A stretch of DNA of 64,000 bases from Sulfurospirillum diekertiae (lineage in GTDB: Bacteria; Campylobacterota; Campylobacteria; Campylobacterales; Sulfurospirillaceae), in the NCBI RefSeq assembly GCF_002162315.1, contig NZ_CP021416.1, positions 1,934,207 through 1,998,206 of the forward strand. Direction: 5' to 3'. Below, piece by piece: positions 1 to 64,000 of this stretch; position 1 is the first letter of the stretch; each line of letters starts with the position of its first letter. A program made the translations under genes and the position numbers. The notes under the pieces are model-generated. The model had not been told where the DNA came from, searched no databases, and worked only from the letters and a program-made list of their open reading frames with translations.

Positions 1-1503
1 AATGCTCACCGATAAACGCTCTCTAATAATTTTAGCACCGTATTCACTGAGGCTTATGACACGGTATTCCCCGACCTTAAAAGCATCTAGTTCCATCAGC
101 CTGTCGCCAATACTTAGCCATTGCGCTTTGGTTCTATCTTTGCCAATGCCAAACACAGAGAGGCTTTGGTGCCCGTTTTGCACGATTTTTTCATTGGTGG
201 AGCCCATTAACACATCTACGACATATTGCAGTCCAAAACGCTGCCCTGTGCGGTAAACACTCGATAACAGCTTCAGTGCCTCATGGGAGATGTCAATACT
301 CTGCTTTTCTCCATCGATGCAGTTATCGCACCGCGTTTTACATGTAAGAATCGTATCGTCAAAATAACTCGCAATGTGTTGGTGGCGGCAGACTTGCGAT
401 GAGGCATATTTTGCCATAGCATCCAGTTTTTCATATGCCACTTTTTGGTACTCAGATGCAGGCTGTTCACCGATGCGGCGTTTATGCTCCACGATGTCGG
501 AGTTGGAAAAAAGAAGCAGCGTCGAAGAAGGCAAGCCATCACGGCCGGAGCGCCCAATCTCTTGGTAGTAGTTTTCGATGGTTTTAGGCAGTGACATATG
601 CACCACAAAACGAATGTTGCTCTTATCGATGCCCATACCAAAGGCGATAGTGGCTACAACGACCTGAATCTCATCGTTTAAAAAAGCGCGAAAGGTCTCA
701 TTTTTCTCTTCGGTCGGAAGTCCCGCATGGTAAGCGCGCGCGAGGATTTTGCGAGTGTTTAAAAACTGCGCTAGACTTTCGGTCTCTTTGCGGCTAAGTG
801 TGTAAATGATACCGCTCTCGTGTTCAAAGGCACTCAAAAACGTAAGAAGTTGTTCGCGTCCGTTGGCGTTGCGGTAGTCCGCTTTGATCGTGAGATTGTC
901 TCTTTCCACTTTGGCACGAATGATAAGAGGGTTGGAGAGACTGAGCTGATGCAGAATATCATGCTCAACGATCTTCGTCGCCGTCGCCGTAAAAGCAGCA
1001 ATGGGAGTCTGTGGAAAATAGAGTTTGAGGCGAAAGAGTTGGCGGTAATCTTCCCTAAATTCATGCCCCCACTCACTTACACAGTGCGCTTCGTCGATGA
1101 CAAAAAATTGATAGGAAGGGTTTGTAAAAAGTTTAAAAAACGACTCCCCTTTTAAGCGCTCAGGGGCAACATACAAAAGCTTGAGCTCACCCTTACGACA
1201 CGCGTGCATCGTCTCTTGAATTTCTTGGGGTGACTGCATCGAAGAGATCATAGAAGCTTTAATGCCAAAGGTGGAAAGTGCGGTGATTTGGTCGTGCATC
1301 AACGCGAGCAGTGGCGAAATCACCACGCTCATGCCGTCCATCACCAAAGAGGGAAGCTGATAGCACAAAGACTTTCCAGCCCCTGTTGGCAAGATCATCA
1401 TAAGGTCTTTGTGCGCTAAAATGGCATTGACTGCCTCTTCTTGATAGGCTCTAAAACTGTGATGCCCAAAGACACTGTGAAGAATGCGGTATGGCTCAGT
1501 CAC
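1..1503 (-). CDS. recQ: ATP-dependent DNA helicase RecQ (3' end beyond window)
   Basis: A 3'-5' DNA helicase for recombination and fork repair; the last part lies outside the window. 501 codons are visible. Walker A PTGAGKS is at about residues 39-45, the DEAH box (IDEAHCVSEWGHEF) near 135, and motif VI (YQEIGRSGRDG) near 312. The RQC zinc-site cysteines are near 370, 386, 390 and 393 (VCRH, CKTRCDNC). The start is GTG at 1503, directly after the TAA of the upstream thioesterase gene, giving VTEPYRILHSVFG; the two genes are therefore translationally close. The sequence encoding LTCK at 337-348 is a one-mismatch copy of the dispersed palindrome. The HRDC domain, if present, would be beyond the edge. 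The family call is secure. Confidence 0.93.
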   Translation of the reverse strand, partial: MTEPYRILHSVFGHHSFRAYQEEAVNAILAHKDLMMILPTGAGKSLCYQLPSLVMDGMSVVISPLLALMHDQITALSTFGIKASMISSMQSPQEIQETMHACRKGELKLLYVAPERLKGESFFKLFTNPSYQFFVIDEAHCVSEWGHEFREDYRQLFRLKLYFPQTPIAAFTATATKIVEHDILHQLSLSNPLIIRAKVERDNLTIKADYRNANGREQLLTFLSAFEHESGIIYTLSRKETESLAQFLNTRKILARAYHAGLPTEEKNETFRAFLNDEIQVVVATIAFGMGIDKSNIRFVVHMSLPKTIENYYQEIGRSGRDGLPSSTLLLFSNSDIVEHKRRIGEQPASEYQKVAYEKLDAMAKYASSQVCRHQHIASYFDDTILTCKTRCDNCIDGEKQSIDISHEALKLLSSVYRTGQRFGLQYVVDVLMGSTNEKIVQNGHQSLSVFGIGKDRTKAQWLSIGDRLMELDAFKVGEYRVISLSEYGAKIIRERLSVSI

Positions 1504-2007
1504 TTAAAGGTCTATCTCGTCTTTATCGATTCCATCGCTAGGGAACCACTCATCTTCGATAAAATCATTTTCAACAATCTGCGTCACATTGCGTTTCATA
1601 TAGCGACCTGATGCGGTAACGGCGACTTCACCATTTGGTAAAATGAGTTCCCCAGTTCCCTCAAAAATGCGCCCTTTATCACTGGTCATACGCCCAACGA
1701 CTTTGAGTTCTACATCCAAAGGAACGGGTTTTTTATATTTGAGCGTTAGCTCTATCGTCACGCCAAAGCTCTTTTGACCGTAATGCGCCATAATCGCTCG
1801 CCCAATCGTCTCATCGAGAATCGTCGCCGAAATACCACCATGCAATATGCCAGGATAGCTTTGAAGATACGTATGCGGTGTAAAATATGCCACAATCTCT
1901 TTGTTTTCAAGCTCGTAAAACTTCGTTTTCAAACCAAAAGGGTTTTCAATACCACACACCAAACAGTTTTTGGAGATGTGCTGTTTCCCTGTTACTTTAA
2001 ATTTCAC
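1504..2007 (-). CDS. PaaI-type hot-dog fold thioesterase
   Basis: A 167-residue single-domain hot-dog protein of the PaaI/YbgC-like acyl-CoA thioesterase group, presumably cytosolic. The signature HGGISATILDETIGRAI (about residues 56-72) carries the usual helix-start glycines and the acidic catalytic position. A CLVCG pair at residues 15-19 is typical of a subset of these proteins. The start is GTG at 2007, overlapping the upstream stop as GTGA, which points to translational coupling with the gene at 2004-2477. recQ follows with no gap. The substrate cannot be told from the sequence. Confidence 0.8.
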   Translation of the reverse strand: MKFKVTGKQHISKNCLVCGIENPFGLKTKFYELENKEIVAYFTPHTYLQSYPGILHGGISATILDETIGRAIMAHYGQKSFGVTIELTLKYKKPVPLDVELKVVGRMTSDKGRIFEGTGELILPNGEVAVTASGRYMKRNVTQIVENDFIEDEWFPSDGIDKDEIDL

Positions 2008-2477
2008 TCCGTGACTCCATGCACCTTTTCAAGCTCTTTGCGCATTCTGGAGTAGAGTTTAAGATCGACGATTTTATAGCTTTTCAAAAGGGCATCCAAA
2101 AGAGACGCTTCAAGCTCGTTATGATCTTCTTTATTTTCAGGAACGATCTTATCTTTAACCGTACAGTTGTTGCAAAAATCATAGACATATTTCAAATCGA
2201 CTTGATAATCCAAACGGTGTGTCAGCTCATTTTTAAGCTTTCTCGTCTCATTCATAATGACAAACTCTTGCTCGTTAATCACTTTTAACGCCCGTAACTC
2301 TTCGAGTAATTTAAACTGTGTCATACTGCGAGAAGTACCAGGAATGAGCACTTCTGCGACAAACTCATAGTACGCTTCTACGGCCAAAACCATCACATAC
2401 AGGTTCTTCCCAATCGGGTTTTCCTCTTTCTCAATAAACTCTTTAAAATAGTGCAATTTTTGCATTTCAACCATCAT
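2004..2477 (-). CDS. Conserved-looking hypothetical protein, 157 aa
   Basis: I do not recognise this family. The protein is largely helical and charged, has no signal peptide or membrane segment, and contains a CNNC motif near residues 107-110. It starts with MMVEMQKLHYF, so ATG positions 1, 2 or 5 are all possible. It is the first gene of a three-gene run with the thioesterase and recQ, joined by a 4-base overlap, which suggests co-transcription. Base composition is like that of its neighbours and unlike the AT-rich DNA just upstream. Confidence 0.65.
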   Translation of the reverse strand: MMVEMQKLHYFKEFIEKEENPIGKNLYVMVLAVEAYYEFVAEVLIPGTSRSMTQFKLLEELRALKVINEQEFVIMNETRKLKNELTHRLDYQVDLKYVYDFCNNCTVKDKIVPENKEDHNELEASLLDALLKSYKIVDLKLYSRMRKELEKVHGVTE

Positions 2478-2549
2478 TTTTTTAATTCCTTTTGACTTTC
2501 TTGTTCAATATTTGATTTAGGTATATCATTTTAATTACATCAACAATTA

Positions 2550-3075
2550 TCATATTAGCAATAAGATATACTTCAAAAAAGTAACTCTAGTGTTAGCAAT
2601 ATTCCATAAACTGAAAGAAAAAATAGAGAGAAAATATTTAATAAAGTTATCATTAAGACTAGAAATAAAAGAAAAAGACAAAAAAATTATCATTGTAATC
2701 ATTACTAATGGATATAACATATTTGCATTTATAGTATCAATATTAATTGAATTCAAATCAGTTTTACGGCTTTGAAAAAAACTTTGTCACTTTATCAAAA
2801 GAACTAATTAAGATTGTATATGCAGCAATACCAAAACCTAAAATTCCTGAAAAAACTTGTAACGCATCACTAGAAATATTTACTTTCGTAAAATCTACAT
2901 CAAATACTATGCTAGCTAAAAAAGAAAAAAGTGTACTCCAGAATAAAGCTTCAAAAATTTTTTTTAATACTGTATTATAAAAATTACGTATTGAAAACTT
3001 ACTATCTATTTTTCCATTATTTGAATAAATAACGATTGTTTGCCAAAGAATCTTTAATAAATAGGATGATTTCAT
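2550..3075 (-). CDS. Four-helix membrane protein, apparent frameshift (A/T7 run)
   Basis: Read literally, an ORF from 3075 stops at 2764 (KFFSKP), and a second frame continues to 2550. Removing one base from the 7-base run at 2775-2781 joins them into one 174-residue protein (526 bases minus 1 is divisible by 3). The joined product has four hydrophobic segments: near residues 39-55 (LFWSTLFSFLAS), 72-92 (FSGILGFGIAAYTILIS), 119-139 (YPLVMITMIIFLSF) and 145-165. I chose ATG 3075 because it overlaps the upstream stop as ATGA. The gene is much more AT-rich than its flanks, so probably acquired. Function is unknown. It is paired with the soluble protein gene at 3072-3939. The break may be a sequence error or a phase-variable switch. 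Confidence 0.6.
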
Positions 3076-3939
3076 TCTTTTTTCTTCCAAGCTTGATCAA
3101 GGGCTTTTTGTATTTCATCGCGCATGAAAACATCTGTAAAAAGATGTTCATTTTCTGGATTTTTGATGTTGGATTCGATTGGTTGATCTCTTAAAATAAA
3201 TTTTGTTAACTTATTTTTTGATTCATCAAAATACTTCATAGTAACATTACCATATTTTGTTGCATACAATGCCAGTTGTTTTCCTAGCGAACTAATTCCA
3301 TTCATTTCTGACTCTGGGAATGCTTTCTCTTTATATTCAATGCCTGATCGCTCTTTTTTCAGTTCTTCAAGCAACTGATCCTGAGTTTGCTCACTATTTG
3401 GGAATGATAGATTTACATTTAGATATGAAACTCTTGCAACATCTAAAATTTTTTTCAAGCTCAGACATTTGAGTTAATATGACTATATCTAAATAATAAT
3501 CCTTATATTGATTAGTTGCATTGATTCTTTTTTGAAATAATGCTCTAATTTTGGTTTCCAGTGTCTTTCCGCTGTTAATCTCATTTGGAATCTTTTGCAC
3601 AGCCATAATATGATTTTCTAAATCAAAGAAAAAATGTCCAAATTTTGGGTCTTCTTGTACATCATTTTTAGAAGGAATTGCCGTTACCTCACGAGTTTCT
3701 TTATCTTTAAATGGTTTTGCTTTTTTGCAAATTCTTAATCGCCCTTTGCAAAAATTTTCACTTGTTTTTTCATCAATGGAATAAAATTCAATATACTTTT
3801 CGTGACTTAACATTCCAAATTTTTCATCATTGTAGTCTTGAAATAGTAGCTTTAATAAGTTCCAATATCCTTCAATACCAAGCTCTTGCGCTTCACCTTT
3901 TGTTGGTAGCATTTGAACATTAACAAAAAATAATTTCAT
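3072..3939 (-). CDS. DUF4747-like hypothetical protein, apparent frameshift (A/T7 run)
   Basis: Two overlapping ORFs (3394-3939 and 3072-3458) become one 288-residue protein if one base is removed from the 7-base run at 3449-3455; the join reads MSELEKILDVARVSYLNV. The protein begins MKLFFVNVQMLP, has a central FGHFFFDLENHIMAV and a region rich in LxxEL, with no signal peptide or membrane helix. From memory its layout resembles the DUF4747 family of unknown function, but I could not search. It overlaps the downstream membrane-protein gene by 4 bases (ATGA), so the two are a coupled pair in an AT-rich block between housekeeping genes. A defence role is a guess from that context only. Confidence 0.55.
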
Positions 3940-3969
3940 AAAATTTCCCTTTTAAGCTACTAATTTTAC

Positions 3970-5283
3970 TTATTTAACTTTACAATTTTTAGCACCAATA
4001 CCACATGCTGTTTTAGCGGCTTTTTTAGCTTTATTGGTTTTGATCTCTTCGCGTTTTTTGCGAAGACTCATCGGTTTTTTATTGGCTTTTTCACGGTCAA
4101 TCTTCGCTTGAATCGTATGTTTTTTCGCCTCTTTTTCAACCCATGCTTGCGTCTCAAAACCGGGGTAAAACTCTGTTTTCAGCGTGTATTTTAAAATCTT
4201 TTCAATCTCTTTTAACCGTAATTTCTCTTCTTGACAGACAAACGAAATCGCTCGCCCCTCTTTGCCCGCACGCCCTGTTCGCCCCGCTCGGTGCAAATAA
4301 TCTTCTGCATCACCAGGGAGTTCGTAGTTAATGACATGTGGCAAATCTTCGATGTCAAGTCCACGAGAGGCGATGTCCGTAGCGACCAACACACGAATGG
4401 AGTTTTCTTTAAATGCCGCAACCGCTTTGGTACGCTGAGAGTGCGCTTTGTCACCATGCAAGACCAATGTTTTCAAACCACTTTTACTCAGGTAATCGCC
4501 CACTTCATCGGCACTCTGTTTCGTTTTGGTAAAGACTAACACTTGATGCCAGTTTTCCGTACCGATCATGAAAGAGAGCATCTCGCATTTGCGCTCTTTG
4601 TCGACCACGTAAATGGTTTGCTGAACGTTTTTGGCAAATTCACCTTGATTGTTGATAGCAACGGTGATAGGCTTCTTCAAACTCACTTCGGAGAGGCGTT
4701 TGACCGACTTAGAGAGTCCAACCGAGAAAAGCAAGGTTTGACGTTTTTTAGGAAGCAAAGAGAGCAGTAACTCGACCTCATCCCAAAAACCCATATCGAG
4801 GATTCTATCGGCTTCATCAAAGACAAGAATTTCAACGCGGGAAAGATCAACGCTAGAAATTTTAATGTGCTCCAAAAGTCGTCCCGGAGTGGCGATCAAT
4901 ACATCGATGCCTTTCTCCAATTTTTTCACTTGCGGTGTAAACTTCACCCCACCGTAAATTGCCCCAATGTTTAACTCAAGGTTTTTTCCATACTCTTGCA
5001 CGTTCATATTCACTTGAGAAGCAAGCTCACGCGTTGGCACTAAAATAAGCGCACGTACGACTTTTTTTGTAGTTGATTTTTGTGTTTTTTTAGCAAGAAT
5101 TTGTAAGAGTGGCAGTGCATACGCAGCCGTCTTTCCCGTCCCCGTTTGCGCCGTTGCCATCACATCTTTGCCCTCTAATACCAAAGGGATGACCTTTGTC
5201 TGCACAGGCGTTGGTTTCGTGTACCCAAGTTCAGTTACTGCTTCTTGTAGTGGCGCAATCAAGCCTAGCTTTTCAAATAACAT
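3970..5283 (-). CDS. DEAD-box RNA helicase (RhlE-like)
   Basis: A 437-residue ATP-dependent RNA helicase, probably for ribosome assembly or RNA turnover. The Q motif (KPTPVQ) is near residue 24, motif I (AQTGTGKT) near 44-51, Ia PTRELA near 84, DEAD near 156, RGLD near 309 and motif VI HRAGRTGRAG near 331. The C-terminus is a basic lysine-rich tail ending in CGIGAKNCKVK. An oddity is motif III, normally SAT after LLF, which here reads LFSVGLS (from 4711-4740). The ATG at 5283 gives the normal N-terminus MLFEKLGL. The gene stands alone, just after the AT-rich insert. Confidence 0.88.
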   Translation of the reverse strand: MLFEKLGLIAPLQEAVTELGYTKPTPVQTKVIPLVLEGKDVMATAQTGTGKTAAYALPLLQILAKKTQKSTTKKVVRALILVPTRELASQVNMNVQEYGKNLELNIGAIYGGVKFTPQVKKLEKGIDVLIATPGRLLEHIKISSVDLSRVEILVFDEADRILDMGFWDEVELLLSLLPKKRQTLLFSVGLSKSVKRLSEVSLKKPITVAINNQGEFAKNVQQTIYVVDKERKCEMLSFMIGTENWHQVLVFTKTKQSADEVGDYLSKSGLKTLVLHGDKAHSQRTKAVAAFKENSIRVLVATDIASRGLDIEDLPHVINYELPGDAEDYLHRAGRTGRAGKEGRAISFVCQEEKLRLKEIEKILKYTLKTEFYPGFETQAWVEKEAKKHTIQAKIDREKANKKPMSLRKKREEIKTNKAKKAAKTACGIGAKNCKVK

Positions 5284-5473
5284 CTCTATCCTTTATGTAT
5301 CTTAATGTCTCTATTGTACCTAAGTTTTATTTAAAGAATCGAATGGGGATGCGGAGGTGAGCGCTAGTGAAGCTTTTTACATGTAAAGATTTTATCTGAA
5401 AAATTGTACTATGTTTTTTGGACATGTTGCCAAGAAGTTAAAACTTTAGCAAAATCATATAGGAGTGACTTGT
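5284..5473. other. 190-base intergenic spacer with dispersed palindrome
   Basis: This spacer separates two divergent genes. It holds one perfect TTTACATGTAAA at 5376-5387 and, close to the right-hand gene, AT-rich DNA and the ribosome binding site AGGAG at 5461-5465. I see no small gene or clear terminator. Confidence 0.6.
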
Positions 5474-5981
5474 ATGGATTGGAGTATTGTTAAGTTTGGA
5501 AAGTATAAAAATAGAACATTACCTCAAATAATTTTTGAGGATGCTGATTGGTTTTTTTGGGCTTACAAAGAAGGTGCATTACAAAAGTGGTTACCAAAAT
5601 ATGAAGTTGAGTTAATTTATAAAAGAGCTACAAGAATAAAGCCGAAAGATGGATGTTATGTTAAGCATTTTTTATATACTGATGGAACATCTTGGGGGTT
5701 TGATTTTATACCTATCGATGAAGCTGAAAAAAAATTACCCTGAATATATAGGTGGCAACTGTTTTGGTAAAGATTATATAAATTTGGATAGTACATATAG
5801 AACGATTTTAAAATATATAGATTTATCATTTCCAAGTCAGTACAAAGAATATGATAAAAGAGGTTGTAAAGAATTTACAAATGGCGTAAAAAGTCATATC
5901 TTGAATGTTAAAAGAATAACAAAAAAAATAGCAGAAGATTTTTTTGCAAATGAAGATAATTTTTGGAAAGAGGAATTGTAA
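5474..5981 (+). CDS. Hypothetical protein with FGKYKxxTL motif, apparent frameshift (A8 run)
   Basis: The ORF from ATG 5474 stops at 5743, and a second frame runs on to 5981. Removing one A from the run at 5727-5734 joins them (EAEKNYPEYIGG) into 168 residues. The N-terminus, VKFGKYKNRTLPQIIFEDADWFFWA, resembles the short FGKYKGxT(L/I)xEI module of DUF3820-type proteins, which is also found at the end of some DEDD exonucleases; this is a motif resemblance only. The rest is lysine-rich with no other recognised domain. AGGAG at 5461-5465 fits ATG 5474 rather than the upstream GTG at 5465. It is AT-rich compared with its neighbours and monocistronic, consistent with acquisition. Function unknown. 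Confidence 0.5.
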
Positions 5982-6035
5982 AGAACTAAACTTTTAACTT
6001 CCATTTATCAACTCCATCAATCAGCATAATCAAAT

Positions 6036-7253
6036 TCATGCAAACCGCAGTGAAAAACTATTCCACCCCTCTTTACATGTAAGCTCAAATCCAAACCCGT
6101 GCTTCTGCACGATTTTTTTAACAATGCTAAGCCCCAAACCAAAGCCCTCTACGCCCCTGGCATCATCTCCTTGGGCAAACGGTTCGCAGTAGTAATCTAA
6201 AGTGTGTTCGAGTATTTCGCCTCTACTTTTAACGCTAATCGTGTGCTCTTTGACTTCGATAACAATGGGTTTTTGTGTGGTGTATTTGAGGGCATTATCG
6301 ATTAAGTTTTTAAGTGCGATGGAAAGGTAATTGAGATCACCCTTGATCTCAAACGAATCATCGATGTGAAGCTCCACCAAACTTTCATCTTCAATGAGTG
6401 CGCGTGAAAGTGACTCGGAGATGAGTGTTTCGGCATTGAAAGTGCTAACGTTTAGTTGCTCCATATTGGCATTCAGCCGCTCGATGTCTAAAAGCTCTTT
6501 GGTCAGCTCATCGATCTGGGAAATCGCTTTTTTGAGGCTTGTCTGATATTTTCCTTCGCCTAACATCTCTAAAGCCAGTTTGGATTTGGCAAGTGGCGTT
6601 CTTAACTCGTGCCCGATGTCACGAAGCAAACGTTGGCGAGAGAGGATGAGTGCTTCGATGTTGGACGCCATCGCATTAAAGGTATCGGAGAGCTTGCCAA
6701 GTTCGTTAGAGCCAAGGCGCTTCATTCTTACATGTAAAGCACCTTCGCCAAATTTTTGAAGCGTTAAGGCGATCTGTTTAAGCGGAAAAATAAGCTTGAT
6801 AACCATCAAAAACGTCAAAACAAGCACAAAAATATCGGCGAAAATGAGGTAACTCACGGTATCTAGATGGTAAAAACCCTCTTGTTGCGCACGATCGCGC
6901 ACCAGTAAGCTCTCATCCAAATAGCTCATGAGTAAAAGGTATCTGCCTTTGGTGTCCATCAAAATTTTGACTTCACCAAAAGAGCTGCTTTTTTCATAAA
7001 TCGTTTTAGAGCCTTCCAACACGCTTTGGGACTCTGCAATGAGTTCGAAATTAAAGGATTGAAGCCTTTTGGTAAGTGCTGTTTGGTCATTATTGGCAAG
7101 GTCACGAAAGAGTTCGGTGGAAGCTTGAAGGTATTTCTCTTTTAAGAGCATCTCTATTTTAGCTTGGGTAAGTTGGTTCGTTTCACGCGAGACAAAGAGC
7201 ATCAGTGAAAGACTGACCAAAAAGAGTAAAAAGAGCTTCGTAAAGATGGACAT
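6036..7253 (-). CDS. Sensor histidine kinase of the SHP cytochrome operon
   Basis: A 405-residue inner-membrane kinase. Membrane helices lie near residues 5-21 and 133-155 with a periplasmic domain of about 110 residues between them. A HAMP linker (PLKQIALTL to FNAMASNIEALI) runs to about 203, then an H-box (DIGHELRTPLAK, His near 214), an N-box (LKNLIDNALKY) near 312 and a G-box (GFGLGLSIVKK) near 370. It lies one base downstream of an OmpR-type regulator and is the last gene of the operon, so kinase and regulator are surely partners. The gene contains two near copies of the dispersed palindrome, at 6072-6083 (LTCK) and 6727-6738 (LHVR). The stimulus is unknown; the Spy-like protein upstream could be the periplasmic sensor partner. 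Confidence 0.88.
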   Translation of the reverse strand: MSIFTKLFLLFLVSLSLMLFVSRETNQLTQAKIEMLLKEKYLQASTELFRDLANNDQTALTKRLQSFNFELIAESQSVLEGSKTIYEKSSSFGEVKILMDTKGRYLLLMSYLDESLLVRDRAQQEGFYHLDTVSYLIFADIFVLVLTFLMVIKLIFPLKQIALTLQKFGEGALHVRMKRLGSNELGKLSDTFNAMASNIEALILSRQRLLRDIGHELRTPLAKSKLALEMLGEGKYQTSLKKAISQIDELTKELLDIERLNANMEQLNVSTFNAETLISESLSRALIEDESLVELHIDDSFEIKGDLNYLSIALKNLIDNALKYTTQKPIVIEVKEHTISVKSRGEILEHTLDYYCEPFAQGDDARGVEGFGLGLSIVKKIVQKHGFGFELTCKEGWNSFSLRFA

Positions 7254-7254
7254 C

Positions 7255-7926
7255 TTAACCTACCATTTTGTAGCCAATGCCCCAAACGGACTTGATGTAT
7301 TTGGGATTTTTGGAATCATCGCCTATTTTAGCTCGGAGATTGCTAATGTGCATATCCACCGTGCGATCTTTGGAGTTGTAGCCAATGCCATTAATCGCGT
7401 TAAAAATTACTTCACGGGAAAAGACTTTGCCTTGATTGGAAAGCAACAGCAACAAGATGTCAAACTCAATTTTGGTAAGGTCGAGTAAATAACCCTCCAA
7501 TGTGATTTCCATCTTCGCTTCATCGATTTCAAACTCCCCAACTCTCTTTTTGGATTGGGTACTTCTGCGCAAATGGGAGTTGATTTTCAGCACCAATTCT
7601 CTAGGTTCATACGGCTTTGCAAGGTAGTCATCCGCACCCACGCCATAGCCTAAGATTTTATCGCTCAGTTCATTGCGTGCCGAGGAGATAATAATATGCG
7701 CATCACTCATGGAGCGGATTTCTTTACAGACATCAAAACCGTCCATTTGTGGAAGCATCAGATCGAGGACAATTACTTTGTACTGTGTCGGGACAGCTTT
7801 AAGGTCGACAAGCGCGTCTTTGGGTTTGTCGTAAGCGTGAACTTCAAAGTCATAATTGTGCAAGTAATCCTTTATGAGTGATTGCATCTCTAAATCATCT
7901 TCGATGAGTAAAATTTTCTCGCTCAT
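7255..7926 (-). CDS. OmpR-family response regulator
   Basis: A DNA-binding response regulator of 223 residues. The receiver domain has the acidic pair EDD near residue 10, the phosphate acceptor in VLDLMLPQMDG near 56 and KPYEPREL near 104. The C-terminal winged helix ends in the usual SNLRAKIG and YIKSVWGIGYKM. ATG at 7926 was chosen over the one 12 bases upstream because it overlaps the preceding stop as ATGA. It sits between the Spy-like gene and its kinase, so it probably controls this same operon. Target sites were not identified. Confidence 0.88.
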   Translation of the reverse strand: MSEKILLIEDDLEMQSLIKDYLHNYDFEVHAYDKPKDALVDLKAVPTQYKVIVLDLMLPQMDGFDVCKEIRSMSDAHIIISSARNELSDKILGYGVGADDYLAKPYEPRELVLKINSHLRRSTQSKKRVGEFEIDEAKMEITLEGYLLDLTKIEFDILLLLLSNQGKVFSREVIFNAINGIGYNSKDRTVDMHISNLRAKIGDDSKNPKYIKSVWGIGYKMVG

Positions 7927-8300
7927 TCCACTTCCCACTCTTCAAGATTTTGCGCAAATTTTTGGCGCTGTTCGGGCGTTAAAATGGCGTGCATTTGCAC
8001 TAAAAAATGACTTTCAATGATGGTGGCTTTTTGGTTGATCGCTTGGCTCAGCTTTTGCAAATCTTCCTCATTCACGCTCTCTTGTAAAAGTACGCTCTCT
8101 TTTTGATCTTTGATCTTCTCTTTAAACTCACGAAATCCCTTCAAATTCACGCGGTACTGTTTCAAAATGCCTTTAACACGCTCTTTTTGATCGTGTGATA
8201 ATTCCAAATAGGAGAGGTCTTTGCTGAGTTGATGCTCTTTTTTGCCATCATGATCAGCATACAGTGAAAGGGTGAGAAGAAAGATCAAAAGTAATTTCAT
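7923..8300 (-). CDS. Spy/CpxP-like periplasmic LTxxQ protein
   Basis: A 125-residue small exported protein. Residues 1-15 are a signal peptide (KLLLIFLLTLSLYADH), and the mature part is helical and charged with an LTPEQRQKF motif near 108-116, the LTxxQ signature of the Spy/CpxP family. CpxP-type proteins buffer envelope stress or dampen their cognate sensor kinase; here the gene overlaps the response regulator by 4 bases, so a sensor-accessory role is likely but inferred. It lies directly after the cytochrome genes in the same direction. Confidence 0.75.
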   Translation of the reverse strand: MKLLLIFLLTLSLYADHDGKKEHQLSKDLSYLELSHDQKERVKGILKQYRVNLKGFREFKEKIKDQKESVLLQESVNEEDLQKLSQAINQKATIIESHFLVQMHAILTPEQRQKFAQNLEEWEVE

Positions 8301-8308
8301 ACCTTTTC

Positions 8309-9412
8309 CTATATAGGTTTAATGTCACGATTGTTCAGGAGTCCATTTTCAATATTATCATGGCATGCCTTACAATTCGATGGTTTGCCAATATCTGCTC
8401 TTTTAAACACCGCTTTGTCAATCTCTTTGTGGCGATTTTTCCAAAAAGGTGTTTCAGTAATCGCAAGATAGGTTTTTTCTTTGTCTAAACTAGCAAGAAT
8501 CCGCAATGAAGACTCTTTTGTGGAAGTCTCTGCGCTGTTTTTCACTAAAAATGCTTTAATAGATTCTGTGGTTGCCGCGTCCAGTGAAGCATCATCCCCA
8601 AAGTGATTTTGCAACGTATCCATCATGCTCACCCACGATTTTTGTGGAAGTAAAAAGGGAGGATAGAGTGTATGACAACTGATACACTCTTTATAAAACG
8701 CTGGGTTTTCTTTGGCATAGTCCATTTTCACATTGCCATCGGCGATTAAAAGGCTATTGGGCGCGACAAGCATATACACAAAGGCAAAAAGAGAAAGCGA
8801 AATGGCAACAACACCAAAAGCTTTTTGCACCAAAGTGAGTTTGACACCCTCTTCATTGCCCATCTTATAACCATCGACCATCGATTCCAAGGCGCGTGAT
8901 TTATGAAGAAATTTATCGAGCAAAACGCCTGCAATATGCGCAAAAATAACCGCCATAAGGACATTCGAGAAGAATTCATGCACCTCTTTAAAGAGTTTCA
9001 TGTCTCGAAACATCGTATGGTTCATAAAGGAAAATATGCCCATGCCCTCTTTCACGCCATACGTTAAAGCCCCCGTAATCACCGCTAAAAACGTTAAAAC
9101 GATCATTGCGATAATGGCATAACTCGACGCTGGGTTGTGCCCGATATGCTCTTTTTTGTTCCCAAAAATGGAGAACATATACTCTTTTAAATCTCTTAGA
9201 CTAAAGTTAAAATCTTTAAATTTAGAATACTTGACATCCATAAAACCCCACAAAATTCTAAAAAGAAACAGTAAGGCTAATGTGTAGCCAAGCGCTACAT
9301 GTAATGTTAATAATCGTTTGACTTCAGGCGTTAAGAAAACCGCGAGCATCATAACCATTAAGAGAACATGTGAGACTCTGGTATACAGCCCCCATACTAA
9401 GATTTTTTTCAT
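8309..9412 (-). CDS. Cytochrome b561 with fused C-terminal diheme cytochrome c module
   Basis: A 367-residue membrane electron carrier. The first half has about four membrane helices and histidines typical of bacterial cytochrome b561 (YTRVSHVLLM at the N-terminus, HVALGY, VHEFFSNVLMAVIFAHIAG). After a further helix (KAFGVVAISLSLFAFVYML) a periplasmic part carries two heme-c sites, CISCH and CKACH. This tail is clearly related to the separate diheme cytochrome encoded just upstream. Start ATG 9412 overlaps the upstream TGA as ATGA; the ATG six bases earlier is the alternative. In SHP operons the b-type cytochrome passes electrons from the quinone pool to the soluble c-type proteins; that role is applied here by homology. 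Confidence 0.82.
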   Translation of the reverse strand: MKKILVWGLYTRVSHVLLMVMMLAVFLTPEVKRLLTLHVALGYTLALLFLFRILWGFMDVKYSKFKDFNFSLRDLKEYMFSIFGNKKEHIGHNPASSYAIIAMIVLTFLAVITGALTYGVKEGMGIFSFMNHTMFRDMKLFKEVHEFFSNVLMAVIFAHIAGVLLDKFLHKSRALESMVDGYKMGNEEGVKLTLVQKAFGVVAISLSLFAFVYMLVAPNSLLIADGNVKMDYAKENPAFYKECISCHTLYPPFLLPQKSWVSMMDTLQNHFGDDASLDAATTESIKAFLVKNSAETSTKESSLRILASLDKEKTYLAITETPFWKNRHKEIDKAVFKRADIGKPSNCKACHDNIENGLLNNRDIKPI

Positions 9413-9867
9413 TCCCATCTCCCGTAATTTGGTATTTTAATAGCGCGTTCCGAATAGTTACCTTGATCGGCCAATGTATGGCAGGCGCTACAATTTGATA
9501 GTGAACCAACCTCTTTTTGCTTTATCAGCCGCACAGGCACTTCGCGGTGCTCTTTGATAAACTTAGGCGACTCGGTAATACGCATTGAAGTATTGTTCGC
9601 CGCTATTTTACCACTTCCTGCATTACTTATCAGATACGCTAAAATCTGATCATGCTCCGCCTTACCTAAAGAGGCATCCGTTCCAAAGTGGTCACTGAGA
9701 TTTTCCATCACTTTTTCCCATGACGTTTTATTTAAAAGAGCAGGCTGATACCCAAAATGGCAACTCGCACACTCTTTTTGATACAGCGCATTATTCACTG
9801 GCGCAACACTCCCCGCAAACGCAAAAGTAAGTCCAAGTACAGTCATCATTAAAAGTATCTTTTTCAT
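9409..9867 (-). CDS. Periplasmic diheme cytochrome c (DHC-like)
   Basis: A 152-residue exported protein with a signal peptide (KKILLMMTVLGLTFAFAG) and two CxxCH heme sites, CASCH near residue 34 and CSACH near 132. Between them lie KTSWEKVMENLSDHFGTDASL and a TESPKF motif, which recur almost unchanged in the tail of the cytochrome b561 gene downstream. In purple bacteria and Shewanella a diheme cytochrome of this sort is the electron donor of SHP. It follows the SHP gene by 9 bases and overlaps the next gene by 4, so it is clearly operonic. Confidence 0.85.
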   Translation of the reverse strand: MKKILLMMTVLGLTFAFAGSVAPVNNALYQKECASCHFGYQPALLNKTSWEKVMENLSDHFGTDASLGKAEHDQILAYLISNAGSGKIAANNTSMRITESPKFIKEHREVPVRLIKQKEVGSLSNCSACHTLADQGNYSERAIKIPNYGRWE

Positions 9868-9876
9868 CGTCTCTCC

Positions 9877-10293
9877 TTATTGGTTGATGATATACGTGAG
9901 TACATCACCTTTTTCAAGCGCAGTCCCCTCACGCGCAAACACATCGTTAAAATTACGTCTCAGCCACTTTTGCACTTCTGCAACATCCGTGAGCCTAGCC
10001 GCATTTACTGAAGGGGCAAGAGCGGTGATTGGCTTGTTGGTGTTGACATTTTGCCCGCCATTTTTGAGGTTGTTGGTATGGCACGAAGTACAACTCATCT
10101 CGCCTCCTTTTTTGCCCGTGTGTTTAGAGAAAAAAAGTTTCTCACCACGCGCGGCATCAAAGCCCGTAAAGTTTGGATCCTGTGCCTTTGCTTCCGCGCT
10201 TAATTCGTTCATGTAGGTTTGCATCGGCGCATTAAACGCTTTGGCATTCAGCAACGAGAGTGATAACACTATCAGACAGACTATTTTTTTCAT
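9877..10293 (-). CDS. SHP-type monoheme cytochrome c (DUF1924)
   Basis: A 138-residue exported cytochrome and first gene of the operon. The signal peptide is residues 1-17. The single heme site CTSCH is near residue 68, followed by TNNLKNGGQ, and the C-terminal part has EVQKWLRRNFNDVFARE and GDVLTYIINQ. These are the hallmarks of the DUF1924/SHP family (sphaeroides heme protein), which binds oxygen and small ligands at an asparagine-ligated heme. The gene order SHP, diheme cytochrome c, cytochrome b matches known shp operons. A perfect dispersed palindrome lies upstream at 10369-10380. Confidence 0.82.
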   Translation of the reverse strand: MKKIVCLIVLSLSLLNAKAFNAPMQTYMNELSAEAKAQDPNFTGFDAARGEKLFFSKHTGKKGGEMSCTSCHTNNLKNGGQNVNTNKPITALAPSVNAARLTDVAEVQKWLRRNFNDVFAREGTALEKGDVLTYIINQ

Positions 10294-10368
10294 GGCTAAC
10301 TCCTAAATTGATACCGAAATTTTAGAATAACAGTGTCAATTTAGGATTGACCTTTCCTTTACACTTTC

Positions 10369-10380
10369 TTTACATGTAAA
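10369..10380. repeat. Dispersed palindrome TTTACATGTAAA
   Basis: A perfect 12-base copy, extended to 14 by flanking C and G, between the SHP gene and the end of the divergently placed prp regulator gene. A partial copy (TTTACA) lies a few bases before it. Confidence 0.8.
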
Positions 10381-10383
10381 GAT

Positions 10384-11412
10384 TTAGAGAAGATCAGCTC
10401 GCGGCTCAAACGGAGAAATATTGTTTAAAAACAGAGCTCCATACGGTGTTTGCTTTTCAATGTCATAGTAACACTCTATGAGTGTTTTATCCGAAACGAT
10501 TGCTCCTTTAATGATGCGCAAAATTTTAGCGGCATCCGTCCGTGAAATGTGCGCTGGCGCTTGAGAAGCAGAGGTAAAATAACGGTGCATACGGTAAATC
10601 AGCTTTTTGTTTTGAATTTCCACAATTAAAGAGTCAATCGGCATTTTAAAAAACATAAAATTTTGTTTGACATTAATCGAAAAGTAAGCCGTATCCATGC
10701 CATAAATCTTGGTCGAGTGCGAGTCAAAAAAGTAGAGACTTTTGTTGTAGTTGTCATAAAACGTATCATGCATCAACTCCAAAATCTGTATTTTTTCACT
10801 CTTTGTATAGAAATTTCCGATACGCGAAAACGCAAAACGCAACAACGATTCGATGGAATACCATTCGGTGGATTCAAACGCATAGTTTGAAATCTGATCA
10901 TAGCGCAATTTTTTTAGCTCCACCACTTCGGCTGAAATCACTCGTTTATAGGGCGTAGGAACTACTTTATCCCTATATGCAGGTCCAGGAAACTGCGGAT
11001 GAATCACAAAACGATCTTGCGCCTCTTTATCTAAGATATACCGAAGTCCACCCTCATAACCTTGATCGATAATGCGTATTTCATCTTTGGGAACATGTTC
11101 CAACATATCTTCAAAATCAACACCATTGCACTCTTTTTCCCAAATAGTCTGAGGATAGCGAAAGAATTTAGAGATGGAAACTTTCACCTCATGGGAAGGC
11201 TCTTTGGTGACGAGCTTGTCGATCCATGCCGTAAGGGTACGACGGTCTTTATTGATGATGGCAGCAAACTTGGAAATACTGAGACCAGAACGGTTGTAAA
11301 TCGCAACTATTTTCTCAATAGCATTATCGTACATAGAGCCCACCTTGGTACTTTTTTGATACATTTTGTATAAAAACTGTACGAGTCTATCATCTATGTC
11401 TGAAAATTGCAT
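10384..11412 (-). CDS. HTH transcriptional regulator, probable prp operon regulator
   Basis: A 342-residue protein transcribed away from prpE. Residues about 28-75 (IYNRSGLSISKFAAIINKDRRTLTAWIDKL) look like a helix-turn-helix. The remaining 250 residues form an unrecognised domain with no membrane segment and could bind a propionate-derived metabolite. It is not the sigma-54 type PrpR, since no AAA+ domain is present. Divergent placement over an 80-base gap holding direct repeats and a TATAAT box supports control of prpEBCD; this is inference. The exact start is not certain: ATG 11412 gives MQFSDIDDRLVQFLY. Confidence 0.65.
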   Translation of the reverse strand: MQFSDIDDRLVQFLYKMYQKSTKVGSMYDNAIEKIVAIYNRSGLSISKFAAIINKDRRTLTAWIDKLVTKEPSHEVKVSISKFFRYPQTIWEKECNGVDFEDMLEHVPKDEIRIIDQGYEGGLRYILDKEAQDRFVIHPQFPGPAYRDKVVPTPYKRVISAEVVELKKLRYDQISNYAFESTEWYSIESLLRFAFSRIGNFYTKSEKIQILELMHDTFYDNYNKSLYFFDSHSTKIYGMDTAYFSINVKQNFMFFKMPIDSLIVEIQNKKLIYRMHRYFTSASQAPAHISRTDAAKILRIIKGAIVSDKTLIECYYDIEKQTPYGALFLNNISPFEPRADLL

Positions 11413-11420
11413 TAAAAAAT

Positions 11421-11478
11421 CAAAACTAGTACACTGAATTAAACCTTAAGTCGTTATATAATTGTTCAAAATTTGTAC
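11421..11478. promoter_or_regulatory. Candidate operator repeats and promoter of prpEBCD
   Basis: Two direct repeats, CAAAACTAGTAC (11421-11432) and CAAAATTTGTAC (11467-11478), match at 10 of 12 positions and flank a TATAAT at 11457-11462. A weaker version (AAAAACTGTAC) lies inside the regulator gene near 11373. The placement in the regulator/prpE gap suggests binding sites for the divergently encoded regulator. The ribosome binding site AGGAG (11482-11486) precedes the GTG start of prpE. Confidence 0.45.
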
Positions 11479-11492
11479 TACAGGAGATCCAC

Positions 11493-13403
11493 GTGTCATC
11501 GAAGTATGAGTCAACTTACAAAGAATCCATTGAAAATCCCGAAAAATTTTGGGCACAAGCGGCGACAAAAGTGCATTGGTATCACCAATGGGACAAAGTC
11601 TTAGATGTCGTCGATAACCACTATAGATGGTTTGTTGGCGGGTGCATGAACAGCTGTTACAATGCGCTGGATTTACACATTGACAATGGCAGAGGTGACC
11701 AACTTGCCATTATTTATGATTCGCCTGTTACTGATACTAAGCGAACCTATACGTACAGGGAACTTCGCCAAAGAGTCTCGAAAACGGCGTCGATCTTAGT
11801 CAACAAAGGTGTCGTCAAAGGCGATCGTGTCGTCATCTATATGCCGATGATCCCAGAAGCAGTGATCGCGATGTTAGCCTGTGCCCGCATCGGAGCCATT
11901 CACTCCGTTGTCTTTGGTGGATTTGCGGCGCACGAACTGGCTACACGCATTGATGATGCCAAACCTCGTGTCATCATTAGTGCCTCATGCGGTATTGAGA
12001 TCAGCAAGCTGATCAAATACAAACCTCTTTTGGATGAAGCCATCAAACAATCCACACACAAACCAACCACCTGCCTGATTTGGCAACGTCCGCAAGAGCG
12101 AGCCAATATGCTTCCGTGGCGTGACATTGACTGGGAAGTCGAAGAGGAAAAAGCGGGCTTGGTTGAGTGCGTTCCTGTGGATGCCACGGATCCGCTTTAC
12201 ATTCTCTACACTTCAGGAACGACAGGCAAACCTAAAGGCGTTATTCGCTCTAATGGCGGTCACTCCGTTGCGATGAAATGGTCGATGGACAATGTCTACA
12301 ACGCTAAACCAGGCGATGTTTTTTGGGCAGCCAGTGATGTCGGTTGGGTTGTAGGACACTCTTACATCGTCTATGGTCCTTTGATGAACGGATGTACGAC
12401 TATTGTTTATGAAGGAAAACCTGTACGAACGCCAAATCCAGGGGCGTTTTGGAGAGTCTGCGATGAGTACAAAGTCAATATACTTTTTGCTGCTCCTACC
12501 GCATTTCGTGCCATTAAAAAAGAGGACAGCAAAGGCGAATGGGTCAAAAAGTATGACTTAAGCGCACTCAAAAGCATCTTTCTAGCCGGCGAGCGCTGTG
12601 ACAGCGATACGCTAGAGTGGATCACTAAAATCACCAATAAACCAGCAATTGATCACTGGTGGCAAACCGAAACGGGTTGGGCAATCGCCGCTAATCCTAT
12701 GGGACTTGACCCAATGCCTATTAAAGCAGGATCACCCACTAAACCCATGCCGGGATTTAACCTCAAAGTCTTGGATGAACAAGGCAATGAGTGTAAACCG
12801 AATCAACTGGGCAACTTGGTCCTTAAACTCCCGCTTCCGCCTTCCTGCTTGATGAGCATTTGGTCGGACGATCAACGCTATAAAAAATCCTACCTCAATT
12901 TCTACCCTGGCTACTACCTCACGGGGGATAGCGGTTACATCGATGAAGACGGCTATGTCTGGGTTATGGGACGTATGGATGGTGTCATTAATGTTGCAGG
13001 ACATAGACTCTCCACGGGAGAGATGGAAGAAGTCATCTCAAAACATCCCGATGTGGCAGAGTGTGCAGTCATTGGTGTGGATGATGAACTTAAAGGCGAA
13101 GTGCCAATGGCATTTGTGGTGCTCAAAGATGGCATTGAGCGTGACAATCGCTCCATCGCGGATGGCGTTATACAACTGGTGCGTGAAGAGATTGGTGCAG
13201 TGGCAGGACTTAAGCTTGCTACCGTCATTGAAAAACTTCCTAAAACCCGTAGCGGTAAGATTTTACGAGCCACGATGCGTTCAATGGTCGATGGTAAAGA
13301 GTGGAGTATGCCCTCCACCATTGAAGACGAAAGTGTCTTAGTTGGCATTCAACAATCAATCGAAAAACTGGGATACCCCATCCCTAAAAAAGGAAAAAAA
13401 TGA
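11493..13403 (+). CDS. prpE: Propionate-CoA ligase PrpE
   Basis: A 636-residue acyl-CoA synthetase that activates propionate to propionyl-CoA, the entry step of the methylcitrate cycle. The AMP-binding motif [12 protein letters not shown] is near residues 238-249, the adenylate-forming motif WWQTETGW near 388-395, and the C-terminal catalytic or acetylatable lysine in [10 protein letters not shown] near 581-590. The gene shares its family with acs at 29330-31276, but PrpE is called because it heads the prpBCD genes. The start is GTG at 11493 behind AGGAG. Its stop overlaps the prpB start as ATGA. Confidence 0.92.
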
Positions 13404-14287
13404 GTATGGTCAGTGCAGGTTCACTCTTTAGAAAAGCGGTCAATGAGAACCATCCGCTTCAAATTGTCGGCGTTATCAACGCCTACAGCGCGATGCAAGC
13501 AGAGCGTGTCGGGCATAAGGCGCTTTACCTCAGCGGTGCAGGTGTTGCCAATGCAAGCATTGGACTTCCTGATCTTGGTATGACTAATTTAGAAGATGTC
13601 TGCATTGATGTCAGGCGCATTACGAGTGCAAGTTCATTGCCCCTTTTAGTTGATGCGGATACCGGTTGGGGAGGCGCTTTTAACATCGCTCGTACCGTCA
13701 AGGAGCTGACCCGTGCAGGTGCGGCGGCATGTCACATCGAAGACCAAGTGGCGCAAAAGCGTTGCGGTCATCGCCCGAACAAAGAACTTGTCAGCAAAGA
13801 AGAGATGTGTGATCGCATCAAAGCTGCTATGGATGGTAAAATTGATGATGAATTTGTCGTCATGGCACGCACCGATGCACACGCCATGGAAGGTCAAGCA
13901 GCTGCGCTTGAGAGAGCTCAGGCGTATGTTGAAGCTGGGGCTGATATGATCTTTGCCGAAGCAATTCATACCCTCGAAGAATACAAACAATTTACCAAGA
14001 TTATTCAAGTGCCTGTGCTTGCCAACATCACCGAATTTGGACAAACCCCGTACTTTACATGTAAAGAGTTAGAATCCGTTGGCATCGCTATGGTGCTCTA
14101 CCCACTCTCAGGGTTTCGCGCGATGAATCAAGCCGCATTGACGGTCTTTAAAGACATCTTGAAAAATGGTAGCCAGAAAAATTCGATCCCTCTGATGCAA
14201 ACGCGCACGGAGCTTTACGATATGTTGAACTACCACGCCTTTGAAGAGAAGATTGACGCACTGTTTACATGTAAAGATAAAAAATAA
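13400..14287 (+). CDS. prpB: 2-methylisocitrate lyase PrpB
   Basis: A 295-residue enzyme of the isocitrate lyase/PEP mutase superfamily that cleaves 2-methylisocitrate to pyruvate and succinate. The substrate loop with the catalytic cysteine, [11 protein letters not shown], is near residues 119-129, the metal-binding DADTGWG near 85-91, and the N-terminal [13 protein letters not shown] is typical of the family. It overlaps prpE by 4 bases. It contains two perfect copies of the dispersed palindrome, both read as FTCK: one at 14054-14065 (YFTCKEL) and one in the last codons at 14264-14275 (LFTCKDKK, then stop). Confidence 0.92.
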
Positions 14288-14302
14288 CTGTTTACATGTA
14301 AA
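14264..14302. repeat. Pair of dispersed palindromes at the prpB 3' end
   Basis: Two perfect TTTACATGTAAA copies (14264-14275 and 14291-14302), 27 bases apart, spanning the prpB stop codon. Either copy can fold on itself and the two can pair with each other. Confidence 0.75.
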
Positions 14303-14401
14303 CATTTCTGCCAACACCGTTGGCAAGCTTTAGCGCCTTAGTGGCTAACGTAGGAAAAGGAGCTTTGTTTCTTTTCCGTGTAAAATGATAAAGGATAAAA
14401 A
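14303..14401 (+). other. prpB-prpC spacer with stacked hairpins
   Basis: Within this spacer GCCAAC-ACC-GTTGGC (14310-14324) is a tight 6-base-pair hairpin, and GGAAAAG (14353-14359) pairs with CTTTTCC (14371-14377). With the palindrome pair just before, the leader of prpC is unusually rich in secondary structure, which could act as an attenuator or RNA processing site. I see no coding in it. Confidence 0.45.
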
Positions 14402-15528
14402 ATGCAAGCAAAAGAGACAAAAAAACGGGTGGTCTTGCGGGAATTGTGGCGGGGCGTTCAGCAATTTGTACCGTAGGAACAGGGCATGGGCTCAATTATC
14501 GAGGCTATGACATTTACGATCTGGCTCAAAACGCAACGTTTGAAGAGGTATCGTACCTTTTAACTAAGGGCATTTTGCCTACACAAAGTGAACTTGATGC
14601 CTATAAAAAAGAACTCATCAAAGCACGTGCTTTGCCAGAGGCGCTTAAGATTGTGCTTAAAAATTTGCCTAAAAATGCTCATCCAATGGACATTATGCGT
14701 ACAGGCTGTTCAGCACTCGGCTGTTTGGAGCCCGAAGCCGATAATTTTAGCGACCAAGATGCTAAGATAACACGATTGATGGGCATTTTCCCCTCCATTT
14801 TACTCTATTGGCATCACTATCATATCAATGGCAAAGAGATCGATACGAATAGCACGCAAGATACCATCGGTGGTTATTTTTTAGAGAAACTCCACAACAA
14901 ACAACCGAGCGATCTGTGGATCAAAGCGATGCACGTCTCTTTAATTCTTTATGCTGAGCATGAGTTTAACGCTTCCACGTTTGTGGCACGCATTGGCGCA
15001 TCAACACTTTCTGACATTTACTCAGCGATCACCGCGGCGATTGGTGTTCTAAGGGGTCCTTTACACGGTGGAGCAAACGAAGCGGCAATGGAGCTTATCT
15101 CTGAGTATACCTCAGCGTCTCAAGCGACTAGCGGCATTCATGCAAAATTGGAAGCAAAAGCTAAAATCATGGGCTTTGGACATCGTGTGTATGTCAGTAA
15201 TGACCCACGTAACATTGTCATCAAAGAGTGGTCACGCAAACTTGCCGATGATGTGGGCAACAGCACCATCTTCCCCATTTCCGAAGCCATTGAAAAAGTC
15301 ATGTGGGATGAGAAAAAACTCTTTCCAAATCTCGATTTTTACAGTGCATCCACCTACCATTTTATGGGCATTCCCACAGCGTATTTCACCCCGATTTTTG
15401 TCATGAGCCGAACCGCGGGTTGGGCAGCGCACGTGGTCGAACAACGAGGGGATAACAAACTGATTCGCCCAAGTTCAGAGTACATAGGACCAGAAAATCG
15501 TGCCTATGTTGATATTAAAAATAGATAA
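14402..15528 (+). CDS. prpC: 2-methylcitrate synthase PrpC, apparent N-terminal frameshift (A7 run)
   Basis: A citrate synthase-family enzyme joining propionyl-CoA and oxaloacetate. The main frame is open from before 14446 to 15528 with GPLHGGANE near residue 218, GFGHRVY near 258 and DFYSASTYH near 311, the three catalytic regions. The expected start ATG 14402 (behind AAAGGAT) is out of frame. Adding one A (or removing two) in the run at 14419-14425 restores KKTGGLAGIVAGRSAICTVG, the conserved N-terminus, giving 375 residues. As a core enzyme with all motifs, it is likely functional; the break is probably a homopolymer error. The other nine breaks in the window need a base removed, this one needs a base added. 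Confidence 0.85.
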
Positions 15529-15541
15529 TTAAAGGAATCGT

Positions 15542-16996
15542 ATGAGTACAGATATGGGTATTTTAGATACCAAAAGACCTGAGTTTGACCCACTTTTAAC
15601 GGATATTGCACGTTATGCTTCAGAGTTTGTCATCAAAAGCGATGATGCGTATGAGACGGCGCGTTATTGTCTCATGGACACACTCGGATGCGGTCTATTA
15701 GCGCTCAAATTTCCACAGTGTACTAAACTCTTAGGACCTGTTGTCCCAGGAGCTTCTATGCCTCACTTGGGTGCAAAAGTGCCGGGTACTTCGTATCAAC
15801 TTGATCCAGAACGCGCCGCGTTTAACGTCGGAGCAATGGTGCGATGGCTTGATTTTAATGACACATGGCTCGCAGCAGAATGGGGACATCCAAGCGACAA
15901 CTTAGGCGCTATTTGGGCGGTGGGCGATTACATCAGCCGTCGCAATATCAGTGAAGGGAAAGCCCCCCTTAAAGTCAAAGACATTTTAACCGCAATGATC
16001 AAAGCACATGAGATTCAAGGCATCTTGGCGCTTGAAAACTGTTTCAATAAAGAGGGAATGGATCACGTGCTTTTAGTGCGTGTCGCTTCTACGGCAGTAG
16101 CTGCGGCAATGCTAGGAGGAAGTTTTGAAGAGATTCGCAATGCGGTTTCGCATGCGTGGATTGATGGTGGCGCACTTCGTTGTTACCGTCATGCCCCTAA
16201 CACAGGTTCACGTAAATCATGGGCGGCAGGCGATGCAAGCAGTCGTGGAGTGAATTTAGCGCTTAAAGCACTTGCTGGAGAAATGGGCTATCCCTCAGCG
16301 CTTAGTGCAAAATTTTGGGGCTACGAAGATGTTAAGATGGGCGGCAAAAAACTCACCATTCCTCAACCGTTTGGAAGCTATGTCATGGAGCAAGTGCTGT
16401 TTAAAATCAGCTTTCCTGCTGAATTTCATGCCCAAACAGCAGTTGAATGTGCCGTAAAATTGCACAATGAAGTCAAAGATAAGCTCGATAAAATTGAAAG
16501 CATTGTGATTACGACGCAAGAGTCAGGACATCGCATTATCAACAAAGTAGGTCCTCTTGCCAACCCAGCGGACCGTGACCACTGCATTCAGTATATGGTG
16601 GCGATTCCACTCATTCATGGGACATTAGTAGCGGAACATTATGAAGATGCGTTTGCCAATGACCCTCGTGTCGATCAACTTCGCAATAAAATGGAAGTGG
16701 TCGTCGATCCTCGCTACACCAAAGAGTACCTTGAGGCCGATAAACGCTCCATCGCCAATGCCGTGCAAATTTTTTATATAGATGGCACACAAAGCGAGAA
16801 AGTCGAAGTTGAATACCCTATAGGGCATAAACGAAGACGAAAAGATGGAATTCCGCTTTTGATCTCTAAATTCAAGCACAATCTATCAGGAAGACTTAGT
16901 CCCAAACAGTGCGCAACGATAGAGCGTGCATGTGAGAATCAAGCAAGCCTAGAAGCTATGCATTTCAATGAATTTAGCGACCTCTTTGCCCTATAA
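15542..16996 (+). CDS. prpD: 2-methylcitrate dehydratase PrpD
   Basis: A 484-residue cofactor-free dehydratase of the MmgE/PrpD family that converts 2-methylcitrate to 2-methyl-cis-aconitate. Length and motifs are normal: [16 protein letters not shown] near 97-112, [13 protein letters not shown] near 117-129, and [14 protein letters not shown] near 222-235. It follows prpC by 13 bases with an AAAGGAA ribosome site. An acnB/acnD homologue needed for the next hydration is not in the window. A hairpin terminator follows. Confidence 0.92.
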
Positions 16997-17000
16997 TTTT

Positions 17001-17028
17001 TAAGAAGCCCTTTAGAGGGGGCTTCTTA
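17001..17028 (+). terminator. Hairpin terminator after prpD
   Basis: A perfect 10-base-pair stem, TAAGAAGCCC (17001-17010) with GGGCTTCTTA (17019-17028), and an 8-base loop, starting 5 bases after the prpD stop. The following run is only moderately T-rich (ATCTTC), so termination efficiency is uncertain. Confidence 0.7.
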
Positions 17029-17096
17029 ATCTTCAATCCTCGTTAACATTTCTAATGTACAATAGCATATCTTGTTTTTACATGTAAGGATTTTTT

Positions 17097-17579
17097 ATGC
17101 GTACACTTATGACGACCCTCCTTCTGTTTGCAACATTTTTGCTCAGTGGCTGTGCCCCAAAAGAGGTAAACTTGGCATCCATTAATCCTATTCTTCAACC
17201 CAAGCCAGATCAAATTATTGCTGTGTATAATCCAGACCAAGATACGATTATATTCCATGAATTTTCACTGAAAGATGCTGTTCTTGTTGAACGTACATGG
17301 GGTAAAGTCTTGCCATTTCGGGTCGAATTTATGGATTTGTGGGTAACAGGACTCGGTCATGACCTTCGCCGCCTTACCAATGGTAATGCTGAAACGATCA
17401 AAGATGCCCTCATGTACAATGCAGGCTTGCAGGGAATGCAAACATTACATGTAAACCAAAGAGATTATATTATCAATTATGAATTTGCCCGCGATATGGT
17501 TACCGCTATTGATCGCTATGACGAAAAAGTCAAACGCTATGAAAGAGACCGCGAATTTCCCTTTCTATTAAGACGCTAA
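17097..17579 (+). CDS. Lipoprotein of unknown function, 160 aa
   Basis: An exported lipoprotein: the signal peptide ends in the lipobox LLSGC with the acceptor cysteine at residue 19, followed by APKEVN. The mature part has no recognised domain; it contains LDRYDEKVKRYERDREF-like charged C-terminal sequence (actual start AIDRYDEK). It is monocistronic, preceded by a one-mismatch copy of the dispersed palindrome at 17077-17088 that overlaps the ribosome site AAGGA. A further near copy at 17445-17456 is read as LHVN. Confidence 0.7.
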   Translation: MRTLMTTLLLFATFLLSGCAPKEVNLASINPILQPKPDQIIAVYNPDQDTIIFHEFSLKDAVLVERTWGKVLPFRVEFMDLWVTGLGHDLRRLTNGNAETIKDALMYNAGLQGMQTLHVNQRDYIINYEFARDMVTAIDRYDEKVKRYERDREFPFLLRR

Positions 17580-17625
17580 GAACTGTTTAGCTTTTTTTGA
17601 GGCGAGTTTTGGCATACTTATCTTC

Positions 17626-17754
17626 ACAAGAGCTCTGCAAGAACTCTTGTATCACGTCTTTTAGGCAAAGCCTAAAAGCCTACGCTAAGCCACTGTGGCA
17701 CAAAACAAGGGCTCCAACCCGATGTTTCTTTGAAAAAATAGCCTCTTTCGAGGC
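17626..17754. repeat. Structured intergenic repeat, copy A
   Basis: A chain of hairpins: ACAAGAG/CTCTTGT (17626-17650), CTTTTAGGC-AAA-GCCTAAAAG (17658-17678), GCCAC-T-GTGGC (17689-17699) and GCCTC-TTTC-GAGGC (17741-17754). Shared elements (a GGCAAAGC loop hairpin, then CTACGCT, a CAAGAG-type element and a CCTC/GAGG hairpin) recur between actP and acs near 31307-31394, so this looks like a dispersed structured element and not a simple terminator. No ORF is present in the 206-base gap. Confidence 0.55.
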
Positions 17755-17785
17755 AGAAAAATTCTAATAATGAAGCGAGAATACG

Positions 17786-18124
17786 ATGCAACTACCTGCC
17801 TGCCCTAAATGTAACTGTGAATATACCTATGAAGATGGCGATATGATCATCTGTCCTGAATGTGCCCATGAATGGCCTAAAAATGGCACAACCAGTGAAG
17901 AGAGTGTTACTGTCATTAAAGATGCACATGGTACTATCTTAGCAGATGGCGACACCGTTGTTGTCATTAAGGACTTGAAACTTAAAGGCTCATCAGCCGT
18001 CATTAAAGGTGGTACCAAAGTGAAAAATATTCGCTTGAACTATGAGAGCGACCATAACCTTGACTGTAAAGTTGAAGGCATTGGCGCTATGGGACTCAAA
18101 TCGGAATTTGTCAAAAAAGCTTAA
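17786..18124 (+). CDS. yjdM: PhnA/YjdM family zinc-ribbon protein
   Basis: A 112-residue cytosolic protein. Its N-terminal zinc ribbon has paired cysteines CPKCNC near residues 6-11 and CPEC near 28-31, followed by a small beta-rich domain ([15 protein letters not shown], [18 protein letters not shown], ending SEFVKKA). This is the YjdM/PhnA family, historically named for phosphonate use although it is outside the C-P lyase pathway and its role is unsettled. Length and motifs are typical of the family. It is monocistronic. Confidence 0.85.
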
Positions 18125-18163
18125 CCATAGCTATTCAGACTGAATTTTAAAGGATTTCGAGGC

Positions 18164-18203
18164 GGATTCGTGAAGGTTTAGCTATTCTAAATCGAGCGAA
18201 TCC
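18164..18203. terminator. Hairpin between convergent yjdM and azlD
   Basis: The outer stem GGATTCG (18164-18170) with CGAATCC (18197-18203) encloses an inner stem TTTAG (18177-18181) with CTAAA (18187-18191). Position between two convergent genes suggests a bidirectional transcription end, though no clear T run follows. Confidence 0.4.
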
Positions 18204-18217
18204 AACGATGAAAGCGT

Positions 18218-18541
18218 TTAAAAGACATTTTGAATTAAAACCATATACGTGAGTGTTGCGATAAAAATGCTCAAAAGGGCGTTTTTAAACTTTACATGTA
18301 AAGCGATTGCAACACACACACCGATGATTTCCGCCAAACCATAAGGATAACTTTCCCACTTCACATCTTTAAGCGCATAAAACACCAAAATAACCATAAT
18401 CATTAAAGGCATATTGAGCTCAATATACTTAATCAACGGTGAAGGCTCACGAGTACGGAAAAGCAAGAAAGGAATGATACGTGTCGCATAGGTCGCAAGG
18501 GCTGCTACGATGATGCTTCCAATGATGTAACTACTTTCCAT
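18218..18541 (-). CDS. azlD: AzlD-like branched-chain amino acid exporter subunit
   Basis: A 107-residue inner-membrane protein with about four hydrophobic segments and the YATRIIPFLLF motif near residues 18-28 that marks the AzlD/YgaH family. It forms the small subunit of the AzlCD exporter for branched-chain amino acids or analogues. It overlaps azlC by 11 bases. The palindrome at 18291-18302 lies in frame and encodes LHVK near residue 81. Confidence 0.82.
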   Translation of the reverse strand: MESSYIIGSIIVAALATYATRIIPFLLFRTREPSPLIKYIELNMPLMIMVILVFYALKDVKWESYPYGLAEIIGVCVAIALHVKFKNALLSIFIATLTYMVLIQNVF

Positions 18542-19205
18542 TTTCCATACTCCTCTTAAACACGATTAACACAAATGCTGCCGCACATAGCGATAAAATG
18601 AGCATCTTTTGTGGTGGAAATAAAATCATGCCAAACAGCCCAATAATCAGAGCCACAAAGAAAGGCTTATGCAATCTATTTTTTTTGTATAGCTCAATGG
18701 AAAGCACCACAAACAGTGCCGTCAGCGAAAACTCGATGCCTTTGTAATTAAACGGTAAAATATTGCCAAGTACCGCACCTACGACACTGCCAATAATCCA
18801 ATAACATTGGTTTAAAAAGGTAATCCAAAGGTACGCACGTTCACGATTTTCTTCAGGGACTTCACTGGTTTTTAACAGTGCAAACGTCTCATCCGTCAGC
18901 CCAAAAATGAGGTAATGTTTTTTCCATGAAAACGCTTTAAAGGTTGAAATCATTGAAAGCCCATAAAACGTATGACGAAGGTTCAGCAAAAAAGTAGCAA
19001 TGCCGATTTCAAGAATAGTGGCTTGCGATGCAAAAAGTGTGAGGGCTAAAAACTGCCCCGAACCTGCGAAGATAAAAACACTCATAAAAAAAGCATAATA
19101 CCACGGAATCAAAAGTTTAGACAGTAACAGTCCAAATGCCATTCCAAGAGGTATATAGCCCATCATCACCGGGACGGTGAGTTTAAAAATTGCCAAAAAA
19201 TTCAT
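18531..19205 (-). CDS. azlC: AzlC-like branched-chain amino acid exporter subunit
   Basis: A 224-residue inner-membrane permease of the AzlC family. GYIPLGMAFG near residues 15-24, FIFAGSGQFLA near 46-56 and LNLRHTFYGLS near 78-88 are the family motifs. A longer upstream reading frame exists, but ATG 19205 gives the normal N-terminus MNFLAIFKLTVPVMMGYIP; the extension would have to translate the intergenic palindrome at 19215-19226. With AzlD it probably exports branched-chain amino acids. Confidence 0.85.
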   Translation of the reverse strand: MNFLAIFKLTVPVMMGYIPLGMAFGLLLSKLLIPWYYAFFMSVFIFAGSGQFLALTLFASQATILEIGIATFLLNLRHTFYGLSMISTFKAFSWKKHYLIFGLTDETFALLKTSEVPEENRERAYLWITFLNQCYWIIGSVVGAVLGNILPFNYKGIEFSLTALFVVLSIELYKKNRLHKPFFVALIIGLFGMILFPPQKMLILSLCAAAFVLIVFKRSMENGK

Positions 19206-19214
19206 TCGTTTTCT

Positions 19215-19226
19215 TTTACATGTAAA
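19215..19226. repeat. Dispersed palindrome upstream of azlC
   Basis: A perfect TTTACATGTAAA ten bases before the azlC start. Just beyond it GCCTC-AAAG-GAGGC (around 19232-19245) makes a small hairpin that may end the flagellar transcript. Confidence 0.7.
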
Positions 19227-19263
19227 GTATTCTGCCTCAAAGGAGGCAGCGCCATAAAATAGA

Positions 19264-19434
19264 CTATTTTTTGATATAACGATCCAAATATTTCTGTGTT
19301 GCGTTGTTATCACTGGCTTTTTGATGCAACTCTTTTTTAGAAGCTGTATCATTGGGTTTAACATCGCTAAAATAGATCTGATCGATCGCGACAACCAGCG
19401 CGACCAAGATCAGAATGGGGAGCAAGAAAAGCAT
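19264..19434 (-). CDS. Small membrane protein downstream of flgG, 56 aa
   Basis: A short ORF with a good ribosome site (GAGG, 7 bases before ATG 19434) that begins 13 bases after flgG. Residues 2-17 (LFLLPILILVALVVAI) form a membrane anchor; the remainder is hydrophilic and helical, ending KYLDRYIKK. Single-pass, probably with the C-terminus outside or in the cytoplasm depending on topology that I cannot fix. Its position in the flgF-flgG transcript suggests a flagellar or envelope link. I do not recognise the family. Confidence 0.65.
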   Translation of the reverse strand: MLFLLPILILVALVVAIDQIYFSDVKPNDTASKKELHQKASDNNATQKYLDRYIKK

Positions 19435-19446
19435 AATGACCTCAAA

Positions 19447-20235
19447 TCACGTTTTGAGAGCATTAACGGTTTGCAGCATTTGATCACTCGTCGTAATCGC
19501 TTTTGAGTTCGCTTCATACGCACGTTGACCCGTAATAAGATCGGTCATCTCTTCCACCAACTGAACGTTACTCATCTCAACAAAGTTCTGTCTGGTTTGT
19601 CCAAGACCATTAAGGCCTGGATTGCTCACAATAGGATCGCCTGACGCATTAGTATTGATGTAATTGTTATCCCCCAAAGAGTGAAGGCCCGCTGGATTGA
19701 TGAAGTTTGCAAGCTCAATTTGACCAATTTGTTGTGTTGCGGTTTGTCCTGCTTGAAGCACAGAAACCATACCATCCACACCAATCGTAATCTGCGTTGC
19801 ATCGGCAGGAATCACCAGTTGTGGAATCATTTGATACCCATCGCTGTTGATGACATTGCCATCGGCATCGAGTTTAAATGAACCATTGCGGGTATAGCCT
19901 GTTGTTCCATCGGGAAGCAAAATTTGGAAAAAACCATTTCCCGTAATCGCCATATCTAATGAATTGCCGGTCTCTTTAAAGTTACCTTGCGTAAACATCT
20001 TGGCAATCGCTGTAGGACGAACACCCAGTCCCACTTCAATGCCTGTTGGTGAAACCGTTGTACCACTGGTTGAAGTTCCAGCATACGTCATGGTTTGATA
20101 CATCAAATCCGCAAACTCAGCACGTTGTTTTTTATAACCAATCGTATTAACGTTTGAAATATTGTTTGAAGTAGTATCGATCTGTGTTTGTTGAGCGATC
20201 ATACCCGTAGCGGCTGTATAAAGTGATCTGATCAT
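19447..20235 (-). CDS. flgG: Flagellar distal rod protein FlgG
   Basis: A 262-residue rod protein, the distal rod of the flagellar basal body. The N-terminal LYTAATGMIAQQTQIDTTSNNISNVNTIGYKKQRAEF block and the C-terminal NVQLVEEMTDLITGQRAYEANSKAI block are the paired helices common to all axial proteins; both are close to textbook FlgG. The protein has no cleaved signal, as expected for type III export. It lies 19 bases after flgF. Confidence 0.92.
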   Translation of the reverse strand: MIRSLYTAATGMIAQQTQIDTTSNNISNVNTIGYKKQRAEFADLMYQTMTYAGTSTSGTTVSPTGIEVGLGVRPTAIAKMFTQGNFKETGNSLDMAITGNGFFQILLPDGTTGYTRNGSFKLDADGNVINSDGYQMIPQLVIPADATQITIGVDGMVSVLQAGQTATQQIGQIELANFINPAGLHSLGDNNYINTNASGDPIVSNPGLNGLGQTRQNFVEMSNVQLVEEMTDLITGQRAYEANSKAITTSDQMLQTVNALKT

Positions 20236-20254
20236 GCGTTATTCCTTACCTAAT

Positions 20255-21058
20255 TTATGCTTTTGTTGATGCAAGTTTAGAAATTGCTTCGGTGTTGAGA
20301 TCGTTCATATGTGATTTCATCACTTTTTGATACATATCGACAAGCCTATTGGTTTCAATCAAACCTACCATCTCACTGACAGGATTAATATTACTGGTTT
20401 CCAAAAAGCCTTGTGTTACTAAATTGCCCTCTCCAAGTTGTGTTAATTCATCAGTGCTTTTAAATTTGTAGAGGTTATTACCCTCTTTGAGCAATGATTT
20501 AACATCATCACTTTGAACAATGTACAAACTTCCCAACTGATCTTCACGATTATAAACGCCACCACTCTGATCAACACGAAGTTCACCGTCTTCTGGAATG
20601 GTAATGTACTGTTTGTTTTGGAAATACGTCGAAGGCAAAACAGGATAACCCTCTTTGGTGGTTAAGACACCATCATTATTGATAGAAAAAGAGCCATTTT
20701 GCGTTAAACGAATGCCATTGGGAGTTTCAACCATAAAAAAAGCATCTTCCCGTTTAAGTGCAAAATCCAAAGGATTGCCTGTATTTTTAACACCACCTTG
20801 ATCGTATTTCGTATACTGCTCAACGATCTGGGGGACTCTGACAATGGAAGCATTCATAAATTTACTTGCTTCTTTCGTATTGTCCTTAAGTGGCATCTCA
20901 TCTTTATATTCTTGAAAAATTCTTTTAAAATCACCTACAACCACATCATCACGTTTATACGCTGTGGTATTTAAGTTGGCAAGGTTATTAGAGATGACAT
21001 CCAGTCTATTAAACTGAGTAACCATTGCTCCGGTAACGCCATAGTAGCTATTTTGCAT
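20255..21058 (-). CDS. flgF: Flagellar basal-body rod protein FlgF (FlgG-like paralogue)
   Basis: A 267-residue axial protein with N-terminal MVTQFNRLDVISNNLANLNTTAYKRD-type and C-terminal ETNRLVDMYQKVMKSH blocks, more divergent from FlgG than the downstream gene, so proximal-rod FlgF is the likely identity; in some epsilonproteobacteria the same protein is called FlgG2. ATG 21058 (MQNSYYGVTGAM) fits the family start better than the ATG 12 bases upstream. It heads the operon flgF-flgG-small membrane protein. Confidence 0.82.
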   Translation of the reverse strand: MQNSYYGVTGAMVTQFNRLDVISNNLANLNTTAYKRDDVVVGDFKRIFQEYKDEMPLKDNTKEASKFMNASIVRVPQIVEQYTKYDQGGVKNTGNPLDFALKREDAFFMVETPNGIRLTQNGSFSINNDGVLTTKEGYPVLPSTYFQNKQYITIPEDGELRVDQSGGVYNREDQLGSLYIVQSDDVKSLLKEGNNLYKFKSTDELTQLGEGNLVTQGFLETSNINPVSEMVGLIETNRLVDMYQKVMKSHMNDLNTEAISKLASTKA

Positions 21059-21157
21059 CGTTTTTCCCACTAGTATTTAGAATCATGTACTACTTAAGCA
21101 ACTCCCGTTCCATTTTGCAAAAATTACCCTTTTAATACTATTTAAAAAAAAACTCGG

Positions 21158-21163
21158 TATAAT
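21158..21163 (+). promoter_or_regulatory. -10 box of the rpoD promoter
   Basis: GGTATAAT, with TATAAT at 21158-21163, lies 68 bases before the rpoD ATG and is preceded by A/T runs, the usual sigma-70 promoter form in Campylobacterota, where the -35 box is poorly conserved. Confidence 0.6.
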
Positions 21164-21231
21164 CCACATCTTTTATTAAGAAATTTAGAAATTCCTACCT
21201 CCACACACCTTACTCAAGGAGAGTTACACTT

Positions 21232-23070
21232 ATGGCTTCAAAAGAACTCTATACCGCATTAGAAGAACTTTTTGCAGAAAATGAAAAAGCACATGTTACT
21301 TACGAAAATGTTATGGACCTTTTTGTAAAACCTCCAACACCTGCAAATGTCAAAAAGTTGATGAGTCTTTTAGAAAAATACAAAGTTACCTTAATTTCTT
21401 CTGCTGAAATTGCCAAAATGCGCAATAAAGAAGAAGCACGAAAAAGAGAAGAAGAGCGTCAAAAACTCCAAGATGAAGCCCTAGAAGAAGAGTTTGACCT
21501 TGCCAGCGAAAAAGAACTTTTAGAGTGGTCACGCAGTGATAGTCCTGTGAGAATGTACCTTCGCGAAATGGGACAAATCTCACTTTTAACCAAAGATGAA
21601 GAGATCGACATCAGCAAAAAAATTGAATTTGGTGAAGATATTATCATCGATGCATTCTGCTCCGTTCCTTACCTTATCGACTTTATTTTAGACTATAAAG
21701 AAGCGCTGATTAACCGCGAACGTCGTGTAAAAGAGCTTTTCAAAACTTTTGAAGACGACACGGATGATGATAGCGAAGAAGATGAATTTGACGATGAAGA
21801 AGGTGAAGAAGGCGAAGAGAAAAAGACCTTCTCTAAAAAAGACAACACACGAACTGAAAAAGTTATTGAGAGCTTCAAATCGTTAGAAAAAGCGAAAAAA
21901 GATTGGCTCAAAAGTCTTACCAGACCACCGGAAGAAAACCTTGAAGATCCTGAAGAGATGATGAACTACGATCTAGGACTTGCGTATAAAAAGAAACTTC
22001 TTAAAGATGCACTTATGGATCTAGGACCTACAAGTAAGTTGATTAATGAGCTTGTCAAATCTATGGAAACAGCGCTTAAAAGTGACTTTGAATTCGATAA
22101 AGAGCTTAAACGTTTAGAGTATCGTTTACCACTTTTTAATGATACACTGAGAGAAAATCACGTCAAACTTCTTGTGAATATTGTTGATCTAACCAAAGAA
22201 GACATTACCACAATGGTACCAGAAGCCACGATGGTTTCTACTTACATGGAGATCAAAAAACTGTTCCAAACTAAGGAAGCGAGTAAACAAGGGTTTGATC
22301 TTGATCCTGAAAAACTTAAAGAGGTTCTTGAGCAGATCAAACGGGGTAAAAAAATCGCCGATGAGTCTAAAACCCGTATGGCAAAAAGTAACCTTCGTCT
22401 GGTTGTATCTATCGCCAAACGTTACACCAACAGAGGCTTGCCATTCTTGGATTTGATTCAAGAAGGTAACATCGGTCTGATGAAAGCCGTTGATAAATTT
22501 GAGTACAAAAAAGGTTACAAGTTTTCGACCTATGCGACATGGTGGATTCGTCAAGCCATTTCACGTGCCATTGCCGATCAAGCGCGTACGATTCGTATTC
22601 CGATCCACATGATCGAGACGATCAACCGTATCAACAAAATCATTCGTAAACACCTTCAAGAAGAGGGAAAAGAGCCTGACATCGAAACGATTGCTTTAGA
22701 AGTTGGTTTGAGTGCGGATAAAGTTAAAAACGTCATTAAAATCACGAAAGAGCCTATTTCGTTGGAAGCGCCTATTGGTAATGAAGATGATGGTAAATTT
22801 GGTGATTTCGTTGAAGATAAAACTTCTATTGCACCGATTGATTACATTCTAAAATCAGATCTTAAAGATCAAATTGATGAAGTGCTTGATCAACTCAATG
22901 ATCGTGAAAAAGCGGTTATTCGTATGCGTTTTGGTTTGATGCACGATGAGAGCGATCGAACACTTGAAGAGATCGGTAAAGAGCTTAACGTTACACGTGA
23001 GCGTGTTCGTCAAATCGAAAGCTCTGCGATTAAAAAAATTGAAACATCCAAAAGTTGGACGAAAACTTAA
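21232..23070 (+). CDS. rpoD: RNA polymerase primary sigma factor RpoD
   Basis: A 612-residue sigma-70. Region 1.1 is N-terminal, followed by region 1.2 ([21 protein letters not shown]). A strongly acidic non-conserved insert runs about residues 175-200. Region 2 is [13 protein letters not shown] through [13 protein letters not shown] near 385-445, region 3 follows, and region 4.2 ([17 protein letters not shown]) is near 587-603. Ribosome site AAGGAGAG precedes ATG 21232. It probably forms a transcript with the PAS-like gene 22 bases downstream. Confidence 0.96.
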
Positions 23071-23092
23071 AAACTATATCGAGAGCTAAGCA

Positions 23093-23779
23093 ATGAGTAG
23101 TTTTGCAGAAGCGTGGATTGAACACGACTACAATCCTTTTATTGTTTTTGACAACACGGGGAAGATTATTTCCCTCAACCAAGAAGCACAATACCTTCTT
23201 GGTGAGGTGAATCATAAAAAAATCTTTGATATTGCCCAAACCTATGCGAGTATGACCTATGGGTTTAAAACAACCATCGTAGATATCTCGTTTAGTTCGT
23301 ACAAGTTCTATGCTATTACGGTAGGTTATGATGATGAGACATCGATTGGTATCAAGCTGTATAAAAGCGCAACAAAGAAATTTGCTAACGTTGAAGAATA
23401 TGGTGAAAGTGTCAATATTTATGCACTGCTAGATCTTTGTATCAGCGCTTCTTCGACCAACGCCAATATCAAGTTTAAAAAAGAGTTTGATCCAACATTC
23501 CCTGACGTTCGTCTCAAAGTCGAAGACTTTATGAAACTGCTGACCAAAGTTTACCAATCACATATCAACTCACCCGTTATCACCACGCGCTTAGCGCTTA
23601 TTACAGGTGAATATATTCGCTTTAATACTAAAAAATACCCTATTTTTTCAATCTCCATCAAAGGCGAAAACAGAGATCGAAACTACGAAAAGAGTATTGA
23701 AGAGATTGGTATTAAAAGTAACTGTACGATTCATTTTGAACAAGACGAGACACTGATCCACGCGGCATTAGTCTCCTAA
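23093..23779 (+). CDS. PAS-like domain protein of unknown function
   Basis: A 228-residue cytosolic protein. Residues about 1-85 resemble a PAS sensor fold (NPFIVFDNTGKIISLNQEAQYLLGE), and the rest has the look of a histidine kinase-like scaffold (ALLDLCISASST, MKLLTKVYQSHINSP) but no H-box, N-box or G-box is visible. So this is not a working kinase by sequence. It starts 22 bases after rpoD, an arrangement I believe is shared by related genomes, which would suggest a housekeeping partner role. Function is unknown. Confidence 0.6.
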   Translation: MSSFAEAWIEHDYNPFIVFDNTGKIISLNQEAQYLLGEVNHKKIFDIAQTYASMTYGFKTTIVDISFSSYKFYAITVGYDDETSIGIKLYKSATKKFANVEEYGESVNIYALLDLCISASSTNANIKFKKEFDPTFPDVRLKVEDFMKLLTKVYQSHINSPVITTRLALITGEYIRFNTKKYPIFSISIKGENRDRNYEKSIEEIGIKSNCTIHFEQDETLIHAALVS

Positions 23780-23784
23780 AAATC

Positions 23785-23817
23785 TTTACATGTAAAGAAA
23801 TAAATCTCTACATGTAA
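23785..23817. repeat. Palindrome pair between convergent genes
   Basis: A perfect TTTACATGTAAA (23785-23796), six bases after the stop of the PAS-like gene, followed by a shorter copy CTACATGTAAG (23807-23817). Together they sit exactly in the 49-base gap between convergent genes and may serve as a transcription end. Confidence 0.65.
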
Positions 23818-23828
23818 GATTTACTTCT

Positions 23829-24203
23829 TTACGCATTCATACACGACCCATCATCCAATACTTCACCCTCTAACCTATGCTCTTTTCCCCATTGATACAT
23901 CAAACTTAGAATGGGGATGACAGATTCTCCCTCTTTAGTGAGCGAATATTCTACTTTGGGGGGAACTTCATTGTACTGTTCTCTGTGAATAATATTATTG
24001 CTCTCCAGCTCTTTGAGTTGTTGGCTTAATGTCTTATGGGCAATCGGTTTGAGTAACTCTCTTAATCGATTGTATCTTATGACACCGGCTCTGCTAATTT
24101 CCCACAGGATAATCCACTTCCATTTTCCCTCAAGAATCGACATCGTATAATACATTGGGCATTTTTCGTATTTATCACCAAAATTTTGCACTGTTTTCTC
24201 CAT
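23829..24203 (-). CDS. HxlR-family transcriptional regulator
   Basis: A 124-residue winged-helix regulator. The N-terminal CPMYYTMSILEGKWKWIILWEIS has the conserved cysteine (residue 15) and GKW core of the HxlR family, followed by RYNRLRELLKPIAHKTLSQQLKELE as the recognition helix region and a C-terminal beta wing (PPKVEYSLTKEG). HxlR proteins usually sense redox or aldehyde stress and repress a neighbouring gene. A near-perfect operator lies 9 bases upstream, so autoregulation is likely, and the divergent NIPSNAP and flavodoxin genes are plausible targets. Confidence 0.87.
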   Translation of the reverse strand: MEKTVQNFGDKYEKCPMYYTMSILEGKWKWIILWEISRAGVIRYNRLRELLKPIAHKTLSQQLKELESNNIIHREQYNEVPPKVEYSLTKEGESVIPILSLMYQWGKEHRLEGEVLDDGSCMNA

Positions 24204-24211
24204 TACTTCCC

Positions 24212-24234
24212 TTTTAGTTAGTATATAACTAAAA
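24212..24234. promoter_or_regulatory. Perfect inverted repeat, candidate HxlR operator
   Basis: Arms TTTTAGTTA (24212-24220) and TAACTAAAA (24226-24234) around the spacer GTATA form a perfect 9+5+9 inverted repeat, nine bases from the regulator start codon. A weaker repeat TATAC/GTATA follows at 24244-24260, and a TATAAT at 24267-24272 may drive the divergent gene. Confidence 0.6.
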
Positions 24235-24388
24235 AGTTCATTCTATACTTAAGTTGTATATTGTTCTATAATTCTATTAAAGGGACATTGTGAAATAGGG
24301 AGATGATAATATAAATTTTTTTACCATGAGTAAACAAATGCATATTACTATCTATAAGAGATCAAAAAATTATCGGAAGGAAGAAAAG

Positions 24389-25009
24389 ATGGTTTATGAA
24401 CTGACAACTATGCATCTTCATCTTTGGGGAACAAACAAAGCTGTAGAAAGTATTTTAAACTATAAAAAGACATCACAAAGTCATGGAAGATTATTGGGAT
24501 GTTGGAAAGTCGAAATTGGTCCTATTGGGCCTGATTGTTTGCTTATATTACGGGAATTTGGTACTGTAGGAGAGCTGATGGAAGAAAGGGAGAAATTCTT
24601 ATTCAATAATAATCCATTTGGTATAAGTGATATTTTAATAAAAGGATTTAAGATCGAGTCCTTTATGCCATTTCCTTTTATGCCTCCAATAAAAACTGGT
24701 CAATTGGGGCCAATATATGAATTCAGAGAGTATCAGTTGGCGGTAGGGGGTATTAAAAAAAGCATAGATGCCTGGGAAAAAGCGTTGCCCGCACGGCAAA
24801 AAATATCACCTGTAATCATAGCAATGTATGCCTTAGATGGACCCGCTCGGATAGTGCATATCATAGCGTATAAAAGTTTTGAATTCAGACTTAATGTGAG
24901 ACAAGAATTATATCAAAAAGGAATTTGGCCACCAAAAGGTGCCCCTGAAGAGATTATAATGGCTACAAATATGATAGCGTTACCAACATCTATTTCACCG
25001 TTAATGTAA
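24389..25009 (+). CDS. NIPSNAP-family protein
   Basis: A 206-residue protein with two ferredoxin-like alpha-beta repeats: MVYELTTMHLHL at the N-terminus and YEFREYQLAVGG near residue 111 each begin a NIPSNAP/EthD-like barrel half. I set the start at ATG 24389 because GGAAGGAAG lies just before it; an upstream ATG at 24326 would add 21 residues with no similarity. The biochemical role of bacterial NIPSNAP proteins is poorly known. Its divergent placement from an HxlR regulator and close spacing to a flavodoxin suggest stress-induced detoxification; that is inference. Confidence 0.75.
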   Translation: MVYELTTMHLHLWGTNKAVESILNYKKTSQSHGRLLGCWKVEIGPIGPDCLLILREFGTVGELMEEREKFLFNNNPFGISDILIKGFKIESFMPFPFMPPIKTGQLGPIYEFREYQLAVGGIKKSIDAWEKALPARQKISPVIIAMYALDGPARIVHIIAYKSFEFRLNVRQELYQKGIWPPKGAPEEIIMATNMIALPTSISPLM

Positions 25010-25050
25010 ACAGCGAATATTTTATCAAAATAACAACAAGGAATAAATAT

Positions 25051-25734
25051 ATGAAAATTGTAGCCATCAATGGAAGTCCCCGAAAAAATGCCAACACAGC
25101 AACCTTACTGAAACATGCCCTAAAAGGGGCGGACTCACAAGGTGCTCAAACGGAACTCATACATCTTTATGATTTGAATTACAAAGGATGCGTGAGCTGT
25201 TTTGCATGTAAACTAACAGGTGGAAAATCATACGGGAAATGCGCCCACAAAGATGATCTTCAGCCGCTTTTAGAAAAACTGCGAGATGCCGATGCCATTC
25301 TCTTAGGCTCACCCATTTACTTTGGAAATATTACGGGGATGATGCGCTCTTTTATAGAGCGTTTAGCCTTTCAATACACCCTTTACGATGCCAATTACTC
25401 CTCCCTCTTCCCTCGAAAAATCCCCATCGGTTTGATGTATACGATGAATTTAGATGAAAAAAGAATGAAAGAATGGGGCTATGTTGAAGCACTCAAAGGT
25501 CTTGAAAAAAGACTTGGCAGTATTTTTGGCTCTTCTGAAGCACTCTATGTCACCGATACTTATCAATTTAAAGACTACTCAAAATACGAAGTAACCGCTT
25601 TTAGTGAATCCCTCAAAGCAAAAAGACGCGAAGAGATATTCCCAATAGATTGCGAAAAAGCTTACGATATGGGAGTACGATTTGTCACACAAGGGGTTGC
25701 CGCAACGTATGAGTGTGAAAATGCACCCCATTAA
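25051..25734 (+). CDS. Flavodoxin-fold NAD(P)H-dependent oxidoreductase
   Basis: A 227-residue FMN-binding reductase of the NADPH-dependent FMN reductase/iron-sulfur flavoprotein group. MKIVAINGSPRKNANTATLL at the N-terminus is the FMN phosphate loop. GCVSCFACKLTGG near residues 47-59 is the cysteine segment typical of the group, and LLGSPIYFGNITGMMRSFIERL near 90-111 contacts the flavin. It follows the NIPSNAP gene by 41 bases in the same direction and probably shares its regulation. Confidence 0.85.
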   Translation: MKIVAINGSPRKNANTATLLKHALKGADSQGAQTELIHLYDLNYKGCVSCFACKLTGGKSYGKCAHKDDLQPLLEKLRDADAILLGSPIYFGNITGMMRSFIERLAFQYTLYDANYSSLFPRKIPIGLMYTMNLDEKRMKEWGYVEALKGLEKRLGSIFGSSEALYVTDTYQFKDYSKYEVTAFSESLKAKRREEIFPIDCEKAYDMGVRFVTQGVAATYECENAPH

Positions 25735-25747
25735 TAAGAATTTTCTG

Positions 25748-25781
25748 TTTACATGTAAAGCCCTTTAAGCTTACATGTAAA
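25748..25781. repeat. Palindrome pair between flavodoxin gene and znuC
   Basis: A perfect TTTACATGTAAA (25748-25759) and a one-mismatch copy CTTACATGTAAA (25770-25781), 22 bases apart, just after the flavodoxin stop. Confidence 0.75.
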
Positions 25782-25821
25782 CGCCTGTTCTCAGCTTCTC
25801 AAACAAATTCAAAATTTTTAC

Positions 25822-25840
25822 GTACGACTTAGTTGCATCA
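25822..25840. promoter_or_regulatory. Degenerate zinc-operator-like site upstream of znuC
   Basis: The right half AGTTGCATC (25832-25840) matches the znuA-site arm AGTTGCATA at 8 of 9 bases; the left half (25822-25830) matches its arm at only 5 of 9. It lies about 70 bases before the chosen znuC start, a sensible place for a repressor site. Confidence 0.4.
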
Positions 25841-25909
25841 TGGTACACTTCTTACCATTTTCCATTGAGGCAAGAACACCTAAGATACTTGGCTCAAAAA
25901 AGGTACACC

Positions 25910-26659
25910 GTGGTATTAAAAAACTTTAAAGACAATGTCATTGAAGCAAAAAATTTAAACTTTAAAACCATTATTCAAAATGTGACGTTTGAGATTAGAC
26001 GGGGCGATTATGCCGCTATTATTGGACCAAACGGTGGTGGAAAAAGTACGCTCGTTAAACTCATCCTTGGGCTTATTCCCTACGACAGTGGCACAATCAA
26101 ACTGTTTGGAAAAACACCCACGTTGAGTGCATTGAAAAAGATAGGCTATGTTTCGCAAGGTATTTCAAAATTGGATGAAAATTTTCCCATCAGCGTTCAC
26201 GAGGTCGTGAAATTAGGCTTAATCGCCAATAAATCTCTTTTTGCAAGAATCAATCGCAGCGATTTAGAAATCATTGATCGCGCTTTAATCAAGATGAATA
26301 TCGAAGATTTGAAAGATGCCAAAATCAGCGAACTCTCAGGCGGACAACGCCAACGCGTCATGATCGCCAAAGCGCTGGTCAACAACCCACAAATCCTCAT
26401 TCTTGATGAACCCAACACGGGCGTTGATAAGCAATCACAAATCAATTTTTATGCGCTTTTGAAAGATTTAAATGTCAAAGAGAACATTACAATTCTTTTT
26501 ATTACCCATGATTTGGGTGTCATTGTCGATGACATCAACAAAGTTTTGTGCATCAACCAAACACTTTTAGCGTGCCATGATCCGCGCCAAATTTATCATT
26601 CAGAACAGTTAAATCAGCTCTATGGCGTCGATGCGCACATGGTTTGTCACCATCATTAA
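25910..26659 (+). CDS. znuC: Zinc ABC transporter ATP-binding protein ZnuC
   Basis: A 249-residue ABC ATPase of the metal (zinc/manganese) importer class. Walker A GPNGGGKS is near residues 41-48, signature LSGGQRQR near 143-150, Walker B ILILDEPNTG near 162-171, and a D-loop and H-loop follow. The C-terminus ends in HMVCHHH, a possible metal-binding tail. Start GTG 25910 behind AAAAAGG is preferred over an upstream TTG at 25865. It forms a transcript with znuB, 8 bases downstream. Confidence 0.88.
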   Translation: MVLKNFKDNVIEAKNLNFKTIIQNVTFEIRRGDYAAIIGPNGGGKSTLVKLILGLIPYDSGTIKLFGKTPTLSALKKIGYVSQGISKLDENFPISVHEVVKLGLIANKSLFARINRSDLEIIDRALIKMNIEDLKDAKISELSGGQRQRVMIAKALVNNPQILILDEPNTGVDKQSQINFYALLKDLNVKENITILFITHDLGVIVDDINKVLCINQTLLACHDPRQIYHSEQLNQLYGVDAHMVCHHH

Positions 26660-26667
26660 GGATTGAT

Positions 26668-27469
26668 ATGGAAATTTTTCAATACACATTTATGCTCAAA
26701 GCCTTTTTAGCAGGCACCTTAATCGCCGCCATTGCCTCTTCTCTTGGTATGTTTGTGGTCGTCAAACGCTTTTCAATGCTCTCAGACGCACTTGCCCATA
26801 TTTCGCTCCTCGGCGTGGCGATTGGTTTTTTAACCTCCATTGCACCGAGTTACAGCTCCATCGCTTTTACCCTTGTCGCTTCATGGATCATTGAGTATTT
26901 AAGGCAAAATAATAAACTCTATTCTGATTCGATCCTCTCGATTTTTTTATCGGGTTCTTTAGCGCTTGCCATCATCATCGTATCGGCTTCCGCATCGTTT
27001 AATACCTCTTTGTTTGACTATCTTTTTGGTTCAATCGTTGCGATCGATGACACGGATATTATGATTATCATGCTTTTAGGATTGGTCTGTACGGTAACGT
27101 TGTACGCCAATTTTCAACGCTTTTTGTACATCGCGTTTGATGAAGAGAGTGCGAAAGCGTCTGGCATCAACACCACATTTTTAAACTATATGCTCATCTC
27201 TTTGGTTTCAGTCGTCATCAGTGTTTCGATTAAAATCGTGGGAGCGCTTTTGATTGGTGCGATGATGATCATCCCTGCCATCATTGCCATGCAATTTAGT
27301 AAAAATTTTAAAAACTCCGTGGTTTATGCGATTTTTATATCGATTGTATCGGTCATTCTTGGTCTGTTTATTTCCTACTATGCTTCTTTGCCTAGCGGTG
27401 CGACCATCGTTGTTTTGCTCTTGTGCTTTTTTTATAATTTCACTTGTCTGCAAGAAAAAGCAGTATTAA
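26668..27469 (+). CDS. znuB: Zinc ABC transporter permease ZnuB, apparent C-terminal frameshift (T7 run)
   Basis: A membrane permease of the ZnuB/ABC-3 family with about eight helices; the conserved VVVKRFSMLSDALAHISLLGVAIG is near residues 27-50 and the late VGALLIGAMMIIPAIIA near 191-207. Read literally the frame runs to 27531 with an odd cysteine-rich tail. Removing one T from 27427-27433 gives LLCFFIISLVCKKKQY and a stop at 27469, the natural length of 266 residues, and frees the DNA carrying the znuA operator. I therefore place the end at 27469. Start ATG 26668 follows AAGGATTGAT. Confidence 0.82.
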
Positions 27470-27491
27470 TTTTTTTAGAGTGGCTCTTTTA

Positions 27492-27510
27492 TATGCAACT
27501 CAGTTGCATA
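27492..27510. promoter_or_regulatory. Perfect inverted repeat upstream of znuA, candidate Zur-type operator
   Basis: TATGCAACT-C-AGTTGCATA, a perfect 9+1+9 inverted repeat, lies 38 bases before the znuA ATG. A TATGCT at 27515-27520 next to it could be a -10 box. The symmetry, spacing and place at a zinc-binding protein gene fit a Fur/Zur-family operator; the regulator gene itself is not in the window. Confidence 0.6.
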
Positions 27511-27547
27511 ATGTTATGCTTTGTGTATTAAAACGAAGGAGTCACGT

Positions 27548-28427
27548 ATGTTAAAAAAAATTTGCATTAGCAGCAGCCCTCAGTTCGGTCATGTTTGCAG
27601 ATGTATCGATCACCACAACCATATTTCCACTCTATGATGTTGTTAAAAATATTGGAGGCGATAACGTCAAGCTTACCAATTTGGTTCCCTTTGGCGTTGA
27701 AGCGCATGAATTTGAGCCCAAAGCTAAAGACATTGCGGCTCTTTCAAAGAGCGATTATTTCATCATCAGCAGTCCCGTGTTTGAGACATGGAGTACCAAG
27801 ATTATCAGCTCTTTAAAAATTCAAGATAAAACGATTGATATGAGCCAGAAAGTCAAACTCATCGAAATGAAACATTCGGAGCATGAGCATGAACACAAAG
27901 GCAGTTATGACCCACACTACTGGTTGAGCATCGATAACTACATGAATGTCGCCAAAGAAGTAGCGGCTTTGCTGAGCACCAAAGACCCCGAAAATGCAAA
28001 ACTGTATGAAGCCAATTTAGCGGCGTATCTTGTAAAGCTAGAAGCATTAAAAACGGATTATGAGGTTCTTAAAAGTTGTAAAAACAAAAAAGTTATTGTC
28101 AACCATGACGCTTTTGAGTATTTAGCCCAAGAGTATGGCATCACCCAATACTCCATCACAGGCATGACGCCTGAGACCAAACCTTCTCCAAAACAGATTG
28201 CACAGTTGATTGATCTAACCAAAAAAGAGAAGATCCCCACCGTCTTTTTTGAAGAATTTGCCAGCGATAAAGTCGCAAAATCCATCGCCAAAGAGGCGAA
28301 TGTTAAAACAGACGCGCTCAGACCTGTTGAGAATATTACCGTTGCTGAGAGTAAAAAAGGGATTGGTTATATTGACATCATGAAAGAGAACCTCGTTAAA
28401 TTGCATGACGCGATGGATTGCCAATAA
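27548..28427 (+). CDS. znuA: Zinc-binding periplasmic protein ZnuA, apparent frameshift in signal peptide (A8 run)
   Basis: The solute-binding protein of the zinc importer. The mature part is intact: VSITTTIFPLYD at the start, the first metal histidine in EAHEFEPKA near residue 51, a His-rich loop (SEHEHEHKGSYDPHYW) near 107-122, VNHDAFEYLA near 182, and a C-terminal helix. The start ATG 27548 behind GAAGGAG is out of frame with it. Removing one A from 27553-27560 gives MLKKFALAAALSSVMFA, a normal signal peptide, and 292 residues. As with prpC, a homopolymer error is likelier than a dead gene. Confidence 0.85.
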
Positions 28428-28474
28428 TTGCCCATTCAATAGGTCTAAAAGTTCAAATGAAGTGTTAGAAAATC

Positions 28475-28508
28475 TTTACATGTAAAGTCATTTAGCTTTA
28501 CATGTAAA
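28475..28508. repeat. Two perfect palindromes between convergent genes
   Basis: TTTACATGTAAA at 28475-28486 and 28497-28508, each flanked by C and G, 22 bases apart. They fill the gap between convergent znuA and the SapC-like gene and could form a bidirectional terminator-like structure. Confidence 0.75.
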
Positions 28509-28516
28509 GCTCGTTG

Positions 28517-29206
28517 CTACAATCCTAATCGTCTAATATTGCTGAGTGAAATGAGATGGGCTGTCATGAAAGGCGTTGCACCTTTTTTGCAAATATCAAG
28601 CTGTTTCTTTTCACTGAGATGACTGAGTTTTTCTTCGTTAATGGTAAAAAATCCATTGATCGTATGGGTTTTGCCCTCTTCATCCAGAAGATTGGCACTT
28701 TGTTCGACTAATAGTCCCCATGATTCTAACTCTTTAATAAAAGCGCTACATGCTTGCAACTCACCTTGAAAACGTACTAAAAAATCTAATGTATTCTTCG
28801 TCAAATCCGTTGGTGTTTTATCCTCTTTAAAGAGAGCTCGTTGTTGATTGGATTCATTTAATGCTTCCAAAGCTTCCTCTTCAATACCTAAAGAAAAGCT
28901 CTCTTTACCCTCATTTTGAACCAAAATAAACGGATAGCGTCTCAAGAAAGCGGGAAGATATTTACCTTTTTTAAAGCGACGATTCTCATCCAAATAAACA
29001 TTTTTATCGTTAAAGCCAAGGAGCGCAATGGCAAGCCAATCGCCTTCTTGATTTTTAGTAAACAAAATCGGATAATCTTTACATGCTTCGTAAAACTCTC
29101 CAATACCTAAAGGGACACTTATCATCGTTTCTAGGTTTGGATAATTGACGGTGTCATTGACGGCTTTGGTTTGATCTTGCGGCTGATTAATAATATGCAT
29201 TGCCAT
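28517..29206 (-). CDS. SapC-family protein
   Basis: A 229-residue protein with the SapC-like core: VPLGIGEFYEACKDYPILFTK near residues 32-52, WLAIALLGF near 56-64, and FVRFQGELQACSAFIKELESWGLL near 137-160. There is no signal peptide. The name comes from a Campylobacter S-layer cluster gene, but the actual function of this family is not established, so only the family is claimed. Start ATG 29206 follows GAGGAAC and gives MAMHIINQPQ; a longer frame begins 36 bases upstream. Confidence 0.75.
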   Translation of the reverse strand: MAMHIINQPQDQTKAVNDTVNYPNLETMISVPLGIGEFYEACKDYPILFTKNQEGDWLAIALLGFNDKNVYLDENRRFKKGKYLPAFLRRYPFILVQNEGKESFSLGIEEEALEALNESNQQRALFKEDKTPTDLTKNTLDFLVRFQGELQACSAFIKELESWGLLVEQSANLLDEEGKTHTINGFFTINEEKLSHLSEKKQLDICKKGATPFMTAHLISLSNIRRLGL

Positions 29207-29329
29207 GATGTTATGTTCCTCTGATGGATAGTAATAGGACACGTATCATAACATTTTAACTGCAAATTTCCACTGTGATTTAGTTTGGAGAAGAAGCGGT
29301 CACATTTTACATGTAACCGCGTTTGGGAA

Positions 29330-31276
29330 CTAAAATTCGATAAGGTTTTGGATTTTCTCAACGATGCTTGGATCTTCAAGCGTTGAGATATCTTGGGTAA
29401 TTGGCTCTTTTTTCGCAATGGAGCGTAAAATTCTTCGCATGATTTTACCGCTTCTTGTTTTTGGAAGCCCTGGAACGAAACGAATAGCATCGAGTTTGGC
29501 AATATTACCGATCTCTTTCATGATGAGTTTGTTGAGCTCTTGGATCATGTAAACCTCTTCACTCATGCTATCCATTCCCTTGATAACAATGTACGCGAAG
29601 ATGCCCTCCCCTTTGATCGGATCAGGACGGCCGACAACAGCCACTTCCGCAACGTTCTCATGATTGCCAAGAACGGCTTCGATCTCTGCTGTTCCAATTC
29701 TATGACCTGAAACGTTAATAACATCATCGGTGCGTCCTGTAATGATAATGTAGCCATCATCGTCGTACATCGCACCATCACCTGAGAAGTAGACCGGTTT
29801 ACCGTCTTTCTTACAATCTCCAAAATAAGACTTCACGAAGCGGTCACTATCGCCCCAAATATCTCGAATCATGGAAGGCCATGGTTTAGTGATACACAAA
29901 AATCCTTTTTCACCGCGAGGTGTTGGATTACCATGTTCGTCGATAATCTCTGCTTTAATGCCCGGAAGTGGGAAAGTTGCAGACCCTGGTTTGATAGGCG
30001 TTGCCCCCGGAAGTGGCGTAATCATATGACCACCTGTCTCTGTTTGCCACCATGTATCGACAATCGGGCAGTTTCCACCACCGATTTGCTCATAGTACCA
30101 CATCCACGCATCAGGGTTGATCGGCTCACCAACGGTTCCAAGCACTTTAAGTGAACTTAGGTCGTAACGAGATGGTGCGTCCGCTCCTTCTTTGTGAAGC
30201 AAACGAATCGCTGTTGGTGCGGTGTAAAATTGATTGACACGATGCTCTTCAATCATACTCCACCATCTGCCTACATCTGGGAAGGTTGGAACACCCTCGT
30301 ACATAATGGTCGTTGCACCCATTGCAAGCGGTCCATAAACAATGTAGGTATGTCCTGTAATCCAGCCAACATCCGCGGTACACCAAAAGGTGTCATTCTC
30401 TTTCACGTCAAAGACATGCTCCATCGTATACTGTGCCCACAAGATGTAACCAGCACTTGAGTGTTGCACACCCTTTGGTTTACCTGTACTGCCTGAAGTA
30501 TAAAGCAAGAAAAGTGGGTCTTCAGAGTCCATCCACTCAGGCTCACAATACTGAGATTCGTTCATGATGATCTCATTGTAAACATAGTCGCGTCCTGGAA
30601 CATACTCAATGTCCTCAAAGTTTCTCTGAACGATCAATACTTTTTCACAACACTCACACCCAACACTGAGCGCTTCATCCACAACGGGCTTCAACATGTA
30701 AGGCTTACCACGACGAAATGCACCATCAGCAGTAATAACCAATTTTGCTTCCGCATCTTGAACACGATCACGCAAAGCTTCAGCCGAAAAACCACCAAAA
30801 ACAACAGAGTGAATCGCACCAATTTTCGCACACGCCAACATCGCAAATGCCGCTTCAGGGATCATTGGCATGTAAAGGACAACACGATCGCCTTTTTTGA
30901 TGCCAAATTGATTGCGCATCAAATTGGCGAGACGATTGACACGGTAGAAAAGTTGAAGATAGGTAATAATACGGCGTTTGCCGTCCTCACCCTCCCAGAT
31001 AATCGCCGCTTTGTTTTTACGACTCTTTAGATGACGCCCTAGGCATTGATGTGTAACATTTAATTTGCCACCTTCGAACCATTTGTAGAACGGAGCATTA
31101 TCTTCATTTAATACTCTGTCATAAGGCTTAAACCACTCAATTTTTTCACGTGCTAGCTTATCCCAGTATCCTTCAAAATCCTCATCTGCTTGGATACAAA
31201 GCTCCTTGTACTCACACATGTTCTTAATTCTGGCTTCTTTGCTTAAAGCTCTACTTGGTTCGAAAAGTTGTGACAT
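29330..31276 (-). CDS. acs: Acetyl-CoA synthetase Acs
   Basis: A 648-residue acetate-CoA ligase. [13 protein letters not shown] is near residues 260-272, [13 protein letters not shown] near 413-425, and the acetylatable lysine lies in [11 protein letters not shown] near 604-614. Length and sequence are those of true Acs, in contrast to the shorter PrpE encoded elsewhere in the window. It lies downstream of actP in the same direction, separated by a structured 125-base gap, so the two probably serve acetate uptake and activation together. Confidence 0.95.
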
Positions 31277-31306
31277 GGTTACGATCCTTTTTTATCATTT
31301 TATAAC

Positions 31307-31394
31307 GCCTTGTAGGCAAAGCTACAAGGCTACGCTGCGCTATGCGCTAAACTCTTGTGAAGCAGAGTTATCTTTGATATACCTCGAAAGAGGT
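31307..31394. repeat. Structured intergenic repeat, copy B (actP-acs gap)
   Basis: Hairpins GCCTTGTAG/CTACAAGGC (31307-31330), GCGC-TAT-GCGC (31337-31347), AACTC/GAGTT (31350-31369) and ACCTC-GAAA-GAGGT (31381-31394). The first hairpin with its GGCAAAGC loop, the following TACGCT and the final CCTC/GAGG hairpin echo copy A near 17.7 kb. It lies in the acs leader if acs is read from actP. Confidence 0.55.
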
Positions 31395-31401
31395 AAAACG
31401 T

Positions 31402-33045
31402 TTAGTGACTTGAAGCGCCTTCTGCTCCAATACCCGTTTGACTTCGAATAAACTGATGATCATATGCAGCTCTTTCGTTTACGGCATCTTCGCTGTTATC
31501 CATTATAGAGATAATCCAAATACCGATAAAAGCAATCGCTACGGAGAAAAGTGCTGGGTTACCGTAAGCATAGATAGCTGTTTTATTGCCTAAAACATCA
31601 ACCCAAACCGCTTTACTCAAAATAACCAACACAATCGCTGTGAAAAGTCCTAAGCCTCCGCCATAAACAGCACCTTTGGTTGTCAGCTTTTTCCAAAACA
31701 TCGACAAGATAAGAATTGGGAAGTTTGCACTGGCTGCAATCGCAAATGCAAGACCTACCATGAACGCAATGTTCTGTTTTTCAAACGCAATGCCTAAGAA
31801 GATTGCCACGATACCAAGAGCAATCGTTGAATACTTAGAAACTCTCATCTCTGTCATTTCATCCACTCTGCCTCGTGCAAAAACATTCGCATAAAGATCA
31901 TGACTGACCGCACTTGCGCCTGCTAGTGTCAAACCAGAAACAACCGCTAAGATCGTTGCAAACGTAACCGCTGAGATGAAGCCTAAGAAAAGGTCTCCAC
32001 CAATGGCATGAGCAGAGTGAATCGCTGCCATATTACCGCCACCAATGAGTGTGTTTTTAACAGCATCAAAATATTGCGGATGACCTGTTAATAAAACGAT
32101 AGCACCAAATCCTATAATGAAGGTTAAAACATAAAAGTAACCTATAAATCCAGTTGCATAAAAGACCGATTTTCGAGCCTCTTTTGCATCACTTACGGTA
32201 AAAAATCGCATCAAGATATGTGGAAGACCTGCCGTTCCCAACATCAAGGCAATGCCTAAGCTAATCGCTGAAATAGGGTCACTGACCAGACCGCCTGGGC
32301 TCATAATCGCCGCAGATTTTTTCACAGCAACCGCTTGGGAAAAGAGTGTCTCAACACTAAAATCCATTTTGTACATAATCATCACAGCCATAAAGGTTGC
32401 GCCAGAGAGTAAAAGACCTGCTTTAATAATTTGTACCCACGTGGTTGCCAACATGCCACCAAACGTAACGTATAAGATCATCAAGATGCCCACCATAACA
32501 ACCGCGTACGCATAATCAAGTCCAAATAAAATTTGAATCAACTGACCCGCACCTACCATCTGAGCAATCAAATAAAGCGCAACCGTAGCCAGTGAGCCAA
32601 ACGCGGCAAGGGTACGAATAGGTGTTTGTTTTAAACGGTACGATGCAACGTCTGAAAAGGTATATTTACCAAGATTTCTAAGTTGCTCCGCGATCAAGAA
32701 AAGAATGATCGGCCAGCCAACCAAAAAGCCTATGGAATAGATCAGTCCATCAAATCCTTTGGAATAGACTAAGCCAGAAATTCCAAGAAACGATGCTGCT
32801 GACATATAATCGCCCGCAATGGCTAAACCATTTTGAAAGCCTGTTATGCCTCCACCTGCGGTGTAAAAATCTTTCGCAGTTTTTGTACGTTTTGCCGCCC
32901 AATAAGTAATGCCAAGCGTTCCAGCCACAAAGACTAAGAACATAACAATGGCAGACATATTGACTTCACTTTTTCCTGAAACTTCTGCTGCGCCTGAGGC
33001 AAAGAGAACATTGGTTAATGCTAAAAGCAACCATCCCCATTTCAT
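31402..33045 (-). CDS. actP: Cation/acetate symporter ActP
   Basis: A 547-residue sodium:solute symporter-family permease, about 13 membrane helices after an N-terminal hydrophobic segment. [24 protein letters not shown] near residues 44-67 is the conserved SSS motif and [15 protein letters not shown] near 265-279 is the ActP hallmark. It overlaps the DUF485 gene by 4 bases, the usual pairing of this transporter. With acs it forms the acetate uptake route. Confidence 0.92.
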
Positions 33046-33356
33046 TTTTCGCTCCTTGCTTCTTCTTTGATTTGATTGTTTAACTCATCAAATTCGCCAT
33101 TGGCTCTTTGGATATAAACACCTGTTAAGATAAATGACAAAATAATAATGCCAAATCCTACGGGAATACCAACGGTGGTGACGCCACTTCCTATGGTCTG
33201 TCCAAAGGTAGCAGGTGAAAAAGCAATTACAAGGATAAACGCATAATAAACAACCAACATAATGATGGTGAGTTTCCATGCGAAACTACTTCGTTTTTGT
33301 ACGAGTTCTGTAAACTTTGGATTGGCTCGTACTCTGTCATAGACATTTTGACTCAT
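33042..33356 (-). CDS. DUF485 membrane protein partnered with ActP
   Basis: A 104-residue inner-membrane protein with two helices near residues 29-47 ([17 protein letters not shown]) and 60-82 ([20 protein letters not shown]), the DUF485 layout (YjcH in E. coli). The gene overlaps actP by 4 bases, and this pair is widely conserved; the protein is thought to assist the symporter. N-terminal [15 protein letters not shown] is the family signature. Confidence 0.88.
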
Positions 33357-33487
33357 AAATGCTCCTTCTTTTGTTATGTGGTAGCTATGAAGGTATTGTA
33401 AAGAAGTAACATAGCATTATCGTAGCATTTGAGAGTTAAAAGGAAAGTGGATATTTTTTTCGGATAATATGTGTAAATATGTAACTT

Positions 33488-34165
33488 TTAGCGGTTTTTT
33501 TCGGGAAAATACTTCTCTATCTTGTACCCAACGCCTTTGAGATTGATAATAAAATCTTCTTTTAATAGCTTGCGAAGACGGCTCATTTCAGCCCTAATAG
33601 AGGCATTATCAATCGGTTCATCGTTCCACACATAACTACGAAATTTTTCGAAGTCAACCACTACGCCCATATTCTCACACAGTAGTGTCACAATTTGTAA
33701 CTGCTTCTTGGTGAGCACTTGCACGTTATTGTTGTAAAAAAGCATCTGCTCTTCTTTTGAAAAGACATATTTTGAGCTTAAAATGATGTGTTTGAGGTGT
33801 TTGATCTCATACTCTTTTTTGATCTTGTCGATGCGAAGCCCCAGTTCCTTGAGATGAAATGGTTTTTTCAAATAATCCGATGCACCTAATTCAAACGCCA
33901 GACTGATGTCATCAATATCGACATTGGCACTGATAAAAATAGTGGGGAAGGCATGTTCGATCTCATTGAGCGCTTTGAGAAGACTCAGTCCATTCATTTT
34001 TGGGATATTGATGTCTAAGAGCAACAGATCAAACAGATCTTTTTTGATCGCTTCATACGCCTCTTCGCCGTTACCAAAAGAGATGACTTTATGTCCAAGG
34101 GCTTCCAAATACTCTTCAATAGAACTTCGTAGCATCAACTCATCTTCAAGCAATAAAATCTTCAT
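33488..34165 (-). CDS. OmpR-family response regulator upstream of actP-acs
   Basis: A 225-residue regulator: a receiver domain with EDE near residue 8, the phosphate acceptor in LLLLDINIPKMNG near 51 and KKPFHLKEL near 99, then a winged helix ending INLKGVGYKIEKY. It sits between its kinase and the acetate transporter genes in the same direction, so control of acetate use is likely but not shown. It starts 3 bases after the kinase stop. Confidence 0.87.
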   Translation of the reverse strand: MKILLLEDELMLRSSIEEYLEALGHKVISFGNGEEAYEAIKKDLFDLLLLDINIPKMNGLSLLKALNEIEHAFPTIFISANVDIDDISLAFELGASDYLKKPFHLKELGLRIDKIKKEYEIKHLKHIILSSKYVFSKEEQMLFYNNNVQVLTKKQLQIVTLLCENMGVVVDFEKFRSYVWNDEPIDNASIRAEMSRLRKLLKEDFIINLKGVGYKIEKYFPEKNR

Positions 34166-34168
34166 AGG

Positions 34169-35650
34169 TTATCCTTTTACAAATCGGTAGCGAAAAAGTG
34201 TTTTTAATTCGTCGGATAGAACTTCAATAGATACCCCATTTGTATCACAAATCTCTTTAACAATATTAAGCCCTAAGCCAAATCCTCCACGCGCTTCATC
34301 TTCCCTATAATAACGATTAAACAGTTGATCAGGTGCTTTGATCATTTCTCCACAATTTTCCACCTCAAGAACAACTTCATTTTTATCTTCAAAAAGCTTT
34401 ACATGTAAAGGGTGCTTTTCATAACTGTACTTGATGGCATTGGAGAGATTATTGTCGCAAATACGCTGCAATTCAGTCTCATTAAAGAGAATAAACAGAT
34501 CGGGCACAATGTCGGTACTGATGTGCAGTTTATTGCCCTCTGCCACATCTTCGAAATACTCCACACGCTCGGTTAAAAACTTGGAAAAATCAATCATCGC
34601 TTTTTCATACACCACGCGATCTTTTTTAACCACATAGGCCAAATCTTCATAGATATTATCGAGCACTTTAACTGCGGCTTCAATTTTAAGCAGATACGGA
34701 TTTTTTTCAAATTTGAGATTGTAAAGATCAATATTCATCAAAATGATCGAAAGTGGCGTGTTGATCTCATGAATCGCGTTTTTGACAAACTGATCTTGCT
34801 TTTCAAGCAGCTCTTGCGTAAATTCAATAGAGCGTTTTAACTCCACTGTCTTTTGCTCAACAATCCCTTCAAGGTTACTGTTAAGGTCGACCAGTGCACT
34901 ATTTTTATTTTTGATCTCTTCAATCATCACATTGGCGTGCGTGACAATCTCTTGAAACTCGGTAAACTTGATCTTTTCCATATCAATGAACTCGTAGCTA
35001 GAAGAGGCTTTCTTAAACGAATAGACAATAAAGCGAATCTCACGCTTCATAATATCGCTCACATAGCGATACTCAATGGTACTAATCATGTATAAAAAAA
35101 GTGTCAGCATATAGATTTTGAGGACAAAATTGATGATCTTATCTTGGTATGATTTTTTCTTTTCAGCCAAAACATCTTCAATGCTACGAGTGCTCACACC
35201 GCTACCCAAAATCAGCCCTAGCGGTTCATATGCTTGTGTAACAACAATATCTTTGGTGGTATCTTCTTCGTTAATCGGCGAAGAGCGATACAGCATCTCA
35301 CCCGAAGAGAGCTCTAAAAAGAGATAGTTTTGTTCTTTATCACGATGCTTAATGAGCGCCGAGATATCTTCTTTAAGTTTTTGATACATTGCTTCTTTAG
35401 GAAGCGATTGACTTTGCTGAAAACGGTATTCGGTGATATTAAGAAGAAGATTTAATTGATCCGATGCACTCTTTTTTTGTGTCTGAATATAGCTCTCTTC
35501 AATGACTTTAATCTCTTTTTGAAATTCTAAATATTCATTGACAATGACTAAACATGCAGAGATAAATGCAAAAAGACCTGCAAAAAGAATCGCCATAAAA
35601 TTGATCTGGTTGATACTCTTGTTATCTTTCTTTTTAAGTAGCACACTCAT
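34169..35650 (-). CDS. Sensor histidine kinase with extracytoplasmic domain
   Basis: A 493-residue membrane kinase. Helices lie near residues 19-38 and 178-197, with a roughly 140-residue periplasmic cache-like domain between (SSGEMLYRSSPINEED, LGLILGSGVSTRS). The H-box (KNAIHEINTPLSIIL) is near 290-304, N-box (DNNLSNAIKYS) near 395 and G-box (GGFGLGLNIVKEI) near 462. The coiled region near 245-280 links membrane and H-box; no HAMP is obvious. A perfect palindrome at 34398-34409 is read as LHVK. The signal is unknown, perhaps a small organic acid given the downstream acetate genes. Confidence 0.86.
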   Translation of the reverse strand: MSVLLKKKDNKSINQINFMAILFAGLFAFISACLVIVNEYLEFQKEIKVIEESYIQTQKKSASDQLNLLLNITEYRFQQSQSLPKEAMYQKLKEDISALIKHRDKEQNYLFLELSSGEMLYRSSPINEEDTTKDIVVTQAYEPLGLILGSGVSTRSIEDVLAEKKKSYQDKIINFVLKIYMLTLFLYMISTIEYRYVSDIMKREIRFIVYSFKKASSSYEFIDMEKIKFTEFQEIVTHANVMIEEIKNKNSALVDLNSNLEGIVEQKTVELKRSIEFTQELLEKQDQFVKNAIHEINTPLSIILMNIDLYNLKFEKNPYLLKIEAAVKVLDNIYEDLAYVVKKDRVVYEKAMIDFSKFLTERVEYFEDVAEGNKLHISTDIVPDLFILFNETELQRICDNNLSNAIKYSYEKHPLHVKLFEDKNEVVLEVENCGEMIKAPDQLFNRYYREDEARGGFGLGLNIVKEICDTNGVSIEVLSDELKTLFRYRFVKG

Positions 35651-35652
35651 CC

Positions 35653-35664
35653 TTTACATGTAAA
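35653..35664. repeat. Dispersed palindrome before the kinase gene
   Basis: A perfect TTTACATGTAAA, two bases before the start codon of the histidine kinase gene, overlapping where its ribosome binding site (AAAGGAT) lies. Confidence 0.75.
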
Positions 35665-35725
35665 AGCTAATAGAAGCTATTTTACCAATTTTCCGCCCAA
35701 AAGAGGAGATCAAAACCATTTTTGG

Positions 35726-35731
35726 TATAAT
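35726..35731 (+). promoter_or_regulatory. -10 box of the aguA promoter
   Basis: GGTATAAT with an AT-rich upstream stretch, about 30 bases before the aguA ATG; the ribosome site GGAG is at 35755-35758. Confidence 0.6.
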
Positions 35732-35762
35732 TTAATTTAAATACGAACTACATGGAGCTAAC

Positions 35763-36758
35763 ATGAAAATTAGAATACCAGCCGAATGGGAAGAACAAGA
35801 GGCACTCATCGTCGTATTTCCCCCCAAACAGAGTGATTGGGCACACTCCATTGATGAAATCCATCGAACGTATTTAACGTTCATCAGCAAAATTGCACAT
35901 TTTCAAAAATGCCTTGTGATCTGTGAAGATAAAAAGGCACTGGCGACCATGTTACCAAGCCTCCAAAATATCGAACTGATCGAAATGGTAACAAATGACA
36001 CTTGGATACGCGACTTTGGTGGCATCAATATCTATAAAAATCATAAACGCAGAACCTACGACTTTATCTTCAATGCGTGGGGCAATAAATTTGACGCCAA
36101 TTTAGACAATAGCATCACACGTCAACTCTTTGAACAAGGCTACTTAGAAGGTAAACTTAAAAGCTTAGACTTTGTCCTTGAAGGCGGTAGTATTGACTCA
36201 AATGGTCATGGCGTCATGCTTTCAACCGCTTATTGTCTCTTTGAAGAGAACCGAAACGCCCATCTTTCTAAAAAACAGATCAAAAAAACACTTATGGAAC
36301 TTTTTGGACTCAAAGAGCTGATCATCTTAGAACATGGCGCACTTATGGGTGACGATACCGACTCGCACATCGACACCTTAGCCCGTTTCATCAACAAAAA
36401 AACCATTGCGTATGTGAAATGTTATGACAAAAAAGATGAACACTACAAAGAGCTACGCAAGATGGAAAAAGAGCTTCAAAAAACAGAGTTCAATCTGCTT
36501 CCATTGCCTCTTCCATCGGCTAAATATTTCAATAATCACCGCATTCCAGCGACATACATGAACTTTGTTCTCATCAACAATGCTGTTTTAGTTCCAACCT
36601 ACAGTGATCCTTACGATGCAGAAGTTTTAGCTATCTTTGCCAGATGTTTTCCAGAGCGTGAAATTGTCGGCATTGAATCTTCAATTCTGATTCGCGAACA
36701 CGGAAGCTTGCACTGCGCTTCCATGAATATTTATAAAGAAAGAGACAACGACGAATGA
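35763..36758 (+). CDS. aguA: Agmatine deiminase AguA
   Basis: A 331-residue enzyme of the guanidino-group-modifying superfamily that turns agmatine into N-carbamoylputrescine. Motifs: WIRDFGGIN near residues 81-89, the acid-rich EGGSIDSNG near 139-147, HGALMGDDTDSHIDTL with the catalytic histidine near 206, and the C-terminal nucleophile cysteine in GSLHCASMN near 319. The partner amidase aguB lies 3.3 kb downstream. It overlaps the cation transporter gene by 4 bases (ATGA). Confidence 0.9.
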   Translation: MKIRIPAEWEEQEALIVVFPPKQSDWAHSIDEIHRTYLTFISKIAHFQKCLVICEDKKALATMLPSLQNIELIEMVTNDTWIRDFGGINIYKNHKRRTYDFIFNAWGNKFDANLDNSITRQLFEQGYLEGKLKSLDFVLEGGSIDSNGHGVMLSTAYCLFEENRNAHLSKKQIKKTLMELFGLKELIILEHGALMGDDTDSHIDTLARFINKKTIAYVKCYDKKDEHYKELRKMEKELQKTEFNLLPLPLPSAKYFNNHRIPATYMNFVLINNAVLVPTYSDPYDAEVLAIFARCFPEREIVGIESSILIREHGSLHCASMNIYKERDNDE

Positions 36759-37660
36759 CTTTACAAAAAAAAGCAACGATTATTTCCAGTGGAACGGCAA
36801 CGCTCCTTATTGTTATCAAACTTTTTGTGGGAGTTATGAGTGGCTCTGTTGCCGTTTTAGCTTCTGCGATTGACTCTGTACTTGACCTGATTGTATCCGC
36901 GTTTAATTACTTTGCCATCACCAAAGCGGAACAACCCGCCAATAAAAAATTCAACTACGGCAAAGGCAAAATTGAGGCTTTAGCAGGCGTCATTGAAGGT
37001 ACGGTGATTACCGTTTCAGGTCTTTTCATTTTCTATACCGCCATTAAAAAAGCAATCAACCAAGAAACTGTTGAGTTCCTCGGCTACTCCATCATTGTTA
37101 TGGTTATCTCTTTGGCAATCACCATTGCTTTAGTTCTGTTTTTGAACTATGCTGCTAAAAAAACACGAAGTATGGTCGTCAAATCAGACGCACTTCACTA
37201 TAAAACAGACGTTTTAAGCAATAGCGCTATCCTTGTTTCGTTGGTACTCATTCAGATGACAGGGTTTGAGATGATCGACTCGATCATGGGTGTGATCATT
37301 TCCATTTACATTATTCATTCAGCCTATCAGATTATTCGTGATGGTGTTTATATTTTGCTGGACGCATCGCTTGATGAAGAGATGGTTGAAAAAATGCGTG
37401 ACATTATTTTAGAAGAAAAAGAGATTAGCGATTTTCACTACCTTAAAACTCGCAAATCGGGCAACACCAACTTTGTCGATGTCCATCTCGTCTTTAGTCC
37501 TGGTATTTCACTCATGCGAGCACACCATGCGGGAGATCGCATCGAAGAGAAGATCAAAGATCTTATTCCCGATGAAGTATGGGTTATTAACGCTCACCTC
37601 GACCCTTATGACGACTCAGAGATAAACGATCAGCAATACGTGGCAAATGAGGAAGGTTAA
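36755..37660 (+). CDS. Cation diffusion facilitator family transporter
   Basis: A 301-residue inner-membrane metal/proton antiporter with six helices. Metal site residues are visible in ASAIDSVLDL (D-x3-D, near residue 37) and SDALHYKTDV (H-x3-D, near 148), and the cytosolic C-terminal domain has HHAGDRIEEKI. This is the FieF/YiiP-type CDF family; iron or zinc efflux is likely. Coupling to aguA by a 4-base overlap is unusual, while the opposite-strand feoAB genes are convergent with it. Confidence 0.86.
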   Translation: MTLQKKATIISSGTATLLIVIKLFVGVMSGSVAVLASAIDSVLDLIVSAFNYFAITKAEQPANKKFNYGKGKIEALAGVIEGTVITVSGLFIFYTAIKKAINQETVEFLGYSIIVMVISLAITIALVLFLNYAAKKTRSMVVKSDALHYKTDVLSNSAILVSLVLIQMTGFEMIDSIMGVIISIYIIHSAYQIIRDGVYILLDASLDEEMVEKMRDIILEEKEISDFHYLKTRKSGNTNFVDVHLVFSPGISLMRAHHAGDRIEEKIKDLIPDEVWVINAHLDPYDDSEINDQQYVANEEG

Positions 37661-37668
37661 ATCCTCCC

Positions 37669-39765
37669 TCACCACAAAAGCGCTATTCTATACCCTACAA
37701 AAGCAAGTCCCCACGCCACAACCGTCGTAAAGATAAACAGATAAAAAAGATATTTATAGCTACCCGTCTCTTTCGTAAAGACAATGCTTGCTGCCATACA
37801 CGGTAAGTAAAACATCACAAAGATGATAAAAGAAACTGCCGAAGCAAAAGGTATCTGTTTTTGAAGCTCGCCAATCAAACTCTCATTTCCCTCATCCACG
37901 CCAGCACCAAGTGCATATAAAACACCGAGTGTTGAAACAACAACCTCTTTCGCCGCCAGTCCAGATTCTAACGCTACCGTCATCTTCCAATCAAAACCAA
38001 TGGGCTGAAAGAGTGTGTCGGTTGACTTACCCAGCATTCCTAAAAAACTCTTTTCTAAAAGCTGTTGTGCTTTTTCATTTTCAAGGGCTATTTTGGCTTC
38101 TGCACTTTGAGCAAGCTCAATTTTTTGTGCAAATGTTTTTTCAATATCGGGATATTTAGGATAGTTGCTCGCAAACCAAATCAGCAATGAAGCACCCAAA
38201 ATAAATGTTCCCGCTTTTTTGAGATACATAATCGCCTTACTCACAACCGTGTGCCAAATAAGTCTCATTGAAGGCAAACGATACTTTGGCATCTCCATTA
38301 CAAACGGTTCATCCACACCTTTAAAGACAAATACTTTTAAAAATTTAGCCGCAATAAGCCCAATGAGTGCGCCAGAAATATAAATGAGAAAAAGCACATT
38401 GCCCGCATGCTCTTGAGCAAAAAAAGCCCCTGAAAAAAGAACGTATACAGGCAGTTTAGCGCCACAACTCATAAAACCAATGATGAAAAGGGTAATCAGC
38501 CTGTCTTTATTGTTTTTAAGCGTACGAGCGCTCATATACGCAGGAACAGAACACCCAAAGCCCGTCACAAGTGGAATGAAGCTTTTACCATGCAATCCAA
38601 AACGGTGGAAAAAGCCATCGAGTAAAAACGCGACACGCGCCATATACCCCGTTGTTTCTAAAAGAGAAATCCCAAAAAAGAGAATGACGATATTTGGTAA
38701 AAACATGACCACCGCACCCACGCCCGAAATAGCACCATCGGCGATCATAGAGCCAAGCTCACCATCGCCAAAAATGGTTTTGGCATACGTGCCAAGCGAA
38801 ACAAAGAAAAGATTGATCCAATCCATAGGAATGGAACCCAGCTCAAATGTCAGTTGAAAAAGCGCCCACATTAAAGCAATAAAAATTGGAATGCCAAAAA
38901 TCTTATGAATCAACAGCGCGTCGATTTTCTCGGTAATCGTTTTAGAAATACTCTTTTTACATGTAAGCACTTCCGTGACAACACCTCTAGCAAAAGAAGC
39001 TCTCTCTTCTGCAAAAATTTCACTGACATCTTTTGTCTCATGGTGCAAATACAGATGTTCCAATGCCTCTTTAAGCAAGAAAGACAGCTCCAGCCAAATC
39101 GGTTCATCGTGCATTTTCTGATATATTTTAGGATCGTTTTGTAACAATTTAAGCACCAAATCGCGATAAGCAAGCTCTGTCTTATAACGTTTTTGCTTCA
39201 AAAAGAACGAGAGTTTTTCTATCTCTTCTTCCACAACATCACTGTAAATCAGTTTTGATTTTTCATGCGGGAAATTGAAAATATCGATGGAACGATTGAG
39301 AAGTTTGCCGATGCCTTTTTTGGTTGAGGCAGAGACTTTCACGCAGGGAACGCCCAAAATGGAACTGAGTTGTTCATGATCAACACAGATGCCCTCTTTT
39401 TGCGCTTCATCCATCATGTTTAACGCTACAATCATCTTTTTATCCAGTTCTAAAAGCTGTGTCGTAAGGTAAAGGTTGCGCTCCAAATTAGTGGCATCGA
39501 CCACATTGATGATGAGATCATACGGCTCATTTTCCAGAAAATCTTTAGTAACTTTTTCATCTTGAGTGTAATCATTGAGCGAGTACGTTCCGGGTAAATC
39601 AACGATTTTAATAAAATGTTCTTGCGCGCTAAAACGTACCTCCGCTTTTTCAACCGTGACACCCGAAAAGTTGCCGACTTTTAAGCGTGCATCGGCAATG
39701 GAGTTGATGAGCATACTTTTGCCCACATTGGGCTGTCCCACCAGCGCAATGACAAGCTCTTTCAT
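37669..39765 (-). CDS. feoB: Ferrous iron transporter FeoB
   Basis: A 698-residue ferrous iron permease. The N-terminal G domain has G1 GQPNVGKS at residues 10-17, DLPGTYSLN near 57-65 and NMMD near 116-119. The membrane part has the Gate motifs with PLVTGFGCSVPAYMSARTL near 395-413 and SCGAKLPVYVLFSGAFF near 430-446. It overlaps feoA by 4 bases. A one-mismatch palindrome at 38956-38967 is read as LTCK. Confidence 0.94.
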   Translation of the reverse strand: MKELVIALVGQPNVGKSMLINSIADARLKVGNFSGVTVEKAEVRFSAQEHFIKIVDLPGTYSLNDYTQDEKVTKDFLENEPYDLIINVVDATNLERNLYLTTQLLELDKKMIVALNMMDEAQKEGICVDHEQLSSILGVPCVKVSASTKKGIGKLLNRSIDIFNFPHEKSKLIYSDVVEEEIEKLSFFLKQKRYKTELAYRDLVLKLLQNDPKIYQKMHDEPIWLELSFLLKEALEHLYLHHETKDVSEIFAEERASFARGVVTEVLTCKKSISKTITEKIDALLIHKIFGIPIFIALMWALFQLTFELGSIPMDWINLFFVSLGTYAKTIFGDGELGSMIADGAISGVGAVVMFLPNIVILFFGISLLETTGYMARVAFLLDGFFHRFGLHGKSFIPLVTGFGCSVPAYMSARTLKNNKDRLITLFIIGFMSCGAKLPVYVLFSGAFFAQEHAGNVLFLIYISGALIGLIAAKFLKVFVFKGVDEPFVMEMPKYRLPSMRLIWHTVVSKAIMYLKKAGTFILGASLLIWFASNYPKYPDIEKTFAQKIELAQSAEAKIALENEKAQQLLEKSFLGMLGKSTDTLFQPIGFDWKMTVALESGLAAKEVVVSTLGVLYALGAGVDEGNESLIGELQKQIPFASAVSFIIFVMFYLPCMAASIVFTKETGSYKYLFYLFIFTTVVAWGLAFVGYRIALLW

Positions 39766-39989
39766 ACTCTTTCGACCTCTATGCTTTTTGCCTCTTCATA
39801 GCGAAGGGCAAGAAGCGTTGTACCTACTTCAATTTCCATAGTGCTTTTAGCGATGCTTGTTGCTTTGATTTGGAGTTGGCTTCCTTTATGAAGTCCCAAG
39901 GAAAAAAATCTTTGTTTAAGCTCTTCGTTAGCACCTATTCGTACCACGACAGCTTTGTCTCCAGCATTCATTTGTGAAAGTTTAATCAT
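39762..39989 (-). CDS. feoA: Ferrous iron transport protein FeoA
   Basis: A 75-residue SH3-like cytosolic protein that assists FeoB. MIKLSQMNAGDKAVVVRIGA, then LKQRFFSLGLHKGSQLQIKAT are the family core. It precedes feoB with a 4-base overlap, the usual arrangement. No Fur box was identified with confidence in the upstream 100 bases. Confidence 0.88.
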   Translation of the reverse strand: MIKLSQMNAGDKAVVVRIGANEELKQRFFSLGLHKGSQLQIKATSIAKSTMEIEVGTTLLALRYEEAKSIEVERV

Positions 39990-40095
39990 AATTTTCCTTA
40001 ATTGATAATGCTGATCAAGATTGTAAGTTAAAACGTATTAAAACCTTATTAATGTAGAATAAGTTATTCAAAATAACTCCTATGAGGTGGATTTT

Positions 40096-40968
40096 ATGAA
40101 AGTCGGACTCATCCAACATGCCGTCGAAAGTACCAAAGAAAAAACCATTCAAAGAACCGTTTCGCTCATCCAAACAGCAGCCATTGAAGGAGCACAGCTC
40201 GTCGTACTGCAAGAGCTTCACCAAGATCGCTACTTTTGCATTAACGAAGATGTTGCTTGTTTTGACCTTGCAAGTTCGTGGGAAGCTGACATCGCTTTTT
40301 GGTCAAATGTCGCTAAAGAGAACAATGTTGTTTTAGTCACCTCTCTTTTTGAAAAGCGTTCCGCTGGTCTTTATCATAACACCGCCGTTGTCTTTGAAAA
40401 AGATGGTACGATCGCAGGGAAATACCGCAAAATGCACATCCCTGATGACCCAGGCTTTTACGAGAAATTTTACTTCACTCCAGGCGATACAGGTTACTCC
40501 CCCATTCAAACCAGTGTCGGAAAACTCGGTCTTCTCGTCTGTTGGGATCAATGGTATCCCGAAGCAGCACGTTTGATGGCGCTTAAAGGCGCTGACATGC
40601 TCATCTACCCCACAGCCATTGGTTGGTTCGATGAAGACATGGAAGATGAACAACGAAGGCAATGTGACGCATGGGAGACCATCCAAAGAGGTCACGCCAT
40701 CGCCAATGGTTTACCCGTCATCAGTGTCAACCGTGTCGGCAAAGAAGAAGACAATCACGGCGTGTTAGATGGCATCCGATTTTGGGGCAACTCCTTTGTT
40801 GCAGGCCCACAAGGTGAAATCATCGCACGCGCCAGTCACGATGAAGAAGAGATACTCATCGTCGATGTGGACTTAGCCCGAGGCGAACACGTCAGACGCA
40901 TCTGGCCGTTTTTACGTGACCGCAGAATTGAGACTTACGGGGATTTGACGAAACGATTTATCGACTAA
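40096..40968 (+). CDS. aguB: N-carbamoylputrescine amidase AguB
   Basis: A 290-residue nitrilase-superfamily enzyme that hydrolyses N-carbamoylputrescine to putrescine, CO2 and ammonia. The Glu-Lys-Cys triad is seen in VLQELHQDRYF (about residue 40), KYRKMHIPDDP (about 114) and LLVCWDQWYPEAA (Cys about 148); the last motif is diagnostic of the AguB group. ATG 40096 follows GAGGTGG; a GTG 9 bases upstream is less likely. Together with aguA it makes putrescine without ornithine decarboxylase. Confidence 0.92.
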   Translation: MKVGLIQHAVESTKEKTIQRTVSLIQTAAIEGAQLVVLQELHQDRYFCINEDVACFDLASSWEADIAFWSNVAKENNVVLVTSLFEKRSAGLYHNTAVVFEKDGTIAGKYRKMHIPDDPGFYEKFYFTPGDTGYSPIQTSVGKLGLLVCWDQWYPEAARLMALKGADMLIYPTAIGWFDEDMEDEQRRQCDAWETIQRGHAIANGLPVISVNRVGKEEDNHGVLDGIRFWGNSFVAGPQGEIIARASHDEEEILIVDVDLARGEHVRRIWPFLRDRRIETYGDLTKRFID

Positions 40969-40974
40969 AACCTT

Positions 40975-41008
40975 TTTACATGTAAAGATTTTTGACTTTA
41001 CATGTAAA
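40975..41008. repeat. Two perfect palindromes between aguB and the ATPase gene
   Basis: TTTACATGTAAA at 40975-40986 and 40997-41008, 22 bases apart, in the 54-base gap. A third perfect copy lies inside the next gene at 41095-41106, making this the densest cluster in the window. Confidence 0.8.
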
Positions 41009-41022
41009 CCTTTGGAGTATGC

Positions 41023-42917
41023 ATGGAACTGGTTTATTTGTGGATTGAGAAGTATAAAAATATCAAAGAACAAGGGTTTAATTTTTCACTTAGGTTTACA
41101 TGTAAATACGAAAATGACATATTTACTATTCATAGAAAAGAACCTAAACCTATCACTGTTTTTCCTGAAAATATCAATATCACGGCAATTGTCGGGGAAA
41201 ATGGGAGTGGAAAGAGTAGTTTATTTAAAAGTATCCTTCAATCTATTAAGTATCCTGTTAAACCAACTAATCCATCTGGTACAATTCAACCTGATTTACA
41301 CATTGATGGGCTAATACCATGCTTCCTTATTGTTGAAATAGAAGAAAAATTATACTATATAAATAACACTAAAAAAGATATATCTTTTGAGGATTGTAAT
41401 GAAATTCAAAAGAATAAGATAGGAGCTTATTCTATTTATGTGAATTATATGCTAGATTCTTTAAAAGATGATGCTAGCGAAACGTGGGTTGATAATTACT
41501 ACTATCGACACGATAATTACGCTACACCTATTTTACTAGAACCAAATAAGAAGAATAATCAAATAGACTTAAACACTATAGACTATCTGATGGCACAACG
41601 GTTTGATTGGCAATTTTTAACAGGTCAAACGCATGAAGTAATTCGAAAGTTTTTCCATCCAACACATGTATTAATTAATGCAGATACAGAAAAATTAAAA
41701 TCAAAATTGAAAAAACTTCGTGTAGGGATAAGATTTAAACATCCTATTATAGGAGCTTTAACTTTTAAGGATGCACTCCTAGAAAATATGACTATTGAAA
41801 AGTTAGAGGTAATATTCGAGCAATTTGTTCAAAATTCAGAAAAACAAATAGATGAATTTTTTAATAACTGTAATTATTCAGCCATTAATAAACTTTATTT
41901 TGTCCTTAAAATTTTATTAAATGAGGGGTTAACTAATATTCCAATTTGGAGACAGTTAGTAAAGATGATTCTAGATAGCAATACTCAACAAGATATTCTC
42001 ATGTCATTGATCACTATTGTAGACACACAAGGAATGCAAACAATATATAATGAACTCGAAGATCTTTCGGAATTAACATTTTCAACAAAAGATAAATTGC
42101 GCTATTGCGTACGTTTTCAAGAAATAGAAAATACTATTCAAAAAAAAGACATAATAGCTAATATAGAAATCATTCAAAAAGAAAATACAACTCAAAGTAA
42201 AAGGCTTTTAGCATATCCTATGTGGATAACAAAAACTTATTTTGAAGGTGATCCAACGAAAAATGGGAAATCCTTAGACAAATTAAGTAGCGGGGAAAAA
42301 ACTTATCTAAAATTTTTGATGATGATGGCATATGAAATAGAACAAATTCGAACCAAAAAAGATGATGGAGGAAATAAAATCTACCATACTATGAATTTCT
42401 TTTTAGATGAAGTTGAATTTTCGATGCATCCAAATTGGCAAAAAAGGTTATTGAAAAATATTGTTGATTTATTAAAGCCTATAGATTTAGACTTTAATAT
42501 CATGCTAGCATCACATTCTCCATTTTTGCTTTCAGATATTCCAAAAGAAAATGTAATATTTTTAAAAGATGGCAAACAAGATAATCCAGATATACCACAA
42601 ACTTTTGGAGCAAATATTCACACTCTACTCTCTCATGGTTTTTTTTATGAAAGAGGGGCTGATGGGCGAATTTGCGAAAGAAAAAAATCAATAATGCCAT
42701 TAAATATCTTGATAAGAAAAAAACTTACAAAGAAAGAAATAGCTTATTGTGAAAACATTATCTCAATTATCGGAGAACCCATTTTAAAATCAACACTTCA
42801 AGCTATGTTATTTTCCAAAGAAACAAAATTAGAGAAGCTAAAACGACAAAAAAGAAGAGCTAGAAAAAGCTATCAAACTAGAAAAAGAGAAAGCTAAGTC
42901 CAATGAGAAAAATTTGA
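41023..42917 (+). CDS. AAA/ABC-type ATPase of a Septu-like pair (PtuA-like), apparent frameshift near 3' end
   Basis: An SMC/RecF-like ATPase, the likely energy or sensor subunit of a defence pair. Walker A GENGSGKS is at residues 58-65, the ABC signature (KLSSGEKTYLKFL) near 420, Walker B (FFLDEVEFSMHP) near 460 and the H-loop (MLASHSPFLLSDIP) near 496. Literally the frame ends at 42897 with RARKSYQTRKRES. Removing one A from 42848-42853 gives the more natural coiled tail KRQKEELEKAIKLEKEKAKSNEK, ending at 42917 (630 residues) if the A5 run at 42908-42912 is also shortened, or at 42931 if not. AT-rich, so probably acquired. The palindrome at 41095-41106 is read as FTCK. Confidence 0.75.
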
Positions 42918-43767
42918 TTTATCTTGCTTAGATTTAAAAGAATATTTAAAAACCATCAACGTTACTGCAATCAAAAGTGCTCTAACAAACCATAAATACA
43001 AATCTATTGTAGATAATATTGAAGAGATGATTACAGCCAATATAAATGATATTGAAACAAAGTATTTAAACTTTTGCGATGGTTTTTCAAAGATCGAAAG
43101 AAAAGAAGTAGAAAATGCTTTTGATTATTCTGGGTATAGAGAAAACAAAGATTTTATGGAACACTTTAAAAAGTTAGATCTGAAAAGTTGCCCATTTTGC
43201 AATAATAACTATATCTACTTTTATACCAAAGGCGATGGTAAAGTAAATACTTTAGCGACATTGGAACACTATTATCCAAAAGCTAAACACCCTCATCTTT
43301 CCCTCTCTTTTTTCAATCTTATACCATCATGCAGTACGTGCAATAGCAAATTCAAAGGAAGAAAAAAGCATGAAGGAAAAATCGTTCATCCTTACTATGA
43401 CGACTTCGATACAAATGCAACATTTAGCGTTAATGTGAAGAGTTTAGGAGGAATTACAAGCGATATTGAATTAGAAGTCAATTTAACGACAAGTGATGAT
43501 AAATGCAAGGCTTCAATAGACCGATTTCAATTGGATACAATCTACAAAAAACATAATGACATAGCAAAAGAGATTTGGAATAAAGCACAAGTTTATAATG
43601 AAGATAGAATCCAAGAGTTATACGATAGTTTTTATAAAGACTTAGGATATTCAAAGGAAGAAGTAAAAAATTTCGTATTTTGTAATTATCTACATACAAA
43701 AGATATTCATAAAAGAAATCACTCAAAACTTACCAAAGACATCTTAGAGCAATTAGAGATTATTTAA
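42903..43767 (+). CDS. HNH endonuclease of the Septu-like pair (PtuB-like), apparent frameshift at start
   Basis: A nuclease with the layout of the PtuB/HNH family. CPFCNNNY and CSTCNSKFKG form the two zinc knuckles around LEHYYPKAKHPHLSLSFFNLIPSC, in which EH is the HNH catalytic start. The frame is open well upstream of the first internal ATG at 43027 (DLSCLDLKEYLKTINVTA), so that ATG is too late. Removing one A from 42908-42912 connects ATG 42903 (MRKFDLSCLDLKEY), giving 287 residues and a 15-base overlap with the ATPase gene. HNH activity on DNA is expected from the family; the target and trigger are unknown. Confidence 0.72.
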
Positions 43768-43858
43768 TTTCATTAATTGATGAAAAACAAATCATCTTAT
43801 CGTTATGTTTTTATAAATACTACGGTACAATATCCTTAATTTATTGAGGAGTATTAAG

Positions 43859-44047
43859 ATGAGTGAAGTTTATTCTATCTTTTTATCAGCCGTTTTCTCA
43901 AGTTTTATCGTTACGACGGGCATTATTGCGGTTATTGGGAGTATCTATTACCTAACGTATAAATGTTTTGCCTCGTATATTTCCTTTGACAAGATTGCAC
44001 AAGCTGAGCGACAATCAAGAGTAAAAAAACATACCGTTAGCAATTGA
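43859..44047 (+). CDS. Small single-pass membrane protein, 62 aa
   Basis: A short protein with one membrane helix near residues 10-33 (AVFSSFIVTTGIIAVIGSIYYLTY) and a charged C-terminal tail. GAGGAG at 43845-43850 precedes ATG 43859, which I prefer over an in-frame upstream start. I do not recognise the family. It follows the nuclease gene but has composition closer to the chromosome, and it sits 51 bases ahead of the molbindin gene. Confidence 0.55.
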   Translation: MSEVYSIFLSAVFSSFIVTTGIIAVIGSIYYLTYKCFASYISFDKIAQAERQSRVKKHTVSN

Positions 44048-44098
44048 CATTACATAACACTTAGTGACATACTTTTAATAAATATCAAGGAGCATGTT

Positions 44099-44524
44099 AT
44101 GAAAATCAGTGCAAGAAATCAAATTACGGGGAAAGTAGCAGAGATTAAAAATGGCCCTGTGAACAGTGAAATTGTTGTTGCAACTAAAGGTGGCGATAAA
44201 ATCGTTTCTGTCATTACGCATGGTGCTGTTGAGTCATTGGGTTTAAAAGTTGGTTCTGAAGCCCTCTGTATTTTTAAAGCACAAAGTGTTCTTCTTGCAA
44301 AAGCAGATATCGCGTTAGCGGTTAGTGCTCGCAATAAAATCAAAGGCACGGTAACTGAGATCAAAGATGGCGCTGTGAATTGTGAAGTCATCCTCTCTAC
44401 TCCTGCTGGCTTAACCGTTACAGCCATCGTGACGGAAGATGCAAAAAAAGAGCTTTCACTTGCTAAAGGCGATAGCGTTTATGCCATCATCAAAGCTTCA
44501 AGCATTTTAGTAGGCGCAAACTAA
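44099..44524 (+). CDS. Molybdate-binding molbindin with two Mop domains
   Basis: A 141-residue tandem repeat of the Mop (TOBE-type) oxyanion-binding domain. The repeat starts SARNQITGKVAEIKNGPVN at residue 3 and SARNKIKGTVTEIKDGAVN near 77, and each ends in a strand with an alanine-rich turn (ALCIFKAQSVLLA, VYAIIKASSILVG). Proteins of this type store or buffer molybdate or tungstate in the cytosol. A strong terminator follows directly. Confidence 0.88.
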   Translation: MKISARNQITGKVAEIKNGPVNSEIVVATKGGDKIVSVITHGAVESLGLKVGSEALCIFKAQSVLLAKADIALAVSARNKIKGTVTEIKDGAVNCEVILSTPAGLTVTAIVTEDAKKELSLAKGDSVYAIIKASSILVGAN

Positions 44525-44530
44525 ATCGTA

Positions 44531-44566
44531 AGCAAACCCCTTTGTGGGGTTTGCTTTACATGTAAA
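44531..44566 (+). terminator. Terminator hairpin with adjoining dispersed palindrome
   Basis: A perfect 10-base-pair stem AGCAAACCCC (44531-44540) with GGGGTTTGCT (44546-44555), loop TTTGT, six bases past the molbindin stop. The stem is immediately followed by a perfect TTTACATGTAAA (44555-44566, sharing one T), which lies between it and the convergent NUDIX gene. Confidence 0.8.
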
Positions 44567-44567
44567 A

Positions 44568-45137
44568 CTATTTTTCGTAATTTTTAAAATACCACATCAA
44601 TGCAAACATCAAACCTGAAGTGGTCGCAATACTCTCATCAAACATAAATTCAAGTGTTTCATCGCGTTTGAGGTAAATGACTTCGATATTTTCATTTTCT
44701 ATACCACCACCTTCACTCACTTTCATGCTGTCATCCAAAATTGCATAGTAAAGCGTTTGCCTGCCTCCTGCAAAACCAACGGCAGTATAAAAAGACGATA
44801 TTTTGTCAAGTTTATCAAGAGGAACATCGTAACCCGTCTCTTCCAATACTTCTTCTTTAGCAATTTCGATAAGACTTTTATCTTTATCAACAATACCAGC
44901 ACACAGTTCATAGGTAAAACCATCATGATTTTTAACATAGATAGAAGGACGAAACTGTTTTACAAAGACAAACGAATCCAAATCTTTGTGGTACAAAAGA
45001 ATGGCAACACTGTTATGCGTATCGACGATATCCCAGCGCTTTTCTACACTATTGTGCAGATAGTACATACTTTTAGGTTTAATATAATCTGAGTGCAGAC
45101 ACTCTTCAACTTTAAGTACCTCAATGGTATGTTTCAT
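44568..45137 (-). CDS. NUDIX hydrolase
   Basis: A 189-residue NUDIX hydrolase. The Nudix box is the segment GIVDKDKSLIEIAKEEVLEE and the following TGYDV (about residues 83-107), with lysine in place of the usual arginine before EE. VFVKQFRPSIYV near 54-65 and FYTAVGFAGGRQTLYYA near 116-132 are features of the ADP-sugar or UDP-sugar pyrophosphatase subgroup. Substrate cannot be fixed. It lies 3 bases downstream of corA on the same strand. Confidence 0.85.
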   Translation of the reverse strand: MKHTIEVLKVEECLHSDYIKPKSMYYLHNSVEKRWDIVDTHNSVAILLYHKDLDSFVFVKQFRPSIYVKNHDGFTYELCAGIVDKDKSLIEIAKEEVLEETGYDVPLDKLDKISSFYTAVGFAGGRQTLYYAILDDSMKVSEGGGIENENIEVIYLKRDETLEFMFDESIATTSGLMFALMWYFKNYEK

Positions 45138-45140
45138 CGC

Positions 45141-46103
45141 CTAAATCCACCCTTTTTTCTTAAAGTACAAGATCGGTGTTACGGCTGAGAGAACCATCAA
45201 AATAAGCGAAAAGGCATATCCATAATCCCAATGAAGCTCTGGTAAAATCTCAAAGTTCATCCCATAAATACTCGCAATCAACGTTGGTGGTAAAAAGATA
45301 ACGTTCATAATGGTAAAGATTTTGATGACTTTATTTTGCTCAATGTTCAAAACACCCAAGAAGATATTTTGCAAGTAATCGAGCCTTTCAAAGTTAAACT
45401 CAATGTAATCAATCAACGATTTAATATCTTTAAGCATAATGACAATATCGGCGCGAAGAGCGCTGTCATCGTATTTGTTTGATTTAATAAATGCGGTTAA
45501 GATGCGTTGTTTATCCATCAGGTTTTCACGGATATTCATATTTAAATCTTCAAAAGAAGAGATTTTTTCCAACATCTCAGCATCATCATTCGTATAGTCT
45601 GTAAAAACGTGTTTACGCAAGCGCGTAATATCTTTAGAGAGTTTTTCAATAACATCCGCATCGGCATCAATCCTGATGTCGATGAGTTGTGAAAAGATAT
45701 AATACCCATTTTTAAATTCTCGAGGAGCATAGTAAAAACGCTTGCTAAATTCATCAAAAGTTTTCAACTCTTTATAACGAATAGAGATAAGTACATTGCC
45801 TTGTAAAATAAATGAAACCGTCTCATTGTGCGCATTTTCATCTTCTGAGATCAAGAAAAAACTGTTAATCTCAATCTTCTTGTCCTCTTCCCAGTAACGT
45901 GAAGATATCTCAATCTCTTCACTCTCTTGCTTTGTAGGGAAATCTATACCAAAGGTCTTTTCAACAAAAGAGATCTCTTCAGAGCTAGGTAAAAGCATGT
46001 CAAGCCAAACAACTTTGCTCTTTTTATCTTCATTGCCATCGAATTCGCTCAGATCGGTAATGACTTCTAATTTATTACTATTTTTAAAAAAACATTTTAT
46101 CAT
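45141..46103 (-). CDS. corA: CorA-family magnesium transporter
   Basis: A 320-residue CorA-type channel. The large cytosolic N-terminal domain ends in a long helix, then two C-terminal membrane helices enclose the YGMN selectivity motif near residues 279-282, and the protein ends FKKKGWI. Magnesium, cobalt or nickel uptake is the known role of the family. It precedes the NUDIX gene with 3 bases between. Confidence 0.9.
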   Translation of the reverse strand: MIKCFFKNSNKLEVITDLSEFDGNEDKKSKVVWLDMLLPSSEEISFVEKTFGIDFPTKQESEEIEISSRYWEEDKKIEINSFFLISEDENAHNETVSFILQGNVLISIRYKELKTFDEFSKRFYYAPREFKNGYYIFSQLIDIRIDADADVIEKLSKDITRLRKHVFTDYTNDDAEMLEKISSFEDLNMNIRENLMDKQRILTAFIKSNKYDDSALRADIVIMLKDIKSLIDYIEFNFERLDYLQNIFLGVLNIEQNKVIKIFTIMNVIFLPPTLIASIYGMNFEILPELHWDYGYAFSLILMVLSAVTPILYFKKKGWI

Positions 46104-46266
46104 GGTAGACTCTTTTTTTGATCATTTTGTCATTATTTTTAGGCAAAACCCAAAATCTAAGCTGTTATGGCTTTAACACTTACCTTCAAAAAGGTTAAAA
46201 GCTATCGCCATTTTGCAAGAAATTTATTTTATCGCAAAATAGTTTCATTTTGTTTACATGTAAAGA
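46104..46266. other. Intergenic spacer with degenerate hairpin repeat and palindrome
   Basis: This 163-base gap between corA and the M23 gene holds TTTTTAGGCAAAACC and TAAGC...ATGGC near 46136-46171, a degenerate match to intergenic copy A (17.7 kb), and a perfect TTTACATGTAAA at 46253-46264, just past the peptidase stop. No ORF is seen. Confidence 0.45.
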
Positions 46267-47439
46267 CTAACTCGAACTTTTCTCAAGAGGCGAAGAAAGA
46301 TTAAAATTCTCCTCTCTCTGTGGCGCTGTTTCGTTTTCCAAAGCACTTTCAACTTTTTTTCTAAGCTCCGTAGTATAATCTATAAAAGCTTTAAGTTCAT
46401 GCCCACTCAATGCACTTTTCGCTAGTTTAACCACACTCGCTGGATCAATCGCTACATTATTGCGGTAGAGACCAAAATGGAGATGCGGACCAGTGCTCAG
46501 TCCTGTATTACCCACATAAGCAATCACTTGACCTTGTTTGACGCTCTGTCCACCACGAAGCCCTTTTGCAAAGCCATTAAGGTGTCCATAAAGCGTTTTA
46601 AAACTACTATCATGGTTGATTTCAATCGTATTGCCATATCCACCTTTTTCACCGACAAACAAAACTTTTCCATTGCCTGCTGCTTTAACGGGAGTGCCTA
46701 CGCTTGCAGCATAATCTATACCTAAATGTGCACGGTACTTCTGTAAAATAGGATGCCAACGCATTTGGGTAAAGGGAGAAGAAATACGCGTGTAATTCAC
46801 AGGATTGGAGAGTAAAAAGCTATCTAATTCTTGCCCTTTTGGATCATAATAGTTTTCTTTATAAAAATAAATATAGTTTTTCTTTTTCGCTGTTTCAACC
46901 ATGGAAACATTGATTTTAAGAGAACCAAACAGTTTGCCAAGTCGCCTTTTTTGCTCATACAGCAAGACCAGTTTATCACCTTTTTGAAGATTGCGAAGAT
47001 TGACTTCACCTCTAAAAGACTGGGAAAATTCATTGGCTAACGCATAGCTATTGGTTGCATTTAAGATATCAACATACGGAGAATTATGAATTTCAATCGC
47101 TAAGGTACGCTTTTCATTTTGAAGAATGATGGGAATAATCTCCATCACAAATTTGTCATCTTTCTTCTTGATGTGCATTTGGAGTTCTTCACCAATAGGA
47201 ATTAGAACTTGCTCTAGCTGATTGTCTTCACTTTTAAGAACATAGTATTTAACCCCTGCCACAATCTCAGCTGCAAGTTCTTGTTCTTCTTTATCTAATG
47301 TATAATAAATCGATGATGGTAAATGGTTTCTATCCAAAAATGAGAGAAATGTTTCACCCTTAGGCCACTTCAGCTCTTCCACAGAAGAAGCTGACATAAA
47401 CGATAAAAAAAGTAATAATAATGATAGAATTTTAGCCAT
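46267..47439 (-). CDS. M23 family metallopeptidase (Csd3/Pgp3-like)
   Basis: A 390-residue exported endopeptidase that trims peptidoglycan. Signal peptide residues 1-17; an N-terminal inhibitory or OapA-like domain; a C-terminal LytM domain with YRAHLGIDYAAS (zinc His-x3-Asp, near 238) and GPHLHFGLYR (HxH, near 320). The domain layout and the neighbours (PgbA-like, GlcD-like and YihY genes on the other strand) match the Csd3/Pgp3 locus of Helicobacter and Campylobacter as I recall it; Csd3 controls cell shape by trimming crosslinks. It is divergent from the pgbA-like gene. Confidence 0.85.
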   Translation of the reverse strand: MAKILSLLLLFLSFMSASSVEELKWPKGETFLSFLDRNHLPSSIYYTLDKEEQELAAEIVAGVKYYVLKSEDNQLEQVLIPIGEELQMHIKKKDDKFVMEIIPIILQNEKRTLAIEIHNSPYVDILNATNSYALANEFSQSFRGEVNLRNLQKGDKLVLLYEQKRRLGKLFGSLKINVSMVETAKKKNYIYFYKENYYDPKGQELDSFLLSNPVNYTRISSPFTQMRWHPILQKYRAHLGIDYAASVGTPVKAAGNGKVLFVGEKGGYGNTIEINHDSSFKTLYGHLNGFAKGLRGGQSVKQGQVIAYVGNTGLSTGPHLHFGLYRNNVAIDPASVVKLAKSALSGHELKAFIDYTTELRKKVESALENETAPQREENFNLSSPLEKSSS

Positions 47440-47538
47440 TCTTCCCCCTAGTTCTTTTTCGATTTTATCTGAACAAATCTTACAAAATGCCTAAAACACT
47501 TCACTTGCAAAAAAGAAGTTTTTTTAAAACAGTTATAG

Positions 47539-47544
47539 TATAAT
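47539..47544 (+). promoter_or_regulatory. -10 box for the pgbA-like gene
   Basis: AGTATAAT with TATAAT at 47539-47544, about 50 bases before the TTG start; CCCT and AGGGG near 47546-47569 form an imperfect inverted repeat in the leader. Confidence 0.45.
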
Positions 47545-47594
47545 CCCTATTATAAAAATAAAAGGGGTGTCATGTACCCTTCAAGGAGTTCCCG

Positions 47595-48405
47595 TTGAAC
47601 AAGCTATTTTTGGTTGTGTGTCTATTTTTGTTTGGTTCTTTTGCAGAGGCCCAATCTTTTTTTTAAAGAGTATAAAACGAATGTTTTAGAATCAAATGAG
47701 AAACAAATAGTGATTACTGATTCTCCCGAATTTGTCGTTGGTGCGAGTGGTGTTGTCAGCCATAAATTTGATGCAACACATGCAACGATTATTGCGCGAG
47801 TTGATGTTGTCAGTAAAGATGGTACTAAAGCTGTTTTAAACATTGAAAAATTTGAGATGCTTTCCCAAGGTGCTTTCCCCGATACAGGTGTCAAGCCAGC
47901 TGCGGGAGATACAGTCATCATTAACTATCTTTATGACCGTGCGCTTATCATTACACCAAACCAAAATGTTTATAATGAAGTCACTAAAAATTTTGACACA
48001 ATCACATGGATTCATCCTGATATCGTTGCTGCCTATTTAGCAAAACTGTATCGTCCAAATCCAGATAAAAAGATCTTTCAACAAGCATGTTATCAAAATG
48101 CTGCATCAATCATTTTCTTTGGTATTGAGAACAAAGGCTTTTTTGTCGATTGTCATAATTTTCATATTGTTCAAAGCATTGATATTAAAAGCAGCGGTGA
48201 AACGATGCTTCCTTTTTATTCACGTATCAATAAACAAATTGACTCCTCTTGGTTTAATTGGAGCAGTGGAAAAATTGCAGAATATGACAATTATTATGCG
48301 TATCTCTTAGGTCAAACCAATACACTAAAAGGTGCTGGAATTGATGGTATTCTTATAAAATTACCATTTGATGTTGTAGAAAGAAAAGACTCACTATGGA
48401 AATAA
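47595..48405 (+). CDS. PgbA-like (plasminogen-binding protein N-terminal family) exported protein, apparent frameshift (T8 run)
   Basis: An exported protein whose core (SPEFVVGASGVVSHKFDATHATIIARVDV, GDTVIINYLYDRALIITPN) matches the PgbA N-terminal family of Helicobacter and Campylobacter. The frame carrying the core would begin with an implausible MCVYFCLVLL. In another frame TTG 47595, behind AAGGAG, starts the clean signal peptide NKLFLVVCLFLFGSFAEA. Removing one T from 47657-47664 joins it to the core (AQSFFKEYKT), giving 269 residues. Plasminogen binding is the known property of some members, but a general envelope role is likelier in a non-pathogen. It overlaps glcD by 10 bases. Confidence 0.78.
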
Positions 48406-49775
48406 AACACATTGACTATTTTAAAACTCTTTTGGGAAACGACAATGTTTTTGATGATAAAGCGCACCTAATCGCTTATTGTTATGATGCAACACGTACA
48501 CGTTATCAGCCTGATGCCGTACTTTTTCCTCGCGATGAGCAAGATGTCAGTGACATTTTAAAATACTGTAATGAGCACCGCATTATCATCACACCCAGAG
48601 GGGCTGGAAGTGGCTTTACAGGCGGCGCATTGCCTGCAAATGGGGGCATTATATTAGCCTTTGAAAAACACATGAACAAAATCTTAGAAATTGACATGGA
48701 AAATATGGTTGCCGTCGTGCAACCTGGTGTCATCAATATGCACTTGCAAAAAACAGTTGAAGCACAAGGTCTTTTTTATCCGCCAGATCCTGCTAGTGAA
48801 GAATACTCAACCATCGGCGGCAATGTCAGTGAAAATGCAGGTGGTATGCGTGCAGCAAAATATGGGATTACCAAAGATTACGTGATGGCGTTGCGTGCTG
48901 TTTTACCAAATGGTGAGATTATTCGTGCGGGAAAACGTACCATTAAAGACGTTGCAGGGTATAACATTGCAGGTATTCTTATCGCTAGTGAAGGTACATT
49001 AGCGTGTATTACCGAAATCACCCTTAAGTTGATTGCTAAACCTAAAATGTCTCAAACAGCCATGGGTATTTTTCCCAGTGTTGAAGATGCAATGAACGCT
49101 GTGTATAAAACGATGGCCGCAGGTGTTACGCCTGTAGCGATGGAATTTCTAGACAATCTTTCCATTAATGCGGTTGAGCAAAAATTCAATAAAGGCTTGC
49201 CAAAAGATGCTGGTGCTATTTTAATCACCGATGTTGATGGCAATACACAAGAAGAGCTTACACAACAACTGGATATCATTGAAAAAGCATTTGCCGAAAA
49301 TGGATGCAGTGGATTTAAACGAGCAGAAAGTGCAGAAGAGTCTAAAAACCTCTGGTTTGCTAGACGCAATGCCAGTCAGTCTATTACGATTTACGGTAGT
49401 AAAAAACTCAATGAAGACATCACCGTTCCCCGTAGCAAACTTCCTGCACTGCTTAAAGCCATTGGTGAAGTTTCAAAAAAATACAACGTTACCGTACCAT
49501 GTTTTGGACACACAGGTGATGGCAATGTTCACACCAACGTCATGGTAGATGGCAGTGATCCTAAGCAACTTGAGATCGGGCACCAAGCCATCGAAGAAAT
49601 CTTTAAAGCAACCGTTACATTGGGTGGAACTTTGAGTGGTGAGCATGGTATAGGACTGAGTAAAGCACCATTTATGCACTTAGCCTTTAGTGATGCAGAG
49701 ATGGAACTTTTCCGCTCTGTCAAAAAAGCATTCGATCCAAATAATATCTTAAACCCATCTAAAATGGGACTTTAA
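48396..49775 (+). CDS. FAD-linked oxidase, GlcD/D-lactate dehydrogenase-like
   Basis: A 459-residue FAD-binding oxidoreductase. The PCMH FAD motif PRGAGSGFTGGALP is near residues 67-80 and GGNVSENAGGMRAAKYG near 143-159. The C-terminal FAD-linked domain carries PCFGHTGDGNVHTN near 367-380 and GGTLSGEHGIG near 409-419, the residues that hold FAD and metal in glycolate and D-lactate dehydrogenases. There is no iron-sulfur domain. Substrate is likely glycolate or D-lactate but cannot be settled here. Confidence 0.88.
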   Translation: MEIKHIDYFKTLLGNDNVFDDKAHLIAYCYDATRTRYQPDAVLFPRDEQDVSDILKYCNEHRIIITPRGAGSGFTGGALPANGGIILAFEKHMNKILEIDMENMVAVVQPGVINMHLQKTVEAQGLFYPPDPASEEYSTIGGNVSENAGGMRAAKYGITKDYVMALRAVLPNGEIIRAGKRTIKDVAGYNIAGILIASEGTLACITEITLKLIAKPKMSQTAMGIFPSVEDAMNAVYKTMAAGVTPVAMEFLDNLSINAVEQKFNKGLPKDAGAILITDVDGNTQEELTQQLDIIEKAFAENGCSGFKRAESAEESKNLWFARRNASQSITIYGSKKLNEDITVPRSKLPALLKAIGEVSKKYNVTVPCFGHTGDGNVHTNVMVDGSDPKQLEIGHQAIEEIFKATVTLGGTLSGEHGIGLSKAPFMHLAFSDAEMELFRSVKKAFDPNNILNPSKMGL

Positions 49776-50579
49776 TTGTTAAGCACTAAAAATTGTGTTG
49801 AATTTTTCAGGAAACTAAGAGACGTAGAACTTGCGCACTACGCCTCTTCCCTTAGTTTTCACACGATTTTAGCGCTGATCCCCATTTTACTCATCACCTT
49901 TAGCATTTTTACAAAAATGCCTCTTTTTGAGGTTTACTATGAAAAGCTTCAAGGTTTTATTTTTAGCTCGCTCATTCCAACGCAACAAGATGTGATGATT
50001 GGCTATTTACGAGATTTTATTGCTAATACAAGCAATATGGGTGTGGTAGGTATTATTTTTGTACTCTACATCTCCATCATGTTCTTTTTAGACTATGAAA
50101 AAATCGTGAGCAAAATCTTCGAAATTCCCTCACGAGGTTTTTGGGAAGCGCTCTCAACCTACTGGACAATGGTCACGCTGATGCCTCTTGGGCTCATCAT
50201 CTTTTTTTACAGTTCTGCGGTGGTGCAAGAATTATTAGAAAAAAATGTTATGACCAATTCCATCAATTTAGTGCGTTTTTCACCCTATTTTATCATCTGG
50301 CTTTTGTATTTCATTATGTATTTCATCTCCGCTAAAACAAAAATTCACCTCAAAAGCGCCCTACTTTCTTCTTTTGTCGCTTCACTCTTTTGGTATGTGT
50401 CTAAAATTCTTTTTGTTTATTATGTCACTTACAACAAAACCTATCTGAGCATTTATGGCTCTTTTAGTATCCTGCTTTTTTTCTTTTTATGGATTTATTT
50501 TTCATGGTTTATCTATCTGTATGGTTTAAAATTCTGCTTCTTATTGAATGAAAAAGAGACTGAGAAAAGCAAAGCCTAA
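49776..50579 (+). CDS. YihY/virulence factor BrkB family membrane protein
   Basis: A 267-residue inner-membrane protein of the YihY (formerly RNase BN, wrongly) family, with about six helices. ELAHYASSLSFHTILALIPILLITFSI near residues 17-43 is the conserved start. The start codon is TTG at 49776, immediately after the TAA of the oxidase gene. The 3' end overlaps convergent comEC by 39 bases. Function is unproven in any species. Confidence 0.84.
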   Translation: MLSTKNCVEFFRKLRDVELAHYASSLSFHTILALIPILLITFSIFTKMPLFEVYYEKLQGFIFSSLIPTQQDVMIGYLRDFIANTSNMGVVGIIFVLYISIMFFLDYEKIVSKIFEIPSRGFWEALSTYWTMVTLMPLGLIIFFYSSAVVQELLEKNVMTNSINLVRFSPYFIIWLLYFIMYFISAKTKIHLKSALLSSFVASLFWYVSKILFVYYVTYNKTYLSIYGSFSILLFFFLWIYFSWFIYLYGLKFCFLLNEKETEKSKA

Positions 50580-51806
50580 ACAGGCATAGAGTGCTTGTTT
50601 ATAACGTATAGCCATGAGTGAAACACCTACGTATAACACCAAAATCCACCACGGAAAACTCAGTAAGTAACTTTGTGTATTGACATGTAAAAAATCAAGT
50701 AAGTAGCCATCTAAAATTCCTCCTAAATGGATTACATGTAAAAATACGCCCAATGGATAAAATACAATAAACACCAAACTAGAAATCGGTGAGGTCAGCT
50801 GTAAAAAGGTAAATACTGGAAAAAATATATGCACGATTGGCACCATTAAAAGAAACACTCCTAGATCAATCATGCTGAGCAATACCCAGCGATTGAGACT
50901 TTCAAAATGGTGCAAAAAAAAGAAAAAGGTAAAAAAACACCTGCAACCGAGAAACCAAAAAGAGAGTGAAAAAATAAGCGCTGGAAAGAGAGCTAAAAGC
51001 CCAAGGGATGTCAGTCCTAGCATCTCATACGAAAGCACTTTAATACCTCTGGAATAGAAAATAAAGCCTAAAACACTCATCGCAAACGCTCTCAAAAAAG
51101 AAGGTACAAAATCAATCACAACCATATACACAAATAAAACGACCAACACCACCATCGTCAAATCAGCCGTAAGATTTCGGTATGGGAAATAGCGGCTTTG
51201 AAAAAATTGATAGAGTGGTTTTAAAAAGAAAAAAAGTAGAAAGGAAATCACGCCTACATTGTAGCCACTAATGGCAATCAAATGCGAAATCCCCCACTTC
51301 TGGACTTCATCACGAAGTTCTTTAGAGATAGGCGTGGCAAAAAGTAGTGTTTTATAGAGTTCTGCTATCTTTTCATTGTCATGTTGATGCTCGATCCAGC
51401 GATAGAGTGGCTTTACATCGAACGGTGGGTCATCTTCGTAGATTTCATACAACGCTAAAGAAGGGGCAAAAAAACCTTTGAGGTAGTCTAAAAAGGTGAC
51501 TTTATCCACTTTGAGTTTCACCTTCACACGGCTTTTGAGAGGTATGGATGTAACACGCCATGACGTCGTATAAACTTCCGCGCCAGTTCCATCGAGTTTG
51601 AGCTTGAAAACGTCGTACGTTCGCCCTTTTTCATTCATTTTAGTGTAATGATTCTGTACCGTCGCTGTGTTTACATGTAAAGTATTTTTGGTAAGTTCTT
51701 TGAACTGATAAAATTCAATCAACAGGGAGATAAACGCAATGCAAAGCACCACTGCAACTGTCAGAAAAAATTCCTTTTTGCTGACAAAGAGTGGTACGCT
51801 TAACAT
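50541..51806 (-). CDS. comEC: ComEC/Rec2-type competence membrane protein
   Basis: A 421-residue polytopic membrane protein, the DNA channel for natural transformation. The competence-domain signature FATPISKELRDEVQKWGISHLIAISGYNVG lies near residues 153-182, and the PSFLRAFAMSVLGFI segment near 236-250. It lacks the C-terminal beta-lactamase-like domain of long ComEC proteins, which is common in this phylum. A perfect palindrome at 51670-51681 is read as LHVN and a near copy at 50731-50742 as LHVI. If the palindrome is an uptake signal, this would be the channel that handles it. Confidence 0.85.
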   Translation of the reverse strand: MLSVPLFVSKKEFFLTVAVVLCIAFISLLIEFYQFKELTKNTLHVNTATVQNHYTKMNEKGRTYDVFKLKLDGTGAEVYTTSWRVTSIPLKSRVKVKLKVDKVTFLDYLKGFFAPSLALYEIYEDDPPFDVKPLYRWIEHQHDNEKIAELYKTLLFATPISKELRDEVQKWGISHLIAISGYNVGVISFLLFFFLKPLYQFFQSRYFPYRNLTADLTMVVLVVLFVYMVVIDFVPSFLRAFAMSVLGFIFYSRGIKVLSYEMLGLTSLGLLALFPALIFSLSFWFLGCRCFFTFFFFLHHFESLNRWVLLSMIDLGVFLLMVPIVHIFFPVFTFLQLTSPISSLVFIVFYPLGVFLHVIHLGGILDGYLLDFLHVNTQSYLLSFPWWILVLYVGVSLMAIRYKQALYACLGFAFLSLFFIQ

Positions 51807-53236
51807 TAAAGTGCAGGCATACTGATTTTCGCCTCTTTGGTATCCAAACTGGCTTCTTTATAGACAATTTCAATTGGTATTTTGCCACCGCCATCGACAA
51901 AGCGCGTACACGCTTTTTGGAAAACAAGATTGGCAACACCTACTGGTCCATTTCTGTTTTTACCCACAATGACTTCGGCAAGCTCTTCAGGTTTTTCAAA
52001 GAAGTTACTCTTGTACTCTTTACCTTCTGTTCGTGCTTTTTGCTCTTTTTCTTTCTCTTCACGAATGCGGTAGACATCATCGCGGTAAACAAACAAGATC
52101 ATATCGGCATCTTGCTCAATCGCACCCGATTCTCTTAGATCGCTCAGCATTGGGCGTTTATCACTCCTACTTTCAAGTCCACGGTTTAACTGAGAAAGGG
52201 CGATAATTGGAATGTTCAATTCACGTGCTAAAAGCTTTAATCCACGGCTAATATCACTGACTTCTAAGTGACGATCTTTATTGCCCGCTGAGTTCATCAA
52301 CTGCAAGTAGTCAATAATCGCCATCGATATTTCAGGATGTTGGCTTTTAAGTTTACGAAGCTTTGCGCGCACTTTATGAATATCCACAGAGCCGTTATCG
52401 TCCACAAAAAATTTGCGCTTGCTCATCTCATCAGCCGCACTCGTAAGTCTTCCCCACTGCTCATCACTCATATCACCTACTTTGAGCTTTTGAAGCGGTA
52501 TAGAGGTTTTAGCACTTAGCATCCTCAGCATCAACTGCTCTGCTGGCATTTCGAGTGAAAAGATCGCAACACCACGACTGTGATCGAGTGCATTTTGTGC
52601 CAAGTTAAGACAAAATGCTGTTTTACCCATTGCAGGACGCGCCGCAACGATAACAAGGTCACCCTCTCCAAAACCAGAGGTGAGACGATTGAGCTCAGCA
52701 AACCCTGTATCGACACCTATGACTCCTGAATTGCCACGCTTTTTCATCTCATGAATGTGCGCGATGGTCGCATGCGTCATTTCAGGCGATTCACGAAACT
52801 CTTTACTTCCATTCTCTTGTGTAATCTGATAGAGCTTTTGTTGTACCAGATCCACCACTTCATTCGAAGGTAAATCTTTCTCAACGGCAATCTCTTTGAT
52901 GTCACTGGTGAGTTGCACCAACTCACGTTTGATTGCTTTTTCACGAATCTCTTCGACATACGCTTTGGTGGCAGGAAGAGGATTTGTAGAGAGAATTTCC
53001 AACATCGCATCTTCATCAAAACGACCTAACTGATTGAGCTTTTTCTTGATAAATTCCTCATCAATCGGTAGATCTTCACGCTCGCATGCCTCCATCGCTT
53101 CGTAAATATAACGATGGCTGGGTAGATAAAAATCTTTCGCAGATATAACAGCAGCAATATCTTCAAACGTTGCTGGATTAAATAAAATCGAGCTTAAAAC
53201 CGAACGCTCTATATTGACATTGTGCAGATTGTTCAT
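51806..53236 (-). CDS. dnaB: Replicative DNA helicase DnaB
   Basis: A 476-residue hexameric helicase of the fork. The N-terminal domain ([22 protein letters not shown]) is followed by the RecA-like domain, with Walker A in [11 protein letters not shown] near residues 203-213, Walker B IIDYLQLM near 311-318 and [32 protein letters not shown] near 344-375. It overlaps ispG by 4 bases and comEC by one base. No intein or insertion is seen. Confidence 0.95.
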
Positions 53237-54297
53237 GCTTTATACTCCTTGGCGGCAAGCTCAACGGCTTCTAAAAATTTATCGACAAGGTCTTCTTCTT
53301 TGAGTTTTGCAATGACTTCGCCTTTGACCATGACTAGTCCTTGCCCTTTTCCAAAAGCAATGGCGACATCGGCATGCTTGGCTTCGCCAATGGCATTGAC
53401 CACACAACCCATGACTGAGATATTCAGAGGGACTTTGATGTGCTTTGTACGACGCTCAACTTCGGCGACAGCATTGACAAGATTGGCTTCTAAACGTCCG
53501 CAGGTTGGGCATGAAATGATATTGATACCTTCCGCTTCTACACCGCTATCTTTCAAAATAGCACGTCCGACTTTGATCTCTTCTTCAAGCTCTCCTGTAA
53601 TAGAAACACGCATCGTATCGCCGATGCCATCAAGCAAAAGTGACCCTAAAGCAATGGAAGATTTGATCGTAGAGTGAAACAACGTTCCCGCTTCCGTAAC
53701 ACCAAGATGAAACGGATACTCCACTAAAGGGCGAAGCATACGGTACGCTTCAACGGTACGCGCAACATCACTTGCTTTTAAAGAGACTTTCATATTGGTA
53801 AAGCCCAAATCCTCAAGGTATTTGATGTTATACAGTGCCGATTCGACCATACCTTTTGCGGTAGGTCCATACTTTTCATCAAACTCTTTTTCTAAACTTC
53901 CGCTATTCACGCCAATACGAATGGGGATTTTTCGCTCATTGCACGCTTTAACGACCTCTTTAACGCGATCTTTGTTGCCAATATTGCCAGGGTTGATGCG
54001 AATACAATCGACCACTTCCGCAGCGATCAGTGCCAAACGGTAATTAAAGTGAATGTCTGCAACGATAGGTAACGTGGAGCGCTCTTTAATCGCTTTAAGG
54101 GCATGGGCATCATCGTAATCAGGCACTGCCACACGCACTATGTCACATCCTGCAAAATGAAGCCGTCTAATTTGCTCTACAGTTGCTTCCACATCATGGG
54201 TTTTTGAAAAGGTCATCGATTGGACAGGTATTTTGGCATTGCCACCGATGGGCACATTGCCGACAAAAATTTGTTTGGTTGGGTATCGTTTTATCAT
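53233..54297 (-). CDS. ispG: 4-hydroxy-3-methylbut-2-enyl diphosphate synthase IspG
   Basis: A 354-residue iron-sulfur enzyme of the MEP isoprenoid pathway. The 4Fe-4S cysteines lie in [13 protein letters not shown] near residues 263-275 and in [17 protein letters not shown] near 296-312, with the conserved Glu next to them. ATG 54297 gives [13 protein letters not shown], which matches family starts; a TTG 15 bases upstream is the alternative. It overlaps dnaB by 4 bases. Confidence 0.92.
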
Positions 54298-54406
54298 TTT
54301 TAAATCCAACATATAGTTTTAGAAGATTATACAACGAGTAGATTTAAGAACTAATGTTAAAAAATGCATCATTTTCATAAAACAAGTTTTATGAAGCTTT
54401 CTACAT

Positions 54407-56242
54407 TTAAGAAAAAGATAACGGATCGATATCCGCTTCAACATGTAAGAGTTTCACAGCATGTGCAAATTCCAGTAACGCTTTGCTAGAATCACTGCGG
54501 GCTAAGAGTTCATAGCGGTATTTATTCGCGATTTTGGAGATGTTCGCTTTGCCAAAGCCCACCACTTCGACCTGCGGGAAGCTTTGTGCGATGAGAGCGA
54601 CTTGGTCGATCAACGCTTTGGCTTTTTCATCTTTGACATGAGAACTCATGAGTCTGAGCATCTTTTTAAAAGGTGGATAAAGTCCTTTTCGAAACATCAA
54701 TTCATCCTTTAAAAACTGCTCAAAATCACCCAAATACTGCTTGAAAAAATCACCGTTTTTACTTTGTATCAGCACTTCACCGTACCCTTTTCGCCCAGCT
54801 CGACCTGCGATTTGTAACACTAAGGCAAGTGTTTTTTCACGTGATCTAAAATCATTCATACCCAAAAGTGCATCAACCCCAAGAATGACGGCAAGTCCCA
54901 CACCGTGGTAATCATGCCCTTTTGAGAGCATCTGAGTTCCCACCATAATGTCGATTTTATGCTCGTTAAAATCACTTAAAATCTCAGAAAGTTTTTTTTC
55001 TGTTCGTACTTCATCACGGTCAAACTGTTGCACAACATGCTCAGAAAAATGCTCGCTAAGCTTTTGACTCACTTCCGCCGTTCCCATGCGTGTTGCGACA
55101 ATCTCTTCACACCCACATTTCGGACAAACTTTAGGAATGACTTCGGTGTAGTTGCAGTAGTGACATTTGAGCGCGTTCATATTATGGTGAAGACTCATTC
55201 CCACACTGCAAAACGGACACTCGACATTCGCGCCACAGTTTTTACATGTAATGTACTTAAAGTTCGCGCGTGTCGGTAAAAAGACGATGACTTGCTTGTG
55301 TGCATCGAGCGCTTTTTGAATCGCTTGCGTCATCCTAAAACTAAGTCCATGCTCACCATCATCGTACATGATGTAACTTTGAGACTCAAAAAAAGTGCCC
55401 TTAAGTCTAAAAGTTGGAATCTTATGAAAGCTCGTTAATGTCGGAGTCGCAGAGCCTAAAAGCACTTTACAGCCCAGCTTTTGTCCAAAAAGAAGTGCCA
55501 AATCTTTTGCATTGTAGCGAGGACGATTGCCTGACTTGTAGCTTTCATCATGCTCTTCATCCACAACAATCAACCCTAAGTGTTCTAATGGCAAGAAAAG
55601 CGCTGAACGTGTACCTGCAATGATGGAAATTTTGCCCTCTGCTAGGTCGCTCAGTATCTGCTCTTTTTTCTTTGCGCTGATTTTGGAATGCCAAATGGCA
55701 ACGTGCGTTCCAAAATGATGCTTCAAACGGTTTTTCATCTGAGGTGTCAACCCGATTTCTGGAAGCAAAAAGATGGCTTGTTTGCCCTCATTGATGGTCT
55801 GTTCAAAGAGTTTCATATAGATTTCGGTTTTACCACTTCCCGTATCGCCAAAAAGCAGTGACATAGGATGCGCTTCAATAAAATCATATGCTTTTTGTTG
55901 TTCAGTGGAAAGTGTTATATCTATCGCAATTTTTTCGTTTACATGTAAAGCATTGTGAGTATACGGTACAAAAAGGCTTAGTGCTTCACCGAGTGAACAG
56001 ACATAATACTCGGCGATAAAACGAGCGAGTTCAAGTGTTTTGGAAAGGTAAAAGGTTTTACATGTAAAAGAAATAGCTTCACACTCAAAAGAAGGTTTTT
56101 CAACCTCATCAACCACCACACCGTGCGTAGTTCGTTTGGAAAGTATGACTTCAACGACAGCCCCTAAAGGAAGCGACTGCTCCGACTGATAGGTTAAAGG
56201 CGAAAGCGGGGATTTTAAAAGAGCAATATGGTAGTAAAACAC
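54407..56242 (-). CDS. priA: Primosomal protein N' (replication restart helicase) PriA
   Basis: A 611-residue replication-restart helicase. Walker A GDTGSGKTEIYMKL is near residues 134-147, DEEHDESYKSG near 227-237, and eight zinc-binding cysteines lie near 335-380 (CKNCGANVECPFC, CHYCNYTEVIPKVCPKCGC). Helicase motif VI appears as QIAGRAGRKGYG. It contains two perfect palindromes: 55938-55949 read as LHVN and 56057-56068 read as FTCK, plus a near copy at 55241-55252 that encodes ITCK in the zinc site. It lies 3 bases after a pseudopilin gene. Confidence 0.93.
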   Translation of the reverse strand: MFYYHIALLKSPLSPLTYQSEQSLPLGAVVEVILSKRTTHGVVVDEVEKPSFECEAISFTCKTFYLSKTLELARFIAEYYVCSLGEALSLFVPYTHNALHVNEKIAIDITLSTEQQKAYDFIEAHPMSLLFGDTGSGKTEIYMKLFEQTINEGKQAIFLLPEIGLTPQMKNRLKHHFGTHVAIWHSKISAKKKEQILSDLAEGKISIIAGTRSALFLPLEHLGLIVVDEEHDESYKSGNRPRYNAKDLALLFGQKLGCKVLLGSATPTLTSFHKIPTFRLKGTFFESQSYIMYDDGEHGLSFRMTQAIQKALDAHKQVIVFLPTRANFKYITCKNCGANVECPFCSVGMSLHHNMNALKCHYCNYTEVIPKVCPKCGCEEIVATRMGTAEVSQKLSEHFSEHVVQQFDRDEVRTEKKLSEILSDFNEHKIDIMVGTQMLSKGHDYHGVGLAVILGVDALLGMNDFRSREKTLALVLQIAGRAGRKGYGEVLIQSKNGDFFKQYLGDFEQFLKDELMFRKGLYPPFKKMLRLMSSHVKDEKAKALIDQVALIAQSFPQVEVVGFGKANISKIANKYRYELLARSDSSKALLEFAHAVKLLHVEADIDPLSFS

Positions 56243-56245
56243 ATT

Positions 56246-56707
56246 CTATCGCGTTAAATATTTACAATTTGTACCCGTTGAAGCAGCACTAGCATTGCAA
56301 TCAAATGTACCTGCTGTTGTACTATAGGTAAAGGGAATAGGTGTACCACTAATATAATATTTATACGTTGTATCATCTGTTTTTGTCCAACCGTTATCTT
56401 TACCAGTTTCTTTAGCATAAAGGGGAGAAGAGAGAACATTGCCATACGTTCCACCATTGAACAGTGGCGCACCAGGAGTATCGGCAGTAGCAGCATCAAG
56501 ATTTGGAGGAAGTGTTGTATTGCCTTCTAACAATCGTTGAGATTTTAAAAGAGCAATGCCCGCACGGATTGTTGCAACTTCAGCTTTTCCTTTAGAAATA
56601 ACAGCATCTTCACGTACACCAGCAAATCTTGGAATAGCAATTGCAGTAAGGATTCCTAAAATAACCATTACAAAAATAAGTTCTATCATCGTAAAAGCTT
56701 TTTTCAC
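56246..56707 (-). CDS. Type II/IV pseudopilin-like protein
   Basis: A 153-residue prepilin-like protein. KKAFTMIELIFVMVILGILTAIAIP is the class III signal: cleavage is expected before F at residue 5 (after the short basic leader), leaving a methylatable N-terminus and the glutamate at position 5 of the mature protein. The C-terminal domain is variable and contains a cysteine pair (FDCNASAASTGTNCKYL). It lies just upstream of priA, and 69 bases downstream of a second pseudopilin. It could serve transformation or type II-like secretion. Confidence 0.83.
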   Translation of the reverse strand: MKKAFTMIELIFVMVILGILTAIAIPRFAGVREDAVISKGKAEVATIRAGIALLKSQRLLEGNTTLPPNLDAATADTPGAPLFNGGTYGNVLSSPLYAKETGKDNGWTKTDDTTYKYYISGTPIPFTYSTTAGTFDCNASAASTGTNCKYLTR

Positions 56708-56775
56708 CAGTCACCTTTTTAAAAATATCAACATAAAAGATAGAGGAAGAAAATTCTTCCTCTGATAATTAATTT

Positions 56776-57222
56776 TTAGTTCTTTTGTACAGAGACATTT
56801 AAGTCTTTAGTAAATCCAAACATTGGAGCAGAAGTTGAGTTTCCATCACGACAATAAATTGTTTCTTCAACTGGTAGTGCTGGAGAACCATAAGTACCTG
56901 CACTTGTTCCGTTACCATCACCTGTGTTTTTACATTTCGTCAGATCCATAACAAAGCCTTTTGGAATCTCTGTATAGTCAGAAAGATTAAAGGTATTTGC
57001 AGCGCCTGCAGTACTACCGTTAATTGATCCATTGCTATCTCTCATAGAACGTGACCACATAGATGGAGCAACGGTTCTATTAAGTGTACCGATAAATGCT
57101 TCAGCTGTACCAACTTTTGCATCTGTGACCGTACCTGTCAATCTTGGCAAAGCCACTGCCGCTAAAATACCTAAAATAACAATGACGAAGATCAATTCGA
57201 TCATCGTGAAACCTTTTTTCAT
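56776..57222 (-). CDS. Type II/IV pseudopilin-like protein (second copy)
   Basis: A 148-residue prepilin-like protein with the same leader (KKGFTMIELIFVIVILGILAAVALP) as its neighbour but a different globular part, with CKNTGDGNG and YCRDGNST cysteines. ATG 57222 follows GGAG; the longer frame to 57276 does not make a prepilin leader. The two genes probably arose by duplication. Linked to ComEC in the same window, they are candidates for the DNA-uptake pseudopilus. Confidence 0.83.
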   Translation of the reverse strand: MKKGFTMIELIFVIVILGILAAVALPRLTGTVTDAKVGTAEAFIGTLNRTVAPSMWSRSMRDSNGSINGSTAGAANTFNLSDYTEIPKGFVMDLTKCKNTGDGNGTSAGTYGSPALPVEETIYCRDGNSTSAPMFGFTKDLNVSVQKN

Positions 57223-57303
57223 ATTCACTCCTTGTTTTTTGTTAGCCAATACACTTATTGACCACGTAAAAGCCATTCTAGTACAATCTTTTTAAAGCTC
57301 GAC

Positions 57304-57522
57304 TTAAATCTCATCTATTTGGTATAATAGCTTGGTAACCTCTTGTTCGAGGACGAAATTATCATAACATTTTCCAACATAGGCAAACAGGAGTTCTTTA
57401 GGGTCAATGGTGCTTTTCTCTTTAAACTTCTCTTTAAAATCCGCTTCAAACTGCACGGCGAAATCACCCTCTAACTTGATGTCAAAGTCTTTGCCACCAA
57501 GGCTAATGGTTATTTTACTCAT
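57304..57522 (-). CDS. Small conserved-looking protein, 72 aa
   Basis: A small cytosolic protein starting [19 protein letters not shown] and continuing with a charged helix (FEADFKEKFKEKSTID, ELLFAYVGKCYDNFVLEQEV). I do not recognise it with certainty; the beta-start plus helix layout is loosely like ZapA-type cell division proteins. It overlaps the coiled-coil gene upstream by 4 bases and lies next to uvrB, an order I recall from Campylobacter jejuni as well. Confidence 0.6.
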   Translation of the reverse strand: MSKITISLGGKDFDIKLEGDFAVQFEADFKEKFKEKSTIDPKELLFAYVGKCYDNFVLEQEVTKLLYQIDEI

Positions 57523-57752
57523 TTTCCAAGCACAGCTTCGATTTTGCTGAGCAAATCATCAGAATTGACATCTTTATGAATCAAGTCTTGCTCCAATTTT
57601 GCAATCTGAACATTTTTAGCTTCTGCCAACGCTTTGGCTTTGACCACTTCTTGACGTAGGGCTTCATTTTGCGCCAGAAGATCTTTGTATTTTTCCAAAA
57701 GTTCCGTTATCTTTTGGCTTAATGTGCTAATGTTTCTCTCTTCTTCAAACAT
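57519..57752 (-). CDS. Coiled-coil small protein, 77 aa
   Basis: A short protein that is almost all heptad coiled coil ([42 protein letters not shown]), a layout loosely like ZapB-type division proteins. There is no membrane segment. It is translationally coupled to the 72-residue gene by ATGA, so the two probably act together. It is divergent from uvrB over a 66-base gap. Confidence 0.62.
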
Positions 57753-57782
57753 GCGAGTGCCTTTTTGTATAGCGTTGTTTGG

Positions 57783-57788
57783 TATAAT
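57783..57788 (+). promoter_or_regulatory. -10 box of the uvrB promoter
   Basis: GGTATAAT, about 30 bases before the chosen uvrB ATG, in the divergent gap. The context TTGTTTGGTATAATTG is typical of Campylobacterota sigma-70 promoters. Confidence 0.6.
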
Positions 57789-57818
57789 TGTAACAAAATA
57801 ATGGGAAAAGTATCAACT

Positions 57819-59795
57819 ATGAGCGAATTTTATTTAGAAAGTCCCTATCAGCCATCAGGCGATCAACCGCAAGCCATCGATAAACTCGTCTCTTCCATCC
57901 AAAAAGGAAGTCGTTACCAAACATTGATTGGTGTGACGGGCAGTGGTAAAACCTATACAATGGCACAGATCATTCAAAAACTTAAGATGCCAACCCTCAT
58001 CATGACGCACAACAAAACCCTTGCCGCGCAACTTTACAGCGAATTTAAGGGCTTTTTTCCTAAAAATCATGTGGAGTATTTTATCAGCTATTACGACTAC
58101 TATCAACCTGAGGCGTATATTCCAAGAAGTGATCTTTTCATCGAAAAAGACAGTTCTATCAACGAAGAGTTAGAGCGTTTGCGTCTCAGTGCCACCGCAT
58201 CACTGCTTAGTTTTGATGATGTTATCTGTGTCGCTTCCGTTTCAGCTAACTACGGCTTGGGCGATCCGAATGAATACAAAGAGATGGTGCTCGTCATCGA
58301 AAAGGGTGAAAGTTTCAACCAAAAGAAGCTTCTCTTACGTCTTGTCGACATGGGCTATAAACGCAATGACACTTTTTTTGATCGCGGTTGTTTTAGGGTC
58401 AGTGGCGATGTCATCGACATTTACCCTGCATACAGTGAAGAAGAGGCGATTCGCGTGGAGTTTTTTGGCGATGAAGTGGAGAGCATCAACTACTTTGAAG
58501 TCTTTCTCAACAAAAAACTGCAAAACCTAAACAAAGTCGTCATTTATGCCGCGAACCAGTTCATCGTCGGACACGAAAGGCTTCAAAAAGCAATCAAATC
58601 CATCGAGCAAGAGCTAGATGAGAGGCTTGAATACTTCAAAAAAGAGGACAAGCTGGTCGAGTACCAACGACTCAAACAACGTGTCGAGTTTGACCTTGAG
58701 ATGCTTCAAAGCACGGGAGCGTGTAAAGGGGTTGAAAACTATGCGCGTTACCTTACAGGCATTGAGCCAGGAGCTACGCCCTATTCACTGTTTGATTACT
58801 ATGAGTCGATGAATAAAGAGTACCTTGTCATTGTCGATGAATCTCACGTCAGCCTTCCGCAATTTCGGGGTATGTTTGCGGGTGATCGTAGTCGTAAAGA
58901 AGTGCTTGTCGAGTACGGTTTTAGGCTTCCAAGTGCCTTGGATAACCGTCCTTTGATGTTTGATGAGTTTATCAACAAAGCACCACGCTATCTGTTTGTC
59001 AGCGCAACACCTAAAGAGTTGGAATTGGGGCTGAGTGGTGACAATACCGCAGAGCAGATCATACGCCCAACAGGTTTGCTTGATCCAGAAGTCGAAATCT
59101 TAAGCAGTAAAAACCAAGTCGAAACCCTTTTTGATAAGATCAAAGAAGTGATCGCCAAAGATGAAAAAGTCCTTGTGACAGTGCTTACGAAAAAGATGGC
59201 AGAAGAGCTAACACGCTACTACGCCGACCTTGGTATCAAAATAAGATACATGCACTCGGACATTGACGCGATTGAGCGCAACCAAATCATTCGCTCTTTG
59301 CGTGTGGGCGAGTTTGACGTTCTCGTGGGCATTAACCTCCTTCGTGAAGGGCTTGATTTGCCTGAAGTTTCACTTGTAGCCATCTTGGATGCCGACAAAG
59401 AGGGATTTTTACGTTCCGAAACGAGTCTGATTCAAACGATGGGTCGTGCGGCGCGCAATCTTAATGGTAGAGTCATTATGTTTGCCGAAAAGATCACAGA
59501 CTCGATGCAAAAAGCGATTGAAACGACGCTCAGACGCCGTGCCATTCAAGAGACCTACAATCAAGAACACAACATCACGCCAACCAGTACCACACGTAAA
59601 ATGGATGAAAACTTAAAGCTTGAAGAACATGCCGACATCTACAATATGTTTGATAAGAAAGAGAAGATTCCACCGAGTGAAAAGAAGAAAATTATTGCGG
59701 AATTGACCAAGTCCATGCATGAAGCGGCGAAGATTTTGGAGTTTGAAAAAGCAGCGAAATTACGCGATCAAATTGAAAAATTGAAAAAGATGTAA
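57819..59795 (+). CDS. uvrB: Excinuclease ABC subunit UvrB
   Basis: The 658-residue damage-recognition subunit of nucleotide excision repair. Walker A GVTGSGKT is near residues 38-45, the beta-hairpin region is [12 protein letters not shown] near 90-101, DESHVSLPQ near 339-347, motif [10 protein letters not shown] near 541-548, and the C-terminal UVR domain ([22 protein letters not shown]) closes the protein. ATG 57819 ([20 protein letters not shown]) is the normal start; frames upstream are open but untypical. Confidence 0.95.
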
Positions 59796-59801
59796 AAAAT
59801 C

Positions 59802-59813
59802 TTTACATGTAAA
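59802..59813. repeat. Dispersed palindrome after uvrB
   Basis: A perfect TTTACATGTAAA, six bases after the uvrB stop, flanked by C and G, in the 59-base gap before the metalloprotease-like gene. Confidence 0.75.
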
Positions 59814-59854
59814 GCCATTTTGGAGTAAAATTGAGTATGTTTTAGGAGGAGACT

Positions 59855-60398
59855 ATGCAAGTAGATAGCGCTCTAAACGCTTCTTACATACGCGTTGCTA
59901 ACACACCCACTTCATCTTCAAAAACTACGACATCTTCTTCATCTCAAAAAAAAAGACGAAAATACTACTGACCTTACAGCTTCACAGCGTGCATTAATTG
60001 CTGAGCTGCAAGCGATTGATACTTCAGTACGAGCCCATGAGAGTGCTCATATTGCCGCTGGCGGCGGTGTTATTCGTAGTGCTGCTGTTTTTACCTATGA
60101 ACAAGCTCCCGATAAAAGGCTCTATGCCATAGGAGGAGAAGTTGGCATCGATACTTCAGAAGCTCCTACACCTGATGAAACTGTCACAAAAATGCAAACA
60201 GTACGAGCGGCTGCGCTTGCTCCCAGTGACCCAAGTGCGACTGATTACCAAGTAGCTGCAACGGCTTCAATGCTTCAAATGATGGCAAGACTTGAAGTTG
60301 CGCGTCTTAAACAAGCGGCACTTGTAGCCAAACCCAATGAGAGCTATCAAAGCTCAAATAACGAAAATTCTACCTCTCTTTTCTCAAATTACGCCTAA
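59855..60398 (+). CDS. Putative metalloprotease (CJM1_0395/SprA-related family), apparent frameshift (A9 run)
   Basis: A protein with an intact zinc-protease-like core: VRAHESAHIAAGGGVIRSAAVFTYE, where HESAH is an HExxH motif, then YAIGGEVGIDTSEAPTPDETV and a C-terminal helical part (ASMLQMMARLEVARL). Removing one A from 59946-59954 joins the core to ATG 59855, behind AGGAGGA, and gives 180 residues with a serine/threonine-rich N-terminus (SSSKTTTSSSSQKKDE). The core frame alone would start with an unlikely MLTHPLHLQ. This family is widespread in Campylobacterota; its substrate is unknown and it has no signal peptide. Confidence 0.78.
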
Positions 60399-60474
60399 GT
60401 ATGTAACGGCGTTACCTTTTTATAACTTTTTTCTGATAAAATAATTAGATTTATTTTGCAATGAAGGATCAAAC

Positions 60475-62586
60475 GTGCTTGATTTAAATGACTCTAGCCT
60501 GTATCTTAACCGTGAGCTTTCATGGCTCAAATTTAACACCAGAGTCCTCACCCAATCATTAAAAAAAGAGTTACCCCTTTTTGAGCGACTCAAATTTTTA
60601 GCCATTTATGCCACCAACCTTGATGAATTTTATATGATCCGTGTTGCAGGGCTTAAACAACTTTTTAGTGCCGGTGTCATTGAAACAGGGGCTGACCAAA
60701 AAACGCCTTTGGACCAACTCCGAGAAATCAGAACTTACCTTTCGAGTGAAAAAGAGATTATTCAAAGCAGTTATGAAGAGATTGTCAAAGACCTTGAAAA
60801 AGAGAATCTTTTTATTACTGATTATGACAATTTGACGCCTTCATTGGCAAAGCTATCGGATGACTATTTCTTTTCAAATGTCTTACCTGTCATCGTTCCA
60901 ATTGCCGTGAATGCCACACACCCTTTTCCACACCTCAACAACCTTAGTTTTTCTCTTGCTGTGAAACTTCAAGACAGTGAGATCGAAGAAGAAGGCAATT
61001 ATAAATACGGAATGATTCGCATTCCTCGTGTGCTTCCACGCTTTTTCCAAGCGGGAGACAATACGTATGTGCCGATTGAAACGATTGTTAAGAAACATGC
61101 TGAAGAGATTTTCCCTGGCTATAAACTGGTCGCATCTGCTGCGTTTAGAGTTACTCGAAATGCCGATATGGTGATTGAAGAAGAGGAAGCGGATGATTTT
61201 ATGATGATCATGGAGCAAGGGTTAAAACTGCGCCGTAAAGGAGCATTTGTACGTCTGAATATTCAAGATGGCACCGATCCTGATCTGCTCAATTTTCTCA
61301 ATTCACATATGCAGATTTTCTTTAAAGACATTTATGCCTATAAAATTCCCCTTAACCTTGGTGCATTGTGGCAAATTGTGGGCAATAAAGACTTTTCACA
61401 TCTTGCCTTGCCTCCTTACAACCCAAAAACCTTGCCTCCGTTTGATAGCAATGAGTCTGTCTTTAAAGTGATCGACAAAGGCGATGTATTGCTTTTTCAT
61501 CCGTATGAAAGTTTTGACCCTGTTCTACGCCTCATTCGTGAAGCATCTAAAGATCCAAAAGTGGTCTCTATTCGTATGACGCTCTACCGTGTGGAAAAAA
61601 ATTCCCAAATTGTCCAAGCGTTGATTGATGCTGCCAATGAAGGTAAACAAGTTACTGCCGTGGTAGAACTTAAAGCGCGTTTTGATGAAGAGAACAACCT
61701 CCATTGGGCAAAAGCGCTTGAACAAGCAGGCGCACACGTGGTGTACGGCATCACTGGTTTTAAGGTGCATGCGAAAATCGCCCAAGTCATTCGTCAAGAA
61801 GAAGATGGCAAGCTTAAATTTTACATGCACTTTAGCACGGGCAACTACAACGGCGCTACCGCAAAGGTTTACACCGACACCAGCTTCTTTACATGTAAAG
61901 AGGATTTTGCCAAAGACGGTACGATGTTTTTCCATATTTTATCAGGCTTTTCCAAACATAAAAAACTTGACACGCTTTCCATGTCACCGACACAAATCAA
62001 GCCTAAAATCATTAGCCTCATTCACAATGAAGCCAAATACGGAGCAGAAGGACGCATTATTGCTAAAATGAACTCGTTGGTTGATTCGGATGTAATTCAA
62101 GCCCTTTACTACGCTTCAATGCAAGGCGTTCAGATTGACATTATTGCTCGCGGTATTTGTTGTTTACGTCCAAATGTTCAAGGAATCAGTGAAAATATCC
62201 GTGTCAAATCTATTATTGGAAAATACCTAGAGCATGCGCGTATTTTCTACTTTAAACATGGTGATCCAACCACTACCTTTATCTCCAGTGCTGATTGGAT
62301 GCCAAGGAACCTTGAGCGACGATTGGAGCTTATGACACCAATTTTTGATAAGACATTACAACAAAAACTGTTTGAAATTTTACAACTCCAACTCAATGAC
62401 AACGTACTTAGTTGGAATTTAGAAAACAATGGTGACTACACTGAGGTTGAGCCAACCGAAGAGCGTGCGATTAACAACCACACCGTGCTGGAAGACTATA
62501 TGAATAAAATCTACAAAGCACAAAAGAAAGATACCAGCTCGCATAAAGCTGAAAAATTAGCGCGTCGTTTGTTTAAAGAGAGCTAA
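60475..62586 (+). CDS. ppk: Polyphosphate kinase Ppk1
   Basis: A 703-residue polyphosphate kinase that makes polyphosphate from ATP. The N-terminal [15 protein letters not shown], the central [17 protein letters not shown] with the phosphohistidine candidate near residue 439, and the late [19 protein letters not shown] near 601-619 are canonical. The start GTG 60475 follows AAGGATC. A perfect palindrome at 61888-61899 is read as FTCK (FFTCKED). It is 3 bases ahead of the gamma carbonic anhydrase gene. Confidence 0.94.
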
Positions 62587-62587
62587 A

Positions 62588-63112
62588 ATGATTATGGAGT
62601 TTCAAGGCTTATCACCTCGCATCGCTTCAGATGTGTTTGTGGCACCCAGTGCGGATATTATCGGCGATGTAACTATCGCTGAGGAAAGCTCCGTCTGGTT
62701 TGGCTGCGTCATTAGAGGCGATGTGAACTCCATCACAATCGGCAGACGAACGTCGATTCAAGACCTTAGCATGATTCATGTCACGCACTTTAAGAAAGCC
62801 GATCGCAGTGATGGATTTACAACAACGATCGGCAATGATGTTACCATAGCGCATCGCGTGATGCTTCATGGCTGCACCATCGAGGATGCTTGCTTAATCG
62901 GAATGAGTGCAACGATACTGGATGGTGCAATTATTGGCAAAGAGTCTATTGTTGGAGCCAATTCATTGGTCACTAAAAACAAAGTGTTCCCACCGCGTTC
63001 ACTCATTATGGGAAATCCTGCAAAAATCATACGTGAACTCAGTGATGAAGAGGTCGCATCGCTTTACCATTCAGCCGATAATTACGTCAAATTTAAAGCG
63101 ATGTATCTGTAG
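62588..63112 (+). CDS. Gamma carbonic anhydrase-like hexapeptide-repeat protein
   Basis: A 174-residue left-handed beta-helix protein. Repeats run from residue 15 (APSADIIGDVTIAEESSVWFGCVIRGDVNSITIG) to about 150; histidines in MIHVTHF near 61, IAHRVMLHGC near 82-90 are the usual zinc ligands. It is of the YrdA/PaaY type, with either carbonic anhydrase or unknown activity. ATG 62588 is in frame with an ATG six bases on. Its 3' end overlaps the convergent exonuclease gene by 20 bases. Confidence 0.86.
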   Translation: MIMEFQGLSPRIASDVFVAPSADIIGDVTIAEESSVWFGCVIRGDVNSITIGRRTSIQDLSMIHVTHFKKADRSDGFTTTIGNDVTIAHRVMLHGCTIEDACLIGMSATILDGAIIGKESIVGANSLVTKNKVFPPRSLIMGNPAKIIRELSDEEVASLYHSADNYVKFKAMYL

Positions 63113-63896
63113 GCTTTGAAGGCTTCTCTTTTTTCTTCTTCTTTTGGTTTTGAGGATTAGTAAAAGCAATTAACTGCTCTACCGTTTGAACATCTTTGGG
63201 TAAATTTTCCAATGCTTTAAAAAATACCTGTGCCGTTGCACGTGCATCATACAATGCGCGATGATGATTTTCAAAGCCTATACCCAAATAGTCTGTAAGG
63301 GCGCCTAGACCATACTTGGGTGCTTCAATGCACTTGCGAGCCAAATCAATCGTATCAAGTCTGCGGTTCAAAAGCGGCCCAAACCCTGCTTGCTCCATTG
63401 TGTAAGAGATAAAATAGTAGTCAAAATTAACATTGTGCGCAACAAAAACGGCGTCTTTAATAAAAAGGCGAAACGCTTCTAAAACAGAGGTAAGTGAAGG
63501 TGCTTTTTGAAGTTCCGCAAGAGTAATGCCCGTAAGTTGCTCAATGCTATCGGGTAAAATATCTGCCTTAGCCAAAGATGAAAACTCAGCAACTTCTTTA
63601 CCATTTTCAATCATCACCGCACCGATTTCAATAATCTGGTGCAAAGCGGGCTTACTGCCATTGGCTTCAATATCGACAATGCAAAATTTTCCCTGACCTA
63701 TAGGAGTGGTAATCGTTTCTAGGGTAAAAGCGTAATTATTGTATTTAGTGATAGGAAGTCCCAAAAGTTTGAGCATAGAGAGGTCTTCAACATCCACAGG
63801 TTCCAACTCTTTAAACGTATGCATTTTGGCAAAAAATTCTTTATGAAAAATAGGCTTTTGCGTCATTTTAAAAATATAACTATCTATTGCTCTCAC
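63093..63896 (-). CDS. DEDDh 3'-5' exonuclease, DnaQ-like
   Basis: A 267-residue exonuclease related to the epsilon subunit of DNA polymerase III. The catalytic Asp and Glu are in FCIVDIEANGSKP near residue 74, the second Asp in FVAHNVNFDYYF near 158, and His/Asp in HHRALYDARATAQVF near 212-226. It has an extra N-terminal region of about 70 residues and a lysine-rich tail (NQKKKKKEKPSKP), so it may be a dedicated nuclease and not the polymerase proofreader. Start GTG 63896 overlaps the trpF stop as GTGA. Confidence 0.85.
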   Translation of the reverse strand: MRAIDSYIFKMTQKPIFHKEFFAKMHTFKELEPVDVEDLSMLKLLGLPITKYNNYAFTLETITTPIGQGKFCIVDIEANGSKPALHQIIEIGAVMIENGKEVAEFSSLAKADILPDSIEQLTGITLAELQKAPSLTSVLEAFRLFIKDAVFVAHNVNFDYYFISYTMEQAGFGPLLNRRLDTIDLARKCIEAPKYGLGALTDYLGIGFENHHRALYDARATAQVFFKALENLPKDVQTVEQLIAFTNPQNQKKKKKEKPSKPTDTSL

Positions 63897-64000
63897 GCTT
63901 TTGCCTTCTTTATAAATGCTCTCACTTTGTCGTGATCTTTTACCCCTTTTGCTTTTTCAACGCCACTGCTGACATCGACACCGTAAAAGCCAAAAGGTTT
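63893..64000 (-). CDS. trpF: Phosphoribosylanthranilate isomerase TrpF, 3' end only
   Basis: The last 35 residues and stop of an ORF that enters from outside the window: KPFGFYGVDVSSGVEKAKG then VKDHDKVRAFIKKAKA. GVDVSSGVE with KG and KD following is the C-terminal phosphate-binding signature of TrpF (tryptophan biosynthesis). The stop overlaps the exonuclease start by GTGA. The remainder cannot be assessed. Confidence 0.82.
   Translation of the reverse strand, partial: KPFGFYGVDVSSGVEKAKGVKDHDKVRAFIKKAKA

Follow-up and report, generated by a model that had tools for sequence, protein, structure and literature searches.

The window, a stretch of 64,000 nucleotides from Sulfurospirillum diekertiae (contig NZ_CP021416.1), carries an SHP operon of six genes on the minus strand between positions 6036 and 10293, and open reading frame and profile searches recovered all six at this place. 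In 5' to 3' direction it begins with the gene for the sphaeroides heme protein (SHP, DUF1924), a protein with one c heme (9877..10293; PF09086, 1.8e-35; R. sphaeroides SHP 1dw0, 2.8e-18), followed by the gene for a free, soluble diheme cytochrome c (sDHC; 9409..9867; PF09626, 1.3e-34; PDB 3u99, 3.6e-27). The third gene (8309..9418) encodes the chimera CytB/mDHC, a cytochrome b561 (PF01292, 5.6e-23) fused to a diheme tail (approximately 8342-8695; PF09626, 2e-32), and is a single open frame in which a frameshift is absent. Next come the gene for a Spy-like periplasmic protein (7923..8300) and that for an OmpR-type response regulator (RR; 7255..7926; PF00072, 3.3e-22; PF00486, 3e-24), for which the ATG was taken as start, the longest open reading frame beginning at a GTG at 7938. 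The last gene encodes a sensor histidine kinase (HK; 6036..7253) of the ArsS family, a family associated with acid sensing; it scores 266.6 bits against NCBIfam NF038389 (cut-off 250), the other Spy-linked kinase of the genome scoring 454.5. The operon has its own two-component system downstream of the Spy-like gene, as given in the preliminary description. The overlaps said to link the genes exist between the free cytochrome and the chimera and between the Spy-like gene and the regulator (ATGA), but regulator and kinase lie one base apart. No RNA family matched within the window at gathering score, and promoter and terminator scans of the window gave nothing above chance.

The SHP of the window reaches 121.6 bits against PF09086 (cut-off 22.5), contains a CxxCH motif and keeps both Trp84 and Asn88, the latter being the sixth heme ligand. 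Across 86 Campylobacterota loci, Trp84 is present in all 86 and Asn88 in 85, the sole exception (L101) missing nine residues at this place. The disulfide C89-C97 is absent, the cysteines being replaced by Phe and Gly, and the same residues occupy these positions across the 86 loci (Phe in 85, with one gap; Gly in 86). According to Meyer 2010, this disulfide occurs in all but four SHP homologues and is missing in the epsilon group, as it is here (PMC2909971); because its absence in that group was already known, the disulfide was not taken as defining SHP.

The free diheme cytochrome and the tail of the chimera each match PF09626 and contain two CxxCH motifs, and an alignment of both (38% over 130 residues, E 1e-26) bears out the relationship between the two modules that had been proposed. 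The segment SW..VM..L..HFG.DASL described as common to them needs a correction: the two CxxCH are present in each, but SW..VM becomes SW..MM in the tail, since the tail reads SWVSMMDTLQNHFGDDASL. In a tree of 110 modules, left from 249 after removal of near copies, the free modules and the tails of Campylobacterota are split by branches of modest support (88 and 86), and the free modules of Pseudomonadota are closer to the free modules of Campylobacterota than to the tails. The modules are homologous without being each other's nearest kin, and the earlier term duplicated, as a hint of a recent event, was an overstatement in view of this split. A recent duplication receives no support from the tree; the modules look like old paralogues.

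The survey of 397 genomes yielded the 86 Campylobacterota SHP loci, and in every one of them, as in the window, the genes for SHP, diheme cytochrome c and cytochrome b are linked. The same six genes in the order SHP-sDHC-CytB/mDHC-Spy-RR-HK are present in 62 loci, with the Spy-like gene immediately before the regulator gene in all 62. A further 21 loci have neither the Spy-like gene nor the RR/HK pair, L091 among them with a lone regulator-like gene in range, and one locus is cut off at a contig edge after the Spy-like gene. Two loci contain the RR/HK pair without the Spy-like gene, showing that the tie between them is not absolute and that the Spy-like protein is dispensable. Being found in 63 of the 86 loci, the Spy-like gene, which had been called unusual for an SHP operon, is the rule in this phylum, and its linkage beyond the window is strong. 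The protein itself has a signal-peptide-like start and ends in EWEVE. Taken alone, it matches the solved Spy with E 0.23 and PF07813 with 23.6 bits, under the cut-off of 24.3, and a structure-model search with this single sequence gave no fold match at E 0.001; CnrX, NccX, CpxP, Spy and ZraP rank high there, none with E <0.001, and the top match is an unrelated helical protein. Its assignment to the Spy/CpxP superfamily is upheld by a profile of 52 relatives, which matches Spy (1.1e-10) and CpxP (2.9e-4) in the PDB; at E 0.01, PF07813 matches 39 and PF13801 38 of these 52 members. Moreover, 21 LTXXQ places were found in 121 genomes, seven within SHP operons of the window type and 14 elsewhere, 11 of the 14 adjoining a regulator and/or a kinase gene without the cytochromes of the SHP operon.

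Ahead of the operon lies the direct repeat TGTAAAG-AAAG-TGTAAAG (10357..10374, minus strand), which starts 81 bases before the ATG of SHP and is proposed as a regulator binding site. Repeat searches gave the consensus TGTMAAG-N4-TGTMAAG, directly repeated on the SHP strand, and with at most two mismatches it precedes SHP on the same strand in all 62 six-gene loci, 61 of them directly and the 62nd after correction of an over-long open reading frame start (one mismatch at -81). Its start lies 78-88 bases before SHP in 55 of 61 sites. The Spy-like gene and the RR/HK pair are thus common in related bacteria along with a matching DNA site ahead of the operon. Among the 21 loci that lack the pair, none has the repeat on the SHP strand (at least four mismatches there), and two have it on the opposite strand (L094 exact, L084 with two mismatches); the background at two mismatches is 42 of 9845 segments, each 230 bases long. 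The repeat therefore agrees with the two-component genes, but these locus counts are not independent, as the RR/HK pair changed about five times on the tree. In three supported independent pairs the repeat changed along with RR/HK in 2.9, and the Spy-like gene did so in 1.9, numbers that are too small for significance, and a Fisher's test of repeat against RR/HK pair, which ignores kinship and the other strand, was given no weight. In the 2.88 Mb genome of the window the exact repeat is a single copy, at the SHP operon. Allowing two mismatches raises the count to 181 places (reversed pattern: 67), which leaves room for a wider regulon. A tighter form of the repeat has 45 occurrences in 35 of 104 Arcobacteraceae genomes (reversed control: 0), some of the sites being away from SHP. 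Adjoining the repeat, a palindrome GTCAAT-CCTAA-ATTGAC (10335..10351, minus strand) was seen by eye, and many genus-mates have a similar one.

Most of this is already in print. Meyer 2010 describes the chimera with another diheme protein next to it, as well as genes for a regulator and a kinase as a pair, with a third sensor-kinase type (SK3) in two Campylobacterota, and lists operons with SHP and CytB/mDHC, mostly with sDHC, for Rhodobacter, Rhodoferax, Campylobacter fetus, Arcobacter butzleri, Sulfurospirillum deleyianum and Wolinella, those of C. fetus and A. butzleri having the regulator/kinase pair as in the window (PMC2909971). The window kinase may be of this SK3 type, the phylum being the same and the gene order being shared with related families. 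The text covered names an accessory Orf1 only with SK1 and, for the epsilon group, neither a Spy-like gene nor a regulator site (PMC2909971). The Orf1/SK1 module on Azospirillum and Ruegeria plasmids likewise places the gene for a small periplasmic protein ahead of those for regulator and kinase, and the Azospirillum kinase carries the SK1 motifs SGLYWQ and RSRSLWD. Unlike the Spy-like protein of the window, this Orf1 is a PepSY protein (PF03413); two alphaproteobacterial SHP loci thus have PepSY in place of Spy, and Orf1 as a Spy protein was rejected at the two loci tested. A third arrangement, in which a CnrX-like gene accompanies an ECF sigma factor, adjoins SHP in 11 Stutzerimonas/Pseudomonas loci, a CnrYXH-like gene set that is absent at the window operon. 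The sensors of the CnrYXH type (CnrX, NccX) are helical periplasmic proteins related to the Spy-like protein, and CnrX acts via an anti-sigma factor. The Spy-like and CnrX-like accessories are distant kin. The occurrence of three accessory kinds (PepSY, Spy-like, CnrX-like with sigma factor) suggests that periplasmic cues call for SHP, and the envelope or ligand signal proposed earlier is a fair guess. The E. coli CpxP-CpxRA/Spy system also ties a protein of this superfamily to a two-component system, but cpxP is transcribed apart from cpxRA, whereas the Spy-like gene of the window precedes the regulator and the kinase is of the ArsS family (PMC6737893). A literature search on ArsS together with Spy found no paper, and for Sulfurospirillum and SHP, Meyer 2010 was the only fitting paper among the matches listed.

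With a probability of about 0.6, we propose that the Campylobacterota-type SHP operon is governed by a dedicated two-component system that controls its own genes as well and has the Spy-like protein for sensing in the periplasm. Electrons from quinol would enter via the membrane cytochrome b561 and reach SHP by way of the fused diheme tail and then the free diheme cytochrome, a path modelled on work in R. sphaeroides. The SHP heme, once reduced, would drop its Asn ligand and, in the periplasm, bind O2, NO or some other small ligand. The regulator and kinase encoded in the operon would determine its expression: the regulator may bind the tandem repeat before SHP and, with one transcript presumably spanning all six genes, would thereby control them all including its own gene. 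The Spy-like protein might be the sensor part or the brake of the kinase, comparable to CpxP for CpxA or CnrX for its anti-sigma factor, and the signal would release or load it. Site, dedicated kinase and periplasmic accessory would then offer a direct handle on what SHP does, as the condition activating the kinase would be the condition under which SHP is wanted.

Alternatively, the Spy-like protein might be a metal sensor similar to CnrX or ZraP, in an operon serving under copper, iron or other heavy-metal stress, a possibility that we regard as rather doubtful. The matches to PF13801 (Metal_resist) and the high ranks of CnrX, NccX, CpxP, Spy and ZraP would fit it, a Metal_resist-like gene lies by SHP-sDHC in 14 of 84 other loci (11 of the 14 with ECF sigma and anti-sigma factor), copper or heavy-metal genes are near two of four inspected plasmid SHP loci, and Czc genes near SHP in Chromatiaceae are noted in Meyer 2010 (PMC2909971). 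For A. vinosum on pyrite versus sulfide, one study gives DUF1924 as raised with a log2FC of 7.10, together with its diheme, b561 and two-component regulator neighbours and efflux genes including FieF (PMC11267869), but that module is of the PepSY type, not Spy. Copper genes around the Campylobacterota SHP loci were rejected, with no match in 86 loci for three of four profiles (copper oxidase, CopC, CopD), which are weak because each was seeded from one Caballeronia protein, and a CopA-like gene in 6. It is unlikely that the kinase answers general envelope damage, with the SHP genes as one output beside lipid A modification: an eptA homologue lies upstream on the same strand in 18 of 22 Arcobacteraceae loci, four of which carry an exact, oppositely oriented copy of the repeat some 80 bases ahead of eptA, and dgkA lies 77-114 bases before SHP in 11 (Pfam assignment for L039 only), but this was seen in Arcobacteraceae only and the window genome has the exact repeat only once. 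That the Spy-like protein is a chaperone co-made with the exported cytochromes, without a sensing part, would suit its profile kinship to the chaperone Spy and its place within a cytochrome operon, but is quite improbable given its absence from every one of the 21 loci that have the three cytochrome genes but no RR/HK pair, and the 11 of 14 other LTXXQ places beside regulator and/or kinase genes.

In 28 of 104 Arcobacteraceae genomes, outside the window, production of the chimera seems to depend on a +1 frameshift at TAT-CCC-WCC, in which the ribosome would skip a single base. This shift is probably programmed and is the most novel result of the analysis. We consider it likely that many Arcobacteraceae make the chimera only in this way, and since the site directly follows the first c-heme motif, each mRNA would give a short one-heme and a full two-heme form. 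If so, a bacterial respiratory gene would contain a frameshift of deep conservation, which might set the electron flow to SHP, and recoded bacterial genes would come to include a conserved cellular respiratory gene that shifts at CCC-WCC. CCC alone was rejected as the cause, as the same 28 genes have other in-frame CCC codons (13 before and 14 after the site), and downstream mRNA structure as an aid was rejected with a mean z of -0.19 over the 28, relative to single-base shuffles. In the other genes of the 22 Arcobacteraceae loci, none of the 110 CCC codons forms part of CCC-WCC, a sample too small to judge avoidance. Searches for programmed or ribosomal frameshifting in Arcobacter gave nothing fitting among the matches listed. 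The cps gene of Listeria phage PSA, in a low-GC bacterium, shifts +1 at ACA_CCC_(UCC_GAA), also CCC followed by UCC; that is a phage capsid gene with a downstream pseudoknot (PMC5009743), whereas the Arcobacteraceae shift concerns a cytochrome gene of the cell itself, spans 28 species and has no downstream structure that was found. In the one Arcobacteraceae genome examined for it, UGG is the only tRNA-Pro found, so that reading CCC would fall to a wobbling tRNA.

The six genes on the minus strand at 6036-10293 are ordered as SHP (sphaeroides heme protein, DUF1924, PF09086), a free soluble diheme cytochrome c (sDHC), a cytochrome b561 with a diheme tail (the chimera), a Spy-like protein, an OmpR-type regulator and an ArsS-family kinase, in a genome of a single contig (2.88 Mb). 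Meyer, Kyndt and Cusanovich (2010; PMC2909971) described operons in which SHP is accompanied by sDHC and cytochrome b, and reported the chimera in Rhodobacter, Rhodoferax, C. fetus, A. butzleri, S. deleyianum and W. succinogenes. They proposed an electron path from quinol via cytochrome b and the diheme modules to SHP and distinguished three sensor-kinase types. The third type is rare, being known there from C. fetus and A. butzleri, whereas their text ties the accessory periplasmic protein Orf1 to the first type only. Because of this work, neither the chimera next to a second diheme protein nor the presence of a two-component system is new. The operon in the window is a well-preserved example of an operon type already in print. 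Among the papers that the literature searches brought up, none was seen to describe the constant association between the Spy-like gene and the two-component genes, the regulator site before SHP, Orf1 as a PepSY protein, the version with a sigma factor in Stutzerimonas/Pseudomonas or the frameshift in Arcobacteraceae.

The preliminary description had regarded a Spy-like protein in an SHP operon as unusual. PF09086 is present in 86 of 397 Campylobacterota genomes, and comparison of all 86 neighbourhoods, the window included, revealed the complete six-gene set in 62, with Spy immediately before the regulator in every one (62/62) and a possible ATGA overlap in 21 of these. The three cytochrome genes occur with neither Spy nor the regulator/kinase pair at 21 loci, distributed over two families (f2, eight; f3, eleven) and one genome each of f7 and f8; one of these loci, L091, has a single regulator-like gene in range. 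Two further loci have the pair without Spy, and at one the contig ends after Spy. Taken alone, the window's Spy-like protein stays slightly below the Pfam cut-off and reaches solved Spy at no better than E 0.23. In an alignment of 52 of the 63 members, near copies being omitted, 39 have a hit to PF07813 and 38 to PF13801 at E 0.01, and the profile of the members matches E. coli Spy (1.1e-10) and CpxP (2.9e-4). L32, L34, Q38, L107 and Q111 are invariant in the family, and L29, H104, F115 and W122 nearly so. In a structure search with a single-sequence model (pLDDT 76.7), CnrX, NccX, CpxP, Spy and ZraP rank high among the predicted likenesses; there is no match at E 0.001, and the first rank is taken by an unrelated helical protein.

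Spy-like genes accompany kinases or regulators in Campylobacterota away from SHP, too. Across 121 genomes there are 21 LTXXQ places, seven of which adjoin the chimera gene of an SHP-type operon; of the other 14, eight lie beside a regulator and a kinase, two beside a kinase, three beside neither, and one is a broken Spy frame beside regulator and kinase pieces. One of the seven (L298, genome G053) has the chimera, Spy, regulator and kinase genes in a genome without a PF09086 match, i.e., a control module without SHP. The window's genome itself encodes a second Spy-regulator-kinase set (L102, 7599-10110) with a Met-rich Spy, no SHP and a kinase that matches the ArsS family at 454.5 bits, as well as a second cytochrome b/diheme chimera (L003, 1456-2589) near a monoheme cytochrome c gene, again with no SHP there.

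Upstream of SHP lies a candidate regulator site, TGTMAAG-N4-TGTMAAG (10357-10374, minus strand, in the window), consisting of two 7-base repeats at a spacing of 11 bases. OmpR-type regulators bind sites of this tandem-repeat kind. On the SHP strand of the 62 six-gene loci, the site is exact in 37, has one mismatch in 18 and two in six, and the 62nd has it with one mismatch after correction of the start codon; in 55 of 61 it starts 78-88 bases upstream of the SHP start codon. Where the pair is absent (21 loci), the best match on this strand has at least four mismatches; the two loci with the pair and no Spy have the site at two and three mismatches, and the contig-edge locus at three. As background, two or fewer mismatches were found in 42 of 9845 other 230-base windows of the same loci. 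However, 2 of the 21 pair-less loci match the site on the opposite strand, which is counter-evidence to its reading as a regulator site. L084 has such a repeat with two mismatches and L094 (genome G083) an exact one, 59 bases before SHP; an exact opposite-strand repeat occurs in one of the 62 Spy-and-pair loci. In a kinship control on the SHP/sDHC tree the regulator/kinase pair changed about five times, and in three independent comparisons with branch support, the regulator/kinase genes were followed in their change by the same-strand site in 2.9 and by Spy in 1.9, which is too few for significance. The exact site has a single copy in the window's genome, before the SHP operon. At two or fewer mismatches there are 181 places versus 67 for the reversed pattern, so the regulator may have further, weaker targets. 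A tighter pattern occurs 45 times in 35 of 104 Arcobacteraceae genomes, in part distant from SHP, and its reversal occurs in none of the 104.

In 18 of 22 Arcobacteraceae loci (L037, L039-L041, L043-L047, L049, L060, L062, L063, L065, L095, L113, L116, L119), an eptA homologue, often with PAP2 and dgkA, precedes SHP on its strand; in L062, L063, L113 and L119 an exact regulator-like repeat is located about 80 bases upstream of eptA. In the window, a 342-residue protein (10384-11412) with no match in Pfam or NCBIfam is encoded between SHP and a divergent prpE-like gene, and a similar-sized ORF takes its place in several genomes of the genus.

A wider survey covered the best 80 of 561 genome-contig loci, skewed to Pseudomonas, Stutzerimonas and Thiobacillus, and four plasmid loci. 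The order Spy-regulator-kinase was found at one of these 84 loci, the Campylobacterota locus L182, and PepSY genes at three. Orf1 is a PepSY protein in two plasmid loci, one from Azospirillum and one from Ruegeria, and SGLYWQ and RSRSLWD, motifs characteristic of the first kinase type of Meyer et al., are present in the kinase from Azospirillum; a Caballeronia plasmid locus has no annotated accessory and a kinase closest to QseC, below the cut-off. A Metal_resist-like gene lies by SHP-sDHC at 14 of the 84 loci, and 11 of these 14 also have genes for a sigma factor and an anti-sigma factor (two of each were checked with Pfam): in L127-L133, L138, L143, L145 and L146 (Stutzerimonas/Pseudomonas), SHP-sDHC is followed by genes for an ECF sigma factor, a zf-HC2 anti-sigma factor and a CnrX-like Metal_resist protein. 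Thus, three forms of a small, sensor-like periplasmic protein accompany SHP operons: Spy-like, PepSY and Metal_resist. In A. vinosum grown on pyrite, the DUF1924 gene rises (log2FC 7.10) together with its cytochrome neighbours, a two-component regulator nearby and genes for efflux (PMC11267869). An SHP operon of a different type is thus strongly regulated, in a way compatible with a metal or iron cue. A copper-oxidase-like gene lies near the SHP operon, mostly on the other strand, with hits at 18 of the 84 loci (L163-L192 and others, Thiobacillus and kin); CopA-like hits occur in five.

The two diheme modules of the window, described preliminarily as duplicates, are 38% identical over 130 residues and have two CxxCH motifs each. 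In a tree of 110 modules chosen from 249 (near copies more than 72% identical dropped, split genes excluded), the Campylobacterota free modules and tails each fall on one side of a branch, with supports of 88 and 86, below the 95 mark, and most Pseudomonadota modules are closer to the Campylobacterota free modules. Within this set the window's free module is nearest to another free module (69%) and its tail to another tail (62%). In the ligand region of the SHPs, Trp84 is kept in 86/86 and Asn88 in 85/86, and the positions of the disulfide pair are occupied by Phe in 85 and Gly in 86; from these residues, ligand switching can be expected to occur without the disulfide. The SHP of L101 (genome G182) lacks nine residues, the heme ligand Asn88 among them.

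The chimera gene is unbroken in the window, and broken at one place in 13 of the 22 Arcobacteraceae loci among the 86 neighbourhoods. A pattern with the preceding ACT codon fixed and the CCN bases and the next base left open was searched in 104 Arcobacteraceae genomes and found in 28 (28 species, 8 genera), every one reading TAT CCC WCC (L207-L234, about 1501-1521 of each). In every one of them, the frame that encodes cytochrome b has no stop for 741 bases or more and closes 6 codons (once 15) past CCC; the +1 frame continues over 108-122 codons that include the second heme motif. With an unbroken homologue as query, the matches listed comprise the same 28 in two pieces and 16 others (at least 62% identity) in one. 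In samples of at most 150 pairs, the median dN/dS is 0.24 for the +1 part and 0.30 for the preceding part. This conserved +1 frame change is probably a programmed frameshift. Alternatively, the gene might be truly split into two proteins, which is unlikely as the piece with the second heme would have no signal peptide. There are precedents for such a frameshift: Listeria phage PSA shifts +1 at CCC_UCC (PMC5009743), and conserved frameshifts of both +1 and +2 occur in the mitochondria of Perkinsus (PMC9550989), those in cox1 at AGG and CCC codons (PMC5009743). In one genome, the 49 matches among the 150 of 232 tRNA candidates scored include one tRNA-Pro (UGG), tRNA-Ser with UGA and GCU, and tRNA-Thr with UGU only. 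No helper mRNA structure for the shift was found and the same genes contain other CCC codons in frame, so the context must matter. In a tree of the cytochrome b part (the 28 split and 9 of the unbroken genes), the state changed six times and unbroken genes are nested among split ones, as would be expected of an old split form that was lost now and then; this direction is an inference, given weak clustering (values as low in 24 and 15 of 500 shuffles) and a root that lies on one very long branch. In a genus-mate of the window's species (L050, genome G056), the cytochrome b gene lies in two ORFs of 137 and 262 residues, and its near twin L051 is unbroken.
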